From NCBI RefSeq assembly GCF_000025305.1, contig NC_013740.1, positions 1,798,001 through 1,862,000 on the forward strand: 64,000 nt of DNA, written 5' to 3'. The stretch is from Acidaminococcus fermentans DSM 20731. Lineage in GTDB: Bacteria > Bacillota > Negativicutes > Acidaminococcales > Acidaminococcaceae. Shown here in pieces: positions 1-64,000 of the stretch (within the stretch, counting starts at the first letter, position 1; each line of letters begins with the position of its first letter). Both the position numbers and the translations under genes were made by a program. The notes below the pieces were generated by a model. That model made no database searches. It saw only the letters and a list, made by a program, of their open reading frames with translations, and was not told where the DNA came from.

Positions 1-1
1 C

Positions 2-517
2 TTCTTCGCCGGAATCATCACCTCCGGGATCCTGGGGGCCATCATGAGCACCTCCGACAGCCAGCTGCTGGTGGCCGCTTCTTCCTTTACCACGGACTTC
101 TACAAGATCCTGATCAACCCCAAGGCCACGGCCGCGGAACTGGTACGGATGAGCCGGATGATGATCATCGTGGTATCCGCCCTTTCCCTGGTACTGGCCA
201 TGAACCCGGACAGCATGATCCTGAACATCGTTTCCTACGCCTGGGCCGGTTTCGGGGCCGCCTTCGGGCCCCTGGTGCTGTTCTCCCTGTTCTGGCGCCG
301 GATGACCACTGACGGGGCCTTCGCGGGCATCGTAGTGGGCGGTTCCACGGTGCTGATCTGGAAGAACTTCTTCGCCTTCACCGGCGTCTACGAAATCATC
401 CCCGGGTTCATCCTGTCCTGCCTGGCCATCGTCATCGTCAGCCTGATGGACAGCGAACCGGAGCCGGAAGTGGTGGCCCGGTACGACGAGGCGGTTGCCA
501 AGTTGAAAGAGGAATGA
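2..517 (+). CDS. putP: Sodium/solute symporter, PutP (sodium/proline) type, 3' portion
   Basis: The reading frame is open from base 2, so the gene starts outside the window and only about the last 171 residues are present. The first residues (FFAGIITSGILGAIMSTSDS) match the conserved loop of the SSS family (sodium:solute symporters) where sodium-site serines lie, followed by QLLVAASSFTTDFYK. Several hydrophobic membrane segments follow, then a charged tail ending KLKEE. The family imports proline or a related solute with Na+ across the inner membrane. Substrate is inferred from resemblance to PutP; pantothenate or other SSS substrates are less likely. A strong hairpin terminator follows immediately. 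Confidence 0.85.
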   Translation, partial: FFAGIITSGILGAIMSTSDSQLLVAASSFTTDFYKILINPKATAAELVRMSRMMIIVVSALSLVLAMNPDSMILNIVSYAWAGFGAAFGPLVLFSLFWRRMTTDGAFAGIVVGGSTVLIWKNFFAFTGVYEIIPGFILSCLAIVIVSLMDSEPEPEVVARYDEAVAKLKEE

Positions 518-520
518 AAA

Positions 521-567
521 AAGGGGCCTGGAAAAAATGATTCCTCATTTTTTCCAGGCCCCCTTTT
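521..567 (+). terminator. Rho-independent terminator of the symporter gene
   Basis: An 18-bp perfect stem (523-540 with 545-562, loop TTCC) is followed by CTTTT. It begins six bases after the symporter stop codon. Confidence 0.85.
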
Positions 568-716
568 GGTCGCGGGTCGCGAGCTACAGGTCGCGAGCTA
601 GGACGTTTAAGCCATTTGTTTCTTTTTCTATATGATGATAAGAAAAAATCGGTTGGAATCTGCAAAACTGAAACTTCGGTCCGTACCAACAAGCCCGCGA
701 CCCACGACTCGTGACC
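568..716. repeat. Heptamer-bracketed intergenic element, copy A
   Basis: The left end reads as phased 7-mers GTCGCGG, GTCGCGA, GCTACAG, GTCGCGA, GCTAGGA. The right end is the inverted equivalent (reverse complement begins GTCACGA, GTCGTGG, GTCGCGG). Between them is an AT-richer core of about 90 bp that starts ACGTTTAAGCC and ends CCAACAAG. The core recurs at 5911-6059 in the same orientation and at 35904-36049 inverted. The element lies exactly between two terminator hairpins of convergent genes. No coding frame of note is seen. Confidence 0.8.
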
Positions 717-770
717 AAAAAGGTGGGCTGTGAAGAAATGAAAAAAGCATCTCTTCACAGCCCACCTTTT
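717..770. terminator. Bidirectional terminator hairpin
   Basis: The stem AAAAGGTGGGCTGTGAAG (718-735) pairs with 753-770, with T-runs on both strands. It ends the minus-strand GerMN operon and backs up termination from the plus strand. Confidence 0.8.
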
Positions 771-771
771 C

Positions 772-1320
772 TTACTGTATATACTTCCCGTCCCGTTTCA
801 GCGGCTCCGACAGATCCTGCCCTCCCAGAACCGTTACCGGCTTGCCTTTTACGGTGAACCTTACTTTCTGGATTTCCGGGAATTCGGTGAGGGTGTCCAC
901 CACCGCATACAGCATCAGCAGAGTGTCGTGGTCCCCCCGCCGGGTCTGGAATTCCCGGCTGAAATCAATGGTGGCCACCTTGTCCTTTACGGTGACTTTG
1001 TTCACCCTGACCCCTTTGGGGAAGGTGGTGTCCCCCTGGGGACGCTTTTCCACCAGTTCCTTCAGCACCAGCAGGGGCAGCTTGTCCCGGCTGCCGGAAA
1101 GCTTCACGGTCTGGGCCTGGAGCTTCCCGTTCTTCCCCACCCGGTACAGGGTCCGGGACGAAGCCTGGGCTCCCTTCTGCCCGGCCTTGGCATCCGCCGC
1201 AGCCGTTTCCTTTTTCGTGTCAGGGTTCACGGTGGTGTTCTGGGGACTGCAGCCTCCCAAAAAAGTCAGGCTCCCCAGCAGTAGTGCTGCCGCCGTCCAG
1301 CGGGTCAGTCTTTTGTCCAT
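772..1320 (-). CDS. GerMN-domain lipoprotein
   Basis: A 182-residue exported protein. The start at 1320 (MDKRLTRW) is chosen because AAGGAGG lies 8 nt upstream inside the end of the amidase gene; longer frames lack a signal peptide. A lipobox (LGGC) ends a typical hydrophobic signal, so Cys24 or so is probably lipidated. The C-terminal ~120 residues (motifs TVKLSG, LLVLKELVE, VRVNKVTVKDKVATIDFS, VVDTLTEFPEIQKVRF) match the GerMN fold, a small domain found in spore-germination and envelope proteins. It follows the amidase by 4 bp, so the two are surely co-transcribed; a role as a partner or regulator of that cell-wall hydrolase is inference. Confidence 0.8.
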   Translation of the reverse strand: MDKRLTRWTAAALLLGSLTFLGGCSPQNTTVNPDTKKETAAADAKAGQKGAQASSRTLYRVGKNGKLQAQTVKLSGSRDKLPLLVLKELVEKRPQGDTTFPKGVRVNKVTVKDKVATIDFSREFQTRRGDHDTLLMLYAVVDTLTEFPEIQKVRFTVKGKPVTVLGGQDLSEPLKRDGKYIQ

Positions 1321-1324
1321 GGGC

Positions 1325-2428
1325 TCAGCCTCCTTGATGCTGGTTGTAGAAGTCTTCGATACCGTCAGCAATGGCATTGGCCACCTTGTTCTGGAACCAG
1401 TCGGAGATCAGCAGCTTTTCTTCCCTTTTGTTGGTCAGGAACAGACATTCCACCAATGCCCCGGGCATGGTGCTCCGCTTGTTCACGTAGAAGTTGGCGT
1501 ACCGTACCCCCAGGTCATCCACATCGGCGGTCTTCATCAGCCGGTCCTGGATGCACTGGGCTACCTGGATATCGTACTTGGTCTTGGGATGGTAGTAGGT
1601 GGAGAACCCGCCCACGCTGGTGTTTTCACTGGCGTTGATGTGGATGCTGATGAACATGTCGGAATGGCTGTTCTCCGCCACATCCACCCGGGCCTGGAGC
1701 TCTTCCGCATCGGTGGCGTCCGGTCCGTACACATCCACGTCGGTGGTCCGGGTCATGTAGACGATGGCCCCTTTCTTTTCCAGCAGGGCCTTCACCTTTT
1801 TGGAAATGGGCAGGGTCACGTCCTTTTCATAGGTGCCGGTAACCAGTCCGTGGGTTCCCGGGTCCGTGCCCCCATGGCCCGGATCCAGGGTGATCCGCTT
1901 GCCTCTGATGCCTCCCACCACGGAATAGGTGTTGCCAAAACTGGGTTTGGGCCGGGTGGGCTGCCAGGGAGAGCTGGAAGGCCTGCTGGGCCGCTTGGGA
2001 GTGAAGGTCTTCTGGGGCGGCGCCGCGATCACATCCACCACCACCCGGGTGGGCCGCTTGGCCACTTTGTCTTCCTTCAGGCTGAACACGTTGAACATCC
2101 CCTTCTGGAGGGGTCTCTTCATCATCACATGGACCACCGTGGCATTGATTTTCCGTTCCAGATACACCTTGGAAACATAGGTGGCCTTTTTGGGGGTAGT
2201 GACCCGGGGAATGGACGATTTCAGGTTGCCGTAGACGGTGACCCGCAGTTCATTGTCCAGCATTTCCGTTTTGTATTTCGTGGCCTGGTTGGTATCCAGG
2301 ACAATCCGCAGCCGTCCGTTGGGATTGACCCCGTACACCACATCCTGGATCTTGGACGCCGCCTGGGCATTTCCCGTTCCCAGGCATGCCACCAGGCAGA
2401 AAAAGAATAACAGCAGTTTTTTGAACAC
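1325..2428 (-). CDS. amiC: N-acetylmuramoyl-L-alanine amidase with AMIN domain
   Basis: A 367-residue exported zinc amidase that cleaves the lactyl-amide bond between MurNAc and the stem peptide, used in cell separation. It starts with GTG at 2428 after AGGAGG. Residues 1-24 form a signal peptide (AQAA cleavage region), an AMIN targeting domain follows (about 26-125), then a proline-rich linker (PSRPSSSPWQPTRPKP). Last is the Amidase_3 domain, with zinc-ligand motifs LDPGHGGTDPG, the Glu in TYEKDVTL and SIHINAS, and the catalytic Glu in ALVECLFLTN. The order AMIN-amidase resembles AmiC/AmiB of diderm bacteria. The exact symbol is a family-level guess. It is followed directly by a GerMN lipoprotein gene. 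Confidence 0.9.
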   Translation of the reverse strand: MFKKLLLFFFCLVACLGTGNAQAASKIQDVVYGVNPNGRLRIVLDTNQATKYKTEMLDNELRVTVYGNLKSSIPRVTTPKKATYVSKVYLERKINATVVHVMMKRPLQKGMFNVFSLKEDKVAKRPTRVVVDVIAAPPQKTFTPKRPSRPSSSPWQPTRPKPSFGNTYSVVGGIRGKRITLDPGHGGTDPGTHGLVTGTYEKDVTLPISKKVKALLEKKGAIVYMTRTTDVDVYGPDATDAEELQARVDVAENSHSDMFISIHINASENTSVGGFSTYYHPKTKYDIQVAQCIQDRLMKTADVDDLGVRYANFYVNKRSTMPGALVECLFLTNKREEKLLISDWFQNKVANAIADGIEDFYNQHQGG

Positions 2429-2510
2429 GTTGAACCTCCTCTTGGGACGCAGCAGGCTGTCTTCTGCCTCCCGGACTACCCGGCCATTGTAACACTTTCC
2501 CAGGTTCCAT

Positions 2511-2549
2511 GCAAATCAGGCCGGCTGACCGCCCCGGCGGGCCGGCCAT
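2511..2549 (-). terminator. Possible terminator or attenuator hairpin after nnr
   Basis: GGCCGGC and GCCGGCC can pair around a GC-rich loop just past the nnr stop, but the T-run on the minus strand is weak (TGATTTG). It may only reduce read-through into the amidase gene. Confidence 0.3.
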
Positions 2550-2552
2550 CTT

Positions 2553-4055
2553 TTATCTCTTTTTCACTTTGTCCAGGGCTGCAGGCAGGTGGGTCACCAG
2601 ATCCCCGGCCGCAAGACCGATCTTTCCGCCTTCCGCCGCCAGATCCCCGGCCAGCCCCTGGAGATAGACCCCGCAGCAGGCGGCCTGGCCCAGGTCCAGT
2701 CCCTGTCCCAAAAGGGCGGCAATGGTCCCGGTGAGCACGTCTCCGCAGCCCCCGGTGGCCATGCCTTCATTGCCGGTGGTATTGATGAACACCTGTCCGT
2801 TGGGCAGGGCCACCACCACCGGCGTGCATTTCAGCACCACTACCGCCTGCCATCTGGCCGCCCCTTCCAGGGCCGCCCGGACCGGATCCTGGAGGATCTC
2901 CCCGGTGGATTTCCCCAGCAGCCGGGCCATTTCTCCCGGATGGGGGGTAAAGATTTTTTTCTGGAGGGACTGCAGCAGGGCATCATCCCCAGCCAGGGCA
3001 TTGAGGCCGTCCGCATCCAGCACCAGGGGCTGGGACAGCTGGGGCAGCAGTTCCCGGAGGTACTGGACGGTTTCCGGGGCTTTCCCTGCTCCGGGACCGG
3101 CAGCCACCACGTCAAATCTCCGGAAGGCCTTCAGGCTGGCTTCCGTCACCGGCCGCACCATCACCTCCGTGGATTTGATGATCAGGGGCTGGAGCACTTC
3201 CGGCTGGGTGTACAACGTCACCAGACCGGCCCCGGCCCGGACCGCCGCCTTGGAACAAAGTTCCGCCGCTCCGGCATACCCCAGGCTCCCGGCCAGGATC
3301 CCCACCCGGCCGTTCATGCCCTTGTGGGCATTGGGGGGCCGTTTGGGCAGCACGTGCCGGACCAGGTCTTCCGTCAGGAGCTCCGCATTGCTTTCCGCTT
3401 CCAGCACCAGGGAGGGCGGGGTATTCAGATCCGCCAGGATGATCTTCCCGGTGTACCCGGCTCCGGGATACAGGTACAGCCCCGGTTTGGGGGCGATCAT
3501 GGTCACTGTGGCCCGGGCGTGGAGGGCCAGGTCCGTATACCCATGATCCGCTTCCACCCCACTGGGGATGTCCACCGCCAGCACCGGTACCGGCACCATC
3601 TGGAGGGTTTCCAGGAGGGACCGGATGGGTTCCCGGACTTTACCATGGAAGCTGGTCCCCAGCAGGGCGTCGATGAACAGATCCGCCTGGGCACAGGCCT
3701 GGAGCACTTCATTCTGGTCCTTTTCCCACCGGAGGATGGTAAAAGGGAAGCTCTGGCAGATCTTGTACTGTAGCGCCGCTCCCGGGCCGAAGCTTTCCGG
3801 GGCTTCCGCCAGCACCAGGGTCACCAGAGCCCCCCGTTTCAGCAGGAACCGGGCGGCGGCCAGGCCGTCTCCCCCGTTGTTTCCTTTCCCGATCAGCAGG
3901 ATCACCCGTTTTTCCCGGGGATTCCCCATCAGGTCCGCCGCCACATCGGCCACGGCCCGTCCGGCGTTCTCGATGAGGACGGCCTCCGGGATTCCCATTT
4001 CCCCGATGGCCTTGGCATCCACTTTTTTCATGGCTTCACTTGCAATGAGTTTCAT
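2553..4055 (-). CDS. nnr: Bifunctional NAD(P)H-hydrate repair enzyme (epimerase + ADP-dependent dehydratase)
   Basis: A 500-residue fusion that repairs hydrated NADH/NADPH (NADHX). The N-terminal ~215 residues are the YjeF_N epimerase (GKGNNGGDGLAAARFL, DIPSGVEADHG). The C-terminal half is the ribokinase-like dehydratase (VLDADGLNAL, TPHPGEMARLLG, NEGMATGGCGDVLTGTIAALLGQ). The start MKLIASEAM at 4055 is preferred over an upstream ATG because GGAGGG precedes it and it begins one base after the acpS stop. The acpS-nnr pairing is very common in bacteria, so co-transcription is expected. The length is normal for the fused form. Confidence 0.93.
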   Translation of the reverse strand: MKLIASEAMKKVDAKAIGEMGIPEAVLIENAGRAVADVAADLMGNPREKRVILLIGKGNNGGDGLAAARFLLKRGALVTLVLAEAPESFGPGAALQYKICQSFPFTILRWEKDQNEVLQACAQADLFIDALLGTSFHGKVREPIRSLLETLQMVPVPVLAVDIPSGVEADHGYTDLALHARATVTMIAPKPGLYLYPGAGYTGKIILADLNTPPSLVLEAESNAELLTEDLVRHVLPKRPPNAHKGMNGRVGILAGSLGYAGAAELCSKAAVRAGAGLVTLYTQPEVLQPLIIKSTEVMVRPVTEASLKAFRRFDVVAAGPGAGKAPETVQYLRELLPQLSQPLVLDADGLNALAGDDALLQSLQKKIFTPHPGEMARLLGKSTGEILQDPVRAALEGAARWQAVVVLKCTPVVVALPNGQVFINTTGNEGMATGGCGDVLTGTIAALLGQGLDLGQAACCGVYLQGLAGDLAAEGGKIGLAAGDLVTHLPAALDKVKKR

Positions 4056-4056
4056 C

Positions 4057-4431
4057 TTATCCCTCCAACAGTACTTGGGCAATGGCATTTTCCGCCGTAT
4101 GGCTCAGGCTTACATGGATCCGTTCCACGCCCCGCACCAGAGCGGCCACCCGCAGCTGGCCCATAAGATGGAGCCGGGGCGCCCCGGTCTTTTCCTCGTT
4201 CAGCACTTCCACCTGCTGGAGCTGTCCCGGAGTCAGGCCGGTACCCAGGGCCTTGCCCAGGGCTTCCTTGGCCGCAAACCGGGCCGCGTAGGATTCGCTG
4301 CTGTGAGCGCCCTTGCTTTCACAGTACTCGATTTCGTCCCGGGTAAAGGTCTTTTCTTTGAACCCGGCCTGTTTCAGGGCCCGTTCCATCCGGCCCACTT
4401 CCAGGATATCCACACCCATGCCAAGAATCAT
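4057..4431 (-). CDS. acpS: Holo-[acyl-carrier-protein] synthase
   Basis: A 124-residue enzyme that moves 4'-phosphopantetheine from CoA to the acyl carrier protein. It shows the family marks GMGVDILEVGRM at the N-terminus (Mg2+-binding Asp) and FAAKEALGKALGTG (catalytic Glu/Lys). The ATG at 4431 (MILGMG) is chosen over a TTG two codons upstream because AAGGA then sits 8 nt away. The stop overlaps the ribosome-binding region of nnr. Confidence 0.93.
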   Translation of the reverse strand: MILGMGVDILEVGRMERALKQAGFKEKTFTRDEIEYCESKGAHSSESYAARFAAKEALGKALGTGLTPGQLQQVEVLNEEKTGAPRLHLMGQLRVAALVRGVERIHVSLSHTAENAIAQVLLEG

Positions 4432-4514
4432 ATCCAATTCCTTCTTTCACGCTTTTCTATCTTATTGAAACAATGTTACAAAACTATGGCAAAACTGTGC
4501 TCTTTCTTTTCCAT

Positions 4515-5834
4515 TTACATCCCATGCTGTTTTTTCCAGTCCTTGATCTGCCGGAGCCGTTCCTTGTACCGGGCTTCCAGCCCCTGTTCCGTGGGATGGT
4601 AATAGCTCCGGTCCTTCAGCCCGTCGGGCAGGCACTGCATGGCGGCCATTTTCTCTTTGGTGTCATGGGCATACTGGTACCCTTTGCCGTAGCCCAGCTC
4701 TCCCATCAGCCGGGTGGGAGCGTTCCGGATCTGGAGGGGCACCGGTTCGTTGAGATGCTGCCGGGCATCGTCCCTGGCCTCGTTGTAGGCCAGTTCCATG
4801 GCGTTGGATTTGGGCGCCATGGAAAGGTAGATCACCGCATGGGTCAGGTTCACGGAACATTCCGGCATACCGAGGAAATGACAGGCCTGGTAGGCTGCCA
4901 CCGCGATCTCCAGCCCCCGGGAATCCGCAAGGCCCACGTCTTCGCTGGCGAACCGGACCACCCGCCGGGCAATGTAAAGGGGATCCTCCCCCGCTTCCAG
5001 CATCCGGGCCAGCCAGTACACCGCCGCATCCGGATCGGAATTCCGCATGGATTTGTGGAGGGCGGAAATCAGGTTGTAGTGTTCCTCCCCGGTTTTGTCA
5101 TACAGGAGAGCCTTTTTCCCGGTACACTGTTCAATCAGCTCCCGGGACACATGGATGCCGTCCGGTTTCCGTTCCCCGTTGAGCACCACCATTTCCAGGG
5201 TGGCCAGGGCGGACCGGGCATCGCCGTTGGAGAGCCGGGCCAGGAAGGTCAGGTCTTCCTCCGCCAGATGGACGGTTTCTTTCCCGAATCCCCGGGGATC
5301 GGTGAGGGCCCGTTTCAGGATCCCTTTGATGGCCTTTTCATCCAGGGCCTTCAGCACAAAGACCTTGCACCGGCTCAGAAGAGCCCCGTTCACCTCAAAG
5401 GAAGGATTTTCCGTGGTGGCGCCGATCAGGATGATGGCGCCTTTTTCCACAAAGGGCAGGAACGCATCCTGCTGGGCCCGGTTGAACCGGTGGATTTCGT
5501 CCACGAACACGATGGTCCGGGCCCCGAACCGCCGGTTCTCATCGGCCCGCTGCATCACCGTGCGGATTTCCTTGATGCCGCTGGTCACGGCGGAAAAATT
5601 AATGAAATTGGCCCGGGTGGTGTGGGCGATGATCTGGGCCAGGGTGGTCTTCCCCACCCCCGGCGGCCCCCAGAAGATCATGGAGGAGATCCGGTCTTCC
5701 TCGATCAGGTTCCAGAGGATCTTCCCCGGTCCCAGCAGCTGCTCCTGGCCCACGAATTCGTCCAGGGTACGGGGCCGCAGCCGGGCCGCCAGAGGCTCAT
5801 CCGCCGGCGCCGCAAACAGACTGTCTTCTTCCAA
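4515..5834 (-). CDS. rarA: Replication-associated recombination protein A (AAA+ ATPase)
   Basis: A 439-residue clamp-loader-like ATPase that acts at stalled replication forks. Walker A is GPPGVGKTTLA, Walker B/DEAH-like is VFVDEIHRFNRAQQDAFLP, sensor 1 is ILIGATTENPSFEVN, and the MgsA-type C-terminal region (SDPDAAVYWLARML, RRVVRFASEDVGLAD, PKSNAMELAY) is complete. The start is taken as TTG at 5834 because GGGAGGTGA lies 5-6 nt upstream; a GTG at 5843 overlaps that ribosome-binding site. It is probably monocistronic, between a repeat element and acpS. Confidence 0.92.
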   Translation of the reverse strand: MEEDSLFAAPADEPLAARLRPRTLDEFVGQEQLLGPGKILWNLIEEDRISSMIFWGPPGVGKTTLAQIIAHTTRANFINFSAVTSGIKEIRTVMQRADENRRFGARTIVFVDEIHRFNRAQQDAFLPFVEKGAIILIGATTENPSFEVNGALLSRCKVFVLKALDEKAIKGILKRALTDPRGFGKETVHLAEEDLTFLARLSNGDARSALATLEMVVLNGERKPDGIHVSRELIEQCTGKKALLYDKTGEEHYNLISALHKSMRNSDPDAAVYWLARMLEAGEDPLYIARRVVRFASEDVGLADSRGLEIAVAAYQACHFLGMPECSVNLTHAVIYLSMAPKSNAMELAYNEARDDARQHLNEPVPLQIRNAPTRLMGELGYGKGYQYAHDTKEKMAAMQCLPDGLKDRSYYHPTEQGLEARYKERLRQIKDWKKQHGM

Positions 5835-5877
5835 GGATATCACCTCCCGTATACTCTAAATTTTATTATACCATGAA

Positions 5878-5910
5878 AAAGGGGACTGTTGCCATGCAAC
5901 AGTCCCCTTT
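5878..5910. terminator. Bidirectional terminator hairpin
   Basis: AAAGGGGACTGTTG pairs with CAACAGTCCCCTTT around CCATG. A T-run follows on the minus strand (TTTTTCATGG) and TTTGG on the plus strand. It lies upstream of rarA and downstream of the clcA operon. Confidence 0.75.
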
Positions 5911-6059
5911 GGTCACGGGCCACGGGTCGCGGGCCTGGACGTTTAAGCCGTTTGTTTATCTTCTATAGGATGATACAGCAAAATCAATCAGAATCTGCAA
6001 AATCAGATTTTCGATTTGCACTAACAAGCCCGCGACTCATGGCTCGCGACCCGCGACCA
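5911..6059. repeat. Heptamer-bracketed intergenic element, copy B
   Basis: The left end has 7-mers GTCACGG, GCCACGG, GTCGCGG, GCCTGGA; the right end, read on the minus strand, has GTCGCGG, GTCGCGA, GCCATGA, GTCGCGG, GCTT. The core (ACGTTTAAGCCGTTTG to ACTAACAAG) is a diverged copy of the core at 568-716, same orientation. A second GC-rich hairpin (GGGGGCGAA/TTCGCCCCC, 6058-6080) abuts its right edge at the clcA stop. Confidence 0.8.
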
Positions 6060-6080
6060 GGGGGCGAATCCCTTCGCCCC

Positions 6081-7661
6081 CTACTCCCCCGTCTTCGTCT
6101 TGAACAGCTCATTCAGCTGATGGAGACGGGCGTGGTTGGGGATGAGATAGACGTAATCTCCGCCCAGCAGGACGGTATCGGCCTGGGGGATCATGTCCTG
6201 ATCCCCCCGCCGGACGCAGACCACCAGGGCCCGGCCGGGCAGGCGGATTTCCTGGAGGGTCTTCCCTTCCACCCGGGCTCCCCCTTCCACGGCGATTTCC
6301 ACCAGCATCTGCTCTTCCGGAGCCTCCAGGATATTCTTCACCTTGGGGTTGTCCTTCAGCGACCGTTCCAGCATGGCGTCGAAAATGGGCGTATCATGGA
6401 CGATTTCCCCGGCCGCATAGGCAAACAGGGTCACAATGCCCAAAGGTACCAGATGGTAGAACCGGCCGGTCATTTCCAAAAGCAGCAGGATGGCCGTCAC
6501 CGGTGCCCGGACGGAGCCGGCAAATAAGCCGGCCATGCCGAACACCACCATATTCAGCCGGTAGGCTTCCGGCAGGAGCCCCAGCTGCACCAGCAGGTTC
6601 CCGTACAGGCTCCCCACCAGGGACCCCAGCACCAGCATGGGCTGCAGGCTGCCCCCGGGAGCGCCGGACCCGGTACTGAAAATGGTGAAGAAGAATTTCC
6701 CCAGAAGGATCACCAGTACCATCCCCAGGGTCCCTTCCAGGTCCACCATGGCTTCGATGATGTTGTCCCCGGCCCCCAGGATCTGGGGCAGCAGGTAGGT
6801 GAGGGGAATGGTCAGCAGCAGGGGAAAGGCGATCTTCATCCAGGGTTTTCGGAACACCGGCAGGCTGTAGAACCGGCCGATGTTCAGAGACCCCTTGTTG
6901 AAGGCCACCCCGATGAGCCCGGATACCAGGCCCAGGACGATCACCTGGGGCAGCAGTTCCACCGGCAGGATGGGCATCTTGGGAATGGTCAGCACCGTTT
7001 CCACCCCGAACACCCAATGGACCAGCACTGTGGTGGTCATGCAGGCCATCAGGGTGGGTGCCATGACAATGGCGGACAGATTCTTGTGGATGGCTTCCAT
7101 GGTGAACATCACCCCGGCCATGGGTGCGTTGAAAGCCGCCGCCAGCCCGGCTCCGGCACCGCTGCTGATCAGGGCCCGCTTTTCCAGGTTGGTGTTGTTC
7201 AGGGCGTTCCCCACCCCCTGGCCGGTCATGGCCCCAATCTGGACCGAAGGTCCTTCCCGGCCCATGGAAAGGCCGGCCCCGATGCCCAGGGAAGTATCCA
7301 GCAGTTTCACCAGGATCACCCGGGCCCAGTGGGTGCTTTTCTCCAGGCCCAGCACAATGCCCCGGACCTGGGGGATGCCGCTGCCCCCGGCAATGGGAGC
7401 CCACCGGACCAGGGCCGCGATCACCATGGCAATCAGGAGCAGGGCCCCCACCCACAGCAGGGTATAGGCGGGAGGCACATTCTGGAGAAAATCCACCATC
7501 TTCGCCCGGTTCCGGGCCACAAAGCCCAGACACAGCCGCAGCACCGTAATGCACAGGCCGGTGGTGATCCCCACCAGGATTCCTTCAAAAGCCAGCTTCA
7601 GTTTCAGGTTGGGAACATGGAGCATCCCCTGGAGGGTCTTTTCCCTTTCCTGCCCTTCCAT
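6081..7661 (-). CDS. clcA: ClC-family chloride channel/antiporter with C-terminal RCK_C domain
   Basis: A 526-residue inner-membrane protein with the ClC anion-path motifs GSGIPQVRG, GREGPSVQIG and GSGAPGGSLQP in order across about ten or more hydrophobic helices. The last ~75 residues form a soluble TrkA_C/RCK_C-like domain (VEGKTLQEIRLPGRALVVCVRRGDQ split around MIPQADTVLLGGDYVYLI). Bacterial relatives are Cl-/H+ or F-/H+ exchangers; the first is more likely here. The start MEGQERE at 7661 follows the lysA-like stop by one base, with AAGGA just upstream. Co-transcription with a decarboxylase suggests a role in charge balance during acid-consuming decarboxylation, which is inference. Confidence 0.88.
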   Translation of the reverse strand: MEGQEREKTLQGMLHVPNLKLKLAFEGILVGITTGLCITVLRLCLGFVARNRAKMVDFLQNVPPAYTLLWVGALLLIAMVIAALVRWAPIAGGSGIPQVRGIVLGLEKSTHWARVILVKLLDTSLGIGAGLSMGREGPSVQIGAMTGQGVGNALNNTNLEKRALISSGAGAGLAAAFNAPMAGVMFTMEAIHKNLSAIVMAPTLMACMTTTVLVHWVFGVETVLTIPKMPILPVELLPQVIVLGLVSGLIGVAFNKGSLNIGRFYSLPVFRKPWMKIAFPLLLTIPLTYLLPQILGAGDNIIEAMVDLEGTLGMVLVILLGKFFFTIFSTGSGAPGGSLQPMLVLGSLVGSLYGNLLVQLGLLPEAYRLNMVVFGMAGLFAGSVRAPVTAILLLLEMTGRFYHLVPLGIVTLFAYAAGEIVHDTPIFDAMLERSLKDNPKVKNILEAPEEQMLVEIAVEGGARVEGKTLQEIRLPGRALVVCVRRGDQDMIPQADTVLLGGDYVYLIPNHARLHQLNELFKTKTGE

Positions 7662-7662
7662 C

Positions 7663-8925
7663 TTACAGATCCTTGAACAGGCCGGTGAAGTCCAGCGTGG
7701 CGAAGTAGTCCTTCTCCGTTTCTGCCCGGCGCAGCAGTTCCACACTGCCGTCTTCCTTCAGCAGCAGTTCGGCACACCACAGCTTGGCGTTATAGTTGTA
7801 GCCCATGGCAGACCCGTGAGCCCCGGTATCATGGATGAAGAGGTAATCCCCTTTGTCGATTTTCGGCAGTTTCCGGTCGATGGCGAATTTGTCGTTGTTT
7901 TCGCAGAGGCCGCCAGTCACATCATAAGTATGGTCGCAGGGTTCGTTTTCCTTCCCCAGCACCGTAATGTGATGATAGGCCCCGTACATGGCCGGCCGCA
8001 TCAGGTTGGCGGCGCAGGCATCCACCCCCACGTATTCCTTGTAGATGTGTTTGAAATGGAGGACCTTGGTGACCAGGCCCCCGTAAGGACCGGTGACGAA
8101 ACGCCCCATTTCCGTAAACAGGGCCACATTGCCCATGCCTGCCGGCGTCAGCACTTCTTCATAGACCTTCCGGACTCCTTCCCCGATGGCGGCAATGTCA
8201 TTGGGTGTCTGTTCCGGACGGTAGGGGATGCCCACCCCGCCGGACAGGTTGATGAAGTCCACGGCCACACCGGTTTCCTTCTTCATGTCCACAGCCAGCT
8301 GGAACAGCTGACGGGCCAGTTCCGGATAATATCCGTTGGTCACGGTGTTGCTGGCCAGGAAGGCATGGATGCCGAAATGCTTCACGCCCTTGGCTTTCAG
8401 GATCTTGAAGGCTTCCCGGAGCTGGTCCCGGGTCATGCCGTATTTGGAATCCCCCGGGTTGTCCATGATGTCGTTGCCCAGGGCGAACACGCCCCCGGGA
8501 TTGAACCGGCAGCAGATGGTTTCCGGAATGGCCGCCACCTGTTCCAGAAAATCGATCATGGTGAAATCGTCCAGGTTGATGATGGCCCCCAGCTTGTAGG
8601 CTTCCTGCATGTCTTTCACAGGGGTATCGTTGGAAGAGAACATGATGTCATGGCCCTTGAAGCCGCACACATCGGAGAGCAGCAGTTCCGGATAGGAAGA
8701 GCAGTCCGTGCCGCAGCCTTCTTCCTTCATGATCTTCAGAATCCCCGGCAGGGGCGTGGCCTTCACGGCAAAATATTCCTTGAAGCCCTTGTTCCAGGCA
8801 AAAGCCTTGTTGATGCTGCGCACCGTATTCCGGATGCCCTTTTCATCGTAGATATGGAACGGCGTGGGATAGGTTTCCGCCAGTTTTTCCACCTGTTCTT
8901 TGGTTACGAATGGAACTTTTTTCAT
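7663..8925 (-). CDS. lysA: Diaminopimelate decarboxylase-like PLP enzyme (fold III)
   Basis: A 420-residue fold-type III decarboxylase. The PLP Schiff-base lysine lies in FAVKATP (about residue 53), the phosphate-binding loop is LSGGVGIPY, and the active-site cysteine motif is GGLCENNDKF. The pyridine-contacting region is EMGRFVTGPYG and the C-terminal contact is HDTGAHGSAMGYNYN. The family makes L-lysine from meso-diaminopimelate; related members decarboxylate lysine or ornithine to polyamines. In Negativicutes cadaverine or putrescine can be attached to peptidoglycan and is bound by SLH porins, so substrate testing would be of interest. It lies between an ABC importer and clcA in one apparent operon. 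Confidence 0.85.
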   Translation of the reverse strand: MKKVPFVTKEQVEKLAETYPTPFHIYDEKGIRNTVRSINKAFAWNKGFKEYFAVKATPLPGILKIMKEEGCGTDCSSYPELLLSDVCGFKGHDIMFSSNDTPVKDMQEAYKLGAIINLDDFTMIDFLEQVAAIPETICCRFNPGGVFALGNDIMDNPGDSKYGMTRDQLREAFKILKAKGVKHFGIHAFLASNTVTNGYYPELARQLFQLAVDMKKETGVAVDFINLSGGVGIPYRPEQTPNDIAAIGEGVRKVYEEVLTPAGMGNVALFTEMGRFVTGPYGGLVTKVLHFKHIYKEYVGVDACAANLMRPAMYGAYHHITVLGKENEPCDHTYDVTGGLCENNDKFAIDRKLPKIDKGDYLFIHDTGAHGSAMGYNYNAKLWCAELLLKEDGSVELLRRAETEKDYFATLDFTGLFKDL

Positions 8926-8958
8926 AATTGGTTATTCCCCCTCAATTTGGCTCATGTT

Positions 8959-9753
8959 TCAGCTGAGCATCATACGGTCATTGTCCAGTGCAGAGCCGGA
9001 CGCTTTTTCAAACAGGGCCAGCAGATCCGGAATGGTCAGTTTGGCCTTTTCTTCTGCATTCACATCCACCACGATCCGGCCGGCGTTCATCATGATCAGC
9101 CGGTTGCCAAAGCGCAGGGCATCTCTCATATTATGCGTAATCATGAGAGATGTCAAATGGTCCCGCCCAATGACTTTTTGCGTCATGGTCAGCACCTTTT
9201 CCGCCGTCTTGGGATCCAGGGCGGCGGTGTGTTCATCCAGCAGCAGGATCCGGGGCTTGTTCATGGCCGCCATCAGCAGGGTCAGGGCCTGCCGCTGGCC
9301 GCCAGAGAGCAGCCCCACCCGGCTGGTGAGCCGGTTTTCCAGGCCCAGGTCCAGTTCTTTCAGCATTTCCCGGAACTTTTCCCGGTCCCCGTCCTTCAGG
9401 GCCCAGGAGAGCCCCGGCGTTTTGCCCCGGCGGGAGGCAATGGCCAGGTTCTCTTCGATCATCATCCCGGCGGCGGTGCCCATCATGGGATCCTGGAACA
9501 CCCGGCCGATATACCGGGCCCGTTTGTGTTCCGGCATTTTGCTCACATCCACCCCGTCGATGAGAATCTGGCCCGCATCAATGGGGAAGACCCCTGCAAT
9601 GGAGTTCAGCAGGGTGGATTTCCCGGCCCCGTTGCCCCCGATGATGGTGATGAAATCTCCCGGTTCCATATGCAGGTTCACATCGGTCAGGGCTTTCTTT
9701 TCGTTGACCGTTCCCGGAAAGAAGGTTTTGGATAAATGTTTGATGTCCAGCAT
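8959..9753 (-). CDS. ABC importer ATP-binding protein (TrpX-type system)
   Basis: A 264-residue ATPase with Walker A GGNGAGKST, signature LLSGGQRQAL, Walker B ILLLDEHTAALDP and H-loop MITHNMRDAL. Its start overlaps the permease stop (TGATG), so the two are translationally coupled. It energises import of the ligand captured by the two lipoproteins encoded upstream. The set matches the family annotated in Firmicutes as tryptophan/tyrosine transporters (COG1101/COG4120/COG2984); the ligand here is unproven. Confidence 0.88.
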   Translation of the reverse strand: MLDIKHLSKTFFPGTVNEKKALTDVNLHMEPGDFITIIGGNGAGKSTLLNSIAGVFPIDAGQILIDGVDVSKMPEHKRARYIGRVFQDPMMGTAAGMMIEENLAIASRRGKTPGLSWALKDGDREKFREMLKELDLGLENRLTSRVGLLSGGQRQALTLLMAAMNKPRILLLDEHTAALDPKTAEKVLTMTQKVIGRDHLTSLMITHNMRDALRFGNRLIMMNAGRIVVDVNAEEKAKLTIPDLLALFEKASGSALDNDRMMLS

Positions 9754-10637
9754 CAGATTCCCGCCTTTCTGCTTTGGAACTTCCCTTTGACCATGGGCAG
9801 GCTCAGGGCAATGGCCACCAGCACCGCCGTAAACAGTTTCAGATCATTGGGAGGCATCCCCATCTGGAGCACAATGGCGATGACCAGACGGTAGACGATG
9901 GACCCCAGGATCACGGAGATCAGGGAGTTCTTGAAGCTGCGGGTGCCGAAAAGCACTTCTCCGATGATTACGGAGGCCAGACCGATGACGATGGTCCCCA
10001 CCCCCATGCCCACGTCAGCAAAGCCGTTGCTCTGGGCCACCAGGGCGCCGGCCACGGCCACCAGGGCGTTGCTGAAGAACAGGCCGATCAGCAGCATGAT
10101 GTTGGTATCCACCCCCTGGGCCCGGATCATCTGGGGATTGTACCCGGTGGCCCGGATGGCGGCCCCGATTTCCGTCCCGAAGAACCAGTACATGAGCACG
10201 GAGAACAGCAGGCAGGACAGGATGCCCACCAGAAGCACCGCCTGGGAATAGGCCACCCCCAGGGTGCTTTCCACCAGGGTAAAGGCGGTTTCCTTCCCCA
10301 GAAGGGACACGTTGGCCTTGCCCATGATCCGCAGGTTCACGGAATACAGGGCGATCATGGTGAGGATCCCTGCCAGGAGAGCAGGGATTCGCAGTTTGGT
10401 GTGGAGCAGTCCGGTGACCACCCCGGCCAGTCCCCCGGCCAGAGCGGCGGCCAGGATGGCCGTCACCGGGTTCACGTCCTTCACCAGCAGAGTAACGGCC
10501 ACCGAGGCCCCCAGGGGGAAGGACCCTTCCACGGTCAGGTCCGCAATGTCCAGGACCCGGAAGGTGATGTAGACGCCCAGGGCCAGGAGGGACCACAGCA
10601 GGCCCTGGGAAACAGTTGGCAATAACAGATCGATCAT
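9753..10637 (-). CDS. ABC importer permease (TrpX-type system)
   Basis: A 294-residue membrane protein with about eight hydrophobic helices and a branched-chain-amino-acid-type permease pattern (LWSLLALGVYITFRVLDIAD, GSFPLGASVAVTLL, ALVAQSNGFADVGMGVGTIV). It follows the first binding protein by 3 bp and overlaps the ATPase gene by 1 bp. The cell would need it as a homodimer since no second permease is present. Confidence 0.87.
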   Translation of the reverse strand: MIDLLLPTVSQGLLWSLLALGVYITFRVLDIADLTVEGSFPLGASVAVTLLVKDVNPVTAILAAALAGGLAGVVTGLLHTKLRIPALLAGILTMIALYSVNLRIMGKANVSLLGKETAFTLVESTLGVAYSQAVLLVGILSCLLFSVLMYWFFGTEIGAAIRATGYNPQMIRAQGVDTNIMLLIGLFFSNALVAVAGALVAQSNGFADVGMGVGTIVIGLASVIIGEVLFGTRSFKNSLISVILGSIVYRLVIAIVLQMGMPPNDLKLFTAVLVAIALSLPMVKGKFQSRKAGI

Positions 10638-10640
10638 GGA

Positions 10641-11633
10641 TTATTTGGCTCCTTTGGCTTCTTTCAGAATATCATCCGGGACAGTCAGTCCCAGTTTCTT
10701 GATCTGGGCTTCGTTCAGGGTCACCGTAAAGGTCTTCTGGGCCTGGATGGCCATGTTCTGGGGTTTGGCTTTGCCGCTCAGGATGTCCGCTGCCATTTCC
10801 CCGGTCTGGAAGCCCAGTTTGTAGTAATCGATGCCCAGGGTGGCCACACCGCCGGCCTTGGTCATCCCGGCTTCCCCGCAGAATACGGGGATCCTGGCTT
10901 CATCGGTGATCTTGATCAGGTTGGGCATGGCGGAGGCCAGCACATTGTCCGTAGGCACGTACAGGGCATCGGCCTTGCCCACCAGGCTCTGGGCAGCCTG
11001 CTGGATGTCGTTGACGCTGGAAACCGTGGCTTCCACCGTCTTCAGGCCCCGGGCGGCTGCCGCCTTTTTGGCCAGGTCGATCTGGAGCTGGGAGTTCACT
11101 TCACTGGAATTGTAAATGAAGCCCACGGTCCTGGCTTTGGGCATGATCTTCACCAGCAGGTCGATCTGGGCTTCCACCGGGTTCATGTCCGTGGTGCCGG
11201 TGACGTTGGTACCCGGCTGGCTGTTGTCCTTCACCAGTTTGGCCACTTTGTAATCGGTAATGGCCGTCCCCACAATGGGGATGTCTTTGGTGGCATTGGC
11301 CATGGTCTGGGCTGCCGGGGTGGCAATGGCGCACACCAGGTTCACCTTGTTGCTGACGAAACGCTGGGCGATGGTCTGGAGATTGGACTGGTCTCCCTGG
11401 GCATTCTGCCGGTCGAATTTGATGTTCTTCCCTTCTTCAAAGCCCTTGGACTTCAGGCCGTCCACAAACCCCTTGTTGGCCGCATCCAGGGCCGGATGTT
11501 CCACCAGCTGCAAAATCCCCACATTGCAGGTCTTGTCTTTTCCGGCCTGCTTGGTGTCGCCGCCGCAGCCTGCCACCCCCACCAGCATGGCCAGCATGGC
11601 CAGGACTGCCGCCGCTTTTGCGCTTTTCTTCAT
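10641..11633 (-). CDS. ABC importer substrate-binding lipoprotein, copy 1
   Basis: A 330-residue periplasmic-binding-like protein with a lipobox (GVAGC) after a hydrophobic signal peptide. It belongs to the COG2984 type I binding-protein family: VEHPALDAANKGF, CAIATPAAQTMANATKDIPIVGTAITDY, GFIYNSSEVNSQ, ALYVPTDNVLASAMPNL, GIDYYKLGFQTG. It is a close paralogue of the next gene upstream, clearly by tandem duplication, with most differences in surface segments and in the region after QIDLA. Confidence 0.88.
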   Translation of the reverse strand: MKKSAKAAAVLAMLAMLVGVAGCGGDTKQAGKDKTCNVGILQLVEHPALDAANKGFVDGLKSKGFEEGKNIKFDRQNAQGDQSNLQTIAQRFVSNKVNLVCAIATPAAQTMANATKDIPIVGTAITDYKVAKLVKDNSQPGTNVTGTTDMNPVEAQIDLLVKIMPKARTVGFIYNSSEVNSQLQIDLAKKAAAARGLKTVEATVSSVNDIQQAAQSLVGKADALYVPTDNVLASAMPNLIKITDEARIPVFCGEAGMTKAGGVATLGIDYYKLGFQTGEMAADILSGKAKPQNMAIQAQKTFTVTLNEAQIKKLGLTVPDDILKEAKGAK

Positions 11634-11651
11634 GATGCATCCCCTCCTGCT

Positions 11652-12638
11652 TTACTTCACGATGCTGGCACCCTTCAGGACATCTTCCGGAAGAGTGAGG
11701 CCCAGTGCCTTGGCCGTTGCTTCATTCACCGTCACCTTCATGTCCTTCTGCTTTTCAATGGGCATGGTCTGGGGTTTGGCTTCCCCTTTCAGGATCTTGG
11801 CCGCCATGAGTCCGGTCTGGTAGCCCAGTTTGTAGTAGTCGATGCCGATGGTGGCCAGGGCCCCGCTCTTGACCACCCCTTCTTCCCCGCAGATCACCGG
11901 GATCTTCGCCGGGTTGGTGATCTTGGCCAGCACCGGCATGGCGGAAGCGATCACGTTGTCCGTGGGCACGTAGATGGCGTCCACCTGGCCCACCAGGCTC
12001 TGGGCGGACTGCTGGATGTCGTTGACGCTGGAAACCGTGGCTTCCCGTACGGTGAGGCCTTTGGCTTCCGCCAGTTCCTTCATTTTCTTCACCTGGATCT
12101 GGGAGTTGATTTCACTGGAATTGTACAGGATGCCGATGGTCCTGGCCTTGGGCACGATTTTCAGCAGCAGATCCAGCTGCTTGTCGATGGGGTTCATGTC
12201 CGTGGTGCCGGTGACGTTGGTGCCGGGCTTTTCCGGATCCTTCACCAGCTTGGCTTCCTTGTAGTCGGTGATGGCCGTGCCCACAATGGGGATGTCACGG
12301 GTCACATTGGCCATGGTCTGGGCTGCCGGCGTGGCAATGGCGCAGATCAGGTCCTCCTTGTTGTTGGCGAACCGCTGGGCGATGGTCTGGAGATTGGACT
12401 GGTCCGCCTGGGCATTCTGCCGGTCCAGGGTCAGATTCTGCCCTTCCTTGAACCCTCCGGCAGCCAGGCCGTCCACGAACCCCTTGTTGGCCGCATCCAG
12501 GGCCTGGTGTTCCACCAGCTGGACCACGCCCACCTTCACGTTCTTCTTTTCCCCGGTCTTCTGGGTGCTCCCGCAGCCTGCCGTCAGTCCCACAGCCAGT
12601 GCCGCCATAAGGAGAACCCCTTTCTTCCACATTTTCAT
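11652..12638 (-). CDS. ABC importer substrate-binding lipoprotein, copy 2 (first gene of operon)
   Basis: A 328-residue paralogue of the neighbouring binding protein, with lipobox LTAGC. The start MKMWKKG at 12638 is preferred over a longer frame because AAGGAAAG precedes it and the signal peptide begins there. Shared motifs are VEHQALDAANKGF, CAIATPAAQTMANVTRDIPIVG, GILYNSSEINSQIQ and AIYVPTDNVIASAMP. Two receptors served by one permease/ATPase pair suggests a widened ligand range; this is inference. It is the promoter-proximal gene of a likely six-gene operon running to clcA. Confidence 0.87.
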   Translation of the reverse strand: MKMWKKGVLLMAALAVGLTAGCGSTQKTGEKKNVKVGVVQLVEHQALDAANKGFVDGLAAGGFKEGQNLTLDRQNAQADQSNLQTIAQRFANNKEDLICAIATPAAQTMANVTRDIPIVGTAITDYKEAKLVKDPEKPGTNVTGTTDMNPIDKQLDLLLKIVPKARTIGILYNSSEINSQIQVKKMKELAEAKGLTVREATVSSVNDIQQSAQSLVGQVDAIYVPTDNVIASAMPVLAKITNPAKIPVICGEEGVVKSGALATIGIDYYKLGYQTGLMAAKILKGEAKPQTMPIEKQKDMKVTVNEATAKALGLTLPEDVLKGASIVK

Positions 12639-12738
12639 CTCTGCTTTCCTTCTTTCCTTCCTGATTCCTGTGAACGTTTCTGAGATCACGGGTTGGTCTA
12701 TTGTTTCATTCTAACATATCCCGGCCCCGGGAGCAACG

Positions 12739-12765
12739 AAACGGGGCATTTTGCCCCGTTTTTTT
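12739..12765. terminator. Terminator hairpin after fkbM
   Basis: AAACGGGGCA pairs with TGCCCCGTTT across TTT. The plus strand has seven T's; the minus strand has TTTCGTT. It separates fkbM from the ABC operon. Confidence 0.65.
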
Positions 12766-12803
12766 CTGCCGTTCATTTTGTTTTGTAACATGGAAAGGAG
12801 TTT

Positions 12804-13880
12804 TTACAAAGTCACGAAAAAATTAATCTCCCAGCAGGGAACATAAGGATGGCGGCGGAGATGGATCCTGTACTCCGGCACCAGGTTCCACACCTCCAGG
12901 GGGATTTCCCACAGATCGTCATCGTGGTGGTAGCCTGCAAGGAGCATTTTGGGCCGGCAGCGGCGGATCACCCGGGCCCCTCCGGCCAGGGCTTCCTTCT
13001 CCACCCCTTCCACGTCCATTTTCACGCAGGTCAGGGGCCGGTCCCCCACCAGATCGTCCAGGCAGGTGACCTTCACCTCTTTTTTTCCCCCCTGTTCCAG
13101 GGAAGACATCCGGCCGCCCCGGGCCGCAAAGGGCAGCGCCGCCGACTGGGCCCAGATGCCGTCAGGGACCAGGGTGCAGCGGCCCAGCTGTTCTTCTTCC
13201 ACGAACTTCTGGAGCTTGGCGAAATTCTTCGGATCCGGTTCCACCCCGTACAGATGGTCATAATGGCCTCCGGTCAGCTCCAGGAATTCCCGGAGGGTAT
13301 CCCCGTTGTAGGCCCCCAGATCCCCGTAACTTTCCTCTTCCCCAAAGGAAAACAGGGTTTCCAGATCCTGCCGCCGGTCCGAGGTCCGGGCCAGGTACTC
13401 CAGTTTCCCGGTGAGCTTGTACCGGAGGATGTCCTCCATCACCTGCCGGCTGGCATCATCCGCCAGCTTCTCATAGACCCGTTCCAGCACCCCCCGGTTT
13501 TCCCGGATCCAGCCGGGAGTCACCACCCGGCTATCCCCGAACAGGGGCAGATGGGGGGCGTAGGTTTCCTGTTCCCGGGCCAGGTGGAAGAAACGCCGGA
13601 GAATTTCCGGCCGTTCGCTGGCAAAGGCGATAAGGATCACAAAGGACCCCAGTTCCGCCTTCATTTCCTTGTAGGTCTTCACTTTGTACCCCCGGAATTC
13701 CTGGCCCCGGACGAATTCGTCGCTGGCAAAGACCCCGGCCACCGGGATGCCCAGTGCGGCGCAGCGGTCCAGGATGGCATCCGCTCCGTTGCCCATGCCA
13801 TAAAGGACGATGGGCTTTTCCACCCTGGGCAGATAGTCCCAGAGAAAGGGTTCCTGTTCCAGTACTTCAATGGTTGTCAT
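12804..13880 (-). CDS. FkbM-family SAM-dependent methyltransferase
   Basis: A 358-residue protein. An N-terminal Rossmann-like segment (IVLYGMGNGADAILDRC, GIPVAGVFASDEFVRGQ, KTYKEMK) is typical of FkbM proteins of sugar/envelope loci. The C-terminal half holds the methyltransferase core: DLGAYNGDTLREFLEL for SAM binding, GVEPDPKNFAKLQ, CVKMDVEGVEKEALAGG and RPKMLLAGYHH. Targets of this family are often hydroxyls on sugars or lipids, so a surface glycan substrate is possible but unproven. The start codon lies inside the end of the M48 gene (14-bp overlap), which implies coupled expression. Confidence 0.85.
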   Translation of the reverse strand: MTTIEVLEQEPFLWDYLPRVEKPIVLYGMGNGADAILDRCAALGIPVAGVFASDEFVRGQEFRGYKVKTYKEMKAELGSFVILIAFASERPEILRRFFHLAREQETYAPHLPLFGDSRVVTPGWIRENRGVLERVYEKLADDASRQVMEDILRYKLTGKLEYLARTSDRRQDLETLFSFGEEESYGDLGAYNGDTLREFLELTGGHYDHLYGVEPDPKNFAKLQKFVEEEQLGRCTLVPDGIWAQSAALPFAARGGRMSSLEQGGKKEVKVTCLDDLVGDRPLTCVKMDVEGVEKEALAGGARVIRRCRPKMLLAGYHHDDDLWEIPLEVWNLVPEYRIHLRRHPYVPCWEINFFVTL

Positions 13881-14988
13881 GGTTGCTTCCTTTCTTTCCG
13901 GCAGCCGGTACGGCCGCCGGGGTTCCTTTGGGTACCGGCTGCTGCCGGGCGATTTTCGCCCAGTCCTGGAGCCGGCCGGCGATTTTCAAGGCCAGTTCCC
14001 CGGTGTTCCCGGTTGCCTGGTTGTCCTGGGGATAGACCCGGAGCACCCGGATGTCTTCATAATAAATGTCGCTCCACCGTTCCCCGTCCACGGTCATGAA
14101 ATGGGATTCATCCAGGTTCCCCCGTTTCCAGGCCAGGTACAGGGCTCCGGCCATGAGCCGTGCCCGGTATTCCGGTTTGTCGTAGCCGGCGGTTTCCGTA
14201 AGGGGGAACGACCAGCTGCCCAGGCTCACAACGGCGGTGCCGTCCGGTTTCACCGTGACTTTTTCCGGGATGGCCAGGGGTTCCGTCCATTTCAGGGCCT
14301 TGGCCATCCGGACTTCCGGTTCCGGGTGGGAGGCGAAGAGCCCATACCCCGGGTTCCCCATATCTTTACTCATGTCTTCCAGTTTGGCCATGGTCACATA
14401 GGAGCCGTAGGGATTGTACCCGGCCAGGGTGGACAGCCGGAAGCCCTCCTGGTCCGCCTCCCGCTCGTCCTTCCGGCTGTAACCGGCCATCAGGGCCTGA
14501 CTGGCAGTGGAAGCCAGCACCATCCCGGCTCCCGGGTCCCCGGAGGCCACCCCCGCCAGCAGGGTCAGGAGGGACAGGGCCATCTGCTGTTCCATCTGGT
14601 GGACCGTATGGCGTTTTTCGATGTGGCCGATTTCGTGGCCCAGCACCGCCGCCAGTTCGTCGTCGCTGGTCATGTAGTCCAGGAGCCCCTTGTACACATA
14701 GATGAAGCCCCCGGGGCAGGCCAGGGCGTTCACATCCGGCGTGTTCAGCACCTTGAAGGAATAGGCCAGATCCGGCCGGGTGCCGTGCTGGAGCAGTTTC
14801 TTCCCGATCCGGTCCACCCGGTCCTGGATCTCGTCATCCTGGACCAGGCCGTACTGGTTCTCCAGCTTCCGGGCCACCTGCTGGCCCATTTCCACCTCCT
14901 GTTTCTGGCTGATCATGGCCGCCTGCCCCTGGGGCACCGGCAGCACCATCAAAAGACAGAACAAAAAGATTCCAAACAGTTTCCGCAT
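13867..14988 (-). CDS. M48-family periplasmic metalloprotease (BepA/LoiP-like)
   Basis: A 373-residue exported protease. The zinc motif is LGHEIGHIEKRH with the third ligand in KDEREADQEGF. A signal peptide (residues 1-23, ending GQAA) shows periplasmic location. The C-terminal ~150 residues lack a recognised repeat domain. The start at 14988 has AGGAGGG 7 nt upstream. Homologues degrade misfolded outer-membrane proteins or help LptD assembly in other diderms; such a role fits an organism with many OmpM porins and LPS, but is inference. Confidence 0.87.
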   Translation of the reverse strand: MRKLFGIFLFCLLMVLPVPQGQAAMISQKQEVEMGQQVARKLENQYGLVQDDEIQDRVDRIGKKLLQHGTRPDLAYSFKVLNTPDVNALACPGGFIYVYKGLLDYMTSDDELAAVLGHEIGHIEKRHTVHQMEQQMALSLLTLLAGVASGDPGAGMVLASTASQALMAGYSRKDEREADQEGFRLSTLAGYNPYGSYVTMAKLEDMSKDMGNPGYGLFASHPEPEVRMAKALKWTEPLAIPEKVTVKPDGTAVVSLGSWSFPLTETAGYDKPEYRARLMAGALYLAWKRGNLDESHFMTVDGERWSDIYYEDIRVLRVYPQDNQATGNTGELALKIAGRLQDWAKIARQQPVPKGTPAAVPAAGKKGSNHDNH

Positions 14989-15040
14989 AGCAATCCCTCC
15001 TGCATCCATATCTAGTTATTATACATGATGGAAGGGAGAA

Positions 15041-15182
15041 GGGGCTGTGAAAAAATAAAGAATCATTTTTTACAGCCCGGTCACTGGTCGAAGGAAGGCA
15101 GCCGGGGCTGCAGCCCCTACAGCATCGCAATGGGGCAGTTGATTTTCATCGTCCAAGCTCTGCACTCTTCACTCTGCACTCC
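15041..15182. repeat. Hairpin plus mosaic repeat between divergent genes
   Basis: A terminator-like hairpin (GGGCTGTGAAAAAAT paired with ATTTTTTACAGCCC, 15042-15077) is followed by 7-mers GTCACTG, GTCGAAG. A short GC palindrome (GCCGGGGCTGCAGCCCC) comes next, then a module GCATCGCAATGGGGCAGTTG...TTTTCATCGTCC, and finally 7-mers CTCTGCA, CTCTTCA, CTCTGCA. The last two modules recur near 21.2, 40.1/41.97 and 45.8 kb. M48 and sbcD diverge here, so the hairpin terminates no obvious gene. Confidence 0.7.
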
Positions 15183-15232
15183 CCTTCGTGTTATGATGAT
15201 AGCAACGACTTGAACGAAAGCGAGGCATTGCT

Positions 15233-16375
15233 GTGCGATTCTTACATACTTCTGACTGGCATCTGGGCCGGATTTTCCATGGTCTCCATCTGCTGGAGGA
15301 CCAGCGGGCGGCTCTGGACCAGATCCTGGACCTGGCCCGGGAATACCGGGTGGATGCCCTGCTGGTGGCCGGGGATGTCTATGACCGGGCCGTCCCCCCC
15401 ACGGAAGCGGTGAACCTGCTGGATGAGACCCTCCGCCGTCTGGTGCTGGATCTGAAGATCCCCGCCCTGCTCATTGCCGGGAACCACGACAATCCGGACC
15501 GGCTGAACTTCGGCCAGGCCCTGTTTGCCGCCCGGCAGCTGTACATTACGGGGCCTGTGGACCCGGCCGCCCATCCGGTGGTGCTGGAAGATGCCGACGG
15601 CCCGGTGTACTTTGCCCCCCTGCCCTACTGCGAACCCCTGACCGCCACGGAACTCAGCGGGGAAAAGAAGCCCACCCACGAAGCGGCCCTCCAGTGGCAG
15701 GTGGAGACCATCCTCCGGCAGATTCCCTCCCGGGCCCGGAAAGTGGCCCTGGCCCATGTATTCCTCACCGGCGCCCGGACCACCCCGGACAGCGAACGGC
15801 CCCTGGCCGCCGGCGGGGCCACCACCGTGAGCATGGACTGCTTCAGGGACTTCCACTACACCGCCCTGGGCCATCTCCATGCCTGCCAGAACAACAGTCC
15901 CCGGATCCGGTACTGCGGCTCCCTGCTGAAATATTCCTTTGCGGAAGCCAGCCAGAAAAAGGCCGTCCATATTGTGGACCTGGACGCCAAAGGGGATGTT
16001 TCCGTGGAAACCGTCCCCCTGACCGCCCCCCACGAACTGGCGGTGCTGAAGGGGGAATTCCGGGATCTTCTGGAAAATCCCCGTACCGACCATCTCCAGG
16101 ACTATCTCCAGATCCAGCTGACGGACGGCGTGCCCATCCTGGATGCCAAGCACCGGCTGGAACAGGTGTACCCCCAGATCCTCCAGCTGGGCTATGAACG
16201 GCTCCAGCCCCTGGAAAAGGAAGAAACCGCCACCGCCCAGCGGAAGGGTCTTTCCACCGACGACCTGTTCCAGGCCTTTTTCCGGGAAGTCCAGGGCCGG
16301 GACCTGACGGAAGGGGAAAAAGCCCTGTTCCACCAGATCGCCGATGAAGTGAGCCAGGAAGGGAGGAATGCCTGA
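15233..16375 (+). CDS. sbcD: Nuclease SbcCD subunit D (Mre11-like)
   Basis: A 380-residue metallophosphoesterase with the full set of metal motifs: TSDWHLGR, VAGDVYDRA, IAGNHDNPDR, HVF and LGHLHACQN. With SbcC it opens hairpins and trims protein-blocked DNA ends. It starts with GTG at 15233. The stop overlaps the sbcC start (TGATG), showing coupling. Confidence 0.94.
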   Translation: MRFLHTSDWHLGRIFHGLHLLEDQRAALDQILDLAREYRVDALLVAGDVYDRAVPPTEAVNLLDETLRRLVLDLKIPALLIAGNHDNPDRLNFGQALFAARQLYITGPVDPAAHPVVLEDADGPVYFAPLPYCEPLTATELSGEKKPTHEAALQWQVETILRQIPSRARKVALAHVFLTGARTTPDSERPLAAGGATTVSMDCFRDFHYTALGHLHACQNNSPRIRYCGSLLKYSFAEASQKKAVHIVDLDAKGDVSVETVPLTAPHELAVLKGEFRDLLENPRTDHLQDYLQIQLTDGVPILDAKHRLEQVYPQILQLGYERLQPLEKEETATAQRKGLSTDDLFQAFFREVQGRDLTEGEKALFHQIADEVSQEGRNA

Positions 16376-18648
16376 TGCGTCCCCTGGAACTTGTAATGAA
16401 CGCCTTCGGCCCCTACGCCGGGGAGGAAACCATTGATTTCACCCGGCTGGGGGAGAACCGGTTTTTCCTGATCACCGGCCCCACCGGCAGCGGCAAGACC
16501 ACCATCCTGGATGCCATCACCTTTGCCCTGTACGGCACCGCCAGCGGGGATCTCCGGGACAACCGGTCCCTGCGCAGCGACTACGCCACCCCGGACCGGA
16601 AGACGGAAGTCCGGTTCACCTTCCGGAACCAGGACCGGACCTACGAAGTGACCCGGACCCCGGAACAGGTGCTGAACAAACAGCGGGGCGAAGGGACCCG
16701 GACGGTGCCGGCGGGGGCTTCCCTGGTGGAGATCCTGCCGGAGGGCGAACGGAAAGTCCTGGGCACCTCCAACAGCGCCGTGACCCGGGCGGTGGAACAG
16801 CTCCTGGGCTTCCAGGCCCGGCAGTTCCGGCAGCTGATGGTGCTGCCCCAGGGAGAATTCCGCCGGTTCCTGGTGGCTGATTCCAAGGAGCGGAAGACCA
16901 TCCTGGAAACCCTGTTCAAGACCGGCCAGTACAGTGCCCTGGAAGATGCCCTGGATGCCCGGGCCAAAGTCCTGAAAAAGCAGCACGAGGAATGCCGGCA
17001 GAAATATCAGCTGCTCCTGGAAAGTGCCGGCACCGACAGCCCTGCCGCCCTGAAACAGCGGATCCAGGAAGAGCAGCAGCAGGCCAAAGACCTGGAAGCC
17101 CAGGCAGCCCAGGCCCAGAAAGCCGCTTCCGCCGCCCTGGAAGCCCTCCAGCAGGGACAGCAGCTGGCTTACACCTTCCAGCGCTGGCAGGAAGGCCAGA
17201 AACGGAAAGAGGCCCTGGCCGCCCAGGCGGACACCATCCGGGATCTGCAGCAGAAGATCCGGTGGCTGGACGAAGCCCTGAAGCTCCATCCCATTTACGA
17301 CCGGACCCGGAAAGCCAAGGCCCAGCTGGATACCGCCCAGGCCCTGCTCCAGAAAGCCCGGGAAGACCTCCAGGCCGCCCAGGAGCGGCTCCGGCAGCAG
17401 CTGGCCTCTGCCACGGAAACCAACACCCACGCCCTCCAGGAACAGATGGTCCGGGTCCGGGAACAGCTGGCCCGGATGACCGCCGTTTCCGGGGAAACGG
17501 TGCGGCTGGCCCAGACCCTGGTTCCCGGTGAGCCTTGCCCGGTGTGCGGATCCCCGGACCATCCCCAGCCTGCCACCCAGACCCGGAAGGCCCAGGAGGA
17601 ACTGGCCCGGAAGACCCGGGCCATGGAAGAGGAAATCGCCCGGCTGAACCGGAAGCAGAAGGCTCTGGAAAAAGCCCAGAAAGAAGCGGACCAGGCCGCC
17701 GGCTCCTGCAAAACCGCCGAAGAGAACCTGGCTGCCGCCCAGAAGGCCTTTGAAGCAGACCGGGAGGCCTACAAGACCGCCCTGGACCAGTCCCCCTTCC
17801 CGGACCAGCACACCTTCGTGGCGGCCCACAAGGCCCTGGCCAGCAAACCCCTGTGGCAGGAACAGGTGGACCGGTACCGGCAGCAGGCGGACAGTCTCCA
17901 GGGAGAACTGAAGATCCTGGCCGACCAGCTGAAGGACAAGACCCCTCCGGACCTGGCTCCCCTCCAGGAAGCCGTCCGGCAGACCGGCAGCACCGCCCAC
18001 ACCCTGGCCACCCGGACCGGTGCCCTCCAGGAAACCCTCCGCCGGGAAGAAGCGGCCCTGAAGCAGCTGGAAAAACTGGAAAAGGAACTGGACCGGCTCC
18101 AGGAAGCCTATGGGCCCATCGGTCTCCTGGCCTCCACCGCCAAAGGGGACAACAGCCGGAAACTGACCTTCTCCTCCTTTGTGCTCCAGGCCGTCCTGGA
18201 CGATGTGCTCCAGACCGCCAACCTGCGGCTGAGCAAGATCAGCCAGGGCCGCTACAGCCTGTACCGGAGCCAGGACATTGTGGATGCCCGGAAGGAACAG
18301 GGACTGGGGCTGGAAATCATGGACGCCTTCACCGGCCAGGCCCGGGCGGTGACCACCCTGTCCGGCGGGGAGATCTTCTTTACCTCCCTCTCCCTGGCCC
18401 TGGGGCTGTCCGATGTGCTGGAATCCTACGCCGGAGGCCTGCACCTGGATACCATCCTGGTGGATGAAGGGTTCGGTTCCCTGGATCCGGAAACCCTGGA
18501 CAGCGCCATCAGCGCCCTGCTGGAACTCCAGAAAGGAGGACGGCTGGTGGGGATCATCTCCCACGTGGCCGAACTGAAAGAAAGGATCTCCGCCCAGCTG
18601 GAAATCATTCCCACCAATCAGGGAAGCACCACCCGGTTCAGGGTGTAA
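16375..18648 (+). CDS. sbcC: Nuclease SbcCD subunit C (Rad50-like SMC ATPase)
   Basis: A 757-residue SMC-like ATPase. Walker A is GPTGSGKTTILDAITFALYG near residue 40. Two coiled-coil arms (about 180-370 and 400-580) flank the zinc hook CPVCGSPDHP near residue 385. The ABC signature is LSGGEIFFTSLSLALGLSDV and Walker B is TILVDEGFGSLDPETL. It is clearly shorter than the ~1,000-residue SbcC of E. coli, mainly in the arms, yet all catalytic parts are present. It forms a two-gene operon with sbcD, ended by a strong terminator. Confidence 0.93.
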   Translation: MRPLELVMNAFGPYAGEETIDFTRLGENRFFLITGPTGSGKTTILDAITFALYGTASGDLRDNRSLRSDYATPDRKTEVRFTFRNQDRTYEVTRTPEQVLNKQRGEGTRTVPAGASLVEILPEGERKVLGTSNSAVTRAVEQLLGFQARQFRQLMVLPQGEFRRFLVADSKERKTILETLFKTGQYSALEDALDARAKVLKKQHEECRQKYQLLLESAGTDSPAALKQRIQEEQQQAKDLEAQAAQAQKAASAALEALQQGQQLAYTFQRWQEGQKRKEALAAQADTIRDLQQKIRWLDEALKLHPIYDRTRKAKAQLDTAQALLQKAREDLQAAQERLRQQLASATETNTHALQEQMVRVREQLARMTAVSGETVRLAQTLVPGEPCPVCGSPDHPQPATQTRKAQEELARKTRAMEEEIARLNRKQKALEKAQKEADQAAGSCKTAEENLAAAQKAFEADREAYKTALDQSPFPDQHTFVAAHKALASKPLWQEQVDRYRQQADSLQGELKILADQLKDKTPPDLAPLQEAVRQTGSTAHTLATRTGALQETLRREEAALKQLEKLEKELDRLQEAYGPIGLLASTAKGDNSRKLTFSSFVLQAVLDDVLQTANLRLSKISQGRYSLYRSQDIVDARKEQGLGLEIMDAFTGQARAVTTLSGGEIFFTSLSLALGLSDVLESYAGGLHLDTILVDEGFGSLDPETLDSAISALLELQKGGRLVGIISHVAELKERISAQLEIIPTNQGSTTRFRV

Positions 18649-18687
18649 AAAACGGGTTTCTGCACAAAATGTGCAGAAACCCGTTTT
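18649..18687 (+). terminator. Terminator of sbcDC
   Basis: AAAACGGGTTTCTGCAC pairs perfectly with GTGCAGAAACCCGTTTT around AAAAT, directly after the sbcC stop. Confidence 0.85.
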
Positions 18688-18925
18688 GGTCAGCGGTCAG
18701 CTGTCAACTGTCAACGGCCAAAGGAAGCCAGCAAAGCTGGCTTTGGACAACGGCAACCGTTATATAAATCGTTTCCGTAGGGGCGGCAGGCCCGGCCGCC
18801 CGCCAAATCAGCAGTTGACCATGTGTTTTGCGGGGCGCCGGGCCTGCACCCCCTACGGTTTATGCTGTTTCAAAATCAATTTGCAAAAATTGATTTCCAT
18901 CGGCTGCTGACAGCTGACCGTTGAC
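18688..18925. repeat. Heptamer-bracketed element E with GC-palindrome core
   Basis: The left end is GTCAGCG, GTCAGCT, GTCAACT, GTCAACG, GCC; the right end on the minus strand is GTCAACG, GTCAGCT, GTCAGCA, GCCGATG. The interior carries a hairpin AAGCCAGC/GCTGGCTT, then a GC-rich inverted module (18776-18861) that begins GTAGGGGCGGCAGGCCCGG and ends CCGGGCCTGCACCCCCTAC. It ends with an AT hairpin AAATCAATTTGC/AAAATTGATTT. This fills the sbcC-queE gap; no gene is seen in it. Confidence 0.78.
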
Positions 18926-18955
18926 GGGGCTGTTGCATGAGCAACACCCCCTTTT
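18926..18955. terminator. Hairpin between the repeat element and queE
   Basis: GGGGCTGTTGC pairs with GCAACACCCC around ATGA, followed by CTTTTT on the plus strand. It lies directly after the queE stop on the minus strand but the T-run faces the plus strand. Confidence 0.5.
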
Positions 18956-19612
18956 TCATACCCCTCTCATCTCCGGATTCCAGATGATCTTGTGGAGCTG
19001 GACCTGGACGCGGACCTGGGCCAGTTTGTGTTCCCGGACGAATTCCACCAGTTCCCTGGGTTCGATGGCTCCGTACACCGGGGATACGTACACCTGGCTC
19101 CGGAGGGTGTACTCCCGGAGCACCCGGTCCATATCCTCCAGGTCCTCCCGGCTGCCCACCACGAACTTCACCACATCCTCCCCGGTGAGCCGGGTGAGAT
19201 TTTCCATCCGCATCCGTCCCCGCATCCCGGAAGAGGGAGATTTCACATCCATGGTGTAGAACAGGCCCCTGGGCCGCTCTTCCAGCAGGGGCACCGCCCC
19301 GTTGGTCTCGATGTTCACTTCGTATCCTTCCCGGGAAAGGGTCCGGCACAGGCTGTCCAGAGGCTGGAGCAGCGGTTCGCCCCCGGTAAGGGTCACCTTT
19401 TTCCAGGGATAGCGGCGGATCCGCCCCATCAGGTCTTCCTCCGTCAGATGTTCCCGGGCATCGGCCGGTTCCAGGGCATAGCCGGTGTCACAGTAGCTGC
19501 ACCGCAGGTTGCAGCCGGCAAAACGGACGAACACCGCCATGGCTCCGGTCCGCTTTCCTTCTCCTTCGATGGAATCGAACAGTTCCACCACGGGAAATGT
19601 TTCAGTCTTCAT
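18956..19612 (-). CDS. queE: 7-carboxy-7-deazaguanine synthase
   Basis: A 218-residue radical SAM enzyme that converts 6-carboxytetrahydropterin to 7-carboxy-7-deazaguanine in queuosine synthesis. The cluster motif is CNLRCSYC (CX3CX2C), followed by VTLTGGEPLLQ, NIETNGAVP and the N-terminal SIEGEGKRTG loop. The start MKTETFPVVE at 19612 overlaps the end of queD by 11 bp. It is the last gene of queF-queC-queD-queE. Confidence 0.93.
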   Translation of the reverse strand: MKTETFPVVELFDSIEGEGKRTGAMAVFVRFAGCNLRCSYCDTGYALEPADAREHLTEEDLMGRIRRYPWKKVTLTGGEPLLQPLDSLCRTLSREGYEVNIETNGAVPLLEERPRGLFYTMDVKSPSSGMRGRMRMENLTRLTGEDVVKFVVGSREDLEDMDRVLREYTLRSQVYVSPVYGAIEPRELVEFVREHKLAQVRVQVQLHKIIWNPEMRGV

Positions 19613-19928
19613 AAATGGCCACGTTCCCTTCCGATTCCTGGACGGAAACCCGGGTGCAGAAGGGGATCTGGTCATGGATCCATTTGGCAATGTTTTCCGC
19701 CGTAGGATTGGTTTTCACAATATCGTTGATGAAGGCATGGTCCAGCTTCATCACCACATCCTTGATGTGGGTGAAATCCACCACCATCCCGTTTGCATCC
19801 AGTTCTTCCCGCCGGCAGGTCACGTCGATGATCCAGTTGTGGCCGTGGAGACGGGTGCATTTGCTTTCATAAGGCAGCCGGAGGCAGTGGGCCCCGCTGA
19901 CTTCGATCCGTTTGGTTACCGTATACAT
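19602..19928 (-). CDS. queD: 6-carboxy-5,6,7,8-tetrahydropterin synthase
   Basis: A 108-residue PTPS-fold enzyme acting on dihydroneopterin triphosphate. Zinc-binding histidines are in GAHCL and RLHGHNW, and the catalytic cysteine in SKCTRLHGH. The C-terminal Glu motif is VSVQESEGN. ATG at 19928 is chosen because GGAGG lies 7 nt upstream; a TTG two codons earlier is too close to it. The gene begins 2 bp after the queC stop. Confidence 0.92.
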   Translation of the reverse strand: MYTVTKRIEVSGAHCLRLPYESKCTRLHGHNWIIDVTCRREELDANGMVVDFTHIKDVVMKLDHAFINDIVKTNPTAENIAKWIHDQIPFCTRVSVQESEGNVAIYED

Positions 19929-19930
19929 GT

Positions 19931-20629
19931 TCAATCCTCCAGTGCCGGGTCTTTTACCCCGTTGGCAGCAAAGGCCCGTGCCCGGTCGATGCAGGTGCCG
20001 CAGGTACCGCAGGGCTTGTCCCCGCCTTCATAACAGCTCCAGGTCAGATCATAGGGAGTATGGAGCTCCAGCCCCCGTTTCACCACGCCGGCCTTGCTGC
20101 AGCTGGCAAAGGGGGCCACAATATGGCACTGGTTGTAAGTGCCCAGGGAAATGGCCTTCCCCATGGCTCCGATGAAGGCTTCACTGCAGTCCGCATAGGC
20201 GTTCCCCGCCGCATCGTCCGCATGGGCGCCGATGAAAATGGACACATCGTCCTTTTCATAGATGCTCATGGCCAGGCTGGCCACTGCGGACAGCATCAGA
20301 CCGTTCCGGAAAGGCACGTAGGTGGATACCTTCCCTTCCCCGTTTTCCGCAATCTGCTGTTCATAGCTTTCATGGACGATTTCTTCCGTGGAATGGTCCA
20401 GCAGGGAGCAGTTGGAATACTGGAAAATCTTGGACAGGTCCAGTTCGTAATGGGGCAGTCCGTAATACTCCGCCACCTTCCGGGCACATTCCAGTTCCTT
20501 CCGGTGTTTCTGGCCGTAAAAAATGGAAACGGTGGAAACGTTTTCTTTCCCGAATTCTTCCACTGCCACAGAGACGCAGGTGGTGGAATCCACCCCGCCG
20601 CTGGACAGGACCAGGGCTTTCTTATTCAT
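19931..20629 (-). CDS. queC: 7-cyano-7-deazaguanine synthase
   Basis: A 232-residue ATP-dependent enzyme that makes preQ0 from 7-carboxy-7-deazaguanine. The PP-loop is [10 protein letters not shown]. The zinc site is near the C-terminus ([16 protein letters not shown], four cysteines). The start [12 protein letters not shown] at 20629 overlaps the queF stop by 8 bp. Confidence 0.94.
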
Positions 20630-21086
20630 GGACAAAGGCCTCCATTCTCCGCTGGGCCATGTCTTTGTAGTCCGGCTGGTAATACACCGCAAAGGGCAGG
20701 ATGCTGATGCCGCCCCGGGGATTGAAATAGCCGGCCACTTCCAGGTATTTGGGCTGGAGCAGCTTCACCAGGTCATTTTTGATGATGTTCACGCAGTCTT
20801 CGTGGAAATCCCCGTTGTTCCGGAAAGAAAACAGGTAGAGTTTCAGGGATTTGCTTTCCACCAGCTTGTGGTCCGGGATGTAGCTGATCACGATCCGGCC
20901 GAAATCCGGCTGGCCGGTTTTGGGGCAGAGGCTGGTGAATTCCGGGCAGTTCAGCTTCACCATGTAGGGGGCTTCCTCATGTTTGTTGGGGAAGGATTCC
21001 AGCACTTCCGGGGCATAGGTATTCTGGTACACCGTATGGCCGCTGCCCAGTTTGGTTACGCCGCGCAGTTCTTCTTCAGTTCTCAT
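20622..21086 (-). CDS. queF: NADPH-dependent 7-cyano-7-deazaguanine reductase
   Basis: A 154-residue single-domain (type I) QueF that reduces preQ0 to preQ1. The catalytic cysteine is in [17 protein letters not shown] and the preQ0-binding motif is [14 protein letters not shown]; the catalytic Asp follows in GDFHEDC. GGAGGAATGAACG precedes the ATG. It is the first gene of the que operon. No preQ1 riboswitch consensus is seen in the ~90-nt leader, and folE is not in the window. Confidence 0.95.
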
Positions 21087-21189
21087 CGTTCATTCCTCCA
21101 AAAAGTACAGTTCTGGAAAGATCCGCAGCCGGAAAAAACAGTTCCGTGCAGACTCACAAATTTAAATTATACTGTATTTGGAAGCAAAA

Positions 21190-21280
21190 GGGAAGAGTGC
21201 AGAGTGAAGAGCACGGACGATGAAAATCCAATGACCCATTGCGCTGCCGTAGGGGGCGCAGGCCCGACGTGTGGGCATGT
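21190..21280. repeat. Uninterrupted mosaic repeat (reverse orientation) upstream of queF
   Basis: Read on the minus strand this is the GC-rich arm CGTCGGGCCTGCGCCCCC, then the ATGGGTCATTGGATTTTCATC module, then CGTCCGTGCTCTTCACTCTG and 7-mers of the CTCTGCA type. It is the intact counterpart of the copy split by the IS element at 40138-41963. Confidence 0.72.
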
Positions 21281-21286
21281 AGACAA

Positions 21287-21324
21287 GTGGGGAGTTATCC
21301 ACGTTTTCGTGGATAACTCCCCAC
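21287..21324. terminator. Terminator hairpin after the C_GCAxxG gene
   Basis: A 17-bp perfect stem (GTGGGGAGTTATCCACG with its complement, loop TTTT). The T-run is weak on either strand. Confidence 0.65.
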
Positions 21325-21352
21325 TTTATCAACATTTATCCTCCAAACCTTC

Positions 21353-21751
21353 TCAGCCCAGGTGTTTTTCCAGGCCCAGGACGGCCAGGCGTACGCAGTC
21401 GTCGCAGGAGCAGAGCATCCTGCCGGTTTCCACGCCCTTCAGGTCTTTGCACAGGGTAGCCCCGGCTTTTTCTTTGAATCCCTGGAGGATTTCATTCATC
21501 ACCTGCTTGGGTTCCCGGCCGCTTTTGTCCAGGAGGCCCAGTACCACTGCCGCACCAGTCAAAGCCCCGCAGGTGGCTTCCATGCCGCCCATGCCGCCTC
21601 CGAAGGCGGATCCCAGGGCCCGGAGTTCCTCCGTGGTTTTGTCCAGCTTGTCCTGGTAGGACAGAAGCACCGCCTGGGCGCAGTTGGTGTGCACATCGGT
21701 GGTATGTTTCAGTTCCACGGCCTGTTCGGCCCGTTTGGATGTTTCGTTCAT
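21353..21751 (-). CDS. C_GCAxxG_C_C family redox-type protein
   Basis: A 132-residue protein of the family named for its cysteine pattern. Here it reads C-AQAVLLS, GGGMGGMEATCGALTGA and a C-terminal CSCDDCVR. Such proteins occur in anaerobes and are thought to bind a metal or iron-sulfur cluster, but no reaction is established. All expected cysteines are present. It stands alone between que genes and abgT. Confidence 0.85.
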   Translation of the reverse strand: MNETSKRAEQAVELKHTTDVHTNCAQAVLLSYQDKLDKTTEELRALGSAFGGGMGGMEATCGALTGAAVVLGLLDKSGREPKQVMNEILQGFKEKAGATLCKDLKGVETGRMLCSCDDCVRLAVLGLEKHLG

Positions 21752-21835
21752 CGGATCATTCTCCCCTCATGAAAATACAATCTCAATTATACCGGCTGCC
21801 GGCCAGAGAAACAACCGGCCTACAGCCATGCTTTT

Positions 21836-23377
21836 TTACAAAATCCCCGCCGGCAGGTGTACGCTTACCCCCGGTCCCAGAGGGATATCCAGGGCCACCC
21901 ACACCAGCATGAACAGGATCCAGGCCACCTGGAGCACCGCCGCCAGGGGGATCAGGTTGGAGATAAAGGTCCCCACGGTGCAGTCCGGATCATATTTTTC
22001 CTGGGCCACACTGAGCATCATCCACAGATAGGGCATCATGGGAGTCACGCTGTTGCCCGGGGAATCCCCCAGCCGGTACAGCAGCTGGGCAAAAGCCGGA
22101 TGGTATCCCAGCAGCATGAACATGGGCACGAAGATGGGGGCGAAAATGGCCCATTTGGCGGACCCGGAGGACATGAAGATGTTCACAAAGGCGCAGACCA
22201 GCACAAAGGTTACACACAGAGGCAGGCCGGTAAAGCCCATGTTCTTCAGGAAATCCGCCCCGCCGATGGCCAGCAGGGTCCCCATTTTGCTCCAGTTGAA
22301 CAGCCCCTGGAACTGGCCGCAGAAAAAGCAGAACACCACATAGGAACCCATATGGGACATCTGTTTCACCATGGCCCCGTTGATGTCTTTCACGGTTTTG
22401 AATTTACCGGTGGTCAGCCCGTAGGCAATGCCGGCGAAACTCATCAGGAAGAACAGGATGGGGATCAGCCCCTTCAGCAGCAGGGAGCCCACCAGGGTGT
22501 GCCCGTCCTTGGACAGGATGCCCGTAAAGAAGCCCACTGCAATGGTGGCCACGTACACCAGGCTCACCCAGCCGGCCCGGTGGAGGCCCTTCTTTTCCGC
22601 CTCCGTCAGATCCTGGACCGCTTCCAGCTCCTTGGCCTCATATTTCCCGAACCGGGGCTCGATGAGATGCTTGGAGGTGTACCCCAGCACCAGGGCCACC
22701 AGGAAGGTGGAAGCCGCCATAAAGTACCAGTTGCAGGTTACGTCCACGGCGTAGGCCCCTTTGCCCAGGAACCCGTCCAGGGCCTGGTTGGTGAGCCCCT
22801 GCATCAGGGTATCGGTGCCGGCGATCATCAGGTTGGCGGTAAAGCCGGCGTTGGCCCCTGCATAGCCCACGATCATCCCCACCAGCGGGTTCTTCCCCAC
22901 GCCGATGTACACCAGGGCCGCCAGGGGCGGGATCACCACCGATGCCGTGTCCGAAGCGATATTTCCCAGGGTCCCTACAAAAGCGATCAGATAGGGCACC
23001 ACTCCGGGAGGCACATTGCGCATGCTCCGCCGGAGCAGGCTCACCAGCAGGCCGCTTTCCTCACAGAAGCCGATGGCCAGGGTCATGGTGATTACCAGGC
23101 CCAACGGCGCAAAGCCGGAGAAATTCTTCACCATATTGCTCAAAAGCCAGGTGACCCCTTCTTTGGTGAACAGATTCTGAGCCACCACTGTCTTCCCGTT
23201 GGCCGGGTTCACCAGGCTCATGCCGGAGGCGGAAAGGGCCGCTCCCGCCAGGGCCGTAATAACAAACAGAATGCAGAACAAAATGGCCGGCGGGGGCAGT
23301 TTGTCGCAGACCTTCTCCACTCCGTTCAGGAACCGGTCCACCCAGCTGCCCCGTGTCTGTTGCGTGTCTTCTATCAT
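21836..23377 (-). CDS. abgT: AbgT-family transporter (p-aminobenzoyl-glutamate type)
   Basis: A 513-residue inner-membrane carrier with about eleven hydrophobic segments. Family motifs are VRxFP-like early region PPPAILFCILFVITALAG, GFAPLGLVITMTLAIGFCEESGLL, SDTASVVIPPLAALVY, GANAGFTANLMIAGTD, SSGSAKWAIFAPIFVPM and GDSPGNSVTPMMPYL. E. coli AbgT takes up p-aminobenzoyl-glutamate; some relatives export sulfonamides. The start MIEDTQQ at 23377 follows GGAAGGGATAGG. No abgA/B peptidase genes are adjacent. Confidence 0.9.
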   Translation of the reverse strand: MIEDTQQTRGSWVDRFLNGVEKVCDKLPPPAILFCILFVITALAGAALSASGMSLVNPANGKTVVAQNLFTKEGVTWLLSNMVKNFSGFAPLGLVITMTLAIGFCEESGLLVSLLRRSMRNVPPGVVPYLIAFVGTLGNIASDTASVVIPPLAALVYIGVGKNPLVGMIVGYAGANAGFTANLMIAGTDTLMQGLTNQALDGFLGKGAYAVDVTCNWYFMAASTFLVALVLGYTSKHLIEPRFGKYEAKELEAVQDLTEAEKKGLHRAGWVSLVYVATIAVGFFTGILSKDGHTLVGSLLLKGLIPILFFLMSFAGIAYGLTTGKFKTVKDINGAMVKQMSHMGSYVVFCFFCGQFQGLFNWSKMGTLLAIGGADFLKNMGFTGLPLCVTFVLVCAFVNIFMSSGSAKWAIFAPIFVPMFMLLGYHPAFAQLLYRLGDSPGNSVTPMMPYLWMMLSVAQEKYDPDCTVGTFISNLIPLAAVLQVAWILFMLVWVALDIPLGPGVSVHLPAGIL

Positions 23378-23399
23378 CCTATCCCTTCCTTTTTTCTGA

Positions 23400-23580
23400 T
23401 TGTCAGCGGTCAATGGCCGTTGGAAATCAATTTTGCAAATTGATTTCGAATCAACATAAAACCTATTCCTCTAAATATATCAAGCGGACCCGCAGGGGCT
23501 GCACGCCGGGCAGCCCGCCAGACAACCGGTTGTCCGTGTATTTTGCGGGGCGCCGGGCCTGCGCCCCCTACGGTTTTATA
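23400..23580. repeat. Heptamer and GC-palindrome mosaic element F
   Basis: It starts with GTCAGCG, GTCAATG, GCCGTTG, then an AT palindrome AAATCAATTTTGCAAATTGATTT in two halves also seen at 18871-18899. The GC module (23487-23575) begins CGCAGGGGCTGCACGCCGGG and ends GCCGGGCCTGCGCCCCCTAC. It lies upstream of abgT. No gene is seen. Confidence 0.7.
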
Positions 23581-23592
23581 CAAACGCCCGCT

Positions 23593-23994
23593 TCAAAAGT
23601 CCTTTTTTTCCCGCTGCTCCCGGGCCCAGCTCTTTTTGCTCCGGGGTTCTCCCAGCACCAGGGACCAGAGCATCCCCTGGCGCAGGCCTCCGGACAGGGC
23701 CGGGTGCCGGACCGGTTCCGGCCGTCTTTGCCGGGTTTCCGCCACCTGGGGCGCCACTGAAGGCTTCAGGTCCCGGATCTCTTCCACCAGGTCGCTGCGC
23801 ACCGGCTTTACCGAGGGCTGGAGGGGCGGTTCCTTTACCGCCGGAGCCTGTGCCTCCTCACAGACAAAAGACCCTGGATCCTGCCGCCTGACCGGCGGTA
23901 GGACCTTCTTCAGAGGCCGTTTTTTCTTTTTCAGCAGCTGGGTCCCCAGCAGGAACAGGATCCACACCAGGAACAGCAGCAGATCACTCCGCAT
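23593..23994 (-). CDS. Small single-pass membrane protein of unknown function
   Basis: A 133-residue product with one N-terminal membrane helix (about residues 4-20), then a Lys/Arg-rich stretch (KKKKRPLKK) and a proline-rich, charged cytoplasmic tail without a recognised domain. It begins 12 bp after floA and so is likely part of the nfeD-floA operon. It could be a lineage-specific partner of the FloA membrane scaffold. I do not recognise a family. Confidence 0.65.
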   Translation of the reverse strand: MRSDLLLFLVWILFLLGTQLLKKKKRPLKKVLPPVRRQDPGSFVCEEAQAPAVKEPPLQPSVKPVRSDLVEEIRDLKPSVAPQVAETRQRRPEPVRHPALSGGLRQGMLWSLVLGEPRSKKSWAREQREKKDF

Positions 23995-24006
23995 AGGCGC
24001 CTCCTG

Positions 24007-25005
24007 TTATTTTTCCGGTTTCCGGGTAGGCGGCAGCTCGTCCTGGCTGCCGGCCACCAGACTTTCCCGCATTTTCGTATCCGCCAGCAGGTTCTTCATC
24101 TGGTAGTAATCCATGACCCCCAGATGGCCTTCCCGCAGGGCCTGGGCCAGGGCTTCCGGCACCTGGGCCTGGGCTTCCACCACCTTGGCCTGCATTTCCT
24201 GGGTGTAAGCCCGCATTTCCTGTTCCTTGGCCACGGCCATGGCCCGGCGTTCCTCCGCCTTGGCCTGGGCAATGTTCTTGTCCGCTTCCGCCTGGTCCGT
24301 CATCAGCTGGGCCCCGATATTCCGGCCCACGTCCACGTCGGCGATGTCGATGGACAGGATTTCAAAGGCAGAGCCTGCATCCAGGCCCTTGCTCAGCACC
24401 GTCCGGGAAATGTGGTCGGGATTTTCCAGCACATCCGTGTGCTCTTCCGAAGACCCTACGGTGGTGACGATGCCTTCCCCCACCCGGGCGATGATGGTGC
24501 TTTCCCCGGCGCCCCCCACCAGCCGGTCGATGTTGGCCCGCACGGTGACCCGGGCCCGAACCTTCAGTTCGATGCCGTTCTTGGCCACGGCGGAAATCAG
24601 CGGGGTCTCGATGACCTTGGGATTGACGCTCATCTGGACCGCTTCCAGCACATCCCGGCCGGCCAGGTCGATGGCCGCCGCCCGTTCAAAGGTCAGGGGG
24701 ATAGCCGCCCGTTCCGCGGCGATCAGGGCATCCACCACCCGGTCCACATCGCCGCCGGCCAGGTAATGGGCTTCCAGCTGGTCCACATTCACATCCAGCC
24801 CGGCCTTGTTGGCCTTTACCAGGGGCAGGATAATCTTGGAAGGAATGACCCGGCGGAGCCGCATGCCCACCAGGGTGAAGATGTGCACGTTGACCCCGGC
24901 GGCCATGGCGGAGATCCACAGCCCCAGAGGGACAAAATGCAGGAACAGGATGATCAGGGCCAGGACGGCCACCAGAAATACGGTACTTCCCAATACGGCA
25001 ATCAT
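24007..25005 (-). CDS. floA: Flotillin-like protein FloA (UPF0365, SPFH)
   Basis: A 332-residue protein with an N-terminal hairpin-like hydrophobic region (residues 5-45). An SPFH domain follows ([47 protein letters not shown]), then an Ala/Glu-rich helix ([23 protein letters not shown] in two parts) and the C-terminal [20 protein letters not shown]. FloA organises fluid or raft-like membrane microdomains. The start overlaps the nfeD stop by 4 bp, the classic nfeD-floA arrangement. Confidence 0.94.
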
Positions 25006-25472
25006 TTCTTTTCCTCCTTCCGGACTACGGTCCGACCTCCGGTTACAGCCACCACACGGACAGCCGTCCCCGGTTCATAGAATTCACCTTCCGTAATCAC
25101 ATCCACCAGTTCACCGTCGATCAGGGCCCGGCCAGAGGGACGGAGCACTGTCTGGGCCACGCCGGTTTTCCCCAGCAGGTCCTGCCGTTCCTGGCTGCCC
25201 GTATAGCCCTGGGCCGCCGTGGACCGGAGATGGAGGGTCACCTGACGGCCCAGCCAGCTTCCGGGACCCCGGCGGATCAGCCACAGCCCCAGGAGCACCA
25301 GTACCAGCAAAAGACCGCCCACCAGGGCCGCCGCCTGGGCCGTGGCTCCCAGGATAAAATACAAAGAACCCAGAAGACAAAGGATGCCGCTGATGCCAAA
25401 GACCCCGAACCCGGGGATCAATCCCTCAATGATCAGCAGCACAACCCCCACAAAAAACAGTTGCATTGCCAT
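25002..25472 (-). CDS. nfeD: NfeD-family membrane protein, FloA partner
   Basis: A 156-residue short NfeD (protease domain absent). Helices span about residues 4-25, 27-45 and 48-67, and a C-terminal OB-fold follows ([43 protein letters not shown]). It precedes floA with a 4-bp overlap. NfeD proteins accompany flotillins and act in the membrane. Confidence 0.92.
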
Positions 25473-25558
25473 AAGAACCCTCCTTTCCCAAGGATGAACA
25501 GGGATTGATGAGTATATTCGAGGCAGAAAGGAAAATCCCTGCTATTTGGGAGGGGGCA

Positions 25559-25622
25559 TGGTTAAGTGGTTAAGTGGTTAAGTGGTTAGGTGGTTAAGTG
25601 GTTAGGTGGTTAGGTGGTTAGG
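25559..25622. repeat. Octamer minisatellite (8 units)
   Basis: Eight tandem 8-bp units: TGGTTAAG x3, TGGTTAGG, TGGTTAAG, TGGTTAGG x3. A G/A swap at one position distinguishes two unit types. It lies in the 379-bp gap between nfeD and the tRNA operon. Confidence 0.9.
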
Positions 25623-25636
25623 GGACAGGCTGCACC

Positions 25637-25851
25637 CATCCGCAGGGGCGGCAGGCCCGGCCGCCCGCAAATGAGCCAGGTAGTCAGGGGGCTGTGTCTC
25701 CCTGAAAGAGAGAAAGGACCCGCGTCAGCGGGTAGAGGGTTTGGCCAGAGGCCCTGCACGACTCCCGGTTCCACAGGGTATCAACCTCCTGACAAAAAAA
25801 AAACAAAATAAAGAAGACGATACAGCGTTACGCATGTATCGTCTTCTTTTG
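25637..25851. other. Non-coding stretch between minisatellite and tRNA operon
   Basis: It holds one arm of the GC-rich palindrome module (CGCAGGGGCGGCAGGCCCGG, 25639-25670), a small hairpin CCCGCGTCAGCGGG near 25722-25735, and a poly-A stretch before the tRNA terminator. No gene is seen. Confidence 0.55.
25811..25848 (-). terminator. Terminator of the tRNA operon
   Basis: On the minus strand AGAAGACGATACA pairs with TGTATCGTCTTCT over a 10-nt loop, followed by TTATTTTG and a long T-run. It lies 4 nt past tRNA-Val. Confidence 0.88.
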
Positions 25852-25927
25852 TGGTGGGCGCTAACAGGATCGAACTGCTGACATTCTGCTTGTAAGGCAG
25901 ACGCTCTCCCAGCTGAGCTAAGCGCCC
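25852..25927 (-). tRNA. tRNA-Val (anticodon TAC)
   Basis: A 76-nt cloverleaf with encoded CCA. Acceptor GGGCGCT/AGCGCCC, anticodon arm TCTGC-CTTACAA-GCAGA, T-loop GTTCGATC. It is the third gene of a three-tRNA operon. Confidence 0.96.
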
Positions 25928-25933
25928 ATAAGT

Positions 25934-26008
25934 TGGTGACCGGAGGGGGAATCGAACCCCCGATACCGCCGTGAAAGGGCGGTGTCTTAACCGCTTGACC
26001 ATCCGGCC
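25934..26008 (-). tRNA. tRNA-Glu (anticodon TTC)
   Basis: A 75-nt cloverleaf with encoded CCA. Acceptor GGCCGGA/TCCGGTC (one G-T pair), anticodon arm CCGCC-CTTTCAC-GGCGG. It is the middle gene of the operon. Confidence 0.96.
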
Positions 26009-26016
26009 AAAAAAAA

Positions 26017-26092
26017 TGGTGATCCGCCAGAGGATCGAACTCTGGACACCCTGATTAAGAGTCAGGTGCTCTACCAGCTGAGCTAGCGGACC
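26017..26092 (-). tRNA. tRNA-Lys (anticodon CTT)
   Basis: A 76-nt cloverleaf with encoded CCA. Acceptor GGTCCGC/GCGGATC, anticodon arm CCTGA-CTCTTAA-TCAGG. It is the promoter-proximal gene of the operon. Confidence 0.96.
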
Positions 26093-26127
26093 ATCATGTC
26101 TTTGGTTTCTCAACCGCTGACTTGTTT

Positions 26128-26156
26128 AGTATACAAGATAATCTAAAATATTGCAA
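26128..26156 (-). promoter_or_regulatory. Promoter of the tRNA operon
   Basis: On the minus strand TTGCAA (26151-26156), a 17-bp spacer and TATACT (26128-26133), about 35 nt before tRNA-Lys. This is a good sigma-70-type match. Confidence 0.8.
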
Positions 26157-26175
26157 GCCTTTTTTCAAAAAAACT

Positions 26176-27210
26176 TTATTTTTTTTCACGGAGCCACCGG
26201 TGGGCCGCTTTCAGCACCTGTTTCACCGTCAGATCCCGCATGCAGCGCATGTCATCGCAGTGGTGCTTCATCCCCTTCCGGCACCCGTCACAGGGCGGTT
26301 CCGCCCGGACAATGATGGCCATTTTCGTATAGGGACCGTACAGTTCCGGATGGCTGGGCCCGTACATGGCCACAATGGGTACCTTCTGGCTGATGGCCAC
26401 ATGCATGGGGCCGCTGTCGTTGGTGATGATCAGGCTGCACCGGCTCATGGCCGCTGCCAGTTCTCCCAGGGAAAATTTCCCGGTGGCCACCATGGGACGG
26501 CTCTTCATGAAGGAAACCGCCTCCCGGACCATCTCCTCATCCATGGGGCCCCCGAAGAACACCGTCCGGTATCCTTCCCCGGCCAGAGTATCCGCCACCT
26601 GGGCGAACCGTTCCGGGGCCCACCGTTTGGTCACCACCGCACTGCCGATGTTGAATCCCACCACTTTTTCTTCCGGCTTCAGATCCTGGGCCGCCCAATA
26701 GGCTTCCGCCGCCTGTTTGTGCTCCGGTCCCGGGAACACTTCCAGTCCATTGTTCCGGAGGTTCTCCACCCCGATCCGTTTCAGTACATCCAGGTACATA
26801 TCCGCCGCATGGATTTTCCGGTTCAGCTTCAGCCAGGGACGGAAGAAGCCCCGAAACAGGAAATGGGAAGCCCCAACCTTCACCGGCACCACCGCCATGG
26901 CATCGATGAAGGAGCACCGTTCATTGGGGTGCAGGTTGATCAGCACATCGAAATGGGCGTCGGTGATTTTCCGGCTCATGGCCCACAGGGCCCGCAGATT
27001 GTTGTCCTTCCCCTTCTTGTCGATGGTCCACACATGGTCAATGTTGGGATTGTATTCCACGATTTCCTTCAGCTTCTCATCCACCAGATAGGTGATGTCC
27101 GCTCCCGGCGCCGCCTGGCGCAGGGCATGGAGGAAAGGAGTGGTGAGCACCAGGTCCCCCAGGTGCATCAGGAATGTCACGATGATTTTCTTGCCTGCCA
27201 GTTCAATCAC
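26176..27210 (-). CDS. waaF: Glycosyltransferase family 9, ADP-heptose:LPS heptosyltransferase II type
   Basis: A 344-residue GT-B enzyme that adds heptose to the LPS core at the inner membrane. The N-terminal loop is FLMHLGDLVLTTPFLHALRQ. The ADP-heptose site region carries VVGFNIGSAVVTKRW, FFGGPMDEE and TNDSGPMHVAISQKVPIVAMYGPSHPELYGPY. The GTG at 27210 is preferred because AGGAGG lies 9 nt upstream; it overlaps waaC by 8 bp. It is the last gene of the lptD-gmhA-hldE-hldD-gmhB-waaC-waaF operon. Assignment as II rather than another GT9 member is by position and resemblance. Confidence 0.85.
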   Translation of the reverse strand: MIELAGKKIIVTFLMHLGDLVLTTPFLHALRQAAPGADITYLVDEKLKEIVEYNPNIDHVWTIDKKGKDNNLRALWAMSRKITDAHFDVLINLHPNERCSFIDAMAVVPVKVGASHFLFRGFFRPWLKLNRKIHAADMYLDVLKRIGVENLRNNGLEVFPGPEHKQAAEAYWAAQDLKPEEKVVGFNIGSAVVTKRWAPERFAQVADTLAGEGYRTVFFGGPMDEEMVREAVSFMKSRPMVATGKFSLGELAAAMSRCSLIITNDSGPMHVAISQKVPIVAMYGPSHPELYGPYTKMAIIVRAEPPCDGCRKGMKHHCDDMRCMRDLTVKQVLKAAHRWLREKK

Positions 27211-28255
27211 AGCTGTTTTCCTCCTTTTCCCGGCACAGGGCATACACCTGGTCCGGAGTCACTTCCCCCATGCAGGTCCAGTGGTCACAGTGCTTTTTCA
27301 GGCATCCGGCACACTTTGCCGGGCTGACCAGCACCGTGGCCCGGGGATTGCCGTAGGGACCCGTCCGGTCCGGCCGTGTAGGGCCGTAGATGGTCACCAG
27401 GGGCTTCTGGAGCGCCGTGGCAATGTGGAGAGGCCCGGTATCCCCGCTTACATAGCACCGGGCCCCTTTGATCAGGGCCCCCAGTTCCCGGAGGCTGGTC
27501 TTCCCGATCCAGTCCAGCAGACGGGGTTCCGGCCCCACCAGGTCCCGGATCTTTTCTCCCAGGGGCTTGTCTTCCGGTCCCCCTGCCAGCACCACCCAGG
27601 TCCCGTCCTGGAGAAACTTCCGGGCCAGGGCGGCATAGTGCTCCAGGGGCCACCGCTTGGTTTCCCACCGGGCTCCGGGCACCAGCACCGCATAGGGCAT
27701 TTTTTCTTTCTCCGGCACCCCGGCTTCCCGGAGTCTCTGCCGGATCGTTTCCCCCTCTTCCCGGAGCGCCGGCATGGGATAGGTGATCTTCTCCACCTTT
27801 GCCCCCAGATACCGGGCCACATCCAGGTACCGTTCGATCACATGATCGTGGGCATGGGCCCCCGCAATGGGCCGGGATACCAGCCGGCTCCCTTCCCGCA
27901 TCTCACAGTAGCCGATCCGGTTGGGACAGCCGGTGAGCCAGGCCATCACCGCACTTTTGAACAGCCCCTGGAGGTCGATCACCAGGTCGAAATTTTTGGA
28001 CCGGAGCAGAGCCCGGGTTTCCCGTAGGGTCTTCCACTTGTCCCCCCAGCCCATTTTCCCGAAAGCCTTCTTGTCGAAATACAGCACTTCGTCGATGATG
28101 GGCGGTTCCGGCACAAAGGCGCTGAACTGGGGATGGACCAGCCAGCTGATCCGGCTGTCCGGGAAAGTTTCCCGGAGGGCCGCCGCAAAGGGCAGGGCAT
28201 GGATCACGTCCCCCAGGGAACTCATTTTGATGATCAGGATGTTCTTGTAGGTCAC
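27203..28255 (-). CDS. waaC: Glycosyltransferase family 9, heptosyltransferase I type
   Basis: A 350-residue GT-B enzyme. It begins with IKMSSLGDVIHALPFAAALRETFP, the acceptor-side motif of WaaC/WaaF. The ADP-heptose site is VSGDTGPLHIATALQKPLVTIYGPTRPDRTGPYG, and VDLQGLFKSAVMAWL lies in the first domain. It adds the first heptose to Kdo. The start overlaps the gmhB stop by 4 bp. Confidence 0.87.
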   Translation of the reverse strand: MTYKNILIIKMSSLGDVIHALPFAAALRETFPDSRISWLVHPQFSAFVPEPPIIDEVLYFDKKAFGKMGWGDKWKTLRETRALLRSKNFDLVIDLQGLFKSAVMAWLTGCPNRIGYCEMREGSRLVSRPIAGAHAHDHVIERYLDVARYLGAKVEKITYPMPALREEGETIRQRLREAGVPEKEKMPYAVLVPGARWETKRWPLEHYAALARKFLQDGTWVVLAGGPEDKPLGEKIRDLVGPEPRLLDWIGKTSLRELGALIKGARCYVSGDTGPLHIATALQKPLVTIYGPTRPDRTGPYGNPRATVLVSPAKCAGCLKKHCDHWTCMGEVTPDQVYALCREKEENSCD

Positions 28256-28779
28256 TTTGCCCCCTCCTGCCGGGCCAGCACCTGCCGGACAAAGGCCAGC
28301 AGATCCGTCCCGGTGAACCGGTAGCCCGGGATTCCCGCCGCCAGGGCCGCCTGCACGTCGCTTTCCTTGTCCCCGATCAGGAAGGATCCTTCCCGGTCCA
28401 GATCATGGTCTGCCAGGGCCTGCAGGATCATCCCCGGTTTGGGCTTCCGGCAATTGCAGGCCACAGTCAGTTCCGGTATCACCCCTTTGGTGGGATGGTG
28501 GGGACAGAAATAGAAGCCGTCGATCTGGCCGCCGGCTTTCCTGATTTCTTCCGCCATATAGGCATGGAGATGCTCCATGTCCTTTTGGGTGTAGTAGCCC
28601 CGGGCGATACCGCTCTGGTTGGTCACCACATACACCTGATAGCCCCGGCGGACCAGGGCGGCCACCGCCTCTCTGGCGCCGGTCACCCATTCCACCTGGT
28701 CAGGACGGCAGATATATCCCTTGTCGATGTCCAGGACCCCGTCCCGGTCCAGGAACACCGCTTTCCGTTTCCCGCTCAT
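28252..28779 (-). CDS. gmhB: D-glycero-D-manno-heptose-1,7-bisphosphate 7-phosphatase
   Basis: A 175-residue HAD phosphatase. Motif I is FLDRDGVLDIDKGY, motif II VTNQSGIARGYY, the zinc loop CPHHP...CNCRKPKPGM and motif IV IGDKESDVQAALAAG. It removes a phosphate during ADP-heptose synthesis. It overlaps hldD by 4 bp. Confidence 0.93.
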   Translation of the reverse strand: MSGKRKAVFLDRDGVLDIDKGYICRPDQVEWVTGAREAVAALVRRGYQVYVVTNQSGIARGYYTQKDMEHLHAYMAEEIRKAGGQIDGFYFCPHHPTKGVIPELTVACNCRKPKPGMILQALADHDLDREGSFLIGDKESDVQAALAAGIPGYRFTGTDLLAFVRQVLARQEGAK

Positions 28780-29744
28780 GCCTTGTAATAGCCGTCAGAA
28801 TCCCGGAGCACCTGGCAGTATTCCTTCACCGCCTGGGCAAAATCCGTGAACCCGCCGTCGTAGCCGGTGGCCAGCAGCTTGGTGGCATCGGCCTGGGTAT
28901 AGCTCTGGTATTTCCCCTTCAGCACTTCCGGGAAGGGCACATAGACCAGTTCTCCGCTGCCGAAGAATTCCAGCACCGCTCTGGCCATGTCATTGAAGGT
29001 ATGGGCATGACCCGTCCCCAGGTTGTAGACCCCTTTCAGTTCCGGATGCTGCCAGAAATAGAACAGCACCTTCACCACGTCCTTCACATAGATGAAGTCC
29101 CGGGTCTGTTCCCCCGGCCCGTAGCCGTCGTATTCCCCGAACAGCTTCACCTTGTGTTCCCCCTGCCACTGGAGGAACATCTGGCGCACCATGGAGGCCA
29201 TTTTCCCCTTGTGGTTTTCCTGGGGTCCGAACACATTGAAATACCGGAACCCGGCAATCTGGCTTTCCGCCTTGTCGAAATACCGGCGGGCATAGTTGTC
29301 GAAGAACAGCTTGGAGAAGGCGTACACGTTCAGGGCCTCTTCACAGGCCGGTTCCTCCCGGAACCCGTTCTTCCCGCTGCCGTAGGTGGATGCGGAAGAA
29401 GCGTACAGGAACTGGATCCGCCGGTCCAGGGCAAAGTGCATGAGGGTCTTGGTGTATTCGAAGTTGTTTTCCATCATGTACTTGCCATTGTATTCCATGG
29501 TATCGGAGCAGGCCCCTTCATGGAAGATCACTTCAATGGGTTCGTGGTCGAACTTCCCGTCCCGGACCCGCTGGATGAAGTCCACCTTGTCCAGGTAGTC
29601 CATGACCTTCAGCCCCTGGATGTTCTTGAACTTCACCATATTGGTCAGATTGTCCACCACCAGGATGTCATCCCGGCCCTGTTCATTCAGACCCTTGACG
29701 ATATTGCTGCCAATAAAACCGGCACCTCCGGTTACAATGATCAT
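28776..29744 (-). CDS. hldD: ADP-L-glycero-D-manno-heptose 6-epimerase
   Basis: A 322-residue short-chain dehydrogenase-type epimerase. The nucleotide loop is VTGGAGFIGSNIVKGLNEQG, the catalytic Tyr/Lys are in YAFSKLFFDNY, and the HldD-specific GPQENHKGKMASMVRQMF is present. It makes the L,D form of ADP-heptose used by WaaC and WaaF. It overlaps hldE by 4 bp. Confidence 0.94.
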   Translation of the reverse strand: MIIVTGGAGFIGSNIVKGLNEQGRDDILVVDNLTNMVKFKNIQGLKVMDYLDKVDFIQRVRDGKFDHEPIEVIFHEGACSDTMEYNGKYMMENNFEYTKTLMHFALDRRIQFLYASSASTYGSGKNGFREEPACEEALNVYAFSKLFFDNYARRYFDKAESQIAGFRYFNVFGPQENHKGKMASMVRQMFLQWQGEHKVKLFGEYDGYGPGEQTRDFIYVKDVVKVLFYFWQHPELKGVYNLGTGHAHTFNDMARAVLEFFGSGELVYVPFPEVLKGKYQSYTQADATKLLATGYDGGFTDFAQAVKEYCQVLRDSDGYYKA

Positions 29745-31219
29745 AATTTGCCCTCCTTGACCAGTTCAGCGATTTTCCGGATCACACCGGTGGTGGAATA
29801 CCCTTCCTTGAAGGGCAGGATCTCCACCCGTCCGGCATATTCCCGTCCGGCCACTTCTTCCGGTTTATAGTCCCCGCCTTTCACCAGGATATCCGGACGG
29901 ATCCGGCGGATCAGCTCGGTGGGGGTATCTTCTCCAAAAAGTACCACCGCATCCACGCAGCCCAGGGCGGCCAGCAGCCGCGCCCGGTCGTTTTCCTGGT
30001 TCAGGGGACGGGTTTCCCCTTTCAGCCGTTTTACCGAAGCATCGGTGTTCACCCCCACAATCAGGTGCTGTCCCAGCCGGGACGCCTGTTCCAGGTAGGT
30101 CACATGGCCGGTGTGGAGGATGTCAAAACAGCCGTTGGTAAAGACGATCTTTTCGCCGGCAGCCTGCCAGGTCCGGGCCAGGCTGGTCACTTCGTCCCAG
30201 CTCAGGGGCCGGTAATCCCGGCCTTCCCGTTCCTCACTGGCCAGCACTTCCCGGAGCAGTTCCTCCCGGTGCACCGGATAGGTCCCCACTTTGGAGACCA
30301 CGATTCCCGCCGCCTTGTTGGACAGCTTCAGGGCTTCTCCCAGGGACAGGCCTCCGGCCACCGCCGCCAGCAGCACCGCCGCCACCGTATCCCCGGCCCC
30401 GGACACATCGAACACATCACGGGCCGTGGCGGCTTCGGTGATCACTTCTTTCCGGTTGATCAGGGATACCCCTTTTTCCGACCGGGTCACCACCACGTTT
30501 TTAATCTGGAAGGCATCCCGTGCCTTGGCCGCCAGTTCCACCAGGGGTTCTGTTTCGTTGGGAACCACCCTGCCCCCGGCTTCGCACATTTCCTTTACAT
30601 TGGGGGTGATGAAATCACAACCGGCATATTTCCGCCAGTCCGCCCCCTTGGGGTCCACCAGCACCGGCACCTGGGCACTGTGGGCCAGGTCGATCACCGT
30701 CTGGCAGAAATGGTCCGAGCAGACCCCTTTGGCATAGTCACTGAGGACAATGCCGTCCAGGCCTTCCTGGAGCCGTTTCTGCAGCCAGTCCAGCAGCTGC
30801 CGTTCCTCTTCCGGGGCCAGATCCCCCGGTTCTTCAAAATCCAGCCGGAGCATCTGCTGCCGGGCGCCGATGATCCGCATCTTGGTAATGGTGCTGCGGC
30901 CCGGCATGGGCAGGAGGCCGCTATAATCTATGCCCGCCGCGGCCATTTTCTTTTCCAGGGATTCCCGGTGCTCATCCAGCCCGGTGACCCCTGCTGCATA
31001 CACTTTCACGCCCAGTCCCGCCAGGTTGGCCGCCACGTTGCCGGCGCCCCCCAGGACGCTTTCCATCCGGCGCACCCGGTTCACTGGCACCGGGGCTTCC
31101 GGAGAGATCCGTTTCACTTCCCCGTACACATACCGGTCCAGCATCACATCCCCGATCACCGCGATCCGCAGGTTCTGGATGTCTTCCGTCAGGAATTGGG
31201 TACTTTGGGTATTACGCAT
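29741..31219 (-). CDS. hldE: Bifunctional heptose 7-phosphate kinase / heptose 1-phosphate adenylyltransferase
   Basis: A 492-residue fusion. The N-terminal ribokinase-like kinase (residues ~1-325) shows [36 protein letters not shown] and the anion hole [14 protein letters not shown]. The C-terminal nucleotidyltransferase shows [20 protein letters not shown] and [12 protein letters not shown]. The ATG at 31219 overlaps the gmhA stop by 8 bp and removes a frame-extended N-terminus. Confidence 0.94.
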
Positions 31220-31802
31220 AGTCTTCCACCAGCTCACAAATGATATGTCCCATGATTTCATGGATTTCCTGGGCCCGGGCCGTATTCACCGACGGCACGT
31301 CCAGGAGCACGTCGCAGAGATCCGCCATTTTGCCGCCGCCTTTGGCCGTGAACCCGATGACCCGGATGCCTTTGGCCCGGGCCGTTTCAATGGCCGCCAG
31401 CACATTGTCGCTGTTGCCGGAGGTGGAGATTCCCACCAGCACATCCCCTTCCCGGCCCAGGCCTTCCACCTGCCGGGCAAAGATCCGGTCGTAGCCGTAA
31501 TCGTTGCCGATGGCCGTCAGGATGGAAGTGTCCGTAGTGAGGGCCAGAGCCGCCATCCCCGGCCGCTCCTTCTGGAACCGGCCCACGATTTCCGCCGCCC
31601 AGTGCTGGGCGTCCGCCGCCGAACCACCGTTGCCGCAGAACATCACCTTGCCCCCGGAAGCCAGGGTCAGGGAAATCAGTCCGGCAGCCTCTTCAATGGC
31701 CTTCAGCAGCCGTTTGCTGCCCATGACCTTATGGACCAGTTTTTCATGTTCCAGGAGCCGGGCGCCGATCAGTTCCTGTGCCTTACCACCGATAGAGGTC
31801 AT
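31212..31802 (-). CDS. gmhA: Phosphoheptose isomerase
   Basis: A 196-residue SIS-domain enzyme that turns sedoheptulose 7-phosphate into heptose 7-phosphate, the first step toward ADP-heptose. Motifs are [57 protein letters not shown] and the C-terminal [14 protein letters not shown]. Its start lies inside the end of lptD (20-bp overlap). Confidence 0.94.
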
Positions 31803-33396
31803 ATGTCACACTCCATTCATGATCATTCCTGTACTTCTTGTCCCGATATTCCAGTCCCAGACGGAAGCAGCAGAAGTCGTGGTACCACCGGTAGATGTAT
31901 TCATAGACGCTGCTCTTGCCCTGGTCGTACCGCATGACGAAGTTCACCCAGTCATTGGGGCCCAGTCTCTTGCCCAGCCCCCACTGGACTTCCTTGGACA
32001 TGTCCGGATCCGCATAGGAGAATACGGAACTGTGTTCTTTTTCATAATAATAGCCCAGCCAGGTATTCCAGCCCCCGTCGAAGTTTTTCCGCAGGGTGGC
32101 GGAATACAGCATGGTCTTTTTGGTTTCGTCGTTGATGCTTTCACGGACCCACTTGTGGCCCATGCCCAGGTTCAGGTACAGGGGCTGTTTTTCCTGGGTC
32201 AGCCGGATGGAATCGTGGTTCAGGTATACCCCGTATTCCGTATGCCAGCTGCGCTTCCAGTTGTCCCTCCACAGGCCGTGGCTGATGTAGGCGGAATAGT
32301 TCACCGGGATCCGGTCATCGAACTTGTGGGCCTTGTAGACGAACTTCACATCCCGTTCCTTCCGGATCCAGTTGTTGTCCGAATCCTCCGTATGCCCGTC
32401 CTGGATCTGCACATAGAAGTTCTTTTCATCCTGCCGGTCGGTGAACAGAGGCCGCCAGCCGATCTTGGAATAATACTTCAGTTCCGCATCCAGGGTGTTC
32501 TTGTCACTGAGGGGCACATCCAGGTTGTAGCGGATCTTCACCCCATGATCCGTATCATAGCCGATATGGGGCAGCAGCTTCTGTTCTCCCCCGTTGTCGT
32601 CCATCCGGTTGATCCACCGGTCCCGGGAATAGATGTGTTTGCCCTTCACGAACACCTTCACATTGAAGGCGATGATCTTGTCCTTGGGATAGATCACCAC
32701 TTTGTCCGCCTTGATTTCCACACAGGGAGGATGCTTCACCGCCGGGCACCGGGTGGTGGTGCCGCCGCTGGTCAGTTCCACCCGGTCCGGGTAGATTTCC
32801 CCGATATCCGCCTTGTACAGGTCCTTGCCGTTGTGGCCGGAAATGTTTTTCACCGTCCCGGTCTTGTCCAGAAAATTGTAATGGCCCCACTGGCCGTCGG
32901 TGACGCTGGTGCCGGTGCTGGTCTCATCCACGATCCGGCCCCCGGTCAGGAGGTACACATCCCCGGTCTTGGAATTCCCCTGGGCCTGGGCGGTGTAGAG
33001 CTTCTGGCTGCCCTGGTACAGGCGCACGTTCCCTTTGGCTTCAAAATCCCCGGTTTCCGTATTGTACTTCACCTGGTCCCCGTAAATGGTTATGGGCAGG
33101 GTGGATTCGCTGGGAACGGTCTCCCCTTTTTCCTGGCGTTTCTTCTGTTCTTTGGATGTTTCCCGGCTGGCCCGGGTAATGGCTTCCGTTTTGGCATCCG
33201 GCTGGTCCTGGAGCCGGTGCACCCCTTCCTTGGTCCGGGCCAGGGATTCCACTTCGTCCAGGCTCTGGATGGCCGGCTGGAAGGCCGGACCGTCCTTGCT
33301 GCTCAGTTTTCCTCCGTCATAGTTCACCGCCGCACTGGCCATGCCCGGCAGCGAGACCGCCAATGTAATGCCTAAGGCCAACGCCTTTTTGTTCAT
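31783..33396 (-). CDS. lptD: LPS-assembly outer-membrane protein LptD (compact form)
   Basis: A 537-residue exported protein. A signal peptide (to about residue 23, GMASA) is taken from the start MNKKALALG at 33396; the longer frame runs through a promoter-like stretch. An OstA/LptA-like jellyroll follows at about 100-230 ([30 protein letters not shown] in parts). The rest is a beta-barrel-like region rich in aromatic, alternating strands, ending YDLYRW. Typical proteobacterial LptD is about 780 residues, so this barrel is short; it has only a few cysteines (one pair in [10 protein letters not shown], one CC). It opens the heptose operon, which supports an LPS role. Confidence 0.8.
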
Positions 33397-33486
33397 AGGA
33401 TTCTGTCCTCCAGTGGATAAATTCTTACTCAGATCATTGCAGCAGCCAGGCTGTTCCCTGGCTGGAAAACAGTTACACTCTTCAAT

Positions 33487-33492
33487 ATTATA
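33487..33492 (-). promoter_or_regulatory. -10 element (TATAAT) upstream of lptD
   Basis: A perfect TATAAT on the minus strand about 90 nt before the lptD start, just past the upstream gene's terminator. The -35 is poor (TTGCGG at a 20-bp spacing), so the promoter may need an activator. Confidence 0.45.
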
Positions 33493-33493
33493 A

Positions 33494-33540
33494 CACAAAA
33501 GGCCCCTCTCTTCCGCAACTTTGTGTGAAAGAGAGGGGTC
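33494..33540 (-). terminator. Terminator after the 33553-34881 gene
   Basis: On the minus strand CCCCTCTCTT pairs with AAGAGAGGGG over a 16-nt loop, followed by CCTTTTGTG. It insulates lptD from the gene upstream. Confidence 0.75.
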
Positions 33541-33552
33541 CCGCATATTCCC

Positions 33553-34881
33553 TTAGAGAGTGGAAGTATCGTAGGCGCTTCCGTCGTCTTCATCCAGCAT
33601 GGGCTGGCTGTTGTCTTTCCGGGCCAGCTTCTTGGCTTCTTCGTCCCGTTTCCGGGCTTCCGCCAGAGCCGCCTCCGTTTCGTCGTCCGCCTTGTCTTCC
33701 CCGCTCTTGGCAGCGGGTTCCTGGGCGGCCGGTTTTTCTTCTGCCGGCTGGGTCATTTCCTCTTCCGATTCATCCAGGGCGACTCCCGTGTCCTTTTTGG
33801 GCTGGGGTGCTGCAGCCGGTTCCTTCTGGGCTTCCTGGGCCGGAACGGTTTCCGCAGCCGCTTCTTTGGTCACGGCAGAAGCGGGCTGGGCCACGGCAGG
33901 CGTGGTGTCCTGGGCGGAGCCATCCAGCTGCTGACCGGCTACGGCACTGCCGGCCAGGATCACTCCGTCCACACTGGTGTCTTCCGCAACCTGCACATAG
34001 GTGCTGGTCCCTGCCGGGATGGTCACGGAGGAGCCTTTCACGAAGGCGCCGCCCACAACGCCCACCGGTCCAAAGAGGATCATGCCCCCGATGGAAGCAC
34101 CGGCGGCACCGGCAGCGGTCTTGGCCTGCTGTTTGGCCAGGTCGCCCACCATCACAGGGACGGCGCCCCCGTTGACGGCCACCACATGGGAGAAGTCCAG
34201 ATCGATCCGGGCATCCCGCCCGAAGATCCGGGGCTGCACGATCTTTTTGATCTGGCCGTAGCCCTTGGCCCCTTTGGGCAGTACCAGGGCATCCCCCACA
34301 TACACATTGTCATCCACCACAAAGTCGATGGTATCTCCCTGCTGGTTGGTCTTGCTGTTGATATCCTCCATGAACTTCACCTTGATCAGGGAATCCTTGG
34401 GCAGCACTACCGTGCTGGAAGTCAGGCTGCCGTTGGGGAAAGCCGCCTTGGTGAGACGGGACAAACGGCTGGTAAAAGAATCCTTGGCATATTCCGTGCC
34501 GAAGATCTGGGTTTCCAGAGTCCCCAGACGGGTCTTGGCCGCATCGGTGGACATCCGGTCAGAGAACTGCCATTCGATGACGTTCATCATGGTGGCCATG
34601 GAAAGCTTCCCGCCCACCGGGGCTCCTTCCAGACGGCTGTACAGCTTGTCCACCCGGCTCATCACAGAACCGGAGCTTTTCTGTCCGTACATATCCGTTT
34701 CCATTTTGTCCACCCGGGAAACCAGGGATCCGGTCTGCACGGCGCCGTACAGGAAATTTTCCGCGGTTTCCAGTTTGCCGGCCACCGTATTGGTGGCGGC
34801 CATTTCCTCGGCAAAGGCCGGGACAAGGCAGGTCAGGCAAAGCAGGGCTGTCAAAAACAGGCTGATGATTTTTTTCTTCAA
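33553..34881 (-). CDS. Exported protein of unknown function with glycine-rich core and acidic tail
   Basis: A 442-residue secreted protein. The start is taken as TTG at 34881 (KKKIISLFL follows) because GGAGG lies 8 nt upstream; a GTG three codons earlier overlaps it. The signal peptide ends near AFAEE. Residues ~35-150 hold two similar blocks (ENFLYGAVQTGSLVSRVDKMETDMYG-type and VMSRVDKLYSRLEG; later RLGTLETQIFGTEY). The middle region (LPKDSLIKVKFMEDINSKTNQQGDTIDFVV in parts) is beta-rich, followed by a glycine-rich hydrophobic stretch (GAAGASIGGMILFGPVGVVGGAF). The last ~130 residues are an Ala/Pro/Glu-rich linker. I do not recognise a family. It lies next to lptD but is transcribed separately. 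Confidence 0.75.
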   Translation of the reverse strand: MKKKIISLFLTALLCLTCLVPAFAEEMAATNTVAGKLETAENFLYGAVQTGSLVSRVDKMETDMYGQKSSGSVMSRVDKLYSRLEGAPVGGKLSMATMMNVIEWQFSDRMSTDAAKTRLGTLETQIFGTEYAKDSFTSRLSRLTKAAFPNGSLTSSTVVLPKDSLIKVKFMEDINSKTNQQGDTIDFVVDDNVYVGDALVLPKGAKGYGQIKKIVQPRIFGRDARIDLDFSHVVAVNGGAVPVMVGDLAKQQAKTAAGAAGASIGGMILFGPVGVVGGAFVKGSSVTIPAGTSTYVQVAEDTSVDGVILAGSAVAGQQLDGSAQDTTPAVAQPASAVTKEAAAETVPAQEAQKEPAAAPQPKKDTGVALDESEEEMTQPAEEKPAAQEPAAKSGEDKADDETEAALAEARKRDEEAKKLARKDNSQPMLDEDDGSAYDTSTL

Positions 34882-34925
34882 TCCAGACACCTCCGTCAGG
34901 GTAATTTTCAGAAACGATCGGTTTT

Positions 34926-34931
34926 ATTGTA
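34926..34931 (-). promoter_or_regulatory. Extended -10 (TGTTACAAT) of the 33553-34881 gene
   Basis: TACAAT with an upstream TG on the minus strand, about 45 nt before the start codon. The -35 is weak. It lies between this gene and the stop of the YbjX-family gene. Confidence 0.4.
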
Positions 34932-34938
34932 ACATAAA

Positions 34939-35847
34939 TCAGACTACGGCGAAAGGCTTCAGTTTCTCCGCCATCTCCCCTCGCATTTTGTCCATCAGTT
35001 CGTACCGGCGCCGGTGGTTGGCCCGTTTGGAGGGTTTCAGTTCCGACAGGTCCCGGCGCTTTTCCTCCAGGGGGATTTTGTAGAACCGGGGATCCGCCGT
35101 GGGTTCGCCTCCGCATTCTCCCCAGAAATCCCCAAAATTGGTCTTCAGCTTCCGGTCCATGCGCACATGGTTCATGGCGTAGTATCCTTCATTGGTCACC
35201 GCATAAATGGCTTCACAGCCCATCAAATCCGCCAGGGTCCGGAGCCCGTAGAAGATCAGGTTCTTGGTCCGGTAGCCGAAGAACTTCTTGGTCATGGCCT
35301 TTACTGCATCATTCCCCAGGCTGGTGCCCTGGAGAGCCCCCACCCAGAAGCAGGTCTTCCCGGTTTCCGGGGAGGGTCCCAGCCAGAACATGATCTGGTA
35401 AAAATCCAGGTCCCCCCAGTGGAGCACCAGGGACAGGCACCCTTCCTTCCGCTGGCCCGGATGGAACAGCAGGTCCAGGGTCAGGGGCTTTTCCTGGAAT
35501 TCATCGGTCCACAGGTTCACCCGTCCGTGACGGACATAGATCTGCCGGAGGAATTCCGGCGTCATCTTCTGCTGGAGGGCCGCCACATGGTCCCGGATCA
35601 GCTTTGTCCGCTGCTCCCAGTCTGCTCCCTTGTAAAAGAAGGCCCGGGTGGCCTGTTCCAGCAGGCAGGGCATCCCCTGGAGCACCTCCCGGCGCAGGGG
35701 ATCCTCATGGAAGAACTGCTGGAGTCCCGCCATCTGGCCCTGATGCATCCGGCAGCGGACAAGATACACCCAGTAGCGCTTCCGTTCCTTCAGATGTTTG
35801 AGATTGTAGCAGGCCCGGCCTGCTCCCTTGATTTCCGCCCAATCCAT
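34939..35847 (-). CDS. VirK/YbjX (DUF535) family protein
   Basis: A 302-residue cytoplasmic protein. Recognisable DUF535 segments include LTLDLLFHPGQRKEGCLSLVL, IMFWLGPSPETG, FWVGALQGTSLGNDAVKAMTKKFFGYRTKNLIFYGLR (in parts) and MGCEAIYAVTNEGYYAMNHVR. VirK relatives affect envelope properties and virulence in enterobacteria, but no reaction is known. The start MDWAEIKG at 35847 follows AAGGAAGGAATC; the longer frame runs into a repeat element. Confidence 0.82.
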   Translation of the reverse strand: MDWAEIKGAGRACYNLKHLKERKRYWVYLVRCRMHQGQMAGLQQFFHEDPLRREVLQGMPCLLEQATRAFFYKGADWEQRTKLIRDHVAALQQKMTPEFLRQIYVRHGRVNLWTDEFQEKPLTLDLLFHPGQRKEGCLSLVLHWGDLDFYQIMFWLGPSPETGKTCFWVGALQGTSLGNDAVKAMTKKFFGYRTKNLIFYGLRTLADLMGCEAIYAVTNEGYYAMNHVRMDRKLKTNFGDFWGECGGEPTADPRFYKIPLEEKRRDLSELKPSKRANHRRRYELMDKMRGEMAEKLKPFAVV

Positions 35848-35876
35848 TGATGTGATTCCTTCCTTATGAAAACAGG

Positions 35877-35903
35877 GGCTGTTGCACAGGCAACAGCCCC
35901 TTT
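35877..35903. terminator. Terminator-like hairpin left of element C
   Basis: GGGGCTGTTGC pairs with GCAACAGCCCC around ACAG, followed by TTTGG on the plus strand; the minus strand has TGTTTTC. It sits upstream of the YbjX-family gene. Confidence 0.6.
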
Positions 35904-36049
35904 GGTCGCGGGTCTCGAGTCGCGGGCTTGTTGGTACAGACCGAAGATCCAGTTTTGCAGATTCCAGCCGATTTTGTCTTATCATCCTATAGAAAAAACA
36001 AGCGGCTTGAACCTCCTGGCTCGCGACCCGTGACTCGCGACCCGCGACC
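35904..36049. repeat. Heptamer-bracketed intergenic element, copy C (inverted)
   Basis: Left 7-mers are GTCGCGG, GTCTCGA, GTCGCGG, GCTTG; right 7-mers on the minus strand are GTCGCGG, GTCGCGA, GTCACGG, GTCGCGA, GCCAGGA. The core is the reverse complement of that in copies A and B (minus-strand AAGCCGCTTG, ATAGGATGATAAGA, GGAATCTGCAAAACTGG, ACCAACAAG). Hairpins abut both edges. Confidence 0.8.
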
Positions 36050-36083
36050 CGGGTGTGTGAACGTCTTTCACACACCCTTTTAT
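36050..36083. terminator. Terminator hairpin at the end of the 36080 gene
   Basis: GGGTGTGTGAA pairs with TTCACACACCC around CGTCT or so, with CTTTTATTTG on the plus strand. It overlaps the stop of the minus-strand gene and abuts element C. Confidence 0.6.
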
Positions 36084-36718
36084 TTGTTATTCTTAATAAC
36101 CTTCTTCAGTTCTCTCCGGCAGAACAGGCCGAATTCGTGGTGCGGCCAGTCGGACCGGGGATTGATGGCGCCCGATTCCATTTCACGGCCATAGCTCCAG
36201 TGGTCCAGTTTGAACTTGTGGTTCAGCATGTTCACCGTAGCGAAACGGCCCCGGTAATCCAGGATGGTCATGGGTTCCCGGCGGAAGTTGTCTTCCGTCA
36301 CATCGAACTTGTCCACGGCCATGACGATGACCACATCGGCCCCGCTGGCTTTGGCTACCGCTTCCAGCCCGGCCTGGGTGAACAGGTTGTCCTGTTCCTG
36401 GAGAGCCACTTTCCGGACAATGTCGGAATCCACCATATCATATTCCGGATACTGGAAGGCCTTGGCGATTTCGTTGCTGAACACGATGGGTTTCATCCCT
36501 TCGTTGTCTTCCACTTTTTCCCCGATCATCAAGGGCACCACAGCCAATTTCAGGGATTTCACCTGGGGCTGGGCAGCAGGGGTCTGCTGCTGGGTGGTGG
36601 TTTCCGCCGGTTTGGACGGAGTGAAGGTAAAGGTACCGGCTTCCGCCTGCCGGAATACAGGCAGGGTCAGTGCGGCGCTGAATGCCACAGCAGACAGGGT
36701 TTGCCAGATTTTTTTCAT
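36080..36718 (-). CDS. Exported protein of unknown function
   Basis: A 212-residue product with a signal peptide (1-27, ending RQAEA), a Gln/Pro/Thr-rich linker (to about residue 50), then a compact domain. That domain (KLAVVPLMIGEKVED, IAKAFQYPEYDMVDSD, SGADVVIVMAVDKFDVTED, ILDYRGRFATVNMLNHKF) resembles the alpha/beta fold of small periplasmic proteins related to CsgG/GNA1162-type nucleotide-binding-like folds. That likeness is only by eye. AGGAGGT precedes the ATG. It lies near SH3-domain envelope proteins. Confidence 0.7.
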   Translation of the reverse strand: MKKIWQTLSAVAFSAALTLPVFRQAEAGTFTFTPSKPAETTTQQQTPAAQPQVKSLKLAVVPLMIGEKVEDNEGMKPIVFSNEIAKAFQYPEYDMVDSDIVRKVALQEQDNLFTQAGLEAVAKASGADVVIVMAVDKFDVTEDNFRREPMTILDYRGRFATVNMLNHKFKLDHWSYGREMESGAINPRSDWPHHEFGLFCRRELKKVIKNNK

Positions 36719-36782
36719 AGTGTAACCTCCTAGTTGTCATTTCTCCTATTTTATCACATTCCGAAGGCTGTTGGCCAGAAGC

Positions 36783-37307
36783 TTACAGTTCCTCACAGTA
36801 GGCAGAAGCCACCCAGCCGATGTCTCCGTTTTCCCGCTGAACCTTGGTCCAGTGGAGGCCGCCTCCATCCGCTGCATCCAGGATGGTGACGATTTCCCCT
36901 TTGGTGAAGTAATCCAGCACATCCCCGTTCTGGTTGGGGTCGCTGCGCATCCGGACTTCCGTTCCGGTGATCCGGCCCTTCCGGTCCTCCAGACGGGCCA
37001 CCGAAGGGATCAGGGACCCTTCCGGCACCCGGCAGTATTCCCCGGCCACCCAGCCCAGGGTGCCGTCCTTCCGGCTCACTTCGTACCATTTCCGTCCTTC
37101 GTTCACGTTGCTCTTCAGGACTTCCACCTTTTCACCGTTTTCAAAATAGCCCAGGATCTCCGTATCCGTCCCGGCGCCTTTCCGCATCCGCACTTCCGTA
37201 CCGATGATGGTGCCGGCGGCCGATGCCTCCACTTTCCGTTCCATGGGGAAAGTCAGACCCAGCAGACAGCACAGTGCAGCAAGAATCCGTCCCAGTTTTT
37301 TCATCAT
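36783..37307 (-). CDS. Exported protein with two bacterial SH3 domains
   Basis: A 174-residue protein with a signal peptide and two SH3_3 domains of ~60 residues. The first is GTEVRMRKGAGTDTEILGYF...WYEVSRKDGTLGWVAGEYC; the second is GTEVRMRSDPNQNGDVLDYF...WTKVQRENGDIGWVASAYC. Bacterial SH3 domains usually bind peptidoglycan. The start MMKKLG at 37307 follows AGGAGG. It is closely related to the SH3 repeats at the end of the next gene upstream, suggesting duplication. Confidence 0.82.
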   Translation of the reverse strand: MMKKLGRILAALCCLLGLTFPMERKVEASAAGTIIGTEVRMRKGAGTDTEILGYFENGEKVEVLKSNVNEGRKWYEVSRKDGTLGWVAGEYCRVPEGSLIPSVARLEDRKGRITGTEVRMRSDPNQNGDVLDYFTKGEIVTILDAADGGGLHWTKVQRENGDIGWVASAYCEEL

Positions 37308-37379
37308 GGTCTGCCTCCTCTCCTTTTGTTGCAATCATTGTATCACGAACGCCGTTTCCCTGCCAGAGGGAACCGGAGC

Positions 37380-39212
37380 TCAGTTCTCCGCACAGAAATC
37401 CGCGGACACCCAGCCCACAGAACCATCGCTCCGCTGGACCTTCAGCCACCGCTGGCCGCCGCTGGTCACATCATCCAGGATAGTGACCGTCTCCCCGTTG
37501 TCAAAATACCCAAGCACATCACTGTCCGTGCTGTAGCTGGCCCGCATCCGCACATCGGTACCGGTGATGGTTCCCGTGGGGCTGCTGGAAGAGTCACCGT
37601 TGCCCAGGCTGCAGTAATCGGCAGCCACATAGCCGGTGGAGCCGTCACTGCGGGAGACCTTGTACCATGTCATGCCGTCCGCCCGGGTGCTGCCCAGGAC
37701 TTCCACCGATTCGCCCTGGCTGAACACGCCGATGACGCCGCTGTCCAGGCCGGCGCCGTCCCGCATCCGCACGTCGCTGCCGGTGATCACCCCGGCTCCG
37801 CTTACGTCCGTATCCAGGGCTGCCGCCGCGGCTCTGGCGGCTTCCGCCTGCCGCTGTGCTTCCGCCTGGCGTTCCGCTTCTGCCTCGGCTTCGGCCTGCC
37901 GGCGGGCTTCTTCTGCCGCCCGTTCTTCCGCTTCCCGGCGGGCTTTTTCTTCCGCCGCCCGTTTTTCAGCGGCTTCCTTGATGGCCACCAGTTCCTTCAT
38001 CCGTGCTTCTTCCCGGGCTGCTTCTTCCCGGGCTTCCTGAGCCTGGATGGCCGCCACCTTTTCCTTCACGGTCATGGGACGGGCCGGAGCCTGTTCCTTA
38101 ACCCCTTCCAGTTTGGTTTCCGGCACCGCCGGTTTGGCAGTAGCGGTCTTTCCGGCTGCTTTCACCCCTTTGGCCACGGTCAGGCTGCCGGCTGCTGCTT
38201 CCGCAGCTCTCTTTTTCTCTGCCTTCCGGGCTTTGGCTGCTTGGGCCGCTTCTTTCCGGGCTTCTTCTTCCGCCCGGGCTTTGGCTTCTGCCCGGGCTTT
38301 GGCTCTGGCTTCCGCTCTGGCCTGGGCTTCTGCTTTGGCCTGGGCCTCCAGACGGGCCTGTTCTTCCGCCTTGGCTTTGGCGGCTTTTTCTGCTTTTGCT
38401 CTGGCCTTGGCGTCCGCTTTGGCTTTGGCTTCGTCCTGAGCTTTTTCTTTGGCTGCCAGACGAGCCCGGATCCGGGCCAGGCCCTGGCCGGTGCTTTCCC
38501 CGGTGCCGGCTGCGGTTTCCGCCGGTCTGGACCCTCCGCTTACCGCCGTTCCCTGGCTGGAAGCATTTTCCGTTTCCGCCGGTGCGGCACTGCTGTGGTC
38601 GATGGGAGCTTCGGTCACATTGCCCTCTTCATCCATGCCCGCCGCCGACAGGTTGATTTCGATTTCTCCCTCGCTTTTGTCCAGTACGGCTCCTGCATGG
38701 TACACCCCGATCAAGCTGCCGTCCCGGTCCACATAATAGGTATCCGGAAGGGTCTGGAGTTTGGCCGGGTCCACATCATACAGATACTGGAGCCCGTTCT
38801 GGGCCAGTCCTGCCAGCTGGTCTTTGGTATAGTAGTAGCTGAGAGGCCGCAGTTCCCCGGTCTTCCGGTCAAAGGTCATACCGACGCTTTCTTCCACGCC
38901 CATGTTGGGGGTCATCACCAGGGTGAAGCTGACCAGATCCTCGTCGGATCTGTGGACATCGTAATGGACCTTGCCGCCCCCCAGGGTGGAGGCTTCGCTG
39001 ACGAAAGAAGCCACCTGGCTGCTGAGAGCCCGGTTGATTTTGTCATCCGCCGACCGGCTGCCGCCGCTGACCTGAGGACATTCCACCGTTACTTTATTTT
39101 CCGTACGGCTCAGCGTCTTTACGGAGACACTGGCCTCCGCCGTCCAGACCGGAACTGTGGTGGCCCCCAGGACCAGACAGCTCATCAGGACAGCACAAGT
39201 TTTTTTCAGCAT
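37380..39212 (-). CDS. Large exported protein: RsiV/DUF3298-like domain, TolA-like helices, two SH3 domains
   Basis: A 610-residue protein. The signal peptide ends near EAS (residue 27). Residues ~30-190 resemble the DUF3298/RsiV fold (DDKINRALSSQVASFV, FTLVMTPNMGVEESVGMTFDRKTGE in parts, YVDRDGSLIGVY). Residues 244-342 and 383-466 are unbroken Ala/Lys/Glu/Arg-rich helices like TolA domain II, split by a Pro/Lys linker. SH3_3 domains occupy about 474-534 and 547-608 and end in SADYC/SADFC-like motifs. The layout suggests a periplasm-spanning protein that binds peptidoglycan. The start ATG at 39212 has a modest ribosome-binding site (GCAGG). Confidence 0.8.
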   Translation of the reverse strand: MLKKTCAVLMSCLVLGATTVPVWTAEASVSVKTLSRTENKVTVECPQVSGGSRSADDKINRALSSQVASFVSEASTLGGGKVHYDVHRSDEDLVSFTLVMTPNMGVEESVGMTFDRKTGELRPLSYYYTKDQLAGLAQNGLQYLYDVDPAKLQTLPDTYYVDRDGSLIGVYHAGAVLDKSEGEIEINLSAAGMDEEGNVTEAPIDHSSAAPAETENASSQGTAVSGGSRPAETAAGTGESTGQGLARIRARLAAKEKAQDEAKAKADAKARAKAEKAAKAKAEEQARLEAQAKAEAQARAEARAKARAEAKARAEEEARKEAAQAAKARKAEKKRAAEAAAGSLTVAKGVKAAGKTATAKPAVPETKLEGVKEQAPARPMTVKEKVAAIQAQEAREEAAREEARMKELVAIKEAAEKRAAEEKARREAEERAAEEARRQAEAEAEAERQAEAQRQAEAARAAAAALDTDVSGAGVITGSDVRMRDGAGLDSGVIGVFSQGESVEVLGSTRADGMTWYKVSRSDGSTGYVAADYCSLGNGDSSSSPTGTITGTDVRMRASYSTDSDVLGYFDNGETVTILDDVTSGGQRWLKVQRSDGSVGWVSADFCAEN

Positions 39213-39273
39213 TGATCATGCCTGCTTTCTAAAGATATTCTTTCCCCATCATCTCATGATGTACAATAGTATT

Positions 39274-39302
39274 AGTGTACTGTATCGGGGAGGGAAAATC
39301 AA
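39274..39302 (-). promoter_or_regulatory. Promoter of the TolA-like SH3 protein gene
   Basis: On the minus strand TTGATT (39297-39302), a 17-bp spacer and TACACT (39274-39279), about 60 nt before the start. A palindrome-like GTACAATAGTATTAGTGTAC (39261-39280) overlaps the -10. Confidence 0.6.
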
Positions 39303-39943
39303 GGCTGGCCCGGATCCACGGCACATTCTTCAAAGAAAGTTTTCTCTTCTTCCAAATTCACCGGACGGCTGAGGGTTTCCGTGAGCCAGGCTTCCGCTTC
39401 CCCCTTCCGGTTCCGGGGCATCACCAGGTGGATTTTGGCCCGGTTGGCGTATTCCACGTCCCCCACGGTGAACAGGGGCTGCTGGTACAGCTGGTTCAGC
39501 ACCCGTCCCACATCGTCCAGGGACCAGACAAAGGAATAGTCCCCCATGGGCACCCTTTCCGCCAGCCCTGCTTCGTCCACCGCCTGGGCCACACATTTCC
39601 CGTAGGTACGGGTAAGGCCCCCGGCCCCCAGCTTGATGCCTCCGAAATACCGGGTCACCACCGCCGCCGTGTTGTACAGGTCCTTCCGGCGGAGCACTTC
39701 CAGCATGGGCGACCCGGCAGTACCACTGGGCTCCCCGTCATCGTTGGACCGTTCCACCCGGTTGTCCGGCCCCACAATGTAGGCCGAGCAGTTGTGGGTG
39801 GCATCCCAGTATTTTTTCTTCATGGCCCGGACAAATTCCTGGGCCTCTCCTTCCGTTTCCACCCGGGCCAGGGTACACAGGAACCGGGATTTTTCCACCA
39901 CCAGCTCACTGGCCACAGGCCGGGCGATCACATATTTTCCCAT
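39299..39943 (-). CDS. yigZ: YigZ/IMPACT family protein (UPF0029)
   Basis: A 214-residue protein. The N-terminal UPF0029 domain has SRFLCTLARVETEGEAQEFV, KYWDATHNCSAYIVG, SNDDGEPSGTAGSPMLEVL and TRYFGGIKLGAGGLTRTYG. A DUF1949-type C-terminal domain follows. The family is widespread and may act on translation or nucleic acids, but the bacterial role is unsettled. The start MGKYVIARPV at 39943 has AAAGGA 11 nt upstream. Confidence 0.9.
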   Translation of the reverse strand: MGKYVIARPVASELVVEKSRFLCTLARVETEGEAQEFVRAMKKKYWDATHNCSAYIVGPDNRVERSNDDGEPSGTAGSPMLEVLRRKDLYNTAAVVTRYFGGIKLGAGGLTRTYGKCVAQAVDEAGLAERVPMGDYSFVWSLDDVGRVLNQLYQQPLFTVGDVEYANRAKIHLVMPRNRKGEAEAWLTETLSRPVNLEEEKTFFEECAVDPGQP

Positions 39944-40020
39944 AGGGGCTATCGTCCTTTCTCCATTGTGTATCACAAGGGATATTATACCATAAGAAAC
40001 TCTGTCAGCGTCCGGGAGAA

Positions 40021-40137
40021 ACTGTGAGGTTCATCGTTCACCGTTGGTCGTTTTGGTGTCGGAACCTCGTGCATCTGGCGGGGCGCCGGGCCTGCGCCCC
40101 CTACGGCATCGCAATGGGTCATTGGGTTTTCATCGTC
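40021..40137. repeat. Mosaic repeat, left part, interrupted by the IS element
   Basis: It opens with 7-mers GTTCATC, GTTCACC, GTTGGTC, GTTTTGG, then the GC-rich arm GGCGGGGCGCCGGGCCTGCG, then the module GCATCGCAATGGGTCATTGG...TTTTCATCGTC. Its continuation (CGTGCTCTTCACTCTGCACT) resumes at 41967 after the IS. Confidence 0.72.
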
Positions 40138-40309
40138 TATACTGTACCCATAAGTGTGGACACTTTTTAAGAGTAGCACCTGCCCACAAAATTGGACAGG
40201 CTACAATTTGAATCCTTTAAAATTGGCGTGCTCATTTTGGACCCAACCTATTGAACACAATCATATGCATGTGGTATCCTCAAATCCAATAAAGCCAAGG
40301 AGAATCCAC

Positions 40310-40714
40310 ATGAGCAGAAAACTTTTTACTGAGGAGCAGATTGCAGCGTTGCGCCAGAACCCTTATGTGTATAGCGTAAGCCGCTCTACCCTGGTCCTGA
40401 GGAAGTCCTTTAAAGAAATCTTTTACACCGAATACATGGAAGGAGTCTATCCCAAAGACATCTTCAAAAAATACGGCTTTGATCCTGCTGTACTGGGCGA
40501 AAGACGCATTGGCGGTGCTCTCCAGCATATCAAAGAGGAATATGCCAAATATGGCTGTTTCTATGAAGGCAGGAGACCCGCCGACAGGTCTGACACCGCC
40601 GCCAAGGTCAAGCCTGAAGATGACATTAAGGCCCTCAGATATGAAGTTGAATACTTGCGGCAGGAAGTGGAATATTTAAAAAAAATTTTCGCGATCAAGA
40701 ACACAAAAAGGTAG
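40310..40714 (+). CDS. IS3-family transposase OrfA (helix-turn-helix subunit)
   Basis: A 134-residue protein. It starts at MSRKLFTEEQ after AAGGAGAATCCAC. It holds a DNA-binding region (YPKDIFKKYGFDPAVLGERRIGGAL in parts) and a C-terminal leucine-zipper-like helix (DDIKALRYEVEYLRQEVEYLKK in parts). An A8 run (40678-40685) near the end is a likely -1 frameshift site leading into OrfB. Base composition is more AT-rich than neighbouring genes. Confidence 0.8.
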   Translation: MSRKLFTEEQIAALRQNPYVYSVSRSTLVLRKSFKEIFYTEYMEGVYPKDIFKKYGFDPAVLGERRIGGALQHIKEEYAKYGCFYEGRRPADRSDTAAKVKPEDDIKALRYEVEYLRQEVEYLKKIFAIKNTKR

Positions 40715-40725
40715 GTTCTCTGCTC

Positions 40726-41790
40726 ATGAACGATTCCTCTTGTATGTTCGAAATCATAGAAAAGACGGTAAGTACCAGCGAGAACAGACTTTCCATCAGC
40801 AGTTTATGCAAGATGGCAGGCGTGTCCCGAAGCGGTTATTATGCCTGGGTAAAGGCGGAAGCATTTCGGCAGGCCCAGCAAGAACAGGACCGCAAGGACT
40901 TTGAACTGATCCTTGCCGCTTACAAAAGACGGGGGTACAAGAAGGGCGCCCGCAGCATCTATATGGAGCTGCTCCACATGGATCCGCCCGTCATTATGAA
41001 TGTGAAGAAAATCCGTCGTCTGATGAAAAAGTTCCACCTGCTTTGCCCCATCAGGAAGGCGAATCCCTATCGGCAGCTGGCGAAAGCCCTGAAGACCAAT
41101 ACGGTGGCCGATAATCTGCTGCAGCGCCAGTTTGAGGACTATGGTCCTCGCATGGTACTGCTGACAGATATTACCTATCTTCCTTACAATGGGATTTTTG
41201 CTTATCTTTCCACCATACTGGATGCCTATACCAAGCAGATTCTGGCGTATGTCCTCAGCGATTCTTTGGAGGTGGATTTCGTGGTAGAAACGGTGAACAA
41301 CCTGATTCTGGCGTATGTCCTCAGCGATTCTTTGGAGGTGGATTTCGTGGTAGAAACGGTGAACAACCTGATTCGAGATCACGGCGTCTCACTGCATGCT
41401 GAAACCATCGTGCATTCTGACCAGGGTTGCCATTACACGAGTCACAGCTTCATCGATATCCTCCATGACAAGAATCTCAGACAATCCATGTCACGGCGGG
41501 GGAATTGCTGGGACAATGCGCCGCAGGAAAGCTTCTTCGGCCGTATGAAAGACCATGTGAAAAAGAAAATTGCAGCAGCAGTGAGCTTCGAGGAGGTGAA
41601 AGCCATCGTAGATGATTACATGGATTATTACAACAACGAGCGCTACCAGTGGGAACTGGCGAAACTGTCGCCAAACGAGTTCTACCAATTTGTAACAACA
41701 GGGGTTTATCCGCTCGATATTCCCAAGATGCCCGAGGTTCCTACATTGAAGCGGAGAGCCTGTGAGCTGGGGAACCAGCTCACCTCATAA
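40726..41790 (+). CDS. IS3-family transposase OrfB (DDE integrase) with internal duplication
   Basis: A 354-residue rve-type integrase. The first catalytic Asp is in LLTDITYLPYNG, the second in VHSDQGCHYTSHSF, and the Glu in PQESFFGRMKDH. An HTH_21 region precedes (YKRRGYKKGARSIYMEL). A 22-residue segment ILAYVLSDSLEVDFVVETVNNL in two perfect adjacent copies lies between the two Asp motifs, from a 66-bp tandem duplication (41239-41370). Known relatives have one copy, so this protein may not be active. The -1 frame is open back to the A8 run, fitting an OrfAB fusion. Confidence 0.85.
   Translation: MNDSSCMFEIIEKTVSTSENRLSISSLCKMAGVSRSGYYAWVKAEAFRQAQQEQDRKDFELILAAYKRRGYKKGARSIYMELLHMDPPVIMNVKKIRRLMKKFHLLCPIRKANPYRQLAKALKTNTVADNLLQRQFEDYGPRMVLLTDITYLPYNGIFAYLSTILDAYTKQILAYVLSDSLEVDFVVETVNNLILAYVLSDSLEVDFVVETVNNLIRDHGVSLHAETIVHSDQGCHYTSHSFIDILHDKNLRQSMSRRGNCWDNAPQESFFGRMKDHVKKKIAAAVSFEEVKAIVDDYMDYYNNERYQWELAKLSPNEFYQFVTTGVYPLDIPKMPEVPTLKRRACELGNQLTS
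41239..41370 (+). repeat. 66-bp perfect tandem duplication inside the transposase gene
   Basis: Unit 1 spans 41239-41304 and unit 2 spans 41305-41370, identical base for base and in frame. ATTC is found at both unit starts and again just after unit 2, as expected for slippage. Confidence 0.95.
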
Positions 41791-41963
41791 AATGGCAAAA
41801 GCAGCCATTTTATGAGTAAGGAGCCAGTGCATAAGATTGGATGGTTAGGGGCCTTCTGATAGACAATTACCAAACGTCCATTTTAAAGGTACCAGGATTG
41901 TTGAACTGTCTAAAACAAGGGGTCCTACTTTTAGAAACTGTCCTTGACAAGGGGTACGGTTTA

Positions 41964-42002
41964 GTCCGTGCTCTTCACTCTGCACTCTTCACTCTGCACT
42001 TT
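41964..42002. repeat. Mosaic repeat, right part, resumed after the IS
   Basis: GTCCGTG is followed by CTCTTCA, CTCTGCA, CTCTTCA, CTCTGCA in strict 7-bp phase. With 40021-40137 it makes one interrupted element. Confidence 0.72.
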
Positions 42003-42061
42003 GCTGCATAACTATACTGCGATGAAGGCTTCACCGAGAACTTGTTGACACATACTCGACC

Positions 42062-42085
42062 GGGCTGTTGCGCGTGCAGCAGCCC
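42062..42085. terminator. Hairpin upstream of the NlpC/P60 gene
   Basis: GGGCTGTTGC pairs with GCAGCAGCCC (one bulge) followed by TTCTT. It may block read-through from the IS. Confidence 0.5.
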
Positions 42086-42094
42086 TTCTTATGG

Positions 42095-42100
42095 TATAAT
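42095..42100 (+). promoter_or_regulatory. -10 element (TATAAT) of the NlpC/P60 gene
   Basis: A perfect TATAAT 29 nt before the TTG start. No good -35 at 16-18 bp. Confidence 0.45.
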
Positions 42101-42129
42101 AGGAACGCTATATAAAGGAGGTCATCATA

Positions 42130-43407
42130 TTGCTGCATGCTTTTCATCGCATTTCTCTTCTGACCGGTGCCCTGTGCCTGTCCGCTTCGGTGGCTTTTGC
42201 CGCCGCGGCCATGCCCGGCACACCGGCTGCTCTCACCAAACCGTCCGCCTGGACCACCCCGGCGGGGAACACTATCCTGGCCACACCGGAACGGATCAAA
42301 GCCATGAACGCCCAGATGGACAAAGCCATTTTCGGAGATTCCATCCAGGACCTGGGGCCCACAATTTCCGGGGACAAGCTCACCGGCTACGTGAACGCCT
42401 TCGGCATGGATGAGGACCAGTACGTCCAGCGGGCTCCCCTGAGCCATTCCTTCGCGGCCCAGCTGGTCCAGGATGCCAAGGCCAACATCCGTCCCACCAA
42501 CACGGTGAAATACGGAGTGGTGGTGGACCGGGTGGATCTCCGTTCCTTCCCCACCCTCCAGCGGGCCTTCGATTCCGCATCCGACACCCAGTTCGACAAC
42601 TGGCAGGAAACGGCAGTGGATCCGGCCACCCCGGTGCGGGTATACCACACCAATCCCCAGGGGAACTTCATCTTCGTCCGTACCCCCCATTACCGGGGCT
42701 GGGTTCCCCGGAACAAAGTAGCCATCACGGATGCCAAGACCTGGCAGACCTATGCCAATCCGGCTTCTCCCGCCGTGGTCACCGGCCGGGTGCTGACCCT
42801 CCAGGCCGGCAGCCAGTCCCAGCTGTACCAGATGGGCACCGCCATCCCCACCCGGAACGGGAACCTGCTGCTGCCCACCCGGGACCACCAGGGCTATCTC
42901 CAGATTGTCCCGGTGAAAGCCGCCTACGGAACGGACCTGCACCAGGGATACCTGCCCTACACCGCCAACAACACCATTGAAATGGCCTTCAAGCACCTGG
43001 GTGCCCCCTATGGCTGGGGCGGCATGCACAACAGCGTGGACTGCTCTTCCTTCGTCCAGGACGTGTACAAGACCATGGGCATCCAGTTGCCCCGGAACGG
43101 GGACGAACAGGCCCAGTCCTTCCCGGGAAAAAGCTTCCAGGGCATGACCCACGACCAGAAACTGGCCTATATCAAAACCGCCGCTCCCGGTTCCCTGCTG
43201 TTTACCCCCTACCATGTGATGATGGTGCTGGGGAATTCCAACGGCACCCCCTACATGATCCATTCCCTGGCCTCCTACGGCATGGAGACCTCCAGCGGAG
43301 TGGTGAAGAACCGGATCATGCAGGTGGTAGTCAGCAAAGTGGATCTCATGGCCGGCAGCGGAACCCCCCTGGTGGACCAGATGACACAGTGCAATACGTG
43401 GAGATAG
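42130..43407 (+). CDS. Exported NlpC/P60 peptidoglycan endopeptidase with SH3 domains
   Basis: A 425-residue exported hydrolase. TTG at 42130 is the start (AGGAGGT about 8 nt upstream; the signal peptide follows, ending near AFAAAA). The N-terminal ~260 residues contain SH3b-type modules (VVVDRVDLRSFPT, VRVYHTNPQGNFIFVRTPHYRGWVPRNKV in parts). The C-terminal NlpC/P60 domain has YGWGGMHNSVDCSSFVQDVY (catalytic Cys), TPYHVMMVLG (His) and YMIHSLASYG (third residue). It resembles YkfC-type enzymes that cut murein stem peptides. Confidence 0.9.
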   Translation: MLHAFHRISLLTGALCLSASVAFAAAAMPGTPAALTKPSAWTTPAGNTILATPERIKAMNAQMDKAIFGDSIQDLGPTISGDKLTGYVNAFGMDEDQYVQRAPLSHSFAAQLVQDAKANIRPTNTVKYGVVVDRVDLRSFPTLQRAFDSASDTQFDNWQETAVDPATPVRVYHTNPQGNFIFVRTPHYRGWVPRNKVAITDAKTWQTYANPASPAVVTGRVLTLQAGSQSQLYQMGTAIPTRNGNLLLPTRDHQGYLQIVPVKAAYGTDLHQGYLPYTANNTIEMAFKHLGAPYGWGGMHNSVDCSSFVQDVYKTMGIQLPRNGDEQAQSFPGKSFQGMTHDQKLAYIKTAAPGSLLFTPYHVMMVLGNSNGTPYMIHSLASYGMETSSGVVKNRIMQVVVSKVDLMAGSGTPLVDQMTQCNTWR

Positions 43408-43434
43408 GAGCTTTGCTATGCAACAGCTCAGCTA

Positions 43435-43467
43435 AGGGGCCTTCGGCCCTGTCACTAGTCACTAGCC
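43435..43467. repeat. Hairpin plus heptamers GTCACTA
   Basis: GGGCC/GGCCC hairpin (43437-43449) followed by GTCACTA, GTCACTA, GCCGAAT in 7-bp phase, the same layout as the longer elements. Confidence 0.65.
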
Positions 43468-43472
43468 GAATG

Positions 43473-43511
43473 AAAAAAGACCGTCGCATCAATGATGTGA
43501 CGGTCTTTTTT
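43473..43511. terminator. Bidirectional terminator between the NlpC/P60 gene and ompM1
   Basis: AAAAAAGACCGTC pairs with GACGGTCTTTTTT, with an inner CATC/GATG stem. It serves both convergent genes. Confidence 0.85.
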
Positions 43512-43521
43512 ATGGAAGAAA

Positions 43522-44790
43522 TTAGAATGTTACTACAAACTGGCTCCACAGGGTCCGGGCGTGTTTGCCGTTCTGGTCCCCTTCCTTGCCTTTCAGGTCG
43601 TAGTAATCCACTTCGGCCACCATGTTTTTAGCCAGGGTCAGGTTGCCGCCCACTTTCCAGCCTTTGAACCCATTGGTGACGCCGCTTTCACCGGGAACGA
43701 AGGTATCCCAGTTGCCATCCATGGTGTGGGCGATCACCGTGGAAGCGCTCTGGTCGTAATAAGTGGCCAGAAGGCCCCAGCTGCCCGGCTTGCTGCTTTC
43801 AGCTCCGCCATAGGTCAGGCCGGCCACCCAGCCGTCCTTGTCCCAGCTGCGGTCTTTTTCGTAATCGTTGCTGCCCCGCAGGTACATGGCGTTAAGGCCC
43901 AGTTTCCCGGCCTGGTATCCGGCACCGGCGGTCCAGATCTCATTGTCCGCTCCGTCCAGGAAGGTCACATTGTCCGCCCGGGTGTAGGTGGCAGACAGAT
44001 GCAGGTTGCCCGTATCCCCGCCCAGTTCAGCGGTCCAGAATTTGTCGGCTACGGAGTTTTTTTCGTCATCGCTCATATAACCGAACCCGGATACATCGGC
44101 CATTTTCCCGTAGGCTGCCTGGAGGTAGGAAGCATGGCCCAGGTTCACCTTGGCCTTCACCCCGTCCACCTGGCTGTCATAGATATTCCCATCCGCCAGG
44201 AATTCATCATACCGGCCGGCCTTCAGTTCCACGCTGCCGATCCGGCCATCCAGGAACGCTCTCTGGAAATCCGTGTCGCTGTCCCCGGATTCGTTGCGGC
44301 CGCCGAAGTACTGGTGGTTTTCCAGCATGGAAACATAATGCCAGTTGTCATTCACTTCCCCGGTGAACCACAGACGGGTCCGCAGATCAGATTCGCTGCC
44401 CTTGCCGGTGGCGGAACCGGAATCGTTCCGGTAGCTCATCTGGATTTCCCCGGTGATGGCCACGTTGTCAGCATTCTTTTCCAGTTTGGCAACTCTAACG
44501 CCCAGGTTGTCCAGTTCATCGGCGAATTCGCTGACCAGCTTGTCATCGGCCCCGATGGCGCCTTTGGCCAGGGCTTTGGCCACGATCTGGGCCATTTCGT
44601 ACCGGGTCATGGTCTTGTCCCCTTTGAAAGTGCCGTCCGGATACCCGTCAACCACGCCGGCGGCCGCCAGTTTGGCCACAGCGCCGTAAGCCCAGTGCCC
44701 GGCAGGCAGATCGGAAAAAGGATTGGCCGCCAGGGCCGTACCGCTGACGCCCAGAGCCATGGCCAGAGCCAGGATCAGTTTTTTGTTCAT
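43522..44790 (-). CDS. ompM: OmpM-type SLH porin 1
   Basis: A 422-residue major outer-membrane protein. Signal peptide 1-22 (ALAA), then one SLH domain (NPFSDLPAGHWAYGAVAKLA, VVDGYPDGTFKGDKTMTRYE), then a short coiled coil (DELDNLGVRVAKLEKNAD). A ~300-residue beta-barrel ends in a C-terminal Phe (FVVTF). In Negativicutes the SLH domain holds the outer membrane to polyamine-decorated peptidoglycan. It is the most diverged of the four at its N-terminus (MNKKLILALAMALGVSGTALA). AAGGAGG precedes the ATG, and it has its own promoter. Confidence 0.9.
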   Translation of the reverse strand: MNKKLILALAMALGVSGTALAANPFSDLPAGHWAYGAVAKLAAAGVVDGYPDGTFKGDKTMTRYEMAQIVAKALAKGAIGADDKLVSEFADELDNLGVRVAKLEKNADNVAITGEIQMSYRNDSGSATGKGSESDLRTRLWFTGEVNDNWHYVSMLENHQYFGGRNESGDSDTDFQRAFLDGRIGSVELKAGRYDEFLADGNIYDSQVDGVKAKVNLGHASYLQAAYGKMADVSGFGYMSDDEKNSVADKFWTAELGGDTGNLHLSATYTRADNVTFLDGADNEIWTAGAGYQAGKLGLNAMYLRGSNDYEKDRSWDKDGWVAGLTYGGAESSKPGSWGLLATYYDQSASTVIAHTMDGNWDTFVPGESGVTNGFKGWKVGGNLTLAKNMVAEVDYYDLKGKEGDQNGKHARTLWSQFVVTF

Positions 44791-44835
44791 GGATAAAAGC
44801 CTCCTTGTGGTGCTTCCCCCAGCCAGGGCCTGTCA

Positions 44836-44854
44836 GGAGTATCCGTGTTTCCTC
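44836..44854 (-). promoter_or_regulatory. Conserved ompM leader motif, copy 1
   Basis: Minus-strand GAGGAAACACGGATACTCC, about 46 nt before the start codon; one of four near-identical leader motifs. Confidence 0.7.
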
Positions 44855-44912
44855 CGGCAGAAAAATGGATTGGGGTGAAGCATAGTTAGTTTTATATAAC
44901 TTTACGCCACAA

Positions 44913-44941
44913 ATTATACACTAAAGTAACTTCTTTGACAA
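44913..44941 (-). promoter_or_regulatory. Promoter of ompM1
   Basis: TTGTCA (44936-44941), a 17-bp spacer and a perfect TATAAT (44913-44918) on the minus strand. Confidence 0.8.
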
Positions 44942-44970
44942 GGTGGGGGGAAGAAGAATTCGGACCCCTA

Positions 44971-45025
44971 TGGGTTCATCGTTCATCGTTTCGGATGCCA
45001 AATGCCGGGCATTTGGCTTTGAACG
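44971..45025. repeat. 55-bp repeat, copy 1
   Basis: It begins GGGTTCATC GTTCATC GTTTCGG and ends with the hairpin GCCAAATGC/GCATTTGGC and TTTGAACG. Copy 2 at 45608-45662 differs at one base in the hairpin loop. Confidence 0.88.
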
Positions 45026-45050
45026 GTTCTGCCCGACCACTATTTTTTAT

Positions 45051-45102
45051 CCGCCCTTTTCAAGGGCGGGGGACCGTTGCGCTTGCGCAATGGTGGTGGG
45101 TT
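45051..45102. repeat. Double-hairpin element, copy 1
   Basis: CCGCCCTTTTCAAGGGCGG (first hairpin), GGGACC, a second hairpin ATTGCGC-type (GTTGCGCTTGCGCAAT), then GGTGGTGGGTT. A copy on the other strand lies at 49121-49167. Confidence 0.8.
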
Positions 45103-45166
45103 AGCAGCCCTCTGGGCTGCGTTTCCATTCAGAAGCATCTGCCCCCGGCATATGGTTTCCTTATGA

Positions 45167-45223
45167 AAAGGCCGCCGGAACCTCCGGCGGCCTTTGTCAG
45201 CTGTCAACAGTCAGCGGCCGTAC
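45167..45223. repeat. Terminator hairpin plus heptamer array at a gene truncation point
   Basis: AAAGGCCGCCGGA/TCCGGCGGCCTTT hairpin (45167-45195), then GTCAGCT, GTCAACA, GTCAGCG, GCCGTAC in phase (45196-45223). The array is where homology of the NYN fragment ends. Confidence 0.78.
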
Positions 45224-45380
45224 GATACAGCAACGCTTCTTCATGGCGGAATCTTTTAATATGCCGATGACAGTATTGGATGAGTTCTTCTGCTCTCTCC
45301 TGTGCCGTTTTCTCTCCCAGGCAGGCCTGCGCCCTGCGTCTGTAAAAACCTCCATCCACCAGGATTGCCGTTCGTATCAT
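45204..45380 (-). pseudogene. Truncated NYN-domain (LabA/DUF88-like) gene
   Basis: Fifty-eight residues beginning MIRTAILVDGGFYRRRAQ, the metal-binding start of NYN/PIN-like RNases, and continuing to HEEALLYR, after which the frame runs into a heptamer array and stops (TAADC). GGAGGTG lies just upstream of the ATG, so the start is genuine. Full NYN proteins are ~200 residues or more, so the catalytic domain is lost. The stop codon is supplied by the heptamer sequence. Confidence 0.7.
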
Positions 45381-45607
45381 GGGAAACACCTCCGAATATA
45401 AAAAAGTCCCTGGATTCGGCTCTATCCCTATTATCGGACGGCTTACTACCAAGGACACTATTAACCTTATTGGTGCTAATATCATACATGAAATAGTGGC
45501 AAAAGTCAATGATGCTTGCCGAATTATTTTCTGAAATTTTTATTCATTTTATCATAAACGTTTCTATTTTGCAACTCCATGATGGAGGGTCGTCAGAACC
45601 GGCCCTG

Positions 45608-45662
45608 TGGGTTCATCGTTCATCGTTTCGGATGCCAAATGCAGGGCATTTGGCTTTGAACG
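45608..45662. repeat. 55-bp repeat, copy 2
   Basis: It is the same orientation as 44971-45025 with one mismatch; both lie in the ompM1-ompM2 gap. Confidence 0.88.
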
Positions 45663-45701
45663 TATGGCCCTGCCGGGCGGCCGGGACGGGACCTGCAACT
45701 A

Positions 45702-45852
45702 TGCGGGGCGCCGGGCCTGCGCCCCCTACGGATAGGAGAAGACGTTAGAACCGGCACTGGCGGGCCGCCCGGCATGCGGCCCCTGCGGCATCGCGATGGG
45801 TCGTTGGATTTCCGCTGTCCCGCTCTGCACTCTACGTTCTTCCCTCTGCACT
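45702..45852. repeat. GC-rich palindrome arms with mosaic module and heptamers
   Basis: GCGGGGCGCCGGGCCTGCGC, then a second arm GGCGGGCCGCCCGGCATGCG, then GCATCGCGATGGGTCGTTGG, then CGCTCTGCACTCTACG and further CTCTGCA words. It is a diverged copy of the mosaic at 15.1, 21.2 and 40.1 kb. Confidence 0.65.
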
Positions 45853-45867
45853 GGTTTCCCCGGTATA

Positions 45868-45902
45868 CAAAAACGGCCCTCCTTTGGGGAGAGCCGTTTT
45901 TT
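45868..45902 (-). terminator. Terminator of ompM2
   Basis: AAAACGGC pairs with GCCGTTTT with an inner CTCC/GGGG stem; T/A runs on both sides. It lies 18 nt past the stop. Confidence 0.8.
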
Positions 45903-45920
45903 GTGATTCTGATGGGATCA

Positions 45921-47219
45921 TCAGAAAGTGATGTTCAGTTCGGACCACAGGGTGCGGGCGTGTTTGTTGCCTGCATCGATGCCGTTTTCTGCATCTTTAT
46001 TCTTCAGATCATAGTATTCCACGGTAGCCACCATGTTCTTGGCCACGGTCAGGTTGCCGCCCACCATGTAGCCCTTGAACCCGGTGTACGGGAATACGTA
46101 CCAGTCGCCGTTCATGGTGTGAGAGGCCACGGTCACAGCAGCCTGGTCATAGTATTTGGCATACAGGCCCCAGGTGCCCGGTTTCTTTTCATCGGCACCG
46201 GCATAGCCCAGACCCACTACATAACCATCATCATCCACATTGTTGACCCAGCTATTGTTCTTGGAATCAGCGTCACCCTTCAGGTACATGGCGTTCACAT
46301 TCCATTTGCCGGCGGTATAATCGGCCCCAACGGTCCAGATTTTGTTATCAGTCTTCTCCAGGGTGCTTTCCCCTTCTTTCATGGCGCCGAAGTCCTGGTC
46401 ATTGATCTTGGTATAAGTGGCTTCGCCATGCAGGTTGCCCCATTTGCCGCCCAGGGCTGCGCTCCAGTAGGTATCCCCTACAGAACCATTTTTATCCTGC
46501 CAGCCATACCGATCAGCGTTGGCCAGCTTACCATAGGCAGCGGACAGATATCCCTGGCCGAATTTTACATCAGCCCGGACAGCGTCGGCACGGTCATCGA
46601 ACACGTTCCCATCGGCAATGAAGTCATTGAAACGGCCGGCGGTGATGTCCACCACGCCGATATTCCCGTTCAGGTAAGCTCTCTGGAAGTTCGTATCGCT
46701 GTCGCCGGATTCGTTCTTGCCTTCGAAGTATTGCTGGTTCTGGATCATAGCGGTGTAATGCCAGTTGTCGTTCACTTCACCGGTGAACCACAGACGGGTC
46801 CGCAGCTGGGCTTCGGATTTGTCATCCCAATTCTTGAAGCCGCCGCCTCTGCGATCTGCATAGCTGATACGGGCAGCCCCGGTCACCTGTACATTGTCCG
46901 CATTCTTTTCCAGTTTGGCCACCCGGACCCCCAGGTTGTCCAGTTCATCGGCGAATTCGCTGACCAGTTTGTCATCCGCACCGATGGCGCCTTTGGCCAG
47001 GGCTTTGGCCACGATCTGGGCCATTTCGTACCGGGTCATGGTCCTGTCACCCTTGAAGGTGCCATCCGGATACCCATCCACTACGCCGGCAGCAGCCAGT
47101 TTGGCCACAGCGCCATAGGCCCAGTGGCCAGCAGGCAGGTCGGAGAAGGGGTTGGCAGCAAAGGCAGTGGCGCTGACGCCCAGAGCCATAGCCATGGCAA
47201 ACACTAAAGATTTTTTCAT
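45921..47219 (-). CDS. ompM: OmpM-type SLH porin 2
   Basis: A 432-residue paralogue with signal peptide (AFAA), SLH domain nearly identical to its neighbours (FSDLPAGHWAYGAVAKLAAA; the loop has FKGDRTMTRYE), the same coiled coil (LDNLGVRVAKLEKNAD) and a diverged barrel ending HARTLWSELNITF. Main differences lie in loops such as RRGGGFKNWDDK and DFGAMKEGESTLEK, likely surface-exposed. GGGAGGAATC precedes the ATG. Confidence 0.9.
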   Translation of the reverse strand: MKKSLVFAMAMALGVSATAFAANPFSDLPAGHWAYGAVAKLAAAGVVDGYPDGTFKGDRTMTRYEMAQIVAKALAKGAIGADDKLVSEFADELDNLGVRVAKLEKNADNVQVTGAARISYADRRGGGFKNWDDKSEAQLRTRLWFTGEVNDNWHYTAMIQNQQYFEGKNESGDSDTNFQRAYLNGNIGVVDITAGRFNDFIADGNVFDDRADAVRADVKFGQGYLSAAYGKLANADRYGWQDKNGSVGDTYWSAALGGKWGNLHGEATYTKINDQDFGAMKEGESTLEKTDNKIWTVGADYTAGKWNVNAMYLKGDADSKNNSWVNNVDDDGYVVGLGYAGADEKKPGTWGLYAKYYDQAAVTVASHTMNGDWYVFPYTGFKGYMVGGNLTVAKNMVATVEYYDLKNKDAENGIDAGNKHARTLWSELNITF

Positions 47220-47278
47220 TGGAGATTCCTCCCAGAAGTTATTTTTATCCAGGCAGTTTTCCGTTTCTTTCCATTCCC

Positions 47279-47298
47279 GCGAGTCTCCTTGTTTCCTC
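47279..47298 (-). promoter_or_regulatory. Conserved ompM leader motif, copy 2
   Basis: Minus-strand GAGGAAACAAGGAGACTCGC, 60 nt before the ompM2 start. Confidence 0.72.
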
Positions 47299-47331
47299 TG
47301 TTCCTGGCAAAAGAATCAATCCACCTGCCTG

Positions 47332-47360
47332 GGATAAATCAATTGTGACAATTCTATCAA
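47332..47360 (-). promoter_or_regulatory. Possible promoter of ompM2 with TTGTCACAAT site
   Basis: TTGATA (47355-47360) and a weak -10 (TTATCC/TTTATC near 47332-47338). The spacer holds TTGTCACAAT, also found in the ompM3 promoter. Confidence 0.4.
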
Positions 47361-47471
47361 CTTTTTATAAAGTACCATATTTACATATATTTTACAATAG
47401 TATCGGCATAGACTTGCAGGATACGTTTTACTTTGTACATTTTATTACACTTTTTATCGATTATTTTGCAT

Positions 47472-47504
47472 AAAAAAAGACGATCTCTTGCGAGATCGTC
47501 TTTT
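47472..47504 (-). terminator. Terminator of ompM3
   Basis: AAAAGACGATCTC pairs perfectly with GAGATCGTCTTTT around TTGC, with A/T runs on both sides. Confidence 0.85.
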
Positions 47505-47520
47505 GGGTTCCAATCGGAGA

Positions 47521-48798
47521 TTAGAACGTAACAACCATCTGAGACCACAGGGTCTTGTTATGATCGCTGGTAGACCCTTTGTCTTTCAGGTCATAGTATT
47601 CAACCTGAGCCACCATGTTCTTGGCCACAGTCAGGTTGCCGCCGACCATCCAGCCTTTGAAGCCGTCCGGGCCGAAAGCATCGTAGTTACCGTTCATGGT
47701 ATGAGCGATGTAGGTAGCGCCGCCCTGGTCATAGTATTTACCGAACAGGCCCCAAGAACCAGCTTTGGCAGCAGAAGCACCCTTATAAGCCAGGGTAGCT
47801 ACCCAGCCATCGTTATCGGGTTCTACACCGTCAATCTTTTCATCGGCATCGCCGTGCAGGTACATAGCACCGATCTTCCAATCGCCTGCTTTGTAGTTGG
47901 CTGCAGCGGTCCAAATGTTGTCAGAACCTTTAACCCAGTTGGTATCCAGATCTTTTACATGCAGGTAGTTGGCTTCCAGGTTCAGGTTGCCGATGTCGCC
48001 GCCCAATACAGCCTGAGTGAATTCGCCAGCTTTGGATTCTTTAGCCTTAGCCTTTTCATCTGCAGTAGCCTTATCAAAGCCGGTCCAGCCGTAGGTATCA
48101 ACATTGGCCATTTTGCCCCAGGTTGCGCCCAGGTAGGTAGCACCGAATTTGGTGTTGGCATTTACAGCATCCACACGGGTATCGTACACGTTGCCTTCAG
48201 CATAAGTACCGTTGTAACGGCCCAGGTTCATGTTCACAACACCGATGTTACCGGTCAGGTAAGCTCTCTGGAAGTCAGTGTCGTTATCGCCGGAGTCGTT
48301 ATCGCCTTTATTGTTCCATTGTTGTTCGTTCTGCAGCATCCCAACATAATGCCAGTTGTCGTTCACTTCACCGGTGAAGAACAGACGGGACCGGGTCTTG
48401 GTTACGCTCTTCTTACCAAAGTCGCCGGTAGTATGAGCATAATGGGTACGGATGTTCCCGGTGATCTTTACAGCGTCAGCGTTCTTTTCCAGTTTGGCAA
48501 CGCGGACACCCAGGTTGTCCAGTTCATCAGCGAATTCGCTGACCAGTTTGTCATCAGCACCGATAGCGCCTTTGGCCAGAGCCTTGGCAACGATCTGAGC
48601 CATTTCATAACGGGTCATGGTCTTGTCGCCTTTGAAGGTGCCATCAGGATAACCATCAACTACGCCGGCAGCAGCCAGTTTGGCAACAGCGCCGTAAGCC
48701 CAGTGGCCAGCAGGCAGATCGGAGAACGGGTTGGCAGCAAAAGCAGTTGCGCTTACGCCCAGAGCCATAGCCATAGCAAAAACTAAAGACTTTTTCAT
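47521..48798 (-). CDS. ompM: OmpM-type SLH porin 3
   Basis: A 425-residue paralogue. The start MKKSLVF at 48798 is chosen because AAGGAGG lies 8 nt upstream. The SLH domain and coiled coil match the other copies (VDGYPDGTFKGDKTMTRYE; LDNLGVRVAKLEKNAD). The barrel ends LWSQMVVTF. Where the protein sequence is the same as in copies 1, 2 and 4, this gene often uses A/T-ending codons, a pattern that may mark the most highly expressed copy or a different history. Confidence 0.9.
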   Translation of the reverse strand: MKKSLVFAMAMALGVSATAFAANPFSDLPAGHWAYGAVAKLAAAGVVDGYPDGTFKGDKTMTRYEMAQIVAKALAKGAIGADDKLVSEFADELDNLGVRVAKLEKNADAVKITGNIRTHYAHTTGDFGKKSVTKTRSRLFFTGEVNDNWHYVGMLQNEQQWNNKGDNDSGDNDTDFQRAYLTGNIGVVNMNLGRYNGTYAEGNVYDTRVDAVNANTKFGATYLGATWGKMANVDTYGWTGFDKATADEKAKAKESKAGEFTQAVLGGDIGNLNLEANYLHVKDLDTNWVKGSDNIWTAAANYKAGDWKIGAMYLHGDADEKIDGVEPDNDGWVATLAYKGASAAKAGSWGLFGKYYDQGGATYIAHTMNGNYDAFGPDGFKGWMVGGNLTVAKNMVAQVEYYDLKDKGSTSDHNKTLWSQMVVTF

Positions 48799-48860
48799 GG
48801 GATATTCCTCCTTAGGAATCACGGAGTGAATTTCCTGGGAGCATCCAGCTGACCTCTGCC

Positions 48861-48880
48861 GCGAGTATCCTTGTTTCCTC
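48861..48880 (-). promoter_or_regulatory. Conserved ompM leader motif, copy 3
   Basis: Minus-strand GAGGAAACAAGGATACTCGC, 62 nt before the ompM3 start; identical to copy 4. Confidence 0.75.
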
Positions 48881-48911
48881 TGGTTCTTTCAGCGTTCAGC
48901 TCTTTGGATTT

Positions 48912-48942
48912 TCACAATACTATTGTGACAACTTCTTGTCAC
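48912..48942 (-). promoter_or_regulatory. ompM3 promoter overlapped by two palindromes
   Basis: -35 GTGACA (48937-48942), 17-bp spacer, -10 TATTGT (48914-48919). One palindrome, TCACAATA-C-TATTGTGA (48912-48928), covers the -10; another, GTGACAA-CTTC-TTGTCAC (48925-48942), covers the -35. This looks like an operator region. Confidence 0.6.
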
Positions 48943-49073
48943 GGTTTTATTTTAACACAAGATTACAGAAAAAAGCAAATTTGTGAAGTATTTTTGACCG
49001 ACAGTTGCACTTTGTTGTGATTATTCTATGTTTATTCTAAGTTTTATCACGTATTTTTATTTTTATAGTATAC
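48943..49073. other. AT-rich non-coding stretch between ompM3 and ompM4
   Basis: AT-rich sequence upstream of the ompM3 promoter with no gene. It may act as an UP-element-like or curved region; nothing more specific is seen. Confidence 0.4.
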
Positions 49074-49105
49074 AAAAAGGACGATTCCGAAGAATCGTCC
49101 TTTTT
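49074..49105 (-). terminator. Terminator downstream of ompM4
   Basis: AAAAAGGACGATTC pairs with GAATCGTCCTTTTT around CGAA, with A/T runs on both sides. The double-hairpin repeat lies between it and the ompM4 stop. Confidence 0.85.
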
Positions 49106-49120
49106 GTATTGGTGAGGAAG

Positions 49121-49167
49121 AACCCACCACCAGCCTTCGGCTGGTCCCCCGCCCTTAAAAAGGGCGG
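49121..49167. repeat. Double-hairpin element, copy 2 (opposite strand)
   Basis: Minus strand: CCGCCCTTTTTAAGGGCGGG, GGACC, second hairpin AGCCGAAGGCT, then GGTGGTGGGTT. The flanks match 45051-45102, but the second hairpin has a different, still self-complementary, sequence. Confidence 0.8.
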
Positions 49168-49179
49168 ATATATTGGTTT

Positions 49180-50481
49180 TTAGAAGGTTACAACCATCTG
49201 AGACCACAGGGTCCGGGCATGGGCATCGGATTCTTTGCCCTTCAGGTCGTAGTATTCCACCTGAGCCACCATGTTCTTGGCCAGGGTCAGGTTGCCGCCC
49301 ACGTTATAGCCTTTGAAGCCTTCCCCGTTGAAGGAATCCCACATACCGTTCATGGTGTGGTAAATCATGGTCGGAGCTCCCTGATCATAGTATTTGGCAA
49401 ACAGGCCCCAGCTGCCGGGTTTGGCAGCGGTGGCGCCCTTGTAACCCAGGGATACCACATAGCCGTCATCGTCGCCGTTCTTGTAGTCGCTGTTCTTCAG
49501 GGTGTCATCGTCGCCTTTCAGGTACATGGCACCGATCTTGAAGTCGCCGGCTTTGTAGTTGGCCCCTACGGTCCAGATCTTGTTGTCGCCGGTCAGGCCG
49601 TTGTCGATGTACGGATTCAGGTCATCCGCCTTGGTGTAGGTGGCGGCCAGATCCAGGTTGCCGATGGTGCCGCCCAGTTCTGCGTTCCAGAACTTGTCCG
49701 CTACGGAATCTTTCTTGTTCCATTCTCTGCCGTCAACTGTGCCCAGCACTTTGTTGGTATAGCCATAAGCATCAACATTGGCCATCTTGCCATAGGCAGC
49801 GCTCAGATAAGCCTGGCCGAAGGGAACCTTGAATTCCACACCGTCCACACGGGTATCATAGACATTGCCTTCTGCAATGTTCTTATGGTACCGGCCTGCA
49901 GTGATGTTCCAGACACCGATGTTACCGTTCAGGTAAGCTCTCTGGAAAGAAGTGTCGGAGTCACCGGATTCGTTTTTACCAGCAAAGTACTGGTTGTTTT
50001 CCAGCATGGAAACGTAATGCCAGTTGTCGTTCACTTCCCCGGTCAGGAACAGACGGGTACGCAAACGGGACTGTGAATTGCTGGAATTATCACCCTTCAT
50101 CTTGCCGCCGCTGCTGTCCCGGTAGCTGGCACGAACGTTCCCGGTGATCTTCACGTTGTCAGCGTTCTTTTCCAGTTTGGCAACCCGGACACCCAGGTTG
50201 TCCAGTTCGTCAGCGAATTCGCTGACCAGTTTGTCATCAGCACCGATGGCGCCTTTGGCCAGAGCCTTGGCCACGATCTGAGCCATTTCATAACGGGTCA
50301 TGGTCTTGTCGCCTTTGAAGGTGCCATCCGGATACCCGTCAACCACGCCGGCGGCAGCCAGTTTGGCAACAGCGCCATAAGCCCAGTGGCCGGCAGGCAG
50401 GTCGGAGAAGGGGTTGGCAGCGAAAGCGGTTGCGCTGACACCCAGTGCCATAGCCATGGCAAATACTAAGGATTTTTTCAT
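49180..50481 (-). CDS. ompM: OmpM-type SLH porin 4
   Basis: A 433-residue paralogue with signal peptide (AFAA), SLH domain (FSDLPAGHWAYGAVAKLAAA, VVDGYPDGTFKGDKTMTRYE), coiled coil (LDNLGVRVAKLEKNADNV) and a barrel ending HARTLWSQMVVTF. It differs from copies 1-3 mainly in predicted outer loops (SSGGKMKGDNSSNSQS, KVLGTVDGREWNKKD). It is the most upstream of the tandem set. Confidence 0.9.
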   Translation of the reverse strand: MKKSLVFAMAMALGVSATAFAANPFSDLPAGHWAYGAVAKLAAAGVVDGYPDGTFKGDKTMTRYEMAQIVAKALAKGAIGADDKLVSEFADELDNLGVRVAKLEKNADNVKITGNVRASYRDSSGGKMKGDNSSNSQSRLRTRLFLTGEVNDNWHYVSMLENNQYFAGKNESGDSDTSFQRAYLNGNIGVWNITAGRYHKNIAEGNVYDTRVDGVEFKVPFGQAYLSAAYGKMANVDAYGYTNKVLGTVDGREWNKKDSVADKFWNAELGGTIGNLDLAATYTKADDLNPYIDNGLTGDNKIWTVGANYKAGDFKIGAMYLKGDDDTLKNSDYKNGDDDGYVVSLGYKGATAAKPGSWGLFAKYYDQGAPTMIYHTMNGMWDSFNGEGFKGYNVGGNLTLAKNMVAQVEYYDLKGKESDAHARTLWSQMVVTF

Positions 50482-50554
50482 AGGAAAACACTCCCTTGGA
50501 TTGGATTTGTCCTGCTGTCAGGGTTCCTTTCCGGCGCTTTCCGGTCTTTTCCGT

Positions 50555-50574
50555 GCGAGTATCCTTGTTTCCTC
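50555..50574 (-). promoter_or_regulatory. Conserved ompM leader motif, copy 4
   Basis: Minus-strand GAGGAAACAAGGATACTCGC, 73 nt before the ompM4 start. Confidence 0.75.
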
Positions 50575-50623
50575 TACGTACACATCCCGGATGCTTCCAT
50601 CCAGTGGCCCCTTGGCGGGACTG

Positions 50624-50639
50624 TGTGAATTTCTTCACA
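50624..50639. promoter_or_regulatory. Palindrome TGTGAA-TTTC-TTCACA at the ompM4 start site
   Basis: A perfect 6+6 palindrome with a 4-nt spacer, about 5 nt downstream of the predicted -10, so it would cover the transcription start. Its core resembles the Rex redox-repressor site (TTGTGAAN4TTCACAA), though the outermost pair differs. Confidence 0.5.
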
Positions 50640-50644
50640 TCTGC

Positions 50645-50673
50645 AGTGTAACATGGAGCAAAAAAAGAAACAA
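50645..50673 (-). promoter_or_regulatory. Promoter of ompM4
   Basis: TTGTTT (50668-50673), a 17-bp spacer and TACACT (50645-50650, preceded by TGT) on the minus strand. Confidence 0.55.
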
Positions 50674-50718
50674 GGTGCCTGGGGAAGAGTTTCCACTTCC
50701 ATCAGATAGTACCTTGTT
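50661..50718 (-). terminator. Terminator of the DUF3084/RuvC-like operon
   Basis: On the minus strand ACAAGGT pairs with ACCTTGT, with an inner GGAAGTGG/CTTCC-type stem, followed by TTCTTTTTTT. The ompM4 -35 overlaps its descending arm. Confidence 0.7.
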
Positions 50719-50760
50719 CCTTCACTTGACTATTGGGTCAGTTTCGTGACTTTTCAGTCG

Positions 50761-51177
50761 TTATTTCACAGTTTTATCACGGAGATATCTCCGTACCAGT
50801 ACGGCGGCCGCCAGTCCATCCACTGCGGACGGTGCATCCAGAAGTGCCTGGGGCAGGAACCGTTTCCAGCCCCGGGGCGGAAACAGCTGCCAGTAGAGTT
50901 TTTTGGCTTCCTGGGTGCTGCCGTATTCATCCACGGTAAAAAGGGGCAGCCGGGGAAAAGTTTCCTCCAGCTGCCGGTGCATGGTTGTTGAAGTGGTGCC
51001 GTCTCCCAAAACGCAGCCGGCAGGGCTTTCCCCGGCCAGGAAGGCCCGGAGATGGTCCGTGAAATGGTCCGTGGGCAGGATGGCCTGGCGGACCAGGGTG
51101 CCGTCCCCGGCCACCAGGGCGGCACCGGTCTTGTCCCGGCCGGGATCCACGCCCAGATAGAGTGCCTTCTTATTCAC
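50761..51177 (-). CDS. RNase H-fold protein related to RuvC/YqgF
   Basis: A 138-residue protein. GTG at 51177 is the start (GGAGGG 8 nt upstream) and overlaps the DUF3084 stop by 8 bp. The metal-site motifs of the RNase H fold are visible: LGVDPGRDKTGAAL at the N-terminus, VDEYGST in the middle and LDAPSAVDGLAAAVL near the end. YqgF/RuvX relatives process 16S rRNA ends; RuvC relatives cut Holliday junctions. Which substrate applies here is unknown. Confidence 0.75.
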   Translation of the reverse strand: MNKKALYLGVDPGRDKTGAALVAGDGTLVRQAILPTDHFTDHLRAFLAGESPAGCVLGDGTTSTTMHRQLEETFPRLPLFTVDEYGSTQEAKKLYWQLFPPRGWKRFLPQALLDAPSAVDGLAAAVLVRRYLRDKTVK

Positions 51178-52393
51178 GGGGCAGCCCTCCTGACGGGCGG
51201 ATCTCCAGATCCAGCAGCACGGGACCGGCCACGGTGATATCCTTCCGGGCCCGGGCGGTAATGGTGACCCGGCCTCCCAGGCTGCGGATCTTTTCGCTGG
51301 CGTTGGACAGTTCGGTGCTGGTAATGGCTCCCACATCCCCGGTAATGGGATTGGGGATGACTCCATCGGCCTGGGCGGTGCGGTTCACGGACTTCAAAAA
51401 GGCCATCAGGGCCAGATCGGACTGGTTGGAATCGGGATCCACGGTAATGGCCTGGGCCAGGATCAGGGTGCCCTGGGGATAGACCACCTTGTCCCCCACC
51501 ATTTCCAGACGGGACACCACCACTTCGCCGGACAGGATGTTGCCGGCGGCGCAGACCCGGACATACATATCCCCCTTGGCACTGCCCAGTTTGTCGGCGG
51601 CGCTTTCCACCGCTTCCCGACTGAGCCAGATCACCGGCGTGGAGGGATCCACCCCGATGCGTCCGGCCACCTGGATGTTGGCCTGGTTCAGGAAATCCTG
51701 GAGCTGTTTCTGGGTCTCTTCTTCTTTCTGACCGCCTTTCAGCACTCCGGAATAGAGAATTTCGCCGCTGCGGAACACCACATCCCCTTCCCGGACGGCC
51801 ACGATGCCTGCCTGGAGTTTTTTGGCGGTGTCTTCCAGGGATTTCACATCCTGCTGGAGCTTATCCCGGGCGGCTTCGGCCTGACGGACCTGGGCCTGGG
51901 CTTCCTGGAGCCGGGCGCTGGCTTCGCTGTACCGGGCCTGTAGCTGTTCCAGATCGGCCTGGGCCTGCTGCATCCGGGCCTGGGCCTGGGCCATCTGGGT
52001 TTTGGCCGCAGCCTCCTGCTGTCTGGCCTGGTCGGCCGCTGCCGTGGCCTCCCCGATTTTCTGATCCAGTTCCTGGATCTTGGCGTTCTGGGCACTGAGT
52101 TCCTGATTGGCCTGGTCCCGGGCTGTGGTCAGGGAAGCGATTTCCGCCCGCATCTTCTTCATGCCGAACAGGGCGGTACGGACCTCCTTGGAGGAAATGG
52201 TCAGGACGGTGATGGTGAGGGCGGCCACCAGGATTCCGCTGAGGATGGTCATGAGCACGGAAGTGTCATGAGGGCGCAGGCCAAAAAGCCGGAGCCGTTT
52301 TTTGCCGATCTTGCTTCCCAGTTTGTCGCCCAGATAGGCAATCAGGCCGCCCATCAGGGCCAGCACCAGGATCAGGGTGATTCCACCGGTCAT
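51170..52393 (-). CDS. DUF3084 membrane coiled-coil protein
   Basis: A 407-residue protein with two N-terminal membrane helices (about 5-22 and 45-65). A long coiled coil follows at about 70-200 (MKKMRAEIASLTTARDQANQ, AQARMQQAQADLEQLQARYS). The C-terminal domain is typical of DUF3084 (VVFRSGEILYSGVLKGG, IGVDPSTPVIWLSREAVESA in parts). The family is known mainly from cyanobacteria and Negativicutes and has no assigned role. Overlap with the RuvC/YqgF-like gene shows tight coupling. Confidence 0.82.
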   Translation of the reverse strand: MTGGITLILVLALMGGLIAYLGDKLGSKIGKKRLRLFGLRPHDTSVLMTILSGILVAALTITVLTISSKEVRTALFGMKKMRAEIASLTTARDQANQELSAQNAKIQELDQKIGEATAAADQARQQEAAAKTQMAQAQARMQQAQADLEQLQARYSEASARLQEAQAQVRQAEAARDKLQQDVKSLEDTAKKLQAGIVAVREGDVVFRSGEILYSGVLKGGQKEEETQKQLQDFLNQANIQVAGRIGVDPSTPVIWLSREAVESAADKLGSAKGDMYVRVCAAGNILSGEVVVSRLEMVGDKVVYPQGTLILAQAITVDPDSNQSDLALMAFLKSVNRTAQADGVIPNPITGDVGAITSTELSNASEKIRSLGGRVTITARARKDITVAGPVLLDLEIRPSGGLPRE

Positions 52394-52427
52394 GGTATGC
52401 GCTCTCCTTTCGTAAATCATTTAGATG

Positions 52428-52547
52428 TCAGAAATCAGACTCGGCTTTTCCAAAGCCTCGAGATGTCAGCTTGTTCGGCAAGCAGCAGAACTGTAGATTT
52501 CCAGTCGAACAGAGCTGACATCTGGCATCTTTTCTCTGGCATCTTTA
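52428..52547. repeat. Heptamer-bracketed element G with different words
   Basis: The left end is GATGTCA, GAAATCA, GAC; the right end on the minus strand is GATGCCA, GAGAAAA, GATGCCA, GATGTCA, GCT. The core has inverted segments (TCGGCTTTTCCAAAGCCTCGA) and no gene. It lies upstream of the DUF3084 gene. Confidence 0.68.
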
Positions 52548-52582
52548 TTACAAAATATTATAGCATAAATTTGTTTTATAAA

Positions 52583-52615
52583 AAGAGGATGTTGCACGAA
52601 GTGCAACATCCTCAA
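52583..52615. terminator. Terminator hairpin after the nuclease gene
   Basis: GAGGATGTTGCAC pairs with GTGCAACATCCTC around GAA. A-run precedes on the plus strand, which gives a T-run on the minus strand. Confidence 0.8.
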
Positions 52616-52629
52616 CCCTTTCGGTTTTC

Positions 52630-53370
52630 CTACGCCCGCTTGCTCTTGCCGGTTTTGTAATCGATGGTGATACCGGGCTGGTTGTTGTACACGAACACAT
52701 TGAACTGGACGCCGGCGCCTTTGTCCTCCACGCTCCAGGCTTCCATCTGTACCCCCCGGGCCACCAGGTCGTTCTCCTGAAAAATGGGGGTCACCCGGTA
52801 CAGCACATGGTGGTTGGTTTCTTTCACGTAGTCGGCCACCATGTTTTCAAAGGGCAGCATGCCGGTCACATTGAGATACCGGGTGCCGGTGATCAGGTTC
52901 TTGGGGTTGGCGTTTTCCGCGGTCAGCTGATAGCCGATCAGGTGGCACCGGTTGTACAGGTATTTCCCGTCGATGCCTTCATACTTTACGGTCTGCCAGC
53001 CAGAGGGCTTCACGCTGCCGATGGGGCCCCGTTTCTGGGTGGGCATGGTTTCCCTTCCCACATTGGCGTAGGCAGGGCCGCAGCGGCCCAGGCTGTCCAG
53101 TTCGCTGTAGCGTTCAAAGGATTTCCTGGTCTTGTCCTTGTCCGGGAAATCCGGCACATTGTGGTTCAGCACCACATAGGGCTTGTTGGTGAAGGCGGGG
53201 ATGGAGGACAGGTCGAAGGAGGGCTGGTTTTTCCCCACCTGCTGGGTGACTTTGGTGCTGTTTTTGGCCGGGGCTTTTTTGTTGGAAGCCGGTTTGGAGG
53301 ATCCGCAGGCGGTGAACACCAGGGACAGGGAAACCAGGAGGGCGGCCAGGAAAGCGGTGATTTTTTTCAT
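52630..53370 (-). CDS. DNA/RNA non-specific endonuclease lipoprotein (EndA/NucA type)
   Basis: A 246-residue protein with a lipobox (FTAC) after the signal peptide, then a Lys/Ser linker. The nuclease domain shows LGRCGPAYANVG, KYLYNRCHLIGYQLTAENAN (the His acts as base, the DRGH-type motif in its RCHL form) and LITGTRYLNVTGMLPFENMV. Cell-surface homologues degrade extracellular DNA or help DNA uptake. It overlaps the upstream small gene by 4 bp (ATGA). Confidence 0.88.
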   Translation of the reverse strand: MKKITAFLAALLVSLSLVFTACGSSKPASNKKAPAKNSTKVTQQVGKNQPSFDLSSIPAFTNKPYVVLNHNVPDFPDKDKTRKSFERYSELDSLGRCGPAYANVGRETMPTQKRGPIGSVKPSGWQTVKYEGIDGKYLYNRCHLIGYQLTAENANPKNLITGTRYLNVTGMLPFENMVADYVKETNHHVLYRVTPIFQENDLVARGVQMEAWSVEDKGAGVQFNVFVYNNQPGITIDYKTGKSKRA

Positions 53371-53774
53371 TTTACGTATACCTCTTCTGTGATTTTTTCA
53401 TGGGAGGAGCCGGGAAAATCCGTGGAGGAGATTTTCCGCCACCCCTCGTTCAGGTCGATGTCGAAGAAAAAGTCCCCGGGGTAGGCCCTGTTCCAGCGGT
53501 ACAGGATGATCTTTTCGATTTTGTCCAGATAGGGTGCCGCCTCCCGGTCTTCCAGCAGGCAGTATTCCCCGGCACCGGCCTGGTCCAGGAAATCCTCCGC
53601 CACGCGGATATTGGCCGCAGGCGGCTCGAAAAGACCGGCAGAATAGGCATCCATCCACAGGGGCGCATCCCCGGTGAGATCCAGGATACGGGCCCGGAGC
53701 AGACAGTCCTGGCTCTGGCGCCGTTGGTTGAACAGAAGGCCGCCGGAATCATCGACGGCAGTGATGAGGAACAT
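53367..53774 (-). CDS. Small conserved protein of unknown function
   Basis: A 135-residue protein starting MFLITAVDDSGGLLFNQRRQ at 53774 (AAGGAGGG 8 nt upstream). Segments such as RQSQDCLLRARILDL, LWMDAYSA, VAEDFLDQAGAGEYCLLED, YRWNRAYPGDFFFDIDL and SSHEKITEEVY are of a kind I recall from short Firmicutes proteins sometimes labelled ribonuclease Z, a label that is probably wrong since no metallo-beta-lactamase motif is present. It is coupled to the nuclease gene. Confidence 0.72.
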   Translation of the reverse strand: MFLITAVDDSGGLLFNQRRQSQDCLLRARILDLTGDAPLWMDAYSAGLFEPPAANIRVAEDFLDQAGAGEYCLLEDREAAPYLDKIEKIILYRWNRAYPGDFFFDIDLNEGWRKISSTDFPGSSHEKITEEVYVK

Positions 53775-53793
53775 GGGATTTCCCTCCTTGGCA

Positions 53794-53962
53794 GGGTCGC
53801 GAGCCGCGAGTCGCGGGCCGCGGGCTTTTTTGGTGCAGCCAAAAGTATGGCTGCTTTTCATTGTATATTATATTTATTATATCATATTGTGAACAAAAGT
53901 TCACGATTCATCCGACTTTACAGACCAAATGGCCCGCGACCCGCGACTCATGGCCCGCGACC
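53794..53962. repeat. Heptamer-bracketed element D with a different core
   Basis: The left end is GTCGCGA, GCCGCGA, GTCGCGG, GCCGCGG, GCTT; the right end, on the minus strand, has GTCGCGG, GCCATGA, GTCGCGG, GTCGCGG, GCC-type words. The AT-rich core (GCAGCCAAAAGTATGGCTGC hairpin and TATATTATATTTATTATATC) is unlike copies A-C and may contain the promoter of the small gene. Confidence 0.75.
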
Positions 53963-53964
53963 GC

Positions 53965-53986
53965 AAAAAAGCTGCCTTCCGGCAGC
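53965..53986 (-). terminator. Terminator of the LPS operon
   Basis: On the minus strand GCTGCC pairs with GGCAGC around GGAA, followed by six T's, just past lptG and against element D. Confidence 0.85.
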
Positions 53987-53993
53987 CTTTCTG

Positions 53994-55085
53994 CTATACA
54001 TTATCCTTTTTATAAATCATCCAGCACCCGAAGGCTCCGCAGAGGAGGTTGGGGGTGGCGGCGGCCAGAAGGGGCGGGATCACGCCGCCCTGGCCCAGGC
54101 CGGTCATGAAGGTCATGATGGAGTAGTAGATGAAGATGATTACCACGGAAAAGCCCAGGCCCATGGACGCCCCGGTCCGCTGGGACTGTACTCCCAGGGG
54201 CACCCCGATGAGGGCAAAGAAGAAGCTGGCCAGAGGCACGGTGAACCGGCGGTAGATTTCCATCTCGTACTTGCTGGTGGGCATGTACTGCCGCTTCAAA
54301 ATATCGATGTACATCTTCAGTTCCCCGATGGTCATCTGGTCCGGATCCTTCTGATCCAGGGTGATGGCCTTTGGGGTCTCGCTGATGGGCAGCACCTGTT
54401 TGTCGAAGGTCATGGTCCGGGCCACCCCATCCTTCCCGGTCAGGTCGGTGATGGTTCCCCCTTCCATGATCCAGGTCCCCTGGGTCCATTTGGCCTGGGG
54501 GGTCCGCTGGATCCGGGCCACTTTCCCGTTGTCCCAGTCTTCGATGGTGATGTCCTTCATCATGCCCTGCTTTTCGTCAAAGGTCCGGGCATAGGTGAGC
54601 CGGACCAGCTGTCCCTTGGACACCTGTTTGATCAGTACATGGTTCTGTGTCCGGGGCTTGGTGTCCCGTTTGATTTCCACTTTAATGATCCGTTCGTATT
54701 CGCTTTTGGCCGGCGGCACCACTTTTTCGGCCCACACCACGGAAAACAGGCTCACCACGAAGCCGGCAGCCAGGATGGGAGCGGCGATCCGGCGGAAGCT
54801 CAGGCCCCCGCTGCGCATGGCGGTGATTTCGCTGTTGCTGGACAGCTGGCCCATGGTGAGAAGGGCCGCCAACAGCATGGACATGGGGAAGGTGTAGTTG
54901 ATCACTTCCGGCATCAGGCACAGGAACAGGCGGATCAGGGAGGAATAGGAGGCCCCGTACTGGGTAATGTACTGGGTCACCCGGAACAGGAAGGAGCTGG
55001 CCACAAAGATGGTGGAAAAGGCAGCCACCCCGAAGAGGAAGGGCTGCATCATCTGTTTTAAAATGTATTTATCCAAAATAGACAT
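53994..55085 (-). CDS. lptG: LPS export permease LptF/LptG family
   Basis: A 363-residue YjgP/YjgQ permease with helices at about 10-35, 55-75, 95-120 at the N-terminus and three more at the C-terminus, flanking a periplasmic jellyroll (about 125-260). The coupling motif is SEITAMRSGGLSFRRI. It pulls LPS from the inner membrane with LptB. ATG at 55085 follows GTGAGG; it begins 8 bp after lptB. Only one LptF/G gene is present in the window. Confidence 0.9.
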   Translation of the reverse strand: MSILDKYILKQMMQPFLFGVAAFSTIFVASSFLFRVTQYITQYGASYSSLIRLFLCLMPEVINYTFPMSMLLAALLTMGQLSSNSEITAMRSGGLSFRRIAAPILAAGFVVSLFSVVWAEKVVPPAKSEYERIIKVEIKRDTKPRTQNHVLIKQVSKGQLVRLTYARTFDEKQGMMKDITIEDWDNGKVARIQRTPQAKWTQGTWIMEGGTITDLTGKDGVARTMTFDKQVLPISETPKAITLDQKDPDQMTIGELKMYIDILKRQYMPTSKYEMEIYRRFTVPLASFFFALIGVPLGVQSQRTGASMGLGFSVVIIFIYYSIMTFMTGLGQGGVIPPLLAAATPNLLCGAFGCWMIYKKDNV

Positions 55086-55093
55086 AGGCAGCC

Positions 55094-55813
55094 TCACATT
55101 CTGAAATTATCGCCCAGATAGAATTTCCGGGCCACCGGATCTCCCGCCACCTGCTGGCTGGTGCCTTCCACCAGGATCTTCCCGGCGCTGAGGATGTAGG
55201 CCCGGTTCACGATGCTGAGGGTTTCCCGGACGTTGTGGTCGGTGATCAGCACCCCGATGCCCCGTCTGGCCAGATGGGCCACCATCACCTGGATATCCGC
55301 CACGGCGATGGGGTCGATGCCCGCAAAGGGTTCGTCCAGGAGGATGAAGCCGGGATCCGTGGCCAGGGCCCGGGCGATTTCCACCCGGCGCCGTTCGCCC
55401 CCGGAGAGGGCACTGCCCTTGCTTTTGCGGATATGGTCGATGTGGAATTCCTGGATCAGGTCTTCCATTTTCTGCTGCCGTTTGGCTTTGTCCGGTTCGA
55501 TTTCCTCCAGGATGGCCATGATGTTCTCTTCCACCGTAAGCTTCCGGAAGATGGAGGCTTCCTGGGGCAGATACCCGATGCCCTTCAGGGCCCGTTTGTA
55601 CATGGGCAGATGGGTGACATCCTCGTCGTCCAGGTACACATGGCCGGTATCAGGATGTTCCAGGCCCACGATCATGTAGAAGGAGGTAGTTTTCCCGGCG
55701 CCGTTGGGGCCCAGGAGACCCACGATGGTCCCCTGCTCCACTTCCAGGCTGACTTCGTTGACCACCCGCCGTCCGGCGTATTCTTTTACCAGTTTTTCCG
55801 CACGTATCTTCAC
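55094..55813 (-). CDS. lptB: LPS export ABC transporter ATPase
   Basis: A 239-residue ATPase. Walker A is [18 protein letters not shown], signature [16 protein letters not shown], Walker [17 protein letters not shown] and H-loop [11 protein letters not shown]. The LptB-typical [21 protein letters not shown] is present. It powers LPS extraction. Confidence 0.95.
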
Positions 55814-55825
55814 TCTTGACTCCCT

Positions 55826-56683
55826 TTATCCAATTTCCGTCTGGCCGATGGTCATGAGATGGCCGGGCCAGTTGTAGAACTTATACAGGAACTCCGGTAC
55901 ATTGGCCAGTCCGGCCAGGCTGAACACCGGTGCCGGTCCTTCCCCGGCTTCTGCCGTCTGGGGCTGGGTGCTCTGGGGCAGGACCACCATCTTCACATTC
56001 CCTTCCCCCATGGCCACTTTGCCGCCGGCCCCGGTGATGGTCAGGGTATCCCCGCTGACGGTGTCATCGTTCTGGGTGGCGGTGGCATGGCCGATGAGCC
56101 GGATGGTCCCGTCGGCTTCCTTGGTGTTGTAGATGGCCCGGTCCGCCCGGGCAGTCAGGTTCCGGGGCGGACTGATCAGTCGCACGTTGCCGTCCGCATT
56201 GGCTACCCCGGTTCCCATGTTGTACTTCATGTTGGCAGAATCGATGCTGGAGCCGTCATCCATGGTGAGCTGGGCCCAGGAGCCGATGGTTTCCGCAAAT
56301 TGGGCATCGGAATCGTAATCCACCTGGGCGGCCCGGAGGGTCTTGTCAGCTTTCCGGAGCACCGCATTGCCAATGGCGGACAGGAATTTGCCTTTTTTCC
56401 TGATGATCAGTTCAGAGCTGGTCAGGTGGGCATCCTTCTGGTCGGCCACCACGGATCCGGTGAGTTTCCCTTCTCCGGTCTTGGTGTTGTAATCGGCTTC
56501 TTCCGCGGAAGCGGTGCCGTCATCATGACGGATTTTCACATTCCCCACGGCAGCCGCCTGTCCGCTTTTGAAATCATACTGCACCTGGTCCCCGGAAATG
56601 GAGGACGCCGCCCAGCAGGCAGTGGATACGGACAGAAGGCCTGCCAGGAGTCCCAGCACTGCAAATTTTTTCACTTTCAGCAT
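55826..56683 (-). CDS. lptA: LPS transport periplasmic protein LptA (OstA domain)
   Basis: A 285-residue exported protein with a signal peptide (CWAAS) and repeated OstA-type strands: ISGDQVQYDFKSGQAAAVGN, EADYNTKTGEGKLTGSVVAD, ADRAIYNTKEADGTIRLIGH. The family forms the LPS bridge across the periplasm. It is longer than E. coli LptA (185), with a Pro/Gln-rich end. The start overlaps the lptC stop (TAATG). Confidence 0.88.
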   Translation of the reverse strand: MLKVKKFAVLGLLAGLLSVSTACWAASSISGDQVQYDFKSGQAAAVGNVKIRHDDGTASAEEADYNTKTGEGKLTGSVVADQKDAHLTSSELIIRKKGKFLSAIGNAVLRKADKTLRAAQVDYDSDAQFAETIGSWAQLTMDDGSSIDSANMKYNMGTGVANADGNVRLISPPRNLTARADRAIYNTKEADGTIRLIGHATATQNDDTVSGDTLTITGAGGKVAMGEGNVKMVVLPQSTQPQTAEAGEGPAPVFSLAGLANVPEFLYKFYNWPGHLMTIGQTEIG

Positions 56684-57231
56684 TAAAATTCTCCCTTCTG
56701 TACGTGTGCATCCTCTTCCAGTTTGGCCTGATCCAGGGCAACATTGAAGGTTGCCTTTTTGGCCGTGGCCACGGTATCGTCTTTCTTCAGCCGGACGTTT
56801 CCTTCTCCCACCACCGTCTGGTCCTTGTTGATCCAGGTGAATTTGTCGGCCACCGCATCCCCTCCGTCAGAGGTTACGCCGTGGGGATTCTTGGTGAGGA
56901 CCACGTCCTTGCTGTCCATGTGGACTTCTCCTTCGTCCGCAGTCACGGTCATGGTCCGGCCGTCGTCCTGGTAAAAGGTCCCGTTGATGCCCTTCATATG
57001 GGCCAGCTGGGCTTTTTTGTCATAGAGCAGGGACTGGACGGTGAGTTCCCAGACTTTTTTCCCGTTTTTCGTCTCCTGGATGGTGGAGCCGTTGACTTCC
57101 TGGAGCACGTCCTTGCCATTGTCCTTCACAGGGCCCGTGGTGGGCTTGCTGCTCAGGAGCCAGGCAATGACGCCTCCCATCAGGAGCACAGCGACTGCAA
57201 TCACCAGCAGCGTACGTTTTTCTGCGTGCAT
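56683..57231 (-). CDS. lptC: LPS export protein LptC
   Basis: A 182-residue protein with one N-terminal membrane anchor (about 8-26) and a periplasmic jellyroll (VWELTVQSLLYDKKAQLAHM, FYQDDGRTMTVTADEGEVHM, TVVGEGNVRLKKDDTVATAK). It links LptBFG to LptA. Its place just before lptA supports the call. Confidence 0.9.
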   Translation of the reverse strand: MHAEKRTLLVIAVAVLLMGGVIAWLLSSKPTTGPVKDNGKDVLQEVNGSTIQETKNGKKVWELTVQSLLYDKKAQLAHMKGINGTFYQDDGRTMTVTADEGEVHMDSKDVVLTKNPHGVTSDGGDAVADKFTWINKDQTVVGEGNVRLKKDDTVATAKKATFNVALDQAKLEEDAHVQKGEF

Positions 57232-57246
57232 GAAGGCATCCTTTCT

Positions 57247-58116
57247 TTAACCGTTCCAGGGAGTGTTCCAGCGGTGCTGGAACCAGATCCAGTTGTCCGG
57301 ATACTGGCGGATGATCTTTTCCACTTCCTGGGTCATTTTCAGGGTAATCCGGTAATCGTCTTTTTCCTGATTCCCGGTATCTTCATAGTAAATGGGTTCT
57401 TTCACAAACACCTGATGGCCGTAGCCGCTGGGTTTCCGCACCATGAAGATGGGCACCACCGGCGCTTTGAACTTCCGGGCGAAATAGGCCGGGCCTTCCG
57501 GAGTGGAGGCCATCTTCCCGAAGAAGGGGACGAAGATCCCGTGGTAGCCCCCGTCCTGGTCGGCGATGAGCCCCAGCATCCGGCCCTTTTTCATGGCCCG
57601 GGCGCAGCCCAGGATCTCGTTGGTGCCCCGGGCGAAGATTTCCTGTCCCACGCCCCGGCGCAGCTCATTGAGAAAATCGCTGTACACCGGATTGGGCTGG
57701 GGCTTTTCCACTGCACTGAGGGGAAAGCCGTTGAGGGCCAGGGCCGCTCCCAGCCATTCCCAGTTGTCCATGTGGCAGGCCAGCATCACCACGCCCCGCT
57801 TTTTGGCCAGGGCTTCCCAGAGGATATCCGGCCGGTCGAAGCTTACCAGGCCCCGGATGTTGTCCTTGTTCAGAGCGGGCATGTAGAGGATTTCCATGGC
57901 GGTCATCCCCAGGTTCAGGAACAGCCGGTGGATGATCTCCCGGGCATCCCGGGCCGTAACCCCCATCCGTTCCTGGATGGTCTGTTCCGCCCGGACCCGC
58001 TGTTTTTTGGCAATATGCCAGTATAGTTTACCACAATTCCGCCCCAGCCGCACTACGAATTTGTAGGGCAGCAGGGACAGGAACCGGCTCATGGCTTTCA
58101 AAAATCCGTAAAGCAT
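57247..58116 (-). CDS. lpxL: Lipid A biosynthesis acyltransferase (LpxL/HtrB family)
   Basis: A 289-residue membrane-linked acyltransferase. The HX4E catalytic motif is ACHMDNWEWLG, with later GLIADQDGGYHGIFVPFFG, TPEGPAYFARKF and a C-terminal WIWFQHRWN. It adds a secondary acyl chain to Kdo2-lipid A. ATG at 58116 overlaps the kdsC stop (TAATG), so a longer frame is rejected. Only one such gene is seen here. Confidence 0.92.
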   Translation of the reverse strand: MLYGFLKAMSRFLSLLPYKFVVRLGRNCGKLYWHIAKKQRVRAEQTIQERMGVTARDAREIIHRLFLNLGMTAMEILYMPALNKDNIRGLVSFDRPDILWEALAKKRGVVMLACHMDNWEWLGAALALNGFPLSAVEKPQPNPVYSDFLNELRRGVGQEIFARGTNEILGCARAMKKGRMLGLIADQDGGYHGIFVPFFGKMASTPEGPAYFARKFKAPVVPIFMVRKPSGYGHQVFVKEPIYYEDTGNQEKDDYRITLKMTQEVEKIIRQYPDNWIWFQHRWNTPWNG

Positions 58117-58658
58117 TACTGTCTGTCTCCCTGTCCCTGGATTTCGTAACTGCGGATGATTTCTTCCCACAGTCCCTTGGCTTTCAGGATCCGTTCGATC
58201 ACATCCCGGACGGCCCCATGGCCCCCTGTGCAGGAAGATACCAGCATGGCCCGTTCCCGGACTTCCGGAGCGGCGTCCGCCGGAGCCAGGGTCACCGCCG
58301 CCTTGGAAAAGGCCGGCAGATCGTTGAGATCGTCCCCCATGAAAGCGGTTTCTTCCAGGGGAATATCCAGTTCGTTGGAGGCCTTCTCCAGGACCTTTCC
58401 CTTAAAGACCACATTTTCGTACACGGAGCTGATGCCCAGTTCCATGGCCCGGTGCAGGACGATTTCACTGTGGCGGCCGGTAATGAGAGCCACCTGGATA
58501 CCGTGGCGGAGGGCCAGGCTGATGCCCATGCCGTCCCGGGCATCGAAATGCTTGGACAGTTCCCCTTCCTGTCCGATGATGATGCTGCCGTCCGTCAGGA
58601 CCCCGTCCACATCCAGGGCCAGGAGACGGATCTTGGCCAGTTGTTCTTCTGTAATCAT
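58116..58658 (-). CDS. kdsC: 3-deoxy-D-manno-octulosonate 8-phosphate phosphatase
   Basis: A 180-residue C0-type HAD phosphatase. Motif I is LALDVDGVLTDGSI, with ITGRHSEIV, KASNELDIPLEETAFMGDDLNDL (in parts) and GGHGAVRDVIERIL. It frees Kdo from Kdo-8-phosphate. It abuts kdsD without a gap. Confidence 0.94.
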   Translation of the reverse strand: MITEEQLAKIRLLALDVDGVLTDGSIIIGQEGELSKHFDARDGMGISLALRHGIQVALITGRHSEIVLHRAMELGISSVYENVVFKGKVLEKASNELDIPLEETAFMGDDLNDLPAFSKAAVTLAPADAAPEVRERAMLVSSCTGGHGAVRDVIERILKAKGLWEEIIRSYEIQGQGDRQ

Positions 58659-59624
58659 TTATACCACTCCCTGGTGTACCAGATCAGTAATATGCAGCAG
58701 ACCCACCACTTTCCGGTCCTTGTCCACTACAGGCAGGACGGTAATGGGCCGTGGTTTGTTGGATTCCATGAGATGCAGGGCTTCGGCGGCCAGTTTGTGA
58801 TCCTGGATGGTCTTGGGATTTTTGGTCATCATCTGGGACACGGGCCGGTTCAGGCAGTCCAAATCCCGGGCGATGCCCCGACGGATATCCCCATCGGTCA
58901 GGAGACCCTGGAGATGCTGATCCTCATCCACAACGGAGACGGCCCCCACCCCTTTGTCGGTGATGATGAACAGGGCGTCCTTGACGCTGATGTCCGCATG
59001 GACCACCGGGTTTTCGTCCCCTTTGTGCATCACATCGTCCACAGTAAGCAGCAGCTTCCGTCCCAGGCTGCCCCCGGGATGGAAGATGGCAAATTCTTCC
59101 GGAGTGAAATGCCGGGCGCTGAGCAGTTCCATGGCCAGTGCGTCCCCAAAGGCCAGGGCCGCCGTGGTGCTGCTGGTGGGAGCCAGGCCCAGGGGGCAGG
59201 CTTCCCGTTTGACGCCCACGTTCAGGACGATATCGGCATTTTTGGCCAGGGTGGATTCCGGATTCCCCACCATGGCGATGATCCTGGCCCCGATCCGCCG
59301 GATAGAAGGCAGGATGTTCAGGACTTCGCCGGTTTCCCCGCTGTTGGACAGGGCCAGGACTACATCGTGCTCGGTGACCATGCCCAGATCCCCGTGGATG
59401 CCTTCCGCCGGATGGAGAAAGAAGGCGGGAGTGCCGGTGCTGGCCAGAGTGGCGGCGATTTTCCGGCCGATGATGCCGGATTTGCCCATGCCGGTCACAA
59501 TGATCCGGCCCCGGCAGTGGAGGATCATCTTCAGGGCTTCGCCGAAATGGTCATCGATCCGGGGCAGCAGTTCCAGGATGGAATCCGCTTCGATCTGCAA
59601 TGCTTCTTTGGCTTTTTCAAACAT
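58659..59624 (-). CDS. kdsD: D-arabinose 5-phosphate isomerase (SIS + CBS pair)
   Basis: A 321-residue enzyme making arabinose 5-phosphate from ribulose 5-phosphate. The SIS domain has VTGMGKSGIIGRKIAATLAS, ALSNSGETGEV and LAPTSSTTAALAFGDALAM. Two CBS domains follow (from about 200). ATG at 59624 (MFEKAKEA) is preferred over a longer frame. Confidence 0.94.
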   Translation of the reverse strand: MFEKAKEALQIEADSILELLPRIDDHFGEALKMILHCRGRIIVTGMGKSGIIGRKIAATLASTGTPAFFLHPAEGIHGDLGMVTEHDVVLALSNSGETGEVLNILPSIRRIGARIIAMVGNPESTLAKNADIVLNVGVKREACPLGLAPTSSTTAALAFGDALAMELLSARHFTPEEFAIFHPGGSLGRKLLLTVDDVMHKGDENPVVHADISVKDALFIITDKGVGAVSVVDEDQHLQGLLTDGDIRRGIARDLDCLNRPVSQMMTKNPKTIQDHKLAAEALHLMESNKPRPITVLPVVDKDRKVVGLLHITDLVHQGVV

Positions 59625-59628
59625 ACCC

Positions 59629-60453
59629 TTACGCCTCCCTGCGGCCGATGGCGTCAATGGCTTTGGCGTCGGCCAGGACCTGTTCCAGTCTGTCCAGGGG
59701 GATCATGTTGGGTCCGTCGGACAGGGCTTCCGCCGGATTGTCGTGGGTTTCGATGAAGAGACCGTCCACCCCCACGGCCGCCGCAGCCCGGGCCATATGG
59801 GGCGCATACTTGCTCTGGCCCCCGGAGCTGGTGCCCTGGCCGCCGGGGATCTGGACACTGTGGGTCACGTCCATGATCACCGGGAAGCCCAGATCCCGCA
59901 TAATGGGCAGGCTCCGCATATCGGTGACCAGGGTGTTGTAGCCGAAGCTGACTCCCCGTTCGGTGAGCATCAGGTTCCGGCTGCCGGATTCCACGATCTT
60001 GTTCACCACGTTCTTCATGTCCCAGGGAGCCAGGAACTGGCCTTTTTTCACGTTGACCACTTTCCCGGTCCGGGCGGCTTCCACCAGCAGGTCCGTCTGC
60101 CGGCACAGGAAAGCGGGGATCTGGATGATGTCCAGGACTTCGGCGGCCTTTTCCACCTGACAGGTTTCATGGACGTCGCTGATCACCGGCACCCCCAGGT
60201 CCTTTTTGATCTGGGCCAGGATCTGGAGCCCTTCTTCCAGGCCCGGTCCCCGGAAGGAATCCAGGGAAGACCGGTTGGCCTTGTCATAGGAGGCTTTGAA
60301 CACATAGGGCAGCCCCAGCTTGTCGCAGATGGCCTTGACCCGGCGGCCGATGGCCAGGCTCCGTTCGTAGCCTTCCAGCACACAGGGGCCTGCCATGATG
60401 AGAAGAGGATGACCCTGCCCAACCTGGTAGGGTCCGATCTTGACGATTTCCAT
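59629..60453 (-). CDS. kdsA: 3-deoxy-8-phosphooctulonate synthase
   Basis: A 274-residue enzyme condensing arabinose 5-phosphate with PEP. Motifs are [48 protein letters not shown] and [19 protein letters not shown]. Residue choices at metal positions (Cys in AGPCVLE region, DxxP variants) would decide whether it needs a metal; this is not settled here. Confidence 0.95.
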
Positions 60454-60456
60454 GGG

Positions 60457-61203
60457 TTACTCCTTTCCTTCCGCGTCCAGTTTGGCAAAGATTTCATTGG
60501 CCCGGTCCAGGTCGGCCTGGGTATCGATGCCCACGCCCTGGAAATCCGTGGCCAGGACTTTGATCTTTACGCCGTTTTCCAGTGCCCGGAGCTGTTCCAG
60601 CCCTTCCACCCGTTCCAGGGGAGTGGGCAGCAGCGCCGCGAACTTCAGCAGGAAATCCCGGCGGTAGGCATAGATGCCGATGTGCTTCCACACCTTCACT
60701 TCCGGTTCCTCGTTCCGGGGATAGGGGATCAGGCTCCGGGAAAAATACAGGGCGTAGCCGTTCTGATCGGTGACCACCTTCACCGCATTGGGGTTCTGGT
60801 AGTCTTCCGGGTTCATTTCCGTTTTGCAGGTGGCCATTTCCAGGTCGGGATTTTCCGCAAAAGCCTGGGCCAGGTCGTCGATGACCTGGGGCGGGATCAT
60901 GGGTTCATCCCCCTGGACGTTGACGATCACATCCACATCTTCGAAATTGAGGGCAACTTCCGCCAGCCGGTCGGTGCCGCTGGGGTGGTCTTCCGCCGTC
61001 ATGACGGCCCGGCCGCCAAAAGAATGGACGCAATCCAGGATCCGCTGGTCGTCAGTGGCCACCAGCACTTCATCCGGGATCCGGGCCAGTGCGGCCCGTT
61101 CATAGACCCGCTGGATCACGGGTTTGCCATGGATCAGAGCCAGGGGTTTCCCCGGCAGACGAGTGGACCCGTAACGGGCCGGAATTACACAGAGTACTTT
61201 CAT
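60457..61203 (-). CDS. kdsB: CMP-Kdo synthetase
   Basis: A 248-residue cytidylyltransferase that activates Kdo. Motifs are VIPARYGSTRLPGKPLALI, VATDDQRI, NVQGDEPMIPP and HIGIYAYRRDFLLKF. Its start overlaps the waaA-lpxK stop by 4 bp. Confidence 0.95.
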   Translation of the reverse strand: MKVLCVIPARYGSTRLPGKPLALIHGKPVIQRVYERAALARIPDEVLVATDDQRILDCVHSFGGRAVMTAEDHPSGTDRLAEVALNFEDVDVIVNVQGDEPMIPPQVIDDLAQAFAENPDLEMATCKTEMNPEDYQNPNAVKVVTDQNGYALYFSRSLIPYPRNEEPEVKVWKHIGIYAYRRDFLLKFAALLPTPLERVEGLEQLRALENGVKIKVLATDFQGVGIDTQADLDRANEIFAKLDAEGKE

Positions 61204-63731
61204 TTCGATGCTTTCTCCTTTTTAATGGCTGCTTTGATGGTATCGGCAAAAGCTTCTTCGCCGCTGGTGATCTGGATTTCCATATCCAGGATGTACAGGG
61301 GCACATCCCGGTGGAGGTAGATGAATTCTGTGGGGATCTTCACCGCATCTTTCCCGGTGGTGACCAGGGCCTTGACGCCCCGGCTGATGGCCCGTTCCAT
61401 GATGTACTGCATTTCCACCATGCCGTAATCGTGGTGATCCGGATACCGGATGGCTTCCACGATGTTCAGCCCTTCGGCGGTCATGGTCTGCTCAAAGGAA
61501 GAGGGGTTGCCGATGGCGGAAAACACCATCACATGCTTGCCCCGGAGGGCTTCCAGAGGCAGTGCCTTGGACATGTCGTTCTTGTACCAGTCTGCGATTT
61601 CGATATAATCGCAGGGTTTGTGGATGCTCTCCACGATGGGTGCCGCCGGTGCGTATTTGTGCAGGGTATCGCAGAGGGTGGCCCGGGAAATGGGCGAACT
61701 CTGGTCGCATTTGGTCAGGAGGAACAGCCCGGCCCGGCTCAGGTTGCAGAGAGGTTCCCGGAGGGTGCCCCGGGGCAGGATGCAGCCGTTGCCGAACATG
61801 TTGAGGGTATCCACCAGCACCACGTCCAGATCCCGGTACAGCTGCCAGTGCTGGTAGCCGTCGTCCAGGATGATCACTTCCGCCTTGAATTTGTCCACGG
61901 CGAACTGGCCGGTAATGGCCCGTTCCTTGCCGATGACCACCGGGATCCCCGGCAGCTGTTTGGCCATGAGGAAGGCTTCGTCCCCGGCTTCATAGGCGGT
62001 CATGTAGATTTTTTTGCCGTCGGAAACCACCCCGATCTTTTCTTCCCAGTGGGACCGGTAGCCCCGGTTCAGGATCACCACCCGGTAGCCCAATTTCTGG
62101 ATCATCAGGGCCACTTTCTGGGCGGTTGGGGTCTTGCCGGTGCCCCCTACGGTGATGTTGCCGATGCTGATCACACAGCAGTCCAGTCTGGTCCGGGGCA
62201 CGATGCCGGCATTGTAGCAGAACAGCTTCAGCCGGACCCCGGCTTCATAGAGCACGGACAGGATCCGGAGGAAGGACAGGACGCACCAGTCCAGGATCCC
62301 GTTGTCTTCCCCGTGGGAAAGCTGGATCAGGTACTGGGTCACCGCGTCTCCGGGACGCATCCGGGGGCTCACTTCGTCATTGATGTTCCGGGTGTTGATC
62401 TTGTAATGGGTGTTCACCATGCTTTCGGTGGCGGTGAGCTCCAGCAGTTCTTTCAGATAGCCGATGGTCCGTACGGCGGCTCCCCGGTTTTCCCGGATTA
62501 CCTGGAGGGAGGCATCCCCCATCTTTTTCCGCAGGGCATCGTCTTTGAAAATCTTCAGGAACATGGCGGTCATTTCCTGGCCGTCACGGATCTGGACACA
62601 GGCCCCCACTTTGCTCAGGAGGGCAAAGGAATCTTTGAAGTTGGACATGCTGGGCCCCACGATGATGGGTTTGGCATGGGCCGCCGGTTCCAGCACATTG
62701 TGGCCGCCGTGGTCGATCAGGCTGCCGCCTACAAAGACCGCATCCCCCACCGCATAGATCCGGCCCAGTTCCCCGATGGTGTCGATAAGGACCACGGAGT
62801 ATCTGGGACGGGGACCATCCATCTCCTTCAGCACGGACCGGAGCCCCAGGGTGAGGCCGTATTTTTCCGCCAGCCGGCTGATTTCATGGATCCGGCCCGG
62901 TTTCCGGGGGGCCAAAATGAGACGGGCCCGGGGGAATTCCTTCCGGATGTCCAGGAAGCTCTGGAACAGGGTATCTTCTTCGGTGGGATGGGTACTGCCG
63001 GCCACGATCACCGGGTAGTCATCCTCTATTCCCAGTTCTTCCTTGTACTGGTGCAGGTCTTCCGGAGTGACTTCCGCATAGGTCTGGTCGAATTTAGTGT
63101 TGCCGGTGACAAAGATCCGGCGTTTTTCCGCTCCCAGATGCTGGATGTATTCCGCATCGATGGAAGACTGCATGCAGAACCGGGTGACGCTGCCCATCAT
63201 GTCGGCCAGGATGCCGAACAGATACCGGTAGCTCTTGACGGATTTGTCGGAGATCCGGCCATTGACCATCATCACCGGGATCCGGCGCAGTTTGATGGCC
63301 CGGAGGAAGTTGGGCCACAGTTCCGTTTCCACCGGCATGAAGATCCGGGGCATGATCCGTTTCACAAAGGATTCGGATACAAAGGGCAGATCCAGGGGGA
63401 AGTAAATGATGGCATCGGCTTCCGGAATAATCTGGTGGGCCATGTTGTAGCCCCCGGTGGTCACCGCGGATACCAGGATCTTGGCATCGGGCATGGCCTT
63501 GCGGATCTCCTTCACCAGCGGGCTGGTGGCCACGATTTCCCCTACGGATGCACCGTGGATCCAGATACAGTTTTTATGGGCAACAGCCGCGATTTCCTCA
63601 TCCCGGATGAACCCCATGCTCTGGCGGAAACGGCGGGGAAAGCCTTTTTCCCGGAAGTACCGCCAGGTAAAATAGGGCAGGATCACAAAAATGAAGAGAA
63701 CGGTGGCCAGGAAGTTATAGATATAGTACAT
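61200..63731 (-). CDS. waaA-lpxK: Fused Kdo transferase and lipid A 4'-kinase (WaaA-LpxK)
   Basis: An 843-residue, two-domain protein. Residues 1-432 are a full WaaA/KdtA: N-terminal membrane anchor, HGASVGEIVATSPLVKEIR (catalytic Glu near 65), PVETELWPNFLRA, TGNTKFDQ, AGSTHPTEE and the CMP-Kdo site GGSLIDHGGHNVLEPAAHAKP. Residues ~476-843 are a full LpxK: membrane-proximal helix, P-loop ISIGNITVGGTGKTPTAQKV (around 521-540), RGYRS, DEAFLMAKQLPGIPVVIGK and ILDDGYQHWQL. The two steps act on lipid A precursors at the inner membrane in sequence, so fusion makes sense. The frame has no stop between domains. GAGGT precedes the ATG. Confidence 0.93.
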   Translation of the reverse strand: MYYIYNFLATVLFIFVILPYFTWRYFREKGFPRRFRQSMGFIRDEEIAAVAHKNCIWIHGASVGEIVATSPLVKEIRKAMPDAKILVSAVTTGGYNMAHQIIPEADAIIYFPLDLPFVSESFVKRIMPRIFMPVETELWPNFLRAIKLRRIPVMMVNGRISDKSVKSYRYLFGILADMMGSVTRFCMQSSIDAEYIQHLGAEKRRIFVTGNTKFDQTYAEVTPEDLHQYKEELGIEDDYPVIVAGSTHPTEEDTLFQSFLDIRKEFPRARLILAPRKPGRIHEISRLAEKYGLTLGLRSVLKEMDGPRPRYSVVLIDTIGELGRIYAVGDAVFVGGSLIDHGGHNVLEPAAHAKPIIVGPSMSNFKDSFALLSKVGACVQIRDGQEMTAMFLKIFKDDALRKKMGDASLQVIRENRGAAVRTIGYLKELLELTATESMVNTHYKINTRNINDEVSPRMRPGDAVTQYLIQLSHGEDNGILDWCVLSFLRILSVLYEAGVRLKLFCYNAGIVPRTRLDCCVISIGNITVGGTGKTPTAQKVALMIQKLGYRVVILNRGYRSHWEEKIGVVSDGKKIYMTAYEAGDEAFLMAKQLPGIPVVIGKERAITGQFAVDKFKAEVIILDDGYQHWQLYRDLDVVLVDTLNMFGNGCILPRGTLREPLCNLSRAGLFLLTKCDQSSPISRATLCDTLHKYAPAAPIVESIHKPCDYIEIADWYKNDMSKALPLEALRGKHVMVFSAIGNPSSFEQTMTAEGLNIVEAIRYPDHHDYGMVEMQYIMERAISRGVKALVTTGKDAVKIPTEFIYLHRDVPLYILDMEIQITSGEEAFADTIKAAIKKEKASK

Positions 63732-63778
63732 ACATTGACCTCGTTTTCATTGGGCTAGGGTGAAAAAAGGATGGGCCG

Positions 63779-64000
63779 TCATTTGCCGGGAGCCTCTGTC
63801 CCGGCAGGGTTCCCTTCCCGCTCTTCCAGGTTCCGGACTTCGGCCTGTTCGGCCTTTTCCCGGTACTGGATGTCGTGGAGGTGGGCATAGAGCCCGTGGA
63901 GGGCCATCAGTTCCTCATGGGTACCGGATTCCACGATTTCCCCATGGTCCAGCACCAGGATCTTGCTGGCATTCTGAATGGTGGACAGCCGGTGGGCGAT
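63779..64000 (-). CDS. msbA: ABC transporter, MsbA-like, C-terminal end (partial)
   Basis: Seventy-three residues at the end of an ABC exporter, cut by the window edge. The H-loop (IAHRLST), [16 protein letters not shown] and a helical, Glu-rich tail are seen. In this context (just upstream of waaA-lpxK, 47 bp gap) it is most likely MsbA, the lipid A flippase, but the Walker motifs lie outside the window. Confidence 0.8.

Follow-up and report, generated by a model that had tools for sequence, protein, structure and literature searches.

The STRR heptamers of cyanobacteria are heptameric repeats, and the elements described in this study resemble them by description only. A different heptamer, TAACTGA, is repeated in Beggiatoaceae, Cyanobacteria and Bacteroidetes; according to excerpts of PMC4679880 it is a single word that in one genome lies mostly just upstream of start codons, whereas Acidaminococcus has several word families at gene 3' ends with common end hairpins. 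SPRITE of Streptococcus pneumoniae, as outlined in excerpts of PMC3049150, has an 18-bp duplex followed by a U-rich tract. Like our elements it is a dispersed terminator-like repeat that is over-represented between convergent genes, lies near 3' ends and is considered mobile, but by description the elements here differ: they have hairpins at both ends, heptad arrays and multiple word families, and they can substitute for plain hairpins. BOX (boxA-boxB(n)-boxC), taken from the same excerpts, is likewise a modular small repeat with variable tandem middle units and constant ends; by description, the tandem unit in Acidaminococcus differs in its length of 7 bp and its invariant GTC, and terminator-like hairpins form the ends. 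In Porphyromonas gingivalis, BrickBuilt is an intergenic MITE with a minisatellite of 23-nt repeats, and 10 of its 19 instances have predicted terminators and/or polyadenylation sites at their flanks (excerpts of PMC4596501). Both are intergenic MITE or MITE-like elements with a tandem repeat, but the words here have 7 nt and the hairpins are the Acidaminococcus element's own ends. GTAG-REP sequences with their RAYTs are also short palindromes 3' of genes, and a GTAG-type palindrome is even nested in our family A; as far as the excerpted PMC3733652 describes that system, membership in REP/REPIN sequences mobilized by RAYTs does not fit, as the heptad arrays and hairpins are without the GTAG tag and their distribution does not follow that of Y1 transposase genes. 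REPINs (PMC3116915) are a further known relative. No description of these GTC heptad repeats was found by title or abstract opening in the literature searched, and the words 'terminator' and 'intergenic' do not occur in the excerpted text of the A. fermentans genome paper (PMC3035267). Judged by analogy, the elements seem to behave like a cross between SPRITE and BOX rather than as a proven member of any known system, and they would appear to be new, yet of a SPRITE/BOX/MITE-like kind.

The window is a 64,000-nt stretch of Acidaminococcus fermentans DSM 20731, positions 1798001-1862000 of the single 2,329,769-bp contig; this genome is labelled G000 and compared with its relatives G001 to G008. 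An earlier note, made from the letters of the window alone, had cut both ends of an intergenic element at 18688-18925 into 7-bp words. This reading was borne out when both arms were re-read from the sequence. The element at 18649-18955 sits between two convergent genes, one SbcC-like and one radical-SAM, and its parts follow one another in this order:

18649-18687, no strand: hairpin 1, an 18-bp perfect stem directly 3' of the SbcC-like stop codon (TAA 18646-18648)
18689-18723, plus strand: left heptad array, family A, GTCAGCG GTCAGCT GTCAACT GTCAACG, closing word GCCAAAG
18718-18746, no strand: A2 closing hairpin CCAAAGGAAGCCAGC..GCTGGCTTTGG, recurrent in family A
18775-18858, no strand: nested GTAG-REP/REPIN-like palindrome (CCGTAGGGGC...CCCCTACGG) within the A element, carrying GTAG
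18872-18897, no strand: A1 closing hairpin (AAAATCAATTTGC..AAATTGATTTC)
18898-18925, minus strand: right heptad array, family A, inverted, GTCAACG GTCAGCT GTCAGCA, closing word GCCGATG
18926-18956, plus strand: hairpin 2 and T-tract (GGGGCTGTTGC..GCAACACCCCC TTTTT)

In the predicted RNA fold the left and right arrays pair, and the whole element reaches z=-11.6. A consensus terminator scan of 18600-19000 gave 1 site compared with 0.6±0.8 in shuffles, which is not above the shuffles. A family A element without the nested GTAG palindrome exists at L040 10622, and the nesting of this palindrome inside family A indicates that at least two palindrome systems are layered here. The orthologous gap holds one plain terminator in G004 (TAAAAAAGGGGGCTGTTGCTAAGCAACAGCCCCCTTTTTT), another plain terminator in G008 and a C-word element with arrays at both ends in G003. 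Hairpin 1 is absent from the gap of G004, and the CTGTTGC stem of hairpin 2 matches the single terminator of this empty site.

The window holds further elements of the same kind:

518-770, no strand: family B element between two hairpins, arrays 569-603 (plus) and 695-715 (minus); at this site G003 and G008 show a hairpin but no array
5876-6080, no strand: family B element with flanking hairpins, arrays 5912-5939 (plus) and 6030-6057 (minus)
15039-15100, plus strand: hairpin, then a two-word C-like remnant GTCACTG GTCGAAGGAAGGCAGCC, missed by the array finder
23402-23579, plus strand: single array of family A (23402-23422) and its A1 hairpin, followed by a GTAG-REP-like palindrome (23476-23579); in the G004 ortholog the palindrome part is present and the array absent
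35872-36077, no strand: family B element with flanking hairpins, arrays 35905-35925 (plus) and 36014-36048 (minus); G003 shares the element, G004 carries one of family A at this position, and G008 and G005 lack an array
43451-43511, plus strand: family C array GTCACTA GTCACTA GCCGAAT, then a terminator-like hairpin; a B element at this site in G003, a C element in G008
45196-45223, plus strand: single family A array directly 3' of a terminator-like hairpin; no array in G003 and G008
53796-53961, no strand: family B-like element with divergent core, arrays 53796-53823 (plus) and 53927-53961 (minus); also present in G003, and G008 has a C/B-like array in the same place

Elsewhere in the window, two long perfect palindromes at 21285-21326 (AAGTGGGGAGTTATCCACG..) and 49070-49109 (ATACAAAAAGGACGATTC..) are possibly operators or attenuators; the former has a counterpart in G008 and the latter in G003. 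An Rfam 15 scan of the window at the gathering score matched only three tRNAs, which are adjacent genes on the minus strand (25855-26092), and left the heptad elements unmatched.

For the statistics we used an 864-kb sample of the own genome, consisting of the window and 40 stretches, in which a simple custom gene finder left 423 intergenic regions (119.5 kb). In this intergenic DNA two GTC triplets are spaced by 7 nt 303 times, compared with 31.6±4.6 in a Markov-1 model. The counts are 198 against 30.5 at spacing 14, 96 against 30.7 at 21 and 46 against 27.9 at 28, and coding DNA of the sample shows no GTC peak at these four spacings beyond the 3-base rhythm. Genome-wide, the three-word pattern GTCRNSDGTCRNSDGTC has 149 matches versus 9 when it is read backwards, and a four-word GTC pattern has 282 versus 3. 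There is no general heptad phase in intergenic regions that lack a GYC heptad pair (lag-7 z=0.3). As the arrays are a small part of intergenic DNA, the overall intergenic lag-7 excess is modest (z=2.0 in G000, 0.5 in G003, 2.2 in G004 and 2.3 in G008).

The earlier note had proposed a dispersed family of small palindromic intergenic elements with a 7-bp phase, and our data support this. Its own search pattern yields 14 arrays in the window, compared with a mean of 1.70 (maximum 5) in 100 Markov-1 shuffles, and 3 facing pairs, compared with none in the shuffles. Ten of the 11 other sites for which it had claimed the same grammar were recovered by our array finder (569, 695, 5912, 6030, 23402, 35905, 36014, 43451, 45196 and 53796); the eleventh, 15080, was missed because it holds only GTCACTG GTCGAAG and is too short for the finder. 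Instead of the fixed closing word that had been suggested, we observed a bias that varies between families, with GCCGATG (22), GCCGTTG (9), GCCGAAG (8), GCTTGTT (8), GCCAAAG (7) and GCCTGGA (7) as the commonest forms. As for the idea that both ends share one word set in inverted orientation, 18 of 20 facing pairs carry a single word family on their two ends and the other 2 are mixed. Such pairs comprise only 40 of the 140 intergenic arrays; the other 100 are single, and some of these may be paired after all, as the finder misses arms of one or two words. A pairing of words specific to each element was likewise to be expected from the note, and we reject it: arms match the arms of other elements no worse, with an arm-to-arm identity of 0.728 versus 0.800 when permuted in family A (6 elements, p=0.997) and 0.763 versus 0.787 in family B (9 elements, p=0.87). 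Covariation at the level of bases is at best marginal in 16 B elements (91.7% of cells paired versus 90.5±0.5 shuffled, a level reached by 13 of 500 shuffles; 6 pairs in which both partners changed, reached by 27 of 500 shuffles; RNAalifold covariation term for B elements -0.2).

The heptad arrays are parts of a superfamily of short elements with at least four word families, A to D. Most of what follows, like the nested GTAG palindrome at 18775-18858, goes beyond the earlier note: arrays are linked to hairpins and lie at gene 3' ends, and elements can bear a hairpin on either end and substitute for plain terminators. The array finder detected 222 arrays in the 864-kb sample, of which 82 overlap called genes and were left out of the counts. 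The remaining 140 intergenic arrays were sorted by word and closing motif into family A (58, words mostly GTCA[A/G]C[G/T/A]), family C (40, mostly GTC[A/T]CT[A/G]), family B (33, mostly GTC[G/A/T]CG[G/A]) and family D (1), with no family given to 8; the D words GTCGGAA and GTCTGGA occur more frequently in the word lists of G003 and G004. Word constraint is sharp in family A, where position 5 is A in 87 and G in 89 cases and position 7 is C in 2 of 178. The common layout is a terminator-like hairpin, the heptad words, a closing word and a core, in a minority followed by inverted heptads, and usually a second hairpin. Arrays mostly have 3 to 5 words including the closing GCC word, which is most often GCCGATG or a near form and leads into the hairpin core; in family B one end closes with GCCTGGACGTTTAA, the other with GCTTGTTGGT. 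Arrays at different loci have closing words, cores and end hairpins in common. Stems of at least 10 matched pairs ending no more than 12 nt from the first word accompany 81 of the 140 arrays, compared with 15 of 300 random intergenic points, and in 41 of the 104 arrays having at least 8 matched pairs the stem is flush with the first word. Among single arrays with gene context, 65 of 93 lie downstream of a same-strand gene (about half expected), at a median of 34 nt beyond the gene end when on the same strand. Arrays are found in 30 of the 59 gaps between convergent genes, in 64 of the 307 between tandem genes and in 4 of the 57 between divergent genes. With their G/C-rich stem-loops and T-tracts at gene 3' ends, the element hairpins would be predicted to act as intrinsic terminators. 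The arrays themselves do not seem to be self-folding RNA, a candidate that we reject: their mean rank among 24 word permutations is 8.9 in A, 7.9 in C and 13.3 in B, with 12.5 expected at random, which is no consistent gain.

The superfamily is strong in 4 of the 9 Acidaminococcus genomes searched. A five-word GTC pattern matches in 20 of 252 genomes of the class, with 114 matches in G000, 40 in G003, 53 in G004, 60 in G008 and at most 6 in each of the other 16. With four words, 14 of 59 genomes match in a scan at family level, 7 of them once only. A contig scan, which may leave out the window's own genome, found one A word string at 14 loci, all in Acidaminococcus. All these search patterns require GTC and would overlook other words. 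In G006 (L088, L100, L108) and G007 (L087, L091) we noted intergenic heptads in another phase that mix words such as CAGCCGT, GCAGACC and GCGGTCT, a different heptad vocabulary within the same genus.

The earlier note had named presence or absence at orthologous gaps as a test, and such a pattern was found in 88 gaps compared between the own genome and G003, G004 or G008. An array of the own genome is missing from the relative in 8 of 13 (G003), 10 of 14 (G004) and 8 of 11 gaps (G008), and where the own genome has none the relative has an array in 1 of 39, 1 of 31 and 0 of 29; these counts score a chance array in the G004 gap L038 15130 as present in both, take the G003 gap 5835 as empty although it keeps a short A array, and include the G004 gap L046 9794, which keeps two words. 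Different families also occupy one and the same site: 18649 has A in the own genome, C in G003 and none in G004 and G008, 35848 has B and in G004 A, 43408 has C and in G003 B, and L037 2100 has A and in G004 D. Five C sites could be mapped to a relative, starting from 18 C matches that may count one copy twice where stretches overlap. A plain stem-loop stands in the exact place of the C element at 194401 of the own genome (in G004), at L037 10238 (G003 and G004) and at L037 12006 (G003), with 22 to 27 nt between the aligned flanks in the relative at these three substitution sites. At 194401 the C element precedes TTTTTT, and G004 reads AAAAGG[CCTGCTGCCGGCGCAGCAGG]CCTTTTTT in the exact place. 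The C site in L063 corresponds to a single hairpin in G004 and G008 and to an unrelated insert in G003, and the C site in L194 to a D element in G004. At L037 2651 the stem resembling that of G004 is kept, and heptads and a second hairpin are found exactly between this stem and its TTTT. No target-site duplication was evident by eye in the comparisons of filled and empty sites; a short one would be masked by the A- and T-tracts that flank the element.

Mobility is supported by these data, most clearly for family C with its near-identical copies and substitution sites. A C copy has a hairpin at each end, A- and T-tracts outside and one array between, while A and B elements can have inverted heptad arms. 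The end hairpins of C are related in inverted order and imperfect, the exact termini are not fixed, and one C copy folds with z=-6.9. In the own genome we found at least 47 matches, with at least 10 full copies that are 100% identical over 122 nt. Of the 31 longest matches (30 of which were tabulated in the word-permutation test), 26 measure 115, 122, 129 or 136 nt, one word per step. G008 also has at least 47 matches, many of them full-length and up to 99% identical to the G000 consensus. The closer relatives have degenerate copies only, the best long match among the matches listed being 83% in G004 and 78% over 75 nt in G003, and G001, G002, G005, G006 and G007 have none of the consensus among the matches listed. 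The SbcC protein is 91% identical to the own one in G004, 89% in G003 and 77% in G008. Hence family C looks recently mobile. With near-identical copies in the distant G008 and degenerate ones in the closer G003 and G004, recent transfer between species, or a shared recent source, would be the simplest reading. We also noted at L063 8570-8886 (1568570-1568886 of the own contig) a C element with an 18-word array (8668-8800) that alternates GTCACTA and GTCTCTA and adjoins an A palindrome that lacks a core; the gap holds a plain hairpin in G004 and G008.

No enzyme travelling with the elements was found among matches to the Y1_Tnp and RVT_1 profiles. Mobilization by Y1, IS200 or RAYT proteins is unsupported: G004 has no Y1_Tnp match despite 178 four-word matches, only 2 of 8 Y1 loci (L132, L136) have an array nearby, and no Y1_Tnp locus has ends matching those of the heptad elements, for which reason we call the latter MITE-like and not MITEs. 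A reverse transcriptase is argued against by the absence of RVT_1 from G000, G003, G006 and G007. In G008, a long GTCACTA/GCCACTA array (L136 1229-1330) adjoins an IS200-type (Y1) gene; this Y1 insertion seems to lie within a C-type array, with end hairpins that differ from those of C. RAYT-like ORFs with an MPNHLH / MPNHIH motif, 50.6% identical to each other, occur in G008 (L116, about 16544-17102) and G003 (L135 1269-1761). The G008 ORF lies in the gap orthologous to window 15010-15232 and is followed by GTAGGGGC-type palindromes.

We favor the reading in which non-autonomous MITE-like elements, present in some Acidaminococcus species, target the intrinsic terminator at the gene 3' end, and we give it a probability of roughly two in three. 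An element would take the place of the host's stem-loop or enter at the edge between stem and T-tract, and the outer A- and T-tracts of the host would be kept. With a hairpin at each end, the full element would then form a two-way, outward-facing terminator that is expected to end transcription in vivo, and this might be what makes the insertion tolerable. Between the hairpins, arrays of a constant GTC plus four family-specific letters would grow or shrink by 7 bp, and families A to D would bring different words and cores in a common layout to the same sites. Movement would be by active transposition rather than recombination, with the hairpins or the heptads as a possible recognition feature of a putative enzyme.

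Several points count against the MITE-like reading: the searches above gave neither an accompanying enzyme nor an evident target-site duplication, arms do not match within elements, the terminator scan at 18600-19000 stayed at shuffle level, only five C sites could be mapped to a relative, and the exact replacement of a hairpin is odd for a plain insertion. Instead, ectopic gene conversion or template switching might copy entire stem-loops from site to site, whether these have heptads or not, without any transposase. Exact replacement by C elements would agree with this, and A-tract/GGG...CCC/T-tract edges are common to the terminators of these genomes. Their stems also belong to a limited repertoire: TGTTGC-, TGCTGC- or TGTGAA-type stems, in one arm or the other, are present in 78 of 126 gene-end terminators, and left arms of these three types, which were picked by eye from the same data, number 49 versus 2.26 in shuffles. 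Furthermore, orthologous gene-end terminators often differ by the whole stem-loop while their flanks stay similar. In a strict set, in which some rows carry arrays and which has no non-terminator control, the core matches its ortholog at less than 0.65 identity in 9 of 13 rows for G004 (11 distinct sites), 6 of 12 for G003 and 4 of 4 for G008, with median flank identities of 88%, 86% and 82%. Examples without an own array are L036 844, L038 1990, L038 16282 and L063 4967 (G004) and L042 9256, L048 18957, L053 3085 and L053 8994 (G003). As terminators without heptads thus also differ by whole stems between relatives, recombination may explain part of the pattern. In a looser hairpin set, however, terminators are no more diverged than control intergenic segments (median identity, hairpins/controls: 0.86/0.85 in G004, 0.84/0.78 in G003 and 0.77/0.80 in G008). 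The identical dispersed C copies and the 99% match in a distant congener look like a bounded amplifying element, and at L037 2651 and 18649 material is added to a retained hairpin that looks native. We consider such exchange by recombination rather unlikely. The divergence of terminators, small as its numbers are, supports recombination and a further-reaching possibility alike. Terminators of these species might be exchangeable cassettes: a dedicated, hairpin-targeted mobility could swap entire terminator stem-loops, from a small stock of plain stems to heptad-armed double terminators, with the GTC heptads serving as an address or handle with family-specific four-letter codes; this we put forward tentatively, as a doubtful extension.

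The GUC heptads in 3' untranslated regions could also be kept by the host as binding sites for an RNA- or DNA-binding protein. The sharp word constraint of family A and the excess of single arrays shortly behind same-strand genes would suit such a role, but most orthologous gaps in the relatives lack an array, word families differ at one site and the arrays have no consistent self-folding advantage over permuted words, which makes it improbable. Even less credible is that heptad tandem repeats merely grew by replication slippage beside terminators without mobility. Slippage would account for the 7-bp steps among C copies and for the 18-word array, but not for closing words, cores and end hairpins that recur at different loci, nor for identical copies at unrelated loci whose orthologous sites are free of arrays.

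In conclusion, our findings suggest that some Acidaminococcus species carry hundreds of short, apparently mobile heptad elements where their relatives have terminators, and that terminators can be replaced as ready-made parts. If whole stem-loops are indeed swapped by hairpin-targeted mobility, terminators would evolve by replacement and not by compensatory point change. If the MITE-like reading is right, one could ask what recognizes the heptads and whether so small an element is able to home to DNA coding for an RNA hairpin. The gene ends of a gut commensal would then be rewired by mobile parts that insert where they do the least harm and bring two-way terminators with them, and several word families on common sites, together with congeners that have or lack them, might offer a natural system for the study of terminator turnover.
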